DNA of 21,557 bases from a virus. Below are positions 1-21,557 of the stretch, piece by piece. A program made the position numbers and the translations under genes. Within the stretch, counting starts at the first letter, position 1. Each line of letters starts with the position of its first letter. The DNA lies in the IMG/VR virus record IMGVR_UViG_3300010396_000108, positions 1 to 21,557 of that record; one strand, written 5' to 3'. The notes under the pieces were generated by a model. It did no database searches. It was given only the letters and a program-made list of their open reading frames with translations, and had not been told where the DNA came from.

Positions 1-854
1 CACGCGTCGTTCTCCACGACGACGAAGACAAATTCGCGCGGCGTGCAGAACTGGTCAAACTCGTTTGCCTCGCCCTTGGCGCGTTCGTGCTTCAGCGCTG
101 CACGGGTCCCGCGCAGATACAAAGGGTGCTGCACGTAGTAGCGCCAGTCATCGACCGAGCGCGGGAAGTCTTCGACGCTGGCGCACTCGGGCGACGTGGT
201 CTTCAGGTCGACGATGATGCCGTCGTATCGCCAGAAGTCCGGGCGGCAACGCATCGGCATGTACAGCAGATTGCCGTTCTCGTCGCGCAGGTGTTCGCCC
301 GTGGCCGGGTCGATGACAGGCGCCTGCCAGTAGCAAGACAGTTCCGATTCTCCGGGTGCATTCAGCAGCTTGCTTGCCGCCGGGTGCGCCATGATCGCGT
401 CGCGCATGTTGTGGAGCTGCGCCCACTGGTCGGCGTCGATGATGACGCGGCCGGCGTTCGCTTCGGCGTGGATCGCTTCGGCATCGGCGAGGATGACGGC
501 GTCGGGTAGGTGTTCGTTCACCAGCGCGATCAGGTCGCCTTTCTTGGCGGACGCCTTGAACGCGACGCCAGCCGCGGCGAGCGCGTTTTTCATGTCGTCC
601 ATGGTGTTCAGCGCCCCGGCCGGCGCGACGAACGGCAGTGCGTATTCACTGGCGAACGCTTCCGGTTCCAGAACGAGGCAGTGCAGGGCGGTCCCGAGTT
701 CCTGCGCCTTGGTGGCCTTGCGTTCGATCCTGCCCGTGCGATACGCGCGTAACTTGACGGGTGCCTTGCGGACGATGTCCAGCGTCGACTTCGAATCGCC
801 CGGCCCGCCGTGATATTCCGCGTTCGGCAGGCCGCGGTAGATGCCGTTTCTCAT
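1..854 (-). CDS. RecE-like exonuclease (exodeoxyribonuclease VIII, PDDEXK_1 family), 3' end cut by window
   Basis: The 284 visible codons start at ATG 854-852 behind an AGGGA Shine-Dalgarno site (861-865), and the frame runs off the left edge. Visible motifs match RecE/YqaJ-like 5'-3' dsDNA exonucleases: the opening NGIYRGLPNAEYH, the GTALH helix (residues 54-58), R-P-D (204-206), the catalytic V-D-L-K (D216, K218) and a QxxxY motif (Q242, Y246). Enzymes of this family resect duplex ends to give 3' single strands for a RecT or Beta annealase, which would be expected further left. It is the only confident minus-strand gene and is driven by the leftward promoter at 904-944. A copy of the phage-wide palindrome lies within codons 35-38. 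The family call is strong; the C-terminus is not seen. Confidence 0.88.
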   Translation of the reverse strand, partial: MRNGIYRGLPNAEYHGGPGDSKSTLDIVRKAPVKLRAYRTGRIERKATKAQELGTALHCLVLEPEAFASEYALPFVAPAGALNTMDDMKNALAAAGVAFKASAKKGDLIALVNEHLPDAVILADAEAIHAEANAGRVIIDADQWAQLHNMRDAIMAHPAASKLLNAPGESELSCYWQAPVIDPATGEHLRDENGNLLYMPMRCRPDFWRYDGIIVDLKTTSPECASVEDFPRSVDDWRYYVQHPLYLRGTRAALKHERAKGEANEFDQFCTPREFVFVVVENDA

Positions 855-874
855 GCTTGCTCCCTGTTCAGGAT

Positions 875-921
875 GAAAGGTGACGGAAAGTGTTGCGGCG
901 GGCATCGTATTCCGGCATGAT
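875..921 (+). promoter_or_regulatory. Rightward early promoter for the helicase operon
   Basis: TTGCGG (893-898), a 17-nt spacer and CATGAT (916-921) form a sigma70-type promoter reading toward the helicase gene. Upstream lies GAAAGGTGAC (875-884), followed by AAAGTGTTG (887-895), a variant of the AAAGGTGTTG element seen at other promoters in this window. The -10 lies inside the palindrome at 912-926. It overlaps the opposing promoter almost completely, so the two probably exclude each other. Confidence 0.6.
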
Positions 922-944
922 GCCGGCGTCAACACCTTTCGTCA
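904..944 (-). promoter_or_regulatory. Leftward promoter for the RecE-like exonuclease
   Basis: Read on the minus strand, TTGACG (932-927), a 17-nt spacer and TACGAT (909-904) form a good sigma70-type promoter about 50 nt before the exonuclease start. Its -35 is embedded in the 18-mer TGACGAAAGGTGTTGACG (944-927), identical to the sequence at 11356-11373. The spacer is filled by a 15-bp palindrome, a typical place for a repressor site. Confidence 0.65.
912..926. promoter_or_regulatory. Perfect 15-bp palindrome, probable operator of the divergent early promoters
   Basis: CCGGCAT-G-ATGCCGG covers the spacer of the leftward promoter and the -10 of the rightward one, so one bound protein could block both. 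It is unrelated to the TACGCGCGTA palindrome found at the other promoters. The binding protein is not identified. Confidence 0.55.
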
Positions 945-968
945 CCCTGCATCCCTACACGCCGAGCC

Positions 969-2438
969 ATGCCGAGAGCAGTCCCGCCCGCGCCGCTTGT
1001 CCTGCGCGACTACCAAGCCCAAGTGATCGCCGACGCGCGCGCCGCGCTTCGGAAGCATCGCCGCGTGCTGATCGTGCTGCCGACCGGCGGCGGCAAGACC
1101 GCGATTGCGTCGTTCATGACCAGCGAGTCGGCGGCGCGCGGGAAGCGGGTCTATTTCAACTGCCACCGCTTCGAACTGGTGGAGCAGACTTCGCGGACGT
1201 GGCGCAAGTACGGCATTGAGCACGGCTTCATCGCCGCCGGCCGCCCGCGCGTGGTGCGCTTCGCGAATATCTGCAGCATCGACACGCTGAAAAATCGGCT
1301 GATGACCACGCCCGAGCCGGACGTGTGCATATGGGACGAGTGCCACCATCTTGGCGCTGCCGGCTGGCAGCTCATCATGGATGCATGGCCGAACGCCTAT
1401 CACATCGGGCTGTCGGCGACGCCGTGGCGCCTTGACGGCTCCGGCATGGGGAGACAGTTCGACACCATGGTCGAGGGGCCGACGTCGGCGTGGTTGATGG
1501 AGCGCGGCCACCTGTCGCAATACGAAATCTTCGCGCCGAACCCGCCCGACATGAAGGGAGCGCGCACCGACAAGGCCGGCGAGTGGTCGAAGCGCGAAGC
1601 ATCGAAGCGCATGGACATGCAGAAGCGCACGGGCGACATCGTCGCGCACTGGAACAAGCACGCGCGCGGCCTGCGAACGATCGCGTTCGCGGTGAACGTC
1701 GCCGACAGCTTGGAAATCGTGCGCCGCTTCAACGAGGCGGGCATTCCCGCCGCGCACTTGGACGGCAAGACCGAGGACGGCGTACGCGAGCGCGCTATTC
1801 AGGACTTCGCCGCCGGCCGCATCCTGATCCTGTCGAACGTCGCGCTATTCGGCGAGGGCTTCGACCTGTCGGCCATCGCGCAGACTGACGTCACCATCGA
1901 CTGCCTGATCGACGCCGCGCCCACGAAATCGCTGTCGGCCGTGCTTCAGCGCTGGGGCCGCGTGCTGCGCCCGAAGGATTACCCGGCGATCATCCTTGAC
2001 CACGCCGGCAACAGCAATACGCACGGCTTCCCCGACGACGAGCGCGAGTGGACGCTGGCGGATCGCGAGCGCTCCGGCCGCGGCGGCAGTGCTCCGGCCG
2101 GGCCGCCGCCGCCGTACACCTGCACGTGCTTCCGCCAGATCAAGCGCCCGCTGCCGGCGAACTGTCCGCATTGCAAGGTCGCCATCGTGCCCGACGTCGC
2201 ACCCGTCGAGGAAGGCGACGAAGACCTGCAGCGCCGCACCGCCGAAGACAAGCGCGCCATTCGCGCGCAGCAGAAAGCCGAAGAGAACGCAGCCACGACG
2301 CTGCCCGAGCTGGTCGCGCTCGCCCACCGCCGCGGGTATCAGAACCCGACGGGCTGGGCGATGGCGAAGTTCAGCGGAAGCGCGTGGCGCAAAGAGCTTG
2401 CACGCAAGAACACCGCCGAGCTGAACGCGGCGGCATGA
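969..2438 (+). CDS. Superfamily 2 DEAD/DEAH-type helicase with C-terminal zinc ribbon
   Basis: This 489-residue protein has the SF2 motifs in order: RDYQ (13-16), Walker A PTGGGKTA (38-45), DECHH motif II (123-127), LSATPWR motif III (148-154) and QRWGRVLR motif VI (327-334). A Cys cluster C385/C387/C399/C402 looks like a zinc ribbon, followed by a charged tail. Such phage proteins are ATP-dependent DNA helicases or translocases of the SSL2/UvsW-like type, thought to act in replication, recombination or branch migration; the exact substrate cannot be read from sequence. It is the first gene of the rightward early operon. The Shine-Dalgarno site is weak, but the ATG lies just before the conserved RDYQ and no better start is seen. 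Its stop lies 26 nt before the next preferred start. Confidence 0.9.
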   Translation: MPRAVPPAPLVLRDYQAQVIADARAALRKHRRVLIVLPTGGGKTAIASFMTSESAARGKRVYFNCHRFELVEQTSRTWRKYGIEHGFIAAGRPRVVRFANICSIDTLKNRLMTTPEPDVCIWDECHHLGAAGWQLIMDAWPNAYHIGLSATPWRLDGSGMGRQFDTMVEGPTSAWLMERGHLSQYEIFAPNPPDMKGARTDKAGEWSKREASKRMDMQKRTGDIVAHWNKHARGLRTIAFAVNVADSLEIVRRFNEAGIPAAHLDGKTEDGVRERAIQDFAAGRILILSNVALFGEGFDLSAIAQTDVTIDCLIDAAPTKSLSAVLQRWGRVLRPKDYPAIILDHAGNSNTHGFPDDEREWTLADRERSGRGGSAPAGPPPPYTCTCFRQIKRPLPANCPHCKVAIVPDVAPVEEGDEDLQRRTAEDKRAIRAQQKAEENAATTLPELVALAHRRGYQNPTGWAMAKFSGSAWRKELARKNTAELNAAA

Positions 2439-2464
2439 CCAACCACGACCGAGAGGAACGCAAC

Positions 2465-2677
2465 GTGAGCAAAGCCGCACCGATGACCGTGAACGACTTC
2501 ACCCGCAGAATGGACGCGCTCGTCGCCGAGTTCGCAGCAGGCGCCGCCGCATGCGGCGACACGAACGCCGGGGCCGTGCGCTCGCCGCGCGCGTCGTGGT
2601 GCCTCGCCATGTCGCACGCCGAGCACCGCGTGCACTCGCTGAATCGCGCCGCTGGCGCGGAAGTGGGGCGGGCATGA
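2465..2677 (+). CDS. Small phage protein of unknown function
   Basis: I chose GTG 2465 because GAGGA (2453-2457) lies 7 nt upstream. An in-frame ATG at 2435, overlapping the helicase stop as ATGA, would add ten residues. The 70-residue product is alanine- and arginine-rich with no recognised domain; SWCLAMSHAEHRVHSLNRAA near the C-terminus may form a helix. The stop overlaps the methyltransferase start (ATGA), so the two are translationally coupled. No function is proposed. Confidence 0.6.
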   Translation: MSKAAPMTVNDFTRRMDALVAEFAAGAAACGDTNAGAVRSPRASWCLAMSHAEHRVHSLNRAAGAEVGRA

Positions 2678-3405
2678 GCTTCGAAATTCACCACGGCGAC
2701 TGTCTGGAAGTGCTGCGCGGCATTGCGGCCGGGAGCGTGGATGCCATCGTGACTGATCCGCCGTATTGCAGCGGTGGATTCTCCGAGGCGCAAAAGAAGT
2801 CGGCGACGCATCAGGGGCTGCGGAGCGAAACCATCGCGGACGGCAAGGCCCGATGGTTCACGTCCGACGCCATGACGACGAACGGCTTTTTGTACCTGAT
2901 GCGCGCCATTTCGAACGAGGCCATGCGGCTGCTGAAGGATGGCGGCTCAATGGTTTGTTTCTGCGACTGGCGCATGTATCCGATGCTTTCCGGCGCGCTT
3001 GAGAGCAGCGGCCTGCGCCTGCAGAACATGATTGTTTGGGACAAGGGCGGCGCCGGCCTTGGGCGCGGCTTCAGGCCGCAACATGAGCTGATGATCCACC
3101 TGACTAAGGGCGTCGGTGTGTATCACAGCATGCGAGGCGTCAACGTGTACGGGGCGAAGCGCGTGCATTCAACGCGGCGAGAGCACCCGACACAGAAACC
3201 CGTCGAGCTGATGGCCGAGCTTATCGACGTCGTCTGCCCACTTGGCGGCGTTGTGCTTGACCCGTTTGCGGGTAGCGGGTCAACCGGAGTCGCCGCGGTT
3301 GCGTCGTCGCGACGCTTTATCGGCATTGAGCGAGACGCCGAGTTCTGCGGGACCGCAGCGCGGCGCATTGGCTTTGCAGCGGATGCGCTGGCGGTGTCGG
3401 CATGA
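2674..3405 (+). CDS. DNA methyltransferase, beta-class order (DPPY then FAGSGSTG)
   Basis: The 243-residue protein has the amino-methyltransferase motif IV DPPY at 28-31 near its N-terminus and the S-adenosylmethionine-binding motif DPFAGSGSTG (196-205) near its C-terminus. This is the beta-class arrangement, with the target-recognition region between them. DPPY favours N6-adenine over N4-cytosine, but not decisively. HPTQKP (about 173-178) is typical of this family. No restriction endonuclease lies beside it, so it is an orphan enzyme, probably masking phage DNA from host restriction or marking it for regulation. It is coupled to both neighbours by ATGA overlaps. Confidence 0.9.
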   Translation: MSFEIHHGDCLEVLRGIAAGSVDAIVTDPPYCSGGFSEAQKKSATHQGLRSETIADGKARWFTSDAMTTNGFLYLMRAISNEAMRLLKDGGSMVCFCDWRMYPMLSGALESSGLRLQNMIVWDKGGAGLGRGFRPQHELMIHLTKGVGVYHSMRGVNVYGAKRVHSTRREHPTQKPVELMAELIDVVCPLGGVVLDPFAGSGSTGVAAVASSRRFIGIERDAEFCGTAARRIGFAADALAVSA

Positions 3406-3641
3406 GGCGCGCGCCGTTGTGGCCTTGCGTAGAGGCGCAGATTCATCGGGCGGGTGTACACGGCATCACTGCCGCATCCATCGCGAGCCGCATCAATCGC
3501 GAAGGCGGCAGGCCGCTACAAATCGTCACGGCGAGGCAGGTCGCGGCGTGCTGCACGTTCTACCTGATGGGCACGGGGCGCATCGACTGTTACCGCCTGC
3601 GCGGCGGGGTGAGCATCTATTTTCCGAGGGCTTCGGCATGA
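3402..3641 (+). CDS. Small winged-helix-like protein of unknown function
   Basis: This 79-residue ORF starts inside the methyltransferase stop (ATGA). GITAASIASRINREGG (21-36) has the pattern of a helix-turn-helix, and the C-terminal RLRGGVSIYF could be a wing strand. The DNA-binding idea is inferred only from this pattern. Its position in a tightly overlapped early operon supports it being a real gene. Confidence 0.65.
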   Translation: MRRAPLWPCVEAQIHRAGVHGITAASIASRINREGGRPLQIVTARQVAACCTFYLMGTGRIDCYRLRGGVSIYFPRASA

Positions 3642-3832
3642 ATGCACTCGCCAACGGGTTCATCTGCGAAACCTGCGGCACGTTCCACAAGTTCACGCTC
3701 TACGTATGCGCGCATTCGGATGTGGAGCTGATCCGCGTGTGCCACGTGTGCCTCGCAACGCACAACGTGCTGAATTTCGAAGCCGAGCTGATCGAAGAGG
3801 GCCGGATGCCGGCAAAGGACGGGCAGGCATGA
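3638..3832 (+). CDS. Small zinc-ribbon protein
   Basis: The 64-residue product starts at an ATG overlapping the previous stop, with GAGGG (3626-3630) 7 nt upstream. It has two CxxC pairs (C10/C13 and C35/C38) plus C24 and H26, the spacing of a zinc ribbon. Such small proteins are common in phage early operons and their roles are rarely known. Its stop overlaps the next start as ATGA. Confidence 0.7.
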   Translation: MNALANGFICETCGTFHKFTLYVCAHSDVELIRVCHVCLATHNVLNFEAELIEEGRMPAKDGQA

Positions 3833-3999
3833 CGGACGCCATCAAGAAGGACATGCGCATCGCATCGCTTGAGAGCGAGCTTAGCGACGCGCGCCGGCTA
3901 GTCAGTCGAGCAATTTGCACTCTGCTGCAGGTTCGCGTCGCCATTGAGGAAGACGACGTCGACGAAGCGCTGCGGATCATCGAGGAGGCCACCGAATGA
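3829..3999 (+). CDS. Small charged helical protein of unknown function
   Basis: The 56-residue protein starts at the ATGA overlap with the zinc-ribbon gene. Leucines and charged residues alternate along almost its whole length (SLESELSDARRLVSRAI, then IEEDDVDEALRIIEEATE), suggesting two amphipathic helices or a short coiled coil. It ends in the ATGA that starts the nuclease gene. I recognise no family. Confidence 0.65.
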   Translation: MTDAIKKDMRIASLESELSDARRLVSRAICTLLQVRVAIEEDDVDEALRIIEEATE

Positions 4000-4400
4000 A
4001 GCGCGCCGCCCCGAAGCAAGAGCACGGCATCCAGAACGAAATCCGCAACGCGCTGTGCGACGAAGGTATGTTCTTCCGCGCCAATGTCGGCACGGCGTGG
4101 GCGTCGAACGACATCGTCAAGCTGGCGGACGGCTCGCTGCTGCTGCGCAACCCGCGCCCGTTCTCGTCGGGCCTGCCGGCGGGCTTCGCTGACCTGTTCG
4201 GCGCCGTCGAGGTCACCATCACGCCAGACATGATCGGCCAGCGTGTCGCCGTGTTCACGACCATCGAGTGCAAGTCATCGAAGGGCGCGGCGCGGATGAA
4301 GCAAGGGCAGTTCGCCAGTGCCGTCATCGGCATGGGCGGCCGGGCGGGGTTCGCGCGCAGCGTGGACGACGCGATGCGCATCGTGCGGGGTGAGGCATGA
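3996..4400 (+). CDS. VRR-NUC type PDDEXK nuclease
   Basis: The 134-residue protein has the VRR-NUC core: a helix with Q13/E15 near the N-terminus, GLPAGFAD ending in the metal ligand D66, IECKSSKG with E91-x-K93, then KQGQ with Q105. This is the length of stand-alone phage VRR-NUC proteins. Related domains cut branched DNA (as in FAN1) or act as structure-specific nucleases, and a role in resolving replication intermediates is plausible beside the helicase and primase. It has ATGA junctions on both sides. Confidence 0.85.
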   Translation: MKRAAPKQEHGIQNEIRNALCDEGMFFRANVGTAWASNDIVKLADGSLLLRNPRPFSSGLPAGFADLFGAVEVTITPDMIGQRVAVFTTIECKSSKGAARMKQGQFASAVIGMGGRAGFARSVDDAMRIVRGEA

Positions 4401-4726
4401 CGCCCGGCGAGTTCGCCCGCCGCCGGGCACGCATCGAGAACGAGCGCGGCATGCCGGGCCGCATCGTCGGAAAGGGGTTTCGGCGCAAGGCGCTGCGCGC
4501 GCTGGTGAAGCGGGCCGGCGCAATCCGCATCGTGCCGAACGGCCGTGACGTCGGATACCGCCTGCCGAGTGGCGGCGTCGCCTGCGAAAAGCAGAGATTC
4601 CCGAACTACGCCGCCGCATGGGGCGAGCTGCAGCGAATCGGCAAACACGCCTCGCACTCGCACATCCCCGTCCGCGTGTACCTGTGCGACTGGTGCGGCG
4701 GCCACCACCTGACGAGCCGCCAGTGA
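4397..4726 (+). CDS. Phage protein with C-terminal CxxCGGHH zinc-knuckle motif
   Basis: This 109-residue protein has a very basic N-terminal half and ends YLCDWCGGHHLTSRQ, with C97 and C100 followed by two histidines. The same ending occurs in many small phage proteins of unknown function and probably binds zinc. It is coupled to the nuclease gene by ATGA. It may bind nucleic acid, judging only from the charge and the metal motif. Confidence 0.75.
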   Translation: MTPGEFARRRARIENERGMPGRIVGKGFRRKALRALVKRAGAIRIVPNGRDVGYRLPSGGVACEKQRFPNYAAAWGELQRIGKHASHSHIPVRVYLCDWCGGHHLTSRQ

Positions 4727-4734
4727 GGGCGACG

Positions 4735-4923
4735 ATGGACAGCAGAACCGCAGAGCTTGACGCGCTGATGCGTGCCCACAAGCTGACCGCGCGACAGGCC
4801 GGCACGCTGATCGGCCGCGCGCCGAAGACCGTGCGCAACTGGCGCGGCAGCATCGGCCGCACGATCCCGCAGCAGGCGCTTGAACTGCTGCGCATGAAGC
4901 TCACGAAAGGGGCTTCCGAGTGA
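4735..4923 (+). CDS. Small helix-turn-helix DNA-binding protein
   Basis: I chose ATG 4735 because GAGGG (4725-4729) lies 5 nt upstream; a GTG at 4723 in frame is less likely. The 62-residue protein is almost entirely one Cro/XRE-like helix-turn-helix: KLTARQAGTLIGRAPKTVRNW (residues 16-36), followed by a short helix. It has no dimerisation or cleavage domain, so it resembles Cro or a replication accessory factor more than CI. Its stop overlaps the GTG of the primase-helicase gene, so the two are made together. It could be one of the regulators acting on the promoters in this window, but nothing in the sequence ties it to a site. Confidence 0.75.
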   Translation: MDSRTAELDALMRAHKLTARQAGTLIGRAPKTVRNWRGSIGRTIPQQALELLRMKLTKGASE

Positions 4924-7274
4924 CCGAGTTCGACATCAAAAGGCAGTTCGAAGAGGCGATGCGCGCCGCCGGCTTGACGCCGAAGTTCAAGGGCGGCGAG
5001 GGGATCGAAATCGGGCAGAACCCCAACGGCAAGCCGTGGCGCTTCCACATCGACGGCGACGGCAGGGGCACGCGCAATGGCTGGTATGTGCTGTTCGCCG
5101 ACGGTGTGCCGGCGGGCGAGTTCGGCAGCTGGAAGACGGGCGAGGTTCATACGTGGTGCGGCGCCAATCCCGAGGACATCACGAACGAGCAGCGCGACGC
5201 GATGCGGGCGCGGATCGAGGCGGCGCGCAAGGAACGCGAGGCGCACCAGCGCAAGCGTGAGGGTGACGCGGCGAAGACGGCGAATGCGCTGTGGAATAGT
5301 GGCGTTCCCGTGTTCGGCGACGATCACCCGTACCTGCGCCGCAAGGGCATCGTGTCGCACAACCTGCGCGCGGTCGCTTGGCCGGTGCGCAACCGCGACG
5401 GCGAGGTCTTCCGGCACATCGAAGACACGCTCGTCGTGCCGATCATCAACAAGGCCGGCGGCATCGTATCGCTGCAGGGCATCTTCCCTGCGGTCGACGA
5501 TGGTTTCGGACGTGACAAAGACTTCCTGCTGGGCGGCAAGAAAAAGGGCTGTTTCTTCGTCATCGGGCGCCCGACGCCGGGCCAGCCGATTACATTCTGC
5601 GAGGGCTACGCGACCGGCGAGACGATTCATCAAGCGACCGGCTGGTGCGTGGTCATCTGCTGGGACGCGTATAACGTGCCGCACGTCGTGCAGCTGTGGC
5701 GCGAAATGTGGCCGGGCGAAAACTTCGTCATCTGCGGAGACAACGACCAGTGGACGACGAAGCCGGTCGACAATCCCGGCAAGACCTATGCCGAGCGCGC
5801 CGCGGCGGCGTCGAATGCGCGCGTCGTGATCCCGCAGTTTGCGGACCTTGAAGACCATCCGACCGACTTCAACGACCTGCACGCGGCCGAGGGTATCGAG
5901 GCCGTGCAGCGGCAGGTGTTGCCGCAGCTGGCGCCGGCAGACGAGCCGGAACCCGACGCGACGAAGTCGACAGGCATGGCGACGACGGCGCCGGGCGAAT
6001 ACTACGCGCCGCGCCACCTGACGCATTTCGACAATTCGACGTTCCCCGACTTCGACGGCAAGGGCAACCCGCGATCCACCGCGCGCAACATGGCCGAGCT
6101 GTGCCGGCGCACGGGCATCATCGTGCGCTACAACGTCATCAAGAAAGACCTTGAAATCCTTGTGCCCGGCCTGCAGTCGAGCATCGACAACGAAAAAGAG
6201 GTCGCGCTGTCGGAGCTGATGGACTGCATGCGCCGGGTCAATATGCCGACCGGCAGCACCGAAGCGAACCTGTGCGCGCTGGCCGAGGCGAACAAGTACA
6301 ACCCGGTCGCGACGTGGATCGACCACAAGACATGGGATGGCGTTAGCCGCCTCGCCGCGTTCTACGACACCGTGTGGGAGAAAGACCCGACGATACTCCC
6401 CGACGGCCGTGTTCTGAAAGACATCATGATGCGCAAGTGGCTGATTTCTGCCGTCGCCGCGGCGTACGAACCGAACGGCGTCGTCGCGCGCGGCGTGTTG
6501 ACCTTCGTGTCGAAACAGAACCTTGGCAAGACGCGATGGGCAAAGCAGCTGGCGCCGCGCGATCTTGGCGTGATCGCCGACGGCGAAGTGCTGAACCCTG
6601 CCGACCGCGACAGCGTCAAGCGCGTTGTGTCGAAGTGGATCGTTGAGCTTGGCGAGGTCGACGCCACCTTCCGCAAGGCAGACATCGCCGCGCTGAAGGG
6701 CTTCATTTCCCGTAGCGAGGATGAATTGCGCAGGCCCTACGCGCGCACCGAATCCAAGTACGCGCGAAGAACGATTTTCTTCGCCAGCGTCAACGACGAA
6801 CGCTTTTTGCACGACGCAACGGGCAATACCCGCTGGTGGACTATCCACGCAACCAAGCTGGGCGAGCCGTCGCAGCTGGACATGCAACAGGTGTGGGCCG
6901 AGGTCAAAACGCTGTACGACGCGGGCGAGTCGTGGCACCTGACGCAGGAAGAGGTCGACGCGCTCAACGGCCATAACAGCGAGTTCGAAGCGCTGTCGCC
7001 CGTGTCGGAAATGATCGACCGCAACTTCGATTGGGATGCGCCGCGTTCGCAGTGGAAGCATGCGCTGCGCGCGACCGAAATCGCGATGGCCGCGCACATC
7101 GACCGACCGACGAAAAAGGACGTGAACGAGGCAGCGGCCTACGTGGTGAAGCGTTACGACGTGATGACCACACGCATCGGCAAGGAGCGCAGCAAGGCAT
7201 GGCTGATGCCGCCGCGCACCGTGCCGCTTGCGGTGAAGACGACCGAGCCGGAGCCGGCGGGCCTGCCGGTATGA
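4920..7274 (+). CDS. Primase-helicase: Toprim domain fused to VapE-like P-loop ATPase
   Basis: GTG 4920 has a strong AAAGGGG site (4906-4912) 7 nt upstream and overlaps the previous stop. The 784-residue protein has an N-terminal region with GKPWRFHIDGDGRG and GEFGSWKTG, then a Toprim domain with CEGYATGE (227-234) and CGDND (272-276). The C-terminal half is a VapE-like ATPase: IDHKTWDGVSRL, the Walker A-like SKQNLGKTRW (531-540), the Walker B-like WIVELGE (573-579) and TGNTRWW (634-640). Proteins of this build prime and unwind DNA at phage or satellite origins, so this is the central replication protein. Its origin could be the repeat array at 13400-13635. GC content and codon use match its neighbours. 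Confidence 0.9.
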   Translation: MTEFDIKRQFEEAMRAAGLTPKFKGGEGIEIGQNPNGKPWRFHIDGDGRGTRNGWYVLFADGVPAGEFGSWKTGEVHTWCGANPEDITNEQRDAMRARIEAARKEREAHQRKREGDAAKTANALWNSGVPVFGDDHPYLRRKGIVSHNLRAVAWPVRNRDGEVFRHIEDTLVVPIINKAGGIVSLQGIFPAVDDGFGRDKDFLLGGKKKGCFFVIGRPTPGQPITFCEGYATGETIHQATGWCVVICWDAYNVPHVVQLWREMWPGENFVICGDNDQWTTKPVDNPGKTYAERAAAASNARVVIPQFADLEDHPTDFNDLHAAEGIEAVQRQVLPQLAPADEPEPDATKSTGMATTAPGEYYAPRHLTHFDNSTFPDFDGKGNPRSTARNMAELCRRTGIIVRYNVIKKDLEILVPGLQSSIDNEKEVALSELMDCMRRVNMPTGSTEANLCALAEANKYNPVATWIDHKTWDGVSRLAAFYDTVWEKDPTILPDGRVLKDIMMRKWLISAVAAAYEPNGVVARGVLTFVSKQNLGKTRWAKQLAPRDLGVIADGEVLNPADRDSVKRVVSKWIVELGEVDATFRKADIAALKGFISRSEDELRRPYARTESKYARRTIFFASVNDERFLHDATGNTRWWTIHATKLGEPSQLDMQQVWAEVKTLYDAGESWHLTQEEVDALNGHNSEFEALSPVSEMIDRNFDWDAPRSQWKHALRATEIAMAAHIDRPTKKDVNEAAAYVVKRYDVMTTRIGKERSKAWLMPPRTVPLAVKTTEPEPAGLPV

Positions 7275-7531
7275 CGCAGCCGGTCGTGTGGGTGAACGTC
7301 TGCACGTTCGTCGCTCCGGACGTCACGCTGGCCGACGGGCGCGTCGTCAAGAGCGACAGCCGCGAGTGGTTCGCCGAGGTCGAGGCCCGGTCCGTGCTGG
7401 ACATGCCGGAGCGCGCCGACCGGCACCGCTACATGGACGGCGTGCGCAAGAGGCGCGGCGATGCCGCGGCCGACCGGCTGCGCGACGACGTGCTGCGGTT
7501 GTGGCGGCTGGCCCGTCAGGATGCAAAGTGA
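7271..7531 (+). CDS. Small phage protein of unknown function
   Basis: It starts at the ATGA overlap with the primase-helicase and encodes 86 residues. The N-terminal half looks like beta strands (VVWVNVCTFVAPDVTLADGR) and the C-terminal half is an Arg/Asp-rich helix (RADRHRYMDGVRKRRGDAAADRLRDD). I recognise no family. It closes the first rightward operon; the next promoter begins at its stop codon. Confidence 0.65.
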   Translation: MTQPVVWVNVCTFVAPDVTLADGRVVKSDSREWFAEVEARSVLDMPERADRHRYMDGVRKRRGDAAADRLRDDVLRLWRLARQDAK

Positions 7532-7533
7532 TA

Positions 7534-7569
7534 AAAGGTGTTGCGAGTACGCGCGTAATGCGCGAGAAT
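7534..7569 (+). promoter_or_regulatory. Operator-bearing promoter of the second early unit
   Basis: AAAGGTGTTG (7534-7543) leads into the -35 TTGCGA (7541-7546). A 17-nt spacer holds the palindrome TACGCGCGTA (7548-7557), then GAGAAT (7564-7569) as -10. An AAAGTGA (7525-7531) nine bases before the AAAGGTG gives the tandem arrangement seen at other promoters here. The palindrome in the spacer suggests repression by an unidentified protein. Confidence 0.7.
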
Positions 7570-7578
7570 CGGGCGAAC

Positions 7579-7595
7579 GGCCGCATGGGGCGGCC
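7579..7595 (+). other. Leader hairpin
   Basis: GGCCGC (7579-7584) and GCGGCC (7590-7595) can pair around a 5-nt loop close to the expected transcript start. No U-run follows, so it is not a terminator. It may stabilise the 5' end of the mRNA, which is an inference from position. Confidence 0.35.
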
Positions 7596-7607
7596 TTGGA
7601 GTCCATC

Positions 7608-7877
7608 GTGAGAAACGTACGCCGCACCCTGTCCGCACTGCTGTTCGTCCGCATGATCGATGTGCGCCGCGCCGCCATGACCGCCAGCTGGCGAGGCGCG
7701 ATCAGCTTCAGCACCACGCATCGCGAGTTCCGCATTCGCGTGCCGTTCTGGAAAGTGCGTGCCACGCGCCGCGCCGTCCGCGAATCGATCCCCGTCACTA
7801 CCGCCTGCCGCGTCGGCGCGCTTTCCCTGCGCGACCACTTCCGCGTGCGGGCGTTCTGCATTCACCCAGCCGCATAA
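7608..7877 (+). CDS. Small highly basic phage protein of unknown function
   Basis: GTG 7608 follows TTGGAG (7596-7601) by 6 nt and lies about 30 nt after the expected start of the promoter at 7534-7569. The 89-residue product is very arginine-rich (VRNVRRTLSALLFVRMIDVRR at the start) with few acidic residues, and has no recognised domain. The charge suggests RNA, DNA or membrane-surface contact. Coding status rests on the start context and the gap it fills between two firmer features. Confidence 0.5.
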   Translation: MRNVRRTLSALLFVRMIDVRRAAMTASWRGAISFSTTHREFRIRVPFWKVRATRRAVRESIPVTTACRVGALSLRDHFRVRAFCIHPAA

Positions 7878-7890
7878 GCGAGGCGCACCA

Positions 7891-8244
7891 GTGAAGACCG
7901 AACCCCGCGCCACGGGCGCCATTGCCGAAATCGTTCACGAACGCGCCCAGCAGGATGCGAAATGGGGCGTGCAGAATCATCCGGACCTGCCGAAGGGCAT
8001 CGTGTCGCACCCGTGCGCATTCTTCGGCCTCCCGACGGCGGACGCGGCTCGCGAGCACTGCGAGGATGCGTTTAAGCGCGGCGCCGGCAGCTACGCGCAC
8101 ATTTTCGTCGAGGAAGTGTGCGAGGCCATCGAAGACGCGCACGACCCTGCGAAGCTCCGCGCCGAGCTGGTGCAGGTCGCCGCGGTTGCGGCCGCGTGGA
8201 TCGAGAAGATCGACCGCGACGCGCACTCACAGGGCGCCGGCTGA
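7891..8244 (+). CDS. MazG-like nucleotide pyrophosphohydrolase family protein
   Basis: GTG 7891 has GAGG (7880-7883) 7 nt upstream and gives 117 residues. ERAQQDAKWGVQNHPD (17-32) is the signature opening of phage MazG-like proteins, and EEVCEAIED (74-82) with AELVQVAAV (91-99) supplies the acidic helices that bind Mg2+ in all-alpha NTP pyrophosphatases. Relatives hydrolyse abnormal or regulatory nucleotides such as dUTP or ppGpp; the substrate here is unknown. It sits with the dNMP kinase in a unit that looks devoted to nucleotide metabolism. Its stop overlaps the next start (TGATG). Confidence 0.75.
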   Translation: MKTEPRATGAIAEIVHERAQQDAKWGVQNHPDLPKGIVSHPCAFFGLPTADAAREHCEDAFKRGAGSYAHIFVEEVCEAIEDAHDPAKLRAELVQVAAVAAAWIEKIDRDAHSQGAG

Positions 8245-8576
8245 TGGACAAGGGAATCGGCGCCAGCCTGCGCAGGTCGTGGCGGATCGGCACGCGCCGG
8301 CCGACGCGCTACCCGTGCCGGTGCGTGTCGTGCGGCGACCGTCATGTGCTGCGACTGCAGCCGGACGAGTACACGCGACCGCGACAGTGCCGCCACGGAT
8401 GCCGCGCGCCGCTGCGCATCGACTGGTATCGGATGGCCGCCGAGTGGCACAGGAAACCGTGCCGCTGCGACGGCTATTCGTTCCCGCATGCGCGAGGTCG
8501 CGGCTACTGCATGCACAACCCTGAATTGTCGGCTGACATGCTGCGCGAGCGGTACGAAGCCGGCGCCTACGCGTAA
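8244..8576 (+). CDS. Cysteine-rich zinc-binding phage protein
   Basis: ATG 8244 overlaps the MazG-like stop (TGATG). The 110-residue protein has a CRCVSCGDRH cluster (C25, C27, C30, H34) and CRHGC (C49, C53), then CRCDGYSFPHARGRGYC further on. The number and spacing of cysteines suggest one or two zinc sites. It is rich in Arg and aromatics, which would suit nucleic-acid binding, but I recognise no characterised family. Confidence 0.7.
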   Translation: MDKGIGASLRRSWRIGTRRPTRYPCRCVSCGDRHVLRLQPDEYTRPRQCRHGCRAPLRIDWYRMAAEWHRKPCRCDGYSFPHARGRGYCMHNPELSADMLRERYEAGAYA

Positions 8577-8603
8577 CCAATTCGAACCGAGAGGCAATAC
8601 AGC

Positions 8604-9749
8604 ATGGCAGTTGTGAGACGCCACACCGACGACGACATCGTCACCGCGCTGCGCACGCACGGCAGCAACCGCAAGGCCGCCGCGGCGCTTGGCATGAACA
8701 TCCGCACGCTGATGCGCCGGAAGGAATCGCTGGCGCTGAAGGGATGGTCGCCGGATCACGACATGACCAAGACGGTTCCCGATGGCTTCACCGTGCGCGG
8801 CGTGTCGACGTACTACGACAAGGACGGCAAGGTCGCAGGCCAGTGGGTGAAGTCGCAGCAGGACGCCGAGGCCGTGCGTCGGATGATCGACGGGATCATG
8901 GCCGGGCTGTGCGCCGAAGTGCCGCGCGAAAAGCCGATGCGGACGCCCAAGCGCGAGCCGGACGGCATGATGAACCTGTACGTCGTCACCGACTACCACA
9001 TGGGCATGCTGGCGTGGCGCGAGGAAACCGGCGCCGATTGGGATACGCAGATCGCCGAGGACATGCTTGTCGCGTGGTTCGCCCGCGCCATTGCCGAGGC
9101 TCCGGCCGCTGACGTGGGCGTCTTCGCGCAGCTGGGCGACTTCCTGCATTGGGACGGCTGGGACGCGGTCACGCCGACAAGCCGGCACCTGCTGGACGCC
9201 GACACGCGCTTTCCCAAGCTGGTGCAGGTCGCGGCCCGCGCCATCAAGCGCATCATCCGCATGCTGCTGACCAAGCATGCCCGCGTGCACGTCATCATGG
9301 CCGAGGGCAATCACGACATGACGTCGTCGGTGTGGCTGCGCCAGCTGTGCGCCGCGATGTTCGAAAACGAACCGCGCGTGACGGTCGACCTGCGGCCTGA
9401 TCCGTACTACTGCGTCGAGCACGGCAGGACGGCGCTGTTCTTCCACCACGGCCACAAGAAGCGGCTCGCCAACATCGCCGATGTCTTCGCGTCAAAGTTC
9501 CGCGCCACCTTCGGCCGCACCGATCACGCCTATGCGCACATGGGCCATCTGCACCATGTCGAGGTCAAGGAAACGAACCTGATGATCGTCGAGCAGCACC
9601 GCACGCTTGCCGCGCCGGACTCGCACGCCAGCCGCGGCGGATGGCTGTCGGGCCGCGACGCGCAGGTCATCCCGTATTCCGACGTCTACGGCGAGCGCAG
9701 CCGCGTGCGCATCCCGGCGGCGCTGGTCGAGTCGGGGAGGGTGCACTGA
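8604..9749 (+). CDS. HTH-metallophosphoesterase fusion
   Basis: The 381-residue protein starts at ATG 8604 with a GAGAGG site upstream. Residues 8-45 (DDDIVTALRTHGSNRKAAAALG, then NIRTLMRRKESL) form a Fis/Psq-like helix-turn-helix. The rest is a calcineurin-like phosphoesterase with DYH (130-132), GDFLH (178-182), GNHD (235-238), HHGH (281-284) and GHLHH (314-318), so the bimetal site looks complete. Relatives include Mre11/SbcD-type nucleases and phosphatases. The fused DNA-binding domain suggests a DNA-directed nuclease or repair enzyme rather than a protein phosphatase, which is an inference. It overlaps the dNMP kinase gene by TGATG. Confidence 0.88.
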   Translation: MAVVRRHTDDDIVTALRTHGSNRKAAAALGMNIRTLMRRKESLALKGWSPDHDMTKTVPDGFTVRGVSTYYDKDGKVAGQWVKSQQDAEAVRRMIDGIMAGLCAEVPREKPMRTPKREPDGMMNLYVVTDYHMGMLAWREETGADWDTQIAEDMLVAWFARAIAEAPAADVGVFAQLGDFLHWDGWDAVTPTSRHLLDADTRFPKLVQVAARAIKRIIRMLLTKHARVHVIMAEGNHDMTSSVWLRQLCAAMFENEPRVTVDLRPDPYYCVEHGRTALFFHHGHKKRLANIADVFASKFRATFGRTDHAYAHMGHLHHVEVKETNLMIVEQHRTLAAPDSHASRGGWLSGRDAQVIPYSDVYGERSRVRIPAALVESGRVH

Positions 9750-10552
9750 TGGACATGCGTATTACCGACGCAGGGCGCAGGATGCTGGACGAGCGGCAGA
9801 GCCTCGCGGCGATCAATTCCGGCGAGCTGGGCGAGCTGTGCCGGCGAGCGTATGAGCGCGAAGGAATCGACGGCGCAAGGCGATACTTCGTCGTCAGCAC
9901 GCCGGACGGCGTCACCGAGCGCGGGCGGTCGCTGTATGCGCAACTGCTCGCCGACATGCAGCGCGTGCGAGGCGGCGGGAGCCGTGGCAAAACGTGGATC
10001 GACCCGCGGGTGTGCACCGCTGACTCGATGCTTATCGGCATCGCTGGCGCCAAGCGCGCAGGCAAGGACACGCTGGCGCGCGAGCTGGCGATCATGACCG
10101 GCCTGCAGCGCGACAGCTTCGCCGCGCCGCTGCGCGAGTTCGTCGCGCGCCTGCTGGGCTGGACGATGGGCGAGCTGGAAGCGCGTAAGGAATATCCCGT
10201 CGACTGGCTGGACGGCGTCACGCCGCGGCACATGATGCAGACCATCGGCACCGAGTGGGGCAGGGACACGATCCACGGCGAACTGTGGGTGCGGTCGCTG
10301 ATGCAGCGCACCGCGGCGCGCGGCGCGATCATCTCCGACGTCCGCTTCCCGAACGAGGCGCAAGCCATCCGCGAGCGCGGCGGCATCGTGCTGAAGGTGA
10401 CCCGCCCGGGCACGGGCACGGGCGACGCGCACATCAGCGAAACGCCGCTGCCGGCCGGGCTGGTGGATGCCGTGATCGAGAACGATTCGACCCCGGCCAT
10501 CATGGCGGGCCGCGCGTTCTTCGCGGTGAACTGCCACTACGGCCGCGCGTAA
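9749..10552 (+). CDS. Deoxynucleoside monophosphate kinase with N-terminal extension
   Basis: ATG 9749 overlaps the previous stop and has GGAGG (9736-9740) 8 nt upstream. The 267-residue protein has about 93 N-terminal residues of unknown fold (MDMRITDAGRRMLDERQSL onward), then a kinase domain with the P-loop GIAGAKRAGKDT (97-108) and the diagnostic ISDVRFPNEA (195-204) seen in T4-type dNMP kinases. The kinase converts dNMPs to dNDPs to feed phage DNA synthesis. Usual stand-alone forms lack the extension; an internal ATG at 10028 would yield the kinase alone. The call is firm for the kinase and open for the extension. Confidence 0.85.
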   Translation: MDMRITDAGRRMLDERQSLAAINSGELGELCRRAYEREGIDGARRYFVVSTPDGVTERGRSLYAQLLADMQRVRGGGSRGKTWIDPRVCTADSMLIGIAGAKRAGKDTLARELAIMTGLQRDSFAAPLREFVARLLGWTMGELEARKEYPVDWLDGVTPRHMMQTIGTEWGRDTIHGELWVRSLMQRTAARGAIISDVRFPNEAQAIRERGGIVLKVTRPGTGTGDAHISETPLPAGLVDAVIENDSTPAIMAGRAFFAVNCHYGRA

Positions 10553-10569
10553 TCGGGTATCCTGACCAC

Positions 10570-10812
10570 ATGACGAAACCGAAGACCAAGAAACCAGCCG
10601 CGGCCCCGACGAAGGCCGAACGCGTGCGCGCCAGCGAGGCGCGCAAGCTGAAGGATGGAGGCAAGCGCATCCCCGGTGGCGTGATGCCGCCGGATGCCGT
10701 GCGGGCGCTGGAACTGCTGCAGGCCGAGCAGTACGCACCGACCGCCAGCGGGTGCATCTATCGGGCGCTGATCGATGCCGCCGAGCGGATCAAACCGGCG
10801 TCATCCTACTGA
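10570..10812 (+). CDS. Small ribbon-helix-helix-like protein, possible regulator
   Basis: This 80-residue protein has a Lys/Ala/Pro-rich tail (MTKPKTKKPAAAPTKAERVR), then KRIPGGVMPPDAVRALELLQ and ASGCIYRALIDAAERI. A short strand followed by two helices is the layout of Arc/MetJ-type ribbon-helix-helix DNA-binding proteins; this is inferred from pattern only. It starts 18 nt after the kinase stop without a clear Shine-Dalgarno site, and a terminator follows within 30 nt. If the fold is right, it is a candidate binder of one of the palindromes in this window. Confidence 0.65.
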   Translation: MTKPKTKKPAAAPTKAERVRASEARKLKDGGKRIPGGVMPPDAVRALELLQAEQYAPTASGCIYRALIDAAERIKPASSY

Positions 10813-10838
10813 CCCGCCCGGCCCTTCAAACCGCCAGA

Positions 10839-10866
10839 GCCGCCGCATTCCGGCGGCTTTCTGTTT
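10839..10866 (+). terminator. Rho-independent terminator of the 7534-10812 unit
   Basis: GCCGCCG (10839-10845) pairs with CGGCGGC (10851-10857) around CATTC, followed by TTTCTGTTT. It closes the second early unit. The remaining bases to 10960 hold a near-palindrome TGGAC-TATC-GTCCA (10868-10881) but no promoter I can defend. Confidence 0.8.
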
Positions 10867-10960
10867 ATGGACTATCGTCCACTTTCATTACCTTTGGTGC
10901 TACATTTCGCCGCACCGCGTCATTCGGCGCGGAAACACGCCTACAGCGAAGGGGTAGACG

Positions 10961-11344
10961 ATGAAGGAAAAGGCATTCAGCGACGCGAGGGATCAGGCGA
11001 TAACCCTGTTCCACACACAGCCGCCGCGAGCGAAAGACCGGATCAGTCTTGACGCGATCTTCATGTCGATTGCGATGCATGGCGCGGTCGATGACGCGGA
11101 GAGGCGCGCACCGATCCGCCCGGAGACGCGCACGGGCAGGGAGGCGCCGCCGGAAGAGTGGTTCGAAACCACGCTCGCGAAGCTGAAGAAGTCGGCAGAG
11201 AAAAACGTCACTATCGAGCGGTTTCTACTGGTGGCCGGGCGGTTTCCGATCACCCGCATGGACCGGATCAACGTGGCGCGATGGCTGCGCGAGGCCGGGC
11301 ACATACCGCGGAAAACCGGCGGTAACCTGATCTTCGACCTATGA
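10961..11344 (+). CDS. Phage protein of unknown function, possible DNA-binding C-terminus
   Basis: ATG 10961 has GAAGGGG about 6 nt upstream. The 127-residue protein has an N-terminal helical part, a charged linker (RRAPIRPETRTGREAPPEEW) and a C-terminal part with ITRMDRINVARWLREAGHIPRKTGGN, which reads like a winged-helix or HTH tail (helix, turn, helix, basic turn). It stands alone between a terminator and the small-RNA promoter. No family is recognised. Confidence 0.7.
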   Translation: MKEKAFSDARDQAITLFHTQPPRAKDRISLDAIFMSIAMHGAVDDAERRAPIRPETRTGREAPPEEWFETTLAKLKKSAEKNVTIERFLLVAGRFPITRMDRINVARWLREAGHIPRKTGGNLIFDL

Positions 11345-11355
11345 TGAACGAAAGC

Positions 11356-11396
11356 TGACGAAAGGTGTTGACGATACGCGCGTAACGGCCTAGAGT
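11356..11396 (+). promoter_or_regulatory. Operator-bearing promoter of the small RNA
   Basis: The 18-mer TGACGAAAGGTGTTGACG (11356-11373) ends in the -35 TTGACG (11368-11373). A 17-nt spacer holds TACGCGCGTA (11375-11384), and the -10 is TAGAGT (11391-11396). An AAAGCTGAC (11351-11359) lies 10 bases before AAAGGTG, so the upstream box is doubled. This is the most complete example of the composite promoter. The expected start is near A11404. Confidence 0.75.
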
Positions 11397-11403
11397 TCGC
11401 GCC

Positions 11404-11592
11404 ACGGTCGACGGGGCAAACGTTCAACCGGGGCACGGGCAGGGGCAGCAGTAACCACTTCAGCGGAGCGAATCCATGAACGCGACATCGCCGGCAGGAC
11501 GCCGAGAACACATCACGGGGAGGCTACCCGGCAGAAGATCAGCCGCCCCGTCGACGCAGTGCAAAACCCGCCTTGCCCCGGCGGGTTTTTTT
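11404..11592 (+). ncRNA. Candidate structured small RNA, about 190 nt
   Basis: A strong promoter at 11356-11396 and a strong terminator at 11563-11592 enclose about 190 nt with no convincing gene. GTCGACGGGGC (11407-11417), starting about 3 nt after the expected transcript start, is perfectly complementary to GCCCCGTCGAC (11545-11555) just before the terminator. This gives an 11-bp closing stem around the whole molecule. The interior is G-rich (11430-11447 has runs of GGGG, GGG and GGGG). The only start with a Shine-Dalgarno-like site (ATG 11476, GGAG upstream) opens a frame that runs through the terminator hairpin to 11628, so translation is unlikely. Known phage RNA families are not recognised. 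It could be an antisense or protein-titrating RNA. Confidence 0.55.
11563..11592 (+). terminator. Strong Rho-independent terminator
   Basis: AAAACCCGCC (11563-11572) pairs with GGCGGGTTTT (11580-11589) around a 7-nt loop, followed by more T for seven T in all (11586-11592). It ends the candidate small RNA. The next promoter begins within 10 nt. Confidence 0.9.
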
Positions 11593-11600
11593 ATGGCCGC

Positions 11601-11626
11601 TTGCGTTACGCGCGTAACTGTAGGAT
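11601..11626 (+). promoter_or_regulatory. Operator-bearing promoter before the 11661 gene cluster
   Basis: The full 14-bp palindrome GTTACGCGCGTAAC (11605-11618) is followed after 2 nt by TAGGAT (11621-11626), the same -10 as at 12974-12979. The -35 is poor: TTGCGT (11601-11606) gives a spacer of only 14 nt, and the AAAGGTG box is absent. This promoter may need an activator, or the bound protein may itself recruit polymerase. Confidence 0.55.
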
Positions 11627-11660
11627 GATGCCGGCACCTTACATCCACTTGGGGGGCGAC

Positions 11661-11942
11661 ATGGGCGGCAAAGCAGCGGCACGGCAAGCGGGAAGCGCTG
11701 GCGCGAAGCGGCGCTGGCGGAACTGGTATCGCGATTGCCGCAAGGCGGCGTCCATCTGGAATGCGATGCAGGAGAGGGGGTATGACGGCCCAGCTCCGTC
11801 GATCATGACGAACATTCCCGGTTGGGAGCGATTCGATCACTGCCGCCTGTGGCCGGATCATCTGGCCGTGTTCGAGCTGCGCGACCGCCTGTCGCACGAA
11901 TGCCGGATGCACGCCGGCCCGCGCGGGAGGTTGCCGGCATGA
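11661..11942 (+). CDS. Small basic phage protein of unknown function
   Basis: ATG 11661 follows a G-run (11651-11656) and lies downstream of the expected transcript start; ATGs at 11625 and 11628 would fall at or before it. The 93-residue protein begins MGGKAAARQAGSAGAKRRW, with a lysine/arginine-rich N-terminus, then RNWYRDCRKAASIWNAM and an aromatic C-terminal half. I recognise no family. Its stop overlaps the next start as ATGA. Confidence 0.6.
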   Translation: MGGKAAARQAGSAGAKRRWRNWYRDCRKAASIWNAMQERGYDGPAPSIMTNIPGWERFDHCRLWPDHLAVFELRDRLSHECRMHAGPRGRLPA

Positions 11943-12265
11943 GCGCCGAGACGAAGCCCATGGATGTGCTGGCGCAAGAGATTCGTCGTGTTGATGGCAG
12001 TCATTCGCTTGGCGCGGGAGCCCTTGCAGAAGCGTTGATGCCCTTCATTGAGCGTGAATTCATCGACCGCGCCGCCGTGGCCGAGATGATCGGCGAGGCG
12101 ATGCCGGTCGAAGCTGGCGCGCTGGTGTGTGTGCGGTTTCGTGGGTTCGGCGGCAGCGGCATCGTGCAAGAATCGCCGCTATCGGCCGGGCGATACCGCT
12201 GGGCGCACGAGGGTGGGGTCTGGGATATCATGGCGTATCGGGTGGTGGATGGCGGCGGGGCATGA
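11939..12265 (+). CDS. Small phage protein of unknown function
   Basis: The 108-residue protein is coupled to the gene before by ATGA. The N-terminal half is helical (LAEALMPFIEREFIDRAAVAEM), and the C-terminal half has short strands with GSGIVQESPLSAGRYRWAHEGG and WDIMAYRVVDGGGA. The last part resembles small beta-barrel phage proteins but carries no diagnostic motif. Confidence 0.65.
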   Translation: MSAETKPMDVLAQEIRRVDGSHSLGAGALAEALMPFIEREFIDRAAVAEMIGEAMPVEAGALVCVRFRGFGGSGIVQESPLSAGRYRWAHEGGVWDIMAYRVVDGGGA

Positions 12266-12282
12266 GTGGGAACGTCTAAAGT

Positions 12283-12525
12283 GTGGGCGACAATGTCGTC
12301 GTGAACGTGCACAAGCCGGGCGCGCCGATGCGCCGATGCCATGGCGTCGTGAAGGCTGTCAGTCCGTCGCAAGTGACGGTTGAGCGAACCGTGACTCGCG
12401 GCAAAGTGACGGTCACCATCGCCGCGAAGTTCAGCATCAAGACCGGCGTCCAGATCGGCATGGCCGATTCGTGGTGGAAGACGTGGATTGATCCGGTGCG
12501 TGAAGAGGGAGGCATGCGGGCATGA
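12283..12525 (+). CDS. Small beta-rich phage protein of unknown function
   Basis: The 80-residue frame starts at GTG 12283 with no clear Shine-Dalgarno site. An ATG at 12262, overlapping the previous stop in the style of this operon, is in the same frame but meets TAA after five codons (12277-12279). The present start may therefore be a reinitiation site, or the true start may have been lost. The product has alternating Val/Thr strands (GVVKAVSPSQVTVERTVTRG) like an SH3-type barrel and ends in an amphipathic helix. It is coupled to the next gene by ATGA. Confidence 0.5.
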   Translation: MGDNVVVNVHKPGAPMRRCHGVVKAVSPSQVTVERTVTRGKVTVTIAAKFSIKTGVQIGMADSWWKTWIDPVREEGGMRA

Positions 12526-12737
12526 GCAGGTGGACAGCGGAACAGGTGGAAGAGTTGGCGAATGCACTTCCGGGCGGGTGTGAAGATCAACGGCGCGCAC
12601 TCCGAGCCTACGCCGCAGACCTGCGCGGGCGCGAGAACACCCGCGATGCGATCAGGATCGAGGGTGAAATCGAAGATGCGGACCTGCGCATGTACCGCCG
12701 GCACTTCGGCGACAAAGGCAGGGAGGGCGGCAGCTAG
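12522..12737 (+). CDS. Small charged helical phage protein
   Basis: The 71-residue protein starts at the ATGA overlap. It is mostly charged helix: WTAEQVEELANALPGG, then RRALRAYAADLRGRENTRDAIRIEGEIEDADLRM (shown with its key residues; two helices). It ends at an amber TAG (12735-12737), and the same frame stays open for another 46 codons. No family is recognised. Confidence 0.6.
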   Translation: MSRWTAEQVEELANALPGGCEDQRRALRAYAADLRGRENTRDAIRIEGEIEDADLRMYRRHFGDKGREGGS

Positions 12738-12746
12738 TCGGCGCGG

Positions 12747-12878
12747 ATGCCGGCGGAGCCGACCGGCGCCATCATTTCAGCGATGGTGCACGCGTTCACG
12801 CTGAAGTCGCCGGGATCAGCGATGGCGGTCGCGCACCGGGCGGCGATTGCCGCGCAGCGCAAACAGTCCGGGCAGTAG
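12747..12878 (+). CDS. Possible small gene or amber-readthrough extension
   Basis: ATG 12747 opens 43 codons ending at TAG 12876-12878, in the same frame as the gene that stops at 12735-12737. The product (starting MPAEPTGAIISAMVHAF) looks helical. There is no clear Shine-Dalgarno site. A plus-strand terminator follows, so the stretch is transcribed with the operon. It may be a separate small gene, a readthrough tail or untranslated sequence. The opposite strand is also open here, so composition does not help. Confidence 0.3.
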   Translation: MPAEPTGAIISAMVHAFTLKSPGSAMAVAHRAAIAAQRKQSGQ

Positions 12879-12904
12879 CCGACCACGACAGCCAGCACCA
12901 GCAG

Positions 12905-12933
12905 AACCCGGCCGCGCGCCGGGTTTTCTGTTT
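12905..12933 (+). terminator. Rho-independent terminator of the 11601-12878 unit
   Basis: AACCCGGC (12905-12912) pairs with GCCGGGTT (12918-12925) around CGCGC, followed by TTCTGTTT. The next promoter starts 10 nt later. Confidence 0.8.
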
Positions 12934-12942
12934 GGGGTGGCG

Positions 12943-12979
12943 AAAGGTGTTGACAGGTTACGCGCGTAACATTTAGGAT
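12943..12979 (+). promoter_or_regulatory. Operator-bearing promoter before the 13038 gene
   Basis: AAAGGTGTTG (12943-12952) leads into a consensus TTGACA -35 (12950-12955). The 14-bp palindrome GTTACGCGCGTAAC (12957-12970) fills the 18-nt spacer, and the -10 is TAGGAT (12974-12979). By consensus match this is the strongest promoter in the window. Confidence 0.78.
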
Positions 12980-12992
12980 TCGCACATCGGCA

Positions 12993-13004
12993 GCGTTTAA
13001 ACGC
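12993..13004. promoter_or_regulatory. 12-bp perfect palindrome in the leader
   Basis: GCGTTTAAACGC lies about 7 nt after the expected start of the promoter at 12943-12979. It may be a second protein-binding site or a short RNA hairpin. No second copy was noticed in the window. Confidence 0.35.
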
Positions 13005-13037
13005 ATCCGATATACTCAAACCGACGGGAGGAAGGCT

Positions 13038-13226
13038 ATGGAAAAGAGCGAGCTTAGCGAGCGCATTTACGCTTGGGACAAGCGCAACGGCGAGGTTGTT
13101 TACCGCATCCCCGGTCATCGTCACGGCGACGGCCAGGTCGACACCGACGAAAGCCCGGTTTGGTTGGTTGGCAATCAAGAGGACGTTCAGGACGTCGCCA
13201 GCCTCCCCGAGGTCATCATCGACTGA
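13038..13226 (+). CDS. Small acidic phage protein of unknown function
   Basis: ATG 13038 has a strong GGGAGGA site (13026-13032). The 62-residue protein is acidic, with YAWDKRNGEVVYRIPGHRHG in the middle and ending SLPEVIID. It is the only gene between its own strong promoter and its own terminator, a layout typical of highly expressed small host-takeover or regulatory proteins. Its role is unknown. Confidence 0.7.
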   Translation: MEKSELSERIYAWDKRNGEVVYRIPGHRHGDGQVDTDESPVWLVGNQEDVQDVASLPEVIID

Positions 13227-13258
13227 CGTTTTCGACCCTTCAAAGCGCCACCAGTGGA

Positions 13259-13286
13259 AGCCGGCCGCGTGCCGGCTTTCGCTTTT
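13259..13286 (+). terminator. Rho-independent terminator after the 13038 gene
   Basis: AGCCGGC (13259-13265) pairs with GCCGGCT (13271-13277) around CGCGT, followed by TTCGCTTTT. It isolates the single-gene unit from the origin-like region. Confidence 0.8.
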
Positions 13287-13343
13287 CTGGACGGGTGATC
13301 GACGCGAGATGGTGAAATGCCATCCATACGCGTGCAGTAATCT

Positions 13344-13363
13344 TGTGGGTAAGGTTATCCACA
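13344..13363. promoter_or_regulatory. DnaA box in an inverted pair
   Basis: TTATCCACA (13355-13363) is a perfect consensus DnaA box. TGTGGGTAA (13344-13352), two bases upstream, is its inverted partner with one mismatch to the consensus. The pair borders the repeat array, which suggests that host DnaA takes part in opening the region. Confidence 0.65.
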
Positions 13364-13399
13364 TATTGAACTAAGAAGATCCGAGCAGTACAGGAAGGC

Positions 13400-13635
13400 G
13401 GGTACAACTATGCCGAGTTGTACCCTTGTACCCGCCCCTTGTACCCGCCTTAACTCTATGATTCCTATAAGAAATGGGTACAAGGGTACAACTATATAGA
13501 GAAAAACGGGAATGGAGATAGAAGGGGAGTAGTAGAGAGCCTATATGGAAAAGTCGTGCTCACTTGTACCCTTGTACCCTTTTTATTTGTAAATCATCAA
13601 CTTAGGGCGGGTACAAGGTCCGCCGAGTTGTACCC
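13400..13635. repeat. Iteron-like array: ten copies of TTGTACCC/GGGTACAA
   Basis: Exact copies start at 13400, 13476, 13484 and 13609 as GGGTACAA, and at 13418, 13426, 13439, 13564, 13572 and 13628 as TTGTACCC. Three pairs are head-to-tail 16-mers without a gap (13418-13433, 13476-13491, 13564-13579). The ends carry the same composite unit, GGCGGGTACAA then GCCGAGTTGTACCC (13397-13425 and 13606-13635). I noticed only one other exact copy in the window (15580-15587, inside a gene). The pattern is that of binding sites for an initiator or partition protein. Confidence 0.8.
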
Positions 13636-13653
13636 TATCCCCGCACGGGGATA
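13636..13653. promoter_or_regulatory. 18-bp palindrome abutting the -35 of the next promoter
   Basis: TATCCCCG-CA-CGGGGATA ends one base before the -35 TTGACG at 13655. No T-run follows, so it is not a terminator. Its position just upstream of the -35 is that of an activator site; this is an inference. Confidence 0.5.
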
Positions 13654-13654
13654 A

Positions 13655-13682
13655 TTGACGGTACGCGCGTAACTGGTAACGT
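13655..13682 (+). promoter_or_regulatory. Operator-bearing promoter of the activator and lysis unit
   Basis: TTGACG (13655-13660), a 16-nt spacer containing TACGCGCGTA (13662-13671) and TAACGT (13677-13682). It lacks the AAAGGTG box but has the palindrome at 13636-13653 upstream. The transcript would start near 13689 and read into the Mor-like gene. Confidence 0.62.
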
Positions 13683-13711
13683 CGCTGTGTCACCTTTCGA
13701 CACCTTGCGAC

Positions 13712-14146
13712 ATGACCGAGCAGCTACCCGACAGCGTTGCGCAGATCGCCGAAGTGATCGGAACCGAAGCCGCCTTGCAGCTGGTGCGGCAGTGGCCGAG
13801 AACGAAAGTCCCCTACTCGTCGGGCGGCCGGTGCGCGATCTATGTGCCTTCAACGATGCCGGCGTCGCACCCGATTGCCACGATCATCGGTCACGACAAG
13901 GCCGCGCTGCTGTCGCGCAGATTCGGCAATGAAATGCTGTTCCCGGCGAAGTGCGACGCGCACGTGTTGCGCAGGGCCATCCTCCTCGCGCTGGATGCCG
14001 GGGCGTCGACGGACATGGTTTCACGGACGCTAGGCGTCACGCCGCAGCATGTGCGCCGCATTCGCCGGGCGAACATTTCTGCAATTACCGCCTGCCGCCG
14101 CAACGGCAACGATTCGCGCATGAACAAGAGCGCGAATCACGCATGA
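13712..14146 (+). CDS. Mor-like transcription activator
   Basis: The 144-residue protein has the layout of the Mor/Mga-type phage activator domain. LPDSVAQIAEVIGTEAALQL (5-24) and IYVPSTMPASHPIATIIG (43-60) precede FGNEMLFPAK (71-80) and a C-terminal helix-turn-helix GASTDMVSRTLGVTPQHVRRI (97-117). In phage Mu, Mor switches on middle transcription. Here the gene comes just before the lysis and packaging genes, so a role as late activator is likely. The Shine-Dalgarno site is poor and the leader only about 20 nt. Expression is probably held by the operator in its promoter. It overlaps the next gene as ATGA. Confidence 0.72.
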   Translation: MTEQLPDSVAQIAEVIGTEAALQLVRQWPRTKVPYSSGGRCAIYVPSTMPASHPIATIIGHDKAALLSRRFGNEMLFPAKCDAHVLRRAILLALDAGASTDMVSRTLGVTPQHVRRIRRANISAITACRRNGNDSRMNKSANHA

Positions 14147-14517
14147 ACGAGAACGATTTTCTGTCGAGCATTCCGGGCTGGGCGAAGCTGGCCGGCGGTT
14201 CGGTTGTTGGCATCGGTGGCGGCCTGCTTTGGTTGCGGCAATGGTTGTCGTCCGCGAAGGTCGACCGATCCATCGACACCGAGGCCGTGCAGACGATCCA
14301 GCGCCTTCAGGCGCAGGTTGCCGACGAGCGCAAGCGCGCGGATGACCTGATGCACGAACGCGAAGCGATGGCGACCGAAATCGGCCAGCTTCGCGGCGAA
14401 GTCACCGCCCTGCGCGGACAGGTGGAAATGCTGGTCGCGATGATCCAGCGCACGCAGCCCGGCTTGCTTGCGAACGTCCCGCAGCTGCCGGCGCCGACGC
14501 CCGAGGCCAGCGCATGA
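14143..14517 (+). CDS. Small membrane protein with coiled coil, lysis cassette
   Basis: The 124-residue protein has one hydrophobic segment (about 14-31, AKLAGGSVVGIGGGLLWL), then a long charged heptad region (about 47-107, rich in E, K, R and L) and a Pro/Ala tail. It lies directly before the endolysin and overlaps it by ATGA, so it probably serves lysis, for example as a holin or holin modifier. A single membrane segment plus coiled coil is not typical of classical holins, so the role is open. Confidence 0.7.
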   Translation: MNENDFLSSIPGWAKLAGGSVVGIGGGLLWLRQWLSSAKVDRSIDTEAVQTIQRLQAQVADERKRADDLMHEREAMATEIGQLRGEVTALRGQVEMLVAMIQRTQPGLLANVPQLPAPTPEASA

Positions 14518-15017
14518 CCGCGCCGAAGTTCATCACTGCCGCCTCGCTGGCGCGCATCGGCGGCGCGAACGTCGCCGCCTTCCTCTACATGCTCGCCGTG
14601 AGCGAGGGGACCGACAACGGCCAGCAGCCGACCAAGTGGCACGGCTACGACGTCATCGTCGGCGGCGGCAACTTCACCGACTTCAGTCGTCACCCCCGAA
14701 CGCTGGTGACGCTCAACAAAGCCGGCCTGAAGTCGACGGCCGCCGGCCGCTACCAGTTCATCGCTTCGACGTGGGATGACCTCGCGCGCCGCCTGAAGCT
14801 GGCCGACTTCAGCGATGTGTCGCAGGACTTGGCCGCGGTCGAGCTGCTGCACCAGTGCGGCGCATACAACCTGCTGCGCGCCTGCCGCTTCGACGAAGCG
14901 CTGAAGGCTGCGCGGAACCTATGGGCGAGCCTGCCGGGCGCAGGTTACGGCCAGCGTGAGCAGAAAGCCGAAACCCTTCGCGCCGCGTACATCGCGGCCG
15001 GCGGCGTTGCGATCTAA
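14514..15017 (+). CDS. Endolysin, lambda R-type lytic transglycosylase (GH104)
   Basis: The 167-residue protein matches lambda gpR along its length: FLYMLAVSEGTDNG with the catalytic glutamate E31, HGYDVIVGG, FTDFSRHPR, LKSTAAGRYQF, DFSDVSQD and the ending WASLPGAGYGQREQKAETL. These enzymes cleave the MurNAc-GlcNAc bond of peptidoglycan non-hydrolytically. There is no signal peptide; the first 20 residues are only mildly hydrophobic, so export would rely on a holin. It overlaps the membrane-protein gene before it. Confidence 0.95.
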   Translation: MTAPKFITAASLARIGGANVAAFLYMLAVSEGTDNGQQPTKWHGYDVIVGGGNFTDFSRHPRTLVTLNKAGLKSTAAGRYQFIASTWDDLARRLKLADFSDVSQDLAAVELLHQCGAYNLLRACRFDEALKAARNLWASLPGAGYGQREQKAETLRAAYIAAGGVAI

Positions 15018-15037
15018 CCCGAACCGAGGAAATCCGC

Positions 15038-15523
15038 ATGTACTCGTCCGTCCTGAAAACCCTTACCCGCACCCCGTGGCGCTGGCCGCTGATCCCGTTC
15101 GCCGTCGTGGCGCTGTGCTGCATCTTCGCGGCGACGCTCGTCTATGACCTCGCCGTCGGCGCCGTGTTCGTCCTGTCGCTGTGCGCCCTGATGTTCATCG
15201 CGGTAGTCACCGAGCTGTTCGACCCTAACCTGCATCGGAACTGGCGTGACCGCTTTTCGCGGAAGCTGGGCGAGGTTGTCGCGCTGTTCGCACGCCATCC
15301 GCGCTCCGTCGCGACGTGGCGCAATCCGCGCTGGTGGGTCGCGTTGCCGCTGTGGGCCGTGACGCTGCCGTTCATCGTGTCGTGGGCGCTGCTGGGCATG
15401 GTGTGCGAGTGCATCGCGAAGGCCGTGCGTACCGCGGACGAGAAGCTTGGCGAGCTGACCGACTTCGCTCTGTGGCAGCACATGCGCAAGCTGTGGGGCT
15501 GGGTCTTCGAGGGCAAGGCGTGA
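15038..15523 (+). CDS. Membrane protein with three predicted segments, holin candidate
   Basis: ATG 15038 has GAGGA (15026-15030) 7 nt upstream. The 161-residue protein has hydrophobic segments at about 17-35, 39-58 and 100-122, separated by a basic loop (HRNWRDRFSRKLGEV). It lies between endolysin and spanins, which points to lysis. Its length exceeds most class I holins, so it may be a holin or another cassette membrane protein. It overlaps the spanin gene (GTGA). Confidence 0.72.
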   Translation: MYSSVLKTLTRTPWRWPLIPFAVVALCCIFAATLVYDLAVGAVFVLSLCALMFIAVVTELFDPNLHRNWRDRFSRKLGEVVALFARHPRSVATWRNPRWWVALPLWAVTLPFIVSWALLGMVCECIAKAVRTADEKLGELTDFALWQHMRKLWGWVFEGKA

Positions 15524-15975
15524 AGCCGGGCCTGATGCTCGCCATCCTGATCGCGTGGACGCTCGCCGCGTTCACCGTCGGGTACAAGGTGCGCAGCTTC
15601 AGCGCCGAAGCCGCCGCGCAGACCGTGCAGGCGGCCACGCAAGAGGCGCGCATCGACGCGGTGACCGATGCCCGCGCCACCGACCACGGCAACGCGCAGG
15701 CGGCCGTGCAGTCCGAGCAATCACACATCGACCGCGCGACCGCGCAGGCCGGTTACTTCGCACACCTGAAACAGGACATCGACACGTATGCGCGCACACG
15801 CTCGCCGAACCTTGCTGAAGCTCACGCTTGTGTGCGTGGGGATGCTGGCCCTGACTTCCTGCGCATCTGGCGCGCGGCCAATGCCGGCGCCTTCAGCGAC
15901 CAAGCCAGACATCACGATCCCGCAGTCGCAGCTTCAGCGGCCGGCGGACCTGCCGCAGCCAGCGAGCGGCAGTGA
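15520..15975 (+). CDS. Rz-like inner-membrane spanin
   Basis: GTG 15520 overlaps the previous stop. The 151-residue protein starts with a transmembrane anchor (about 5-22, LMLAILIAWTLAAFTVGY), followed by a helical periplasmic region rich in Ala, Gln and charged residues (up to about 95). This is the layout of i-spanins, which fuse inner and outer membranes after peptidoglycan is cut. The call is supported by the lipoprotein gene nested in its 3' part in the +1 frame. A GGGTACAA at 15580 in this gene encodes part of VGYKV and is probably chance. Confidence 0.82.
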   Translation: MKPGLMLAILIAWTLAAFTVGYKVRSFSAEAAAQTVQAATQEARIDAVTDARATDHGNAQAAVQSEQSHIDRATAQAGYFAHLKQDIDTYARTRSPNLAEAHACVRGDAGPDFLRIWRAANAGAFSDQARHHDPAVAASAAGGPAAASERQ

Positions 15976-16210
15976 CGCCGACCTGCTGGCGAACCACGTG
16001 CAGGTGGCCGCGGCATACCGCGACCTAGCCGAGCAGGCTTCGGCGCTGGTGTGCGGGCTGCTGGCGCAGTCCGGGTTCACGGTCAACGGGGCGGCGCCGA
16101 CCGCGCCCGCGTGGTGCGAAAGCTGGCGAAGGCAGGCCGCGCAACCCGCGGTCGAAACGAAAGCAAACGAAAGTCTGTCGACCCCATCTAAAGTGTTAAA
16201 ATATCGTTAG
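15788..16210 (+). CDS. Rz1-like outer-membrane lipoprotein spanin
   Basis: The gene starts inside the Rz-like gene in the +1 frame and continues 235 nt past its end. The 140-residue product has a basic N-terminus, a hydrophobic stretch and a lipobox LTSC with the lipidated cysteine at C25, followed by a Pro-rich stretch (SGARPMPAPSATKP). It is longer than lambda Rz1 and has a helical second half with three further cysteines or tryptophans near AWCESW. Nested Rz/Rz1 pairs are typical of phages of Gram-negative hosts. Confidence 0.85.
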   Translation: MRAHARRTLLKLTLVCVGMLALTSCASGARPMPAPSATKPDITIPQSQLQRPADLPQPASGSDADLLANHVQVAAAYRDLAEQASALVCGLLAQSGFTVNGAAPTAPAWCESWRRQAAQPAVETKANESLSTPSKVLKYR

Positions 16211-16344
16211 GATTTCGTTAAATTTCAGGGTCCTCCTAGGCGGGGCAGGGGGTGCGGCGTCCCCGACACCGCGTGTTTTGCAGTGTGGGTGCCCTTCGAA
16301 TTTAACTTTTTTGTTTACTTTCTCCACAACTTTCACCGGATTTC
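16211..16344. other. Candidate cos region before the terminase genes
   Basis: This is the only gap between lysis and packaging genes and lies where lambda-type phages with Nu1/GpA terminases keep cos. CGGGG (16241-16245) and CCCCG (16261-16265) are symmetric arms around a GC-rich core (16246-16260), which could be the nicking site. AT-rich DNA flanks it on both sides, as expected for bending or binding sites. The exact cut cannot be read from sequence. Confidence 0.4.
16305..16337 (+). repeat. Three direct repeats of ACTTT at exact 12-nt spacing
   Basis: ACTTTTTTG (16305), ACTTTCTCC (16317) and ACTTTCACC (16329) recur every 12 nt directly before the small terminase gene. They are candidates for terminase small-subunit binding sites (cosB-like) or for an activator of late transcription. 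The last two copies differ at one base. Confidence 0.5.
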
Positions 16345-16869
16345 ATGGCAGGCGGCAAGGGACAGAAGGTAAACCGGCAGCAACTCGCGGCGGTCTTCGG
16401 CATCAGCTTGCCGACGGTCGACGCGTGGCGCCGGGCCGGTTGTCCCTACCTCGCCAAGGGTGGCAGCGGCAGGGAATGGACGTTCGACACCGCGGACGTC
16501 GCCGAGTGGCGCGAGCAGCGCGCCCGTGAAGAGGCGTCGGGCAGCGATGTGCAGGACGAAGCGGCGCTGCGCAAGCGGAAGCTTATCGCCGACCTGAAGA
16601 TCGTCGAGCTGGAAGCGCTGGCGAAGATGGGCGAGCTGGCGCCGGTCGCCGACATGGAGCGCGCGCTAACCCGCGTCATGGCCGAAATGCAATCGAAGCT
16701 CCGCGGCGCCTTCGTGTCGCGGTGCGTGTCGCAACTGCTGGGCGAGCAGGACGAGCGGAAATTCAAGTCGGTGCTGCTGACCGAGGTCGATTCGACGCTG
16801 GAAGTTCTGGCGGGCATGGACGTTACGGCGGGCGACGAGCCGGCCGAGGAAGACGACGCCGATGCTTGA
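16345..16869 (+). CDS. Terminase small subunit, Nu1 type
   Basis: The 174-residue protein begins with a winged helix-turn-helix: NRQQLAAVFGISLPTVDAW (10-28), RRAGCPYLAKGG, then GREWTFDTADVAEW (43-56). A long helical region for self-association and binding the large subunit and an acidic tail (AEEDDADA) follow. Nu1-type subunits recognise cos and start packaging. The Shine-Dalgarno site is weak. The 3' end overlaps the large-subunit gene by 8 nt. Confidence 0.9.
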   Translation: MAGGKGQKVNRQQLAAVFGISLPTVDAWRRAGCPYLAKGGSGREWTFDTADVAEWREQRAREEASGSDVQDEAALRKRKLIADLKIVELEALAKMGELAPVADMERALTRVMAEMQSKLRGAFVSRCVSQLLGEQDERKFKSVLLTEVDSTLEVLAGMDVTAGDEPAEEDDADA

Positions 16870-18976
16870 CGCCGCCCACTACGCGAACCCGCGCGGCATC
16901 GTGCACGCGATACGCGCCGGCCTCGCAATGCTGCAGCCGCCGCCCGACCTTGCGCCGTCGGAATGGGCCGAGTCGAAGGACGGCATTCGCATCCCGACCG
17001 GCAACGCCGTGCCCGGCCCGTACCGCGTCGCGAATGCGCCATACCAGCGCGAACCGATGGATCAGTTCGTCAACCCGGACTGCTACCGCGTCACGCTGAA
17101 GTGGGGCGCGCAGGTCGGAAAGACGCTCACCCTGTTGTGTGTGCAGGGCTACGCCATCGCCATGCGCCCGCGGTCGCAAATGATGATGCAGCCGTCGCAG
17201 GGCGACGTGCAGACGTGGTTGGAAACCAAGTTCAACCCGCTGGTCGAGTCGTCGCCGACCATCGCGAAGCGCATCGCCAAGCCGCGCGGCCGAGACGGCG
17301 TCAACAATCAGAAAATGAAGTCGTACCCCGGCGGCTTCCTGATGATGGCGTGGGCCGGGTCGCCGAAGACGATGCGCGGCCGATCCGCGCCGTTCATCGG
17401 CTGCGACGAAGTCGACGGCTACCTGAGGACCGAGGAAGGTCACCCCGTCGGCCTGCTGTGGCAGCGCTCCGCGACCTTCGGCGACGAGCGCTTCCTGTTC
17501 GAAATCAGTACGCCCACCGTGAAGGGCGCCAGCTACATCGACGAGTCGTGGGAGGCCGGCGACCAGCGTCGATTCTTCGTGCGTTGCCCGTGCTGCAATC
17601 TGGCGCAGGCGTTGCGCTGGGAAAACGTGACGTGGATCGGCCGCCAGTCAACCAGCGTCGACACACACGACGAAGACCGCCGCGACTACGACGCGCACAA
17701 GCCAGAAACCGCCGGCTACGCGTGCGAGGGCTGCGGCGAAATCTGGAACGACGGCCAGCGCTCCGCAGCCATCCGCAACGCCGAAGCGCAGGGCGCCGGC
17801 TGGCGTGCCGCGAAGCCGTTCAAGGGGCACGCCAGCTATCACCTGTGGGAAGCCTATTCGCTGTTCCGCAAGCTGGGCGACATCGTCCGCGACTATCTGG
17901 ACAAGCTGCGCACCGACGACATTCAGACCTTCGTCAACGTGTCGCTGTCCGAGGTCTACGAAGTGCAGGGCGATCAGGCCGACCCGGACGCGCTGGTCGC
18001 GCGCGCCGAGGCGTTCGCCGCGCCCGTTCCGATGGGTGGCGTGTACCTGACGGCCGGCGTCGATATGCAGATGGACCGTCTGGAATGCGAGATTGTCGCT
18101 TGGGGCGAGGGTGAGGAATCGTGGAGCGTCGACTACCGCGTCTTGTGGGGCGACCCGCTTGCCGGCGACGTGTGGAACGACCTAGACGACTTGCTCGCCG
18201 AGACGTGGCAGCACGAAACCGGCGCGCCGCTTCAGGTCAAGGCCGCATGCTTGGATACCGGCGGCACCACGGGTTACACACAGTGCGCATACGACTACCT
18301 GCGCGGTAAGCAGGGCCGCCGCATCTTCGGCATCAAGGGCATCGGCGGGTTCGGCCGGCCCGTGGTCGAGAAGATGCAGCGCAAACAGTCGGGCAAGAAC
18401 GCGCGCAAAGTCGACCTGTTCAACGTCGGCGTCGGCGAGGCAAAGCAGATCGTCATGCGTCGGCTGTCGAACGAGGTTCCGGGGCCGGGCTATTGCCACA
18501 TCCCGGCGGGCCGCGACGCCGAAGGCGGGCTGTCGCTGGAAGAGTGGTGTAAGCAGATCACCGCGGAAAAGCTGGTGACGCACTACGTCAAGGGCCAGCC
18601 CGTGAGGACGTGGCACAAGCCGGACAAGGCGCGAAACGAAGCGCTTGACTGCCGCGTGTACGCGCTGGCCGCCCTGAAGATCATGCAGCCGTCGTTGCGC
18701 CGCGAGCGCGAACGCATCATGGCGCACCCGCGCGCGAAGGCGATGCTTCAGCCGGAGCGCGAGCGGCACATCGATCCGGAGAGTGCGCTCGAGGTGGTCG
18801 CCGCCGGCCTCGCGCACATCGCCGCCGTCGAGGCCGCCGAGGCCGCAGGCATCAAATACGTCGACGGGCAGGCGAACATTTCTGCAATGGGCGACGCCAA
18901 GCCGTCCGCCGAAACTGTCCGCATCCGTAAGCCCAAGGCATCGCGCCGGGGCAATTGGGTGAATGGATGGAGATAG
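16862..18976 (+). CDS. Terminase large subunit, lambda GpA family
   Basis: The 704-residue protein has the ATPase motor motifs WGAQVGKT (81-88, Walker A-like) and FIGCDEVD (Walker B, D182/E183). A zinc-finger-like set is at C242/C244/C245 and C288/C291. The nuclease half follows, with the metal ligands D401 (AGVDMQ) and D465 (CLDTGG). The length and order match lambda gpA, which cuts concatemers at cos and pumps DNA into the prohead. No motif is missing and codon use matches its neighbours. Confidence 0.95.
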   Translation: MLDAAHYANPRGIVHAIRAGLAMLQPPPDLAPSEWAESKDGIRIPTGNAVPGPYRVANAPYQREPMDQFVNPDCYRVTLKWGAQVGKTLTLLCVQGYAIAMRPRSQMMMQPSQGDVQTWLETKFNPLVESSPTIAKRIAKPRGRDGVNNQKMKSYPGGFLMMAWAGSPKTMRGRSAPFIGCDEVDGYLRTEEGHPVGLLWQRSATFGDERFLFEISTPTVKGASYIDESWEAGDQRRFFVRCPCCNLAQALRWENVTWIGRQSTSVDTHDEDRRDYDAHKPETAGYACEGCGEIWNDGQRSAAIRNAEAQGAGWRAAKPFKGHASYHLWEAYSLFRKLGDIVRDYLDKLRTDDIQTFVNVSLSEVYEVQGDQADPDALVARAEAFAAPVPMGGVYLTAGVDMQMDRLECEIVAWGEGEESWSVDYRVLWGDPLAGDVWNDLDDLLAETWQHETGAPLQVKAACLDTGGTTGYTQCAYDYLRGKQGRRIFGIKGIGGFGRPVVEKMQRKQSGKNARKVDLFNVGVGEAKQIVMRRLSNEVPGPGYCHIPAGRDAEGGLSLEEWCKQITAEKLVTHYVKGQPVRTWHKPDKARNEALDCRVYALAALKIMQPSLRRERERIMAHPRAKAMLQPERERHIDPESALEVVAAGLAHIAAVEAAEAAGIKYVDGQANISAMGDAKPSAETVRIRKPKASRRGNWVNGWR

Positions 18977-19526
18977 GCCCGGCGTGTCCCGAATCGTCCC
19001 GCAAACCATCGCAAGCGGCTTCAATTTCTATGCGCAGACATGGCAGCCCGACTACTCGGGCGCCGAGTGGACGCTGGAACTGCTGCTGCGCGGAGTCGGC
19101 ACGATCACCCTGACGGGAGAGCGCGACGCAGCCCGCCACGTATTCAGCGCCAACGCCGAAGAAACGGCGACTTGGGCCGCTGGTGAATACGCCTATTTCC
19201 TCCGCGCCGTGTCCGGCAGTGACGCGTACCTGTTGGAGCAGGGTACGGTTCGCGTCCTGCCGGACGCCACCAAGATCGCCGACGGCTCCGACATCCGCAG
19301 CGAAGCGCAAAAGGCGCTTGACGCTATCGATGCCGTTCTCGCGAAGCGCGCGACGCTGGATCAGCAGCGCTACCGCATCAACAACCGCGAGCTGGAACGA
19401 ACCGACATCGCCGACCTGCTGGCGCTGCGCGCGCATTACTACCGCCTCGTACAGGTCGAGAAAGCCAAAGCCAGCGGCAAGGGCCTGTTCGGCAGGCAAG
19501 TCAAATTCCACATGGGGCCGCGCTGA
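18963..19526 (+). CDS. Head-tail connector-like protein with gpW-like C-terminus
   Basis: ATG 18963 overlaps the terminase end by 14 nt; GTG 18984, which would start at VSRIVPQTIASGF, is a fair alternative. The N-terminal 100 residues look like a beta-sandwich (WTLELLLRGVGTITLTGE, EYAYFLRAVSG). The C-terminal part is two helices around RYRINNRELERTDIADLL, and the end GLFGRQVKFHM recalls lambda gpW. Phages of this type keep a gpW-like connector between terminase and portal, so a head-completion role is likely. The assignment is by position and pattern, not by a diagnostic motif. Confidence 0.68.
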   Translation: MDGDRPGVSRIVPQTIASGFNFYAQTWQPDYSGAEWTLELLLRGVGTITLTGERDAARHVFSANAEETATWAAGEYAYFLRAVSGSDAYLLEQGTVRVLPDATKIADGSDIRSEAQKALDAIDAVLAKRATLDQQRYRINNRELERTDIADLLALRAHYYRLVQVEKAKASGKGLFGRQVKFHMGPR

Positions 19527-21187
19527 TGGGTTTGTTCGACAACTGGCGCCAGTCCGGCGCCGCCGTAGGTGCGCGCACGGAATTCCTGAAGCCCTCGCCG
19601 CTCGCCGAGTCCGTCGCCGCGGCGATGGAGCCGTTCAAGCGCTCCGAGGCGCAGCCGCGACCGCGCGTGTCGAACAACATGGGGCGACTCGCCCGCATGA
19701 TGTACGCCAGCGGTGAGCCGGGCCGTCTGACGGGCGACTGGCCGACGAACCCGGTACATATCGACTGGATCATCCAGCGATTCCAGCGCGCGCTAGTGGC
19801 GCGCAGTCGCGAGCAGGCGACGAACAACGACTTCATGAAGGCATACATTCGCCTTCAGCGCATCAACATCATCGGGCCGCACGGAATCCAGTTTCACAGC
19901 CTTGCGATGAAGGGCGGCAACCGTCCCGACAAGCGAGCGCGCCTCGCTGTCGCCGCGGCATGGGAGAAGTGGGGCAAGGTCGGAAACTGCGACGTCACCG
20001 GCACGCTGTCATGGCTGGGCGTGCAGAAACAGGCATGCGACACCGTCGTCCGCGATGGCGAGGCGTTCATGCAGATCGTGCCGGGCGACGATGTCAGCCC
20101 TATGGGCATTGCGCTGCGCATGATCGACCCGCAGCGCTGCCCCATCGAGTACACGATGGACGGCGTCTCGGGCGGAAGCAACTACATCCGGCATGGCATC
20201 GAGTTCAACCAGTACGGCCGCCCGGTCGCCTACCACTTCACCGACGAAATAACCGACCGCGCGAACGTCGGCTACCAGTACAACGGCCGTTCGTACACGC
20301 GCATCCCGGCGTCGGAAATCATTCACCTGTTCGTGCCGGAGTTCCCGTCTCAGAAACGCGGACTGCCGTGGATGGCTACCGGCCTGTTCCGCGCCAAGCA
20401 AACGCAGGCGATGGAAGACGCGGCCGTCGTGAACGCGCGTGTCGGCGCCGCGAAAATGGGCTTCATCCAGTTCAAGGACGGCACCGGGCCGGAATACGAT
20501 GGCGACGACAACGAGCTTGCCATCGACGCCGAGGCCGGAACCTTCCCGGTGCTTCCGTCGGGCGCCGAGTTCAAGGAGTTCGCGCCGCAGTACCCGCAGG
20601 GCGAGTTCGCGACGTTCGTCAAACACCTGCTGCACGGTTTCGCGGCCGGCGGCGGCGTGTCGTATCACTCGCTGACCGGCGACCTTGAAGACGTCAACTT
20701 TTCCAGCATCCGCGCCGGCACGCTGGACGAGCGCGAGGCGCACAAGGAAAAGCAAGAGTGGATGCGCGAACACCTGCATGAGCGCGTGTTCGCCGTCGTG
20801 TTCCCGCGCCTGCTGCTGGCCTCGCTGGTGGTCGACGACAACGGCGTCGCGCTGCCGGCATCGAAGGTGGTCGCGCTGTCCGCCGGCCGCTGGCAACCGC
20901 GCCGCTGGCAGTGGATCGACCCGGCGAAGGAAGTCAACGCCGCGGAGAGCTGGAAGAACAACCTGTTGACGTCGCCGTCGCAGCTGATCCGCGAGCAGGG
21001 GCGCGATCCCGATCAGGTGTTCCAAGAGATCGGGCAGGACTGCCGAGCGATGAAGGCCGCAGGCATCCCCGACGGCGTCATCGCAAGCGCCTTCGGCCAG
21101 AAGTTGCAGCCGACCACGCCGCCGCTTGACGACGGCGAGGGCACGGCTGCGTCCAAGAATCCCGACGAAGGGGACAACAGCAAGTGA
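19526..21187 (+). CDS. Portal protein, lambda GpB family
   Basis: The 553-residue protein starts at the TGATG overlap with the gene before. Family hallmarks include IQRFQRALVARSREQATNN, ACDTVVRDGEAFMQIVPGDD, LRMIDPQRCP, YHFTDE and IPASEIIHLFVPEFPSQKRGLPW, and the C-terminal half has VSYHSLTGDLEDVNFSS. The dodecameric portal is the vertex through which DNA is pumped and to which the neck attaches. Size and gene order fit lambda-type systems. Confidence 0.93.
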   Translation: MGLFDNWRQSGAAVGARTEFLKPSPLAESVAAAMEPFKRSEAQPRPRVSNNMGRLARMMYASGEPGRLTGDWPTNPVHIDWIIQRFQRALVARSREQATNNDFMKAYIRLQRINIIGPHGIQFHSLAMKGGNRPDKRARLAVAAAWEKWGKVGNCDVTGTLSWLGVQKQACDTVVRDGEAFMQIVPGDDVSPMGIALRMIDPQRCPIEYTMDGVSGGSNYIRHGIEFNQYGRPVAYHFTDEITDRANVGYQYNGRSYTRIPASEIIHLFVPEFPSQKRGLPWMATGLFRAKQTQAMEDAAVVNARVGAAKMGFIQFKDGTGPEYDGDDNELAIDAEAGTFPVLPSGAEFKEFAPQYPQGEFATFVKHLLHGFAAGGGVSYHSLTGDLEDVNFSSIRAGTLDEREAHKEKQEWMREHLHERVFAVVFPRLLLASLVVDDNGVALPASKVVALSAGRWQPRRWQWIDPAKEVNAAESWKNNLLTSPSQLIREQGRDPDQVFQEIGQDCRAMKAAGIPDGVIASAFGQKLQPTTPPLDDGEGTAASKNPDEGDNSK

Positions 21188-21557
21188 GCCATCTACTGAA
21201 GAACGCGTCGAAGCGTGAGCTTGACGCGCTGGCATCGATCCGCCAGCGCGACAACGGCATGCAGAAGCGTGCCGCCAGTGTTACCGCCGTCGACGTCGCC
21301 GCGCGCACCGTTGAACTGGCGTTTTCCAGCGATGCCGAGGTCGAGCGCTGGTGGGGCATCGAAGTTCTGTCGCACGCGCCGGGTGCTGTCGACCTGTCCC
21401 GCCTGCAGGACGGCGCCGCCCTGCTGTGGAATCACGTGTGGAGCGATCAGCGCGGCGTCGTCGAGAAAGCGTGGGTCGACGCCGACGGAAAGGGCCGCGC
21501 CATCGTGCGCATCAGCAAGAACCCCGACGGCGAAGAACTGCTGCAGGACATCGCGGA
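21184..21557 (+). CDS. Prohead protease, HK97/U35-like, cut by window end
   Basis: GTG 21184 overlaps the portal stop (GTGA); 124 codons are visible. AARTVELAFSSDAEVERWWG, IEVLSHAPGAVDLSRL, ALLWNHVWSDQRGVVEKAW and GRAIVRISKNPDGEELLQDI match the N-terminal half of HK97-type prohead proteases, which in many phages are fused to or followed by the major capsid protein. WNH may include the catalytic histidine. Lambda itself uses a different protease (gpC, S49 type), so the head module is mosaic. Confidence 0.8.
   Translation, partial: MSHLLKNASKRELDALASIRQRDNGMQKRAASVTAVDVAARTVELAFSSDAEVERWWGIEVLSHAPGAVDLSRLQDGAALLWNHVWSDQRGVVEKAWVDADGKGRAIVRISKNPDGEELLQDIA

What the first reader, a model, noticed from the sequence alone, without database searches (positions are those of the whole stretch)
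13344..13635. Candidate replication origin with DnaA box and ten-copy 8-bp array
A consensus DnaA box with an inverted partner lies 37 nt from an array of ten exact TTGTACCC/GGGTACAA units within 236 bp, in AT-rich gene-free DNA. Three gapless 16-mer pairs are arranged in alternating orientation. Assuming about 65% GC, chance would give about 0.005 copies in that span. The phage encodes its own primase-helicase, which may recognise the array. Partition or a transcriptional hub are alternatives.
Basis: partly seen in the sequence, partly recalled or inferred. Interest (0 to 1): 0.85.

Follow-up and report, generated by a model that had tools for sequence, protein, structure and literature searches.

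The report
Phage replication origin with swappable repeats
The ten 8-letter repeats are very probably the place where this phage starts copying its DNA, read by the tail end of its own primase-helicase; related phages have the same layout but each with its own repeat 'word', so origin and protein appear to change together.

Summary
The array is real: ten exact TTGTACCC/GGGTACAA units at 13400-13635 (0.16 expected in the whole window), forming a two-fold symmetric element with 55-nt arms. The best explanation is an iteron origin recognised by the C-terminal winged helix of the phage's Toprim-VapE primase-helicase (4920-7274), as in SaPI/PICI and P4 replicons. Evidence: (1) contigs with at least 4 clustered copies have a replication initiator next to them in 12 of 23 cases, against 1 of 100 with only 2 copies. 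(2) Related complete phages carry an array in the same AT-rich gap before the Mor-like late activator, but with a different iteron in each. (3) Iteron divergence tracks the primase C-terminal domain (Mantel r 0.35, p 0.0002), also after correcting for the rest of the protein or for the adjacent late activator. (4) Headless, tailocin-like Stenotrophomonas relatives keep primase and activator but lack the array. (5) IHF-like sites are strongly enriched in these regions. The DnaA box is not conserved, and GC skew is uninformative, even for P4's annotated origin. This is a known kind of origin, not previously described in these phages as far as I could find. No replication or binding experiment exists.

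The parts
13344..13363 (.). inverted pair of DnaA-box-like 9-mers (13344-13352 with one mismatch; 13355-13363 perfect)
   Evidence: not conserved in relatives
13400..13407 (-). iteron 1 (TTGTACCC)
13418..13433 (+). iterons 2 and 3, head-to-tail
13439..13446 (+). iteron 4
13451..13463 (-). IHF-like site AATCATAGAGTTA (one mismatch to WATCAANNNNTTR) between inverted iterons
13476..13491 (-). iterons 5 and 6, head-to-tail
13437..13491 (.). left arm of the 55-nt dyad
   Evidence: ssDNA folding z = -6.2
13492..13563 (.). centre of the dyad: purine-rich strip and conserved CCTATATGGAAAA (13540-13552)
13564..13618 (.). right arm of the 55-nt dyad
13564..13579 (+). iterons 7 and 8, head-to-tail
13592..13604 (+). 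IHF-like site AATCATCAACTTA (one mismatch) between inverted iterons
13609..13616 (-). iteron 9
13628..13635 (+). iteron 10
4920..7274 (+). Toprim + VapE-type primase-helicase, the proposed initiator
   Evidence: Pfam Toprim_3 and VapE-like, phrog_2249, 7pds PriRep1 by sequence and fold
7053..7217 (+). codons for the C-terminal winged helix (residues about 712-766), the proposed iteron-reading domain
   Evidence: AlphaFold2 model; covariation with the iterons
13712..14146 (+). Mor-like late transcriptional activator (phrog_836) next to the origin
   Evidence: synteny in relatives

Best explanation
The segment at about 13400-13635 is the phage's replication origin. The C-terminal winged helix of its primase-helicase (4920-7274) binds the GGGTACAA iterons. 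The array is two inverted-iteron modules arranged with dyad symmetry, which would seat initiator complexes facing each other. An IHF-like bend inside each module and the AT-rich DNA help melting, and the same protein then unwinds and primes. Shown by computation: the array, its symmetry, its position beside initiators or in the syntenic gap, and its covariation with the C-terminal domain. Inferred: binding, melting, two facing complexes, the role of IHF, bidirectional start.
For: Array far beyond chance. Contigs fetched only by the DNA word have an initiator within 2.5 kb in 12 of 23 cases with at least 4 clustered copies, against 1 of 100 with 2 copies; two more carry a DUF927/Cch helicase (L199) or lie inside a DnaB_2 gene (L112). 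The gap upstream of the activator holds the strongest repeated word of the genome in the window, L039, Persinger, ep3, L059, L061 and L063, second strongest in Mica. In other primase relatives the strongest word lies right 3' of the primase (24 of 88 loci). Iteron distance follows the primase C-terminal domain: r 0.35, p 0.0002; partial on the helicase domain 0.21, p 0.0006, with the reverse partial 0.03, p 0.30. In 14 phages, controlling for the late activator gives 0.53, p 0.0006; the activator controlling for the primase gives -0.24. IHF-consensus sites: 16 in 31 regions against 0.5 in shuffles. Homology to a solved PriRep helicase; winged helix in the model. P4 and Sfi21 records annotate origins of this layout. 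SaPI Rep reads downstream iterons with its C-terminal domain (PMC7581432).
Against: No experiment. The array is 6.1 kb from the primase gene, whereas PICI origins adjoin it. Cumulative GC skew does not turn here in relatives. Some relatives (FoX1, L041, Mano, L223) show no significant repeated word in the gap, and 9 of the 23 strong arrays have no recognised initiator nearby in the held sequence. The two window IHF-like sites each carry one mismatch. Iterons for the Mantel tests were assigned by eye from the repeat scans, and partial Mantel tests can be liberal under shared ancestry.
Confidence: 0.88

Rival explanations
1. The array is an operator region for the adjacent Mor-like late activator, a transcription hub switching on lysis and head genes.
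For: It lies directly upstream of the activator gene (phrog_836), and that synteny is conserved.
Against: Iteron sequence does not follow the activator once the primase C-terminal domain is accounted for (-0.24). Many arrays adjoin a primase instead. Tailocin-like relatives keep the activator and lysis genes but have no array. No sigma-70-like promoter was found inside the array.
Confidence: 0.06
2. The array is a partition site (parS-like) bound by a ParB protein for plasmid-prophage maintenance.
For: Several relatives encode a ParB-like protein between helicase and primase (Mano, L018, L039, L234).
Against: No ParB homologue was detected in the window or in L230, and arrays occur beside many initiators. 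Iterons follow the primase C-terminal domain. The window is a fragment, so a ParB elsewhere cannot be excluded.
Confidence: 0.03
3. An origin, but opened by host DnaA at the DnaA box, with the 8-mers bound by a host or another phage protein.
For: A perfect TTATCCACA lies 37 nt from the array.
Against: The DnaA box is present in 1 of 17 equivalent regions, while the iterons and IHF-like sites recur. The iterons track the phage primase.
Confidence: 0.03

Closest known systems
PICI / SaPI replicons (Rep or Pri-Rep plus ori)
   Same: Homologous helicase (7pds PriRep1, E 2e-33). Two opposed iteron sets flank AT-rich DNA (PMC6092414). The C-terminal domain reads the iterons (PMC7581432).
   Different: This is a phage with terminase, portal and capsid genes, not a satellite. 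The origin lies 6.1 kb from the initiator gene, before the late activator. The array is a dyad of two modules with IHF-like sites.
Satellite phage P4 alpha protein with ori and crr
   Same: One Toprim primase-helicase-DNA-binding protein. 8-bp iterons (TGTTCACC) in both orientations. crr is immediately 3' of the alpha gene and ori is before the late operon, the same two positions used in this family.
   Different: P4 uses two separate cis sites; only one array is seen here. The helicase domains match different Pfam models (VapE-like here; D5_N, Pox_D5 and DUF5906 in P4). Different iteron word.
Streptococcus phage Sfi21 origin
   Same: A 302-bp non-coding origin annotated right after a D5-type primase gene, with opposed AGTAAC/GTTACT repeats around AT-rich DNA.
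   Different: A Streptococcus phage; the origin adjoins the primase; different repeat.
Unannotated gaps in Escherichia phage ep3, Burkholderia phage Mica, Pseudomonas phage Persinger, Acinetobacter phage Alexa
   Same: Same gap before the Mor-like gene and same array-AT-array layout.
   Different: Other iterons: GGTGACYA, GGTGACAA, AGTGACCA, GGTTGCACT. The record tables shown list no origin.

Membership tests
PICI/SaPI-type self-loading Rep plus iteron origin | initiator is a Rep/PriRep-type AAA+ helicase | tested here: met
   7pds PriRep1: hmmsearch E 2.1e-33; Foldseek E 2.4e-19 over 457 columns
PICI/SaPI-type self-loading Rep plus iteron origin | two opposed iteron sets flanking an AT-rich region | tested here: met
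PICI/SaPI-type self-loading Rep plus iteron origin | origin immediately 3' of the initiator gene | tested here: not met
   6.1 kb away in the window; met in L004, L005, L008, L016, L050 and others
PICI/SaPI-type self-loading Rep plus iteron origin | C-terminal domain of the initiator binds the iterons | tested here: inconclusive
   covariation supports it and the model shows a winged helix; no binding data
PICI (as a satellite element) | satellite without its own full set of head genes | tested here: not met
   TerS, TerL, portal and the start of a capsid gene are in the window
P4-type alpha/ori-crr replicon | Toprim primase + helicase + C-terminal DNA-binding domain in one protein | tested here: met
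P4-type alpha/ori-crr replicon | two separate cis regions (ori and crr) with the same iteron | tested here: not met
   only one cluster in the fragment; a single stray copy at 15580
DnaA-dependent origin | conserved DnaA boxes | tested here: not met
   1 of 17 regions, 0.29 expected
replication origin in general | initiation of DNA synthesis at the site | not testable with these tools
   needs marker-frequency or plasmid assays
replication origin in general | GC-skew turning point | tested here: inconclusive
   no turning point at the array in 5 relatives, nor at P4's annotated ori

The most novel reading that the evidence does not exclude
Iteron and winged-helix recognition domain form an exchangeable specificity cassette on a fixed origin scaffold: all iterons of an origin are rewritten in concert as the C-terminal domain changes. 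The same word GGGTACAA is reused by unrelated initiators (Toprim-VapE, PrimPol-VapE, Toprim-AAA_25, DUF927/Cch), perhaps under selection from origin hijacking or incompatibility between co-resident phages and satellites.
Probability: 0.3. Interest if true: 0.75.

Novelty: new member of a known kind. Interest (0 to 1): 0.57.

Why it matters
[quoted passage not shown] The parallel set of origins with different words and matching C-terminal domains is a ready-made resource for working out an initiator-iteron recognition code, for orthogonal replicons, and for testing whether satellites hijack phage origins.

Tried and rejected
GC skew: an apparent cumulative minimum at the array was an artefact of starting the count there with net positive skew; after detrending nothing remained, also not for P4. 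Blastn of the region against phages: no match. Strict array pattern in 85k bacterial genomes: no match. Loose pattern in viral contigs: mostly chance, used as the 2-copy control. Rfam: only a sub-threshold miRNA-family match (MIR8562) over the inverted repeat, rejected as an artefact. DnaA box as a core element: rejected. Late activator as the array's ligand: rejected. In Mano, FoX1 and L041 no clear exact-repeat array could be shown.

Full report
OBSERVATION. The window is a complete 21,557-bp IMG/VR virus record, a phage fragment. It runs from an exonuclease, helicase, DNA methylase and Toprim-VapE primase-helicase (4920-7274) through a Mor-like late activator (13712-14146), holin and lysis genes to terminase, portal and the start of a capsid gene. 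Ten exact TTGTACCC/GGGTACAA units lie at 13400-13635, one stray copy at 15580; shuffles give 0.16 on average. The region is gene-free and AT-rich. Two inverted modules make up a 55-nt dyad, 13437-13491 against 13564-13618, with 72 nt between; as a single strand it folds far better than shuffles (z -6.2).

BLIND RETRIEVAL BY DNA WORD. The 16-mer TTGTACCCTTGTACCC was found in 13 viral contigs of 32 to 66% GC. Seven of them encode a distant primase homologue (L004, L005, L006, L008, L009, L012, L016), and in most the array starts within about 200 bp of its 3' end. A wider scan gave a controlled comparison. Among contigs with at least 4 copies in 350 bp, 12 of 23 have an initiator hit within 2.5 kb; with 2 copies, 1 of 100. 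Two of the remainder are beside a DUF927/Cch-type primase/helicase (L199) or inside a DnaB_2 gene (L112).

SYNTENY WITH A CHANGED WORD. Relatives of the primase do not keep TTGTACCC. In the complete phages ep3, Mica and Persinger, and in Alexa, the AT-rich gap just before the Mor-like gene carries the same kind of layout with another word: GGTGACYA, GGTGACAA, AGTGACCA, GGTTGCACT. Metagenomic relatives carry TGGGACAA (L063), GGGTATGG with CGGGGATA (L039), AGGGTAG (L059), TAGTCA (L061) and GAGTACGG (L018). In seven sequences this gap is the strongest repeated-word site of everything held, in Mica the second. Weak or no exact-repeat signal was seen in Mano, FoX1, L041 and L223. L234 has TAGTCCCA x5 in a 400-bp window starting near 12900, about 0.6-1 kb before its Mor-like gene. 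In other relatives the strongest word sits directly 3' of the primase: 24 of 88 loci, for example AGGTGTCA x8 in L050.

COVARIATION. With 24 phages, iteron distance correlates with distance of the primase C-terminal domain (residues 712-775): r 0.35, p 0.0002. Partial on the helicase domain it is 0.21 (p 0.0006) and on the primase domain 0.32 (p 0.0002), while the reverse partials are 0.03 and 0.05 and not significant. In 14 phages in which the array adjoins the late activator, the C-terminal correlation holds after controlling for the activator (0.53, p 0.0006), and the activator's own correlation turns negative. This argues that the primase C-terminus, not the neighbouring activator, reads the array. 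Iterons were assigned by eye from the scans and partial Mantel tests can be liberal, so this is strong but not conclusive.

PROTEIN. The AlphaFold2 model (mean pLDDT 87.7) ends in a winged helix (strand 714-716, helices 718-724 and 732-746, strands 750-753 and 758-763). The helicase matches 7pds PriRep1 by sequence (E 2e-33) and fold (E 2e-19). [quoted passage not shown]

OTHER CONSERVED ELEMENTS. Perfect IHF-consensus sites (WATCAANNNNTTR) number 16 in 31 regions against 0.5 in shuffles; the window has two with one mismatch, each inside an inverted-iteron module. A CCTATATnGGAA element occurs with at most 2 mismatches in 10 of 33 regions against 1.2, at 13540 in the window. The DnaA box is not conserved.

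NEGATIVE CONTROL FROM NATURE. Stenotrophomonas relatives with about 61% identical primase keep primase, Mor-like activator, holin, endolysin and contractile-tail genes. They have no detectable terminase, portal or capsid gene and show no array and no AT-rich gap. They look like tailocins, which do not package DNA (established knowledge of tailocins). Loss of the array together with head genes fits an origin function and speaks against a role in late transcription.

KNOWN RELATIVES. The P4 record annotates type 1 iterons TGTTCACC in crr, immediately 3' of the alpha gene, and in ori, just before the late operon: the same two positions used across this family. The Sfi21 record annotates an origin immediately 3' of its D5-type primase. 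GC skew fails to mark P4's annotated origin too, so its silence here says nothing.

VERDICT. An iteron origin of the PriRep/P4 kind, in a head-bearing phage and detached from its initiator gene. Binding, melting, the role of IHF and directionality are inferred, not shown.

Noticed in passing
window 13636-13653; L018; L039 18278-18928: Palindrome TATCCCCGCACGGGGATA directly after the array and before the late activator, shared with L018 and L039; L039 carries further CGGGGATA copies within its array. Possibly an operator.
   Followed up: partly
window 12957-12971 and 13660-13676: GTTACGCGCGTAAC palindrome and a related GGTACGCGCGTAACTGGTAACG flank the intergenic region; L018 has CGCGTAAC x4 near 9834 and L039 a related GTTACGCGCGTG.
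   Followed up: no
L223-L229, L231 and L019-L038: Stenotrophomonas elements of about 20 kb keep a VapE-type primase and Mor-like activator but have no detectable head genes: tailocin-like. Why a tailocin keeps the primase is unexplained.
   Followed up: partly
L004, L006, L008, L133, L157, L189; L005, L009, L016; L199; L112: The same GGGTACAA iteron adjoins unrelated initiators: Toprim-AAA_25, PrimPol/other-VapE, DUF927/Cch, and inside a DnaB_2-domain gene.
   Followed up: partly
L080 4289-4700: Tandem CCGGAGCC repeat, 13 copies within 400 bp, far from the primase of that contig.
   Followed up: no
L100 (Mica) 35181-35398: A second strongly repetitive stretch (CCGTCGCG x6) inside a gene annotated as ice nucleation protein.
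   Followed up: no
window 13439-13616: Rfam MIR8562 match, 26.7 bits against a gathering score of 211; produced by the inverted repeat, not taken as RNA.
   Followed up: yes
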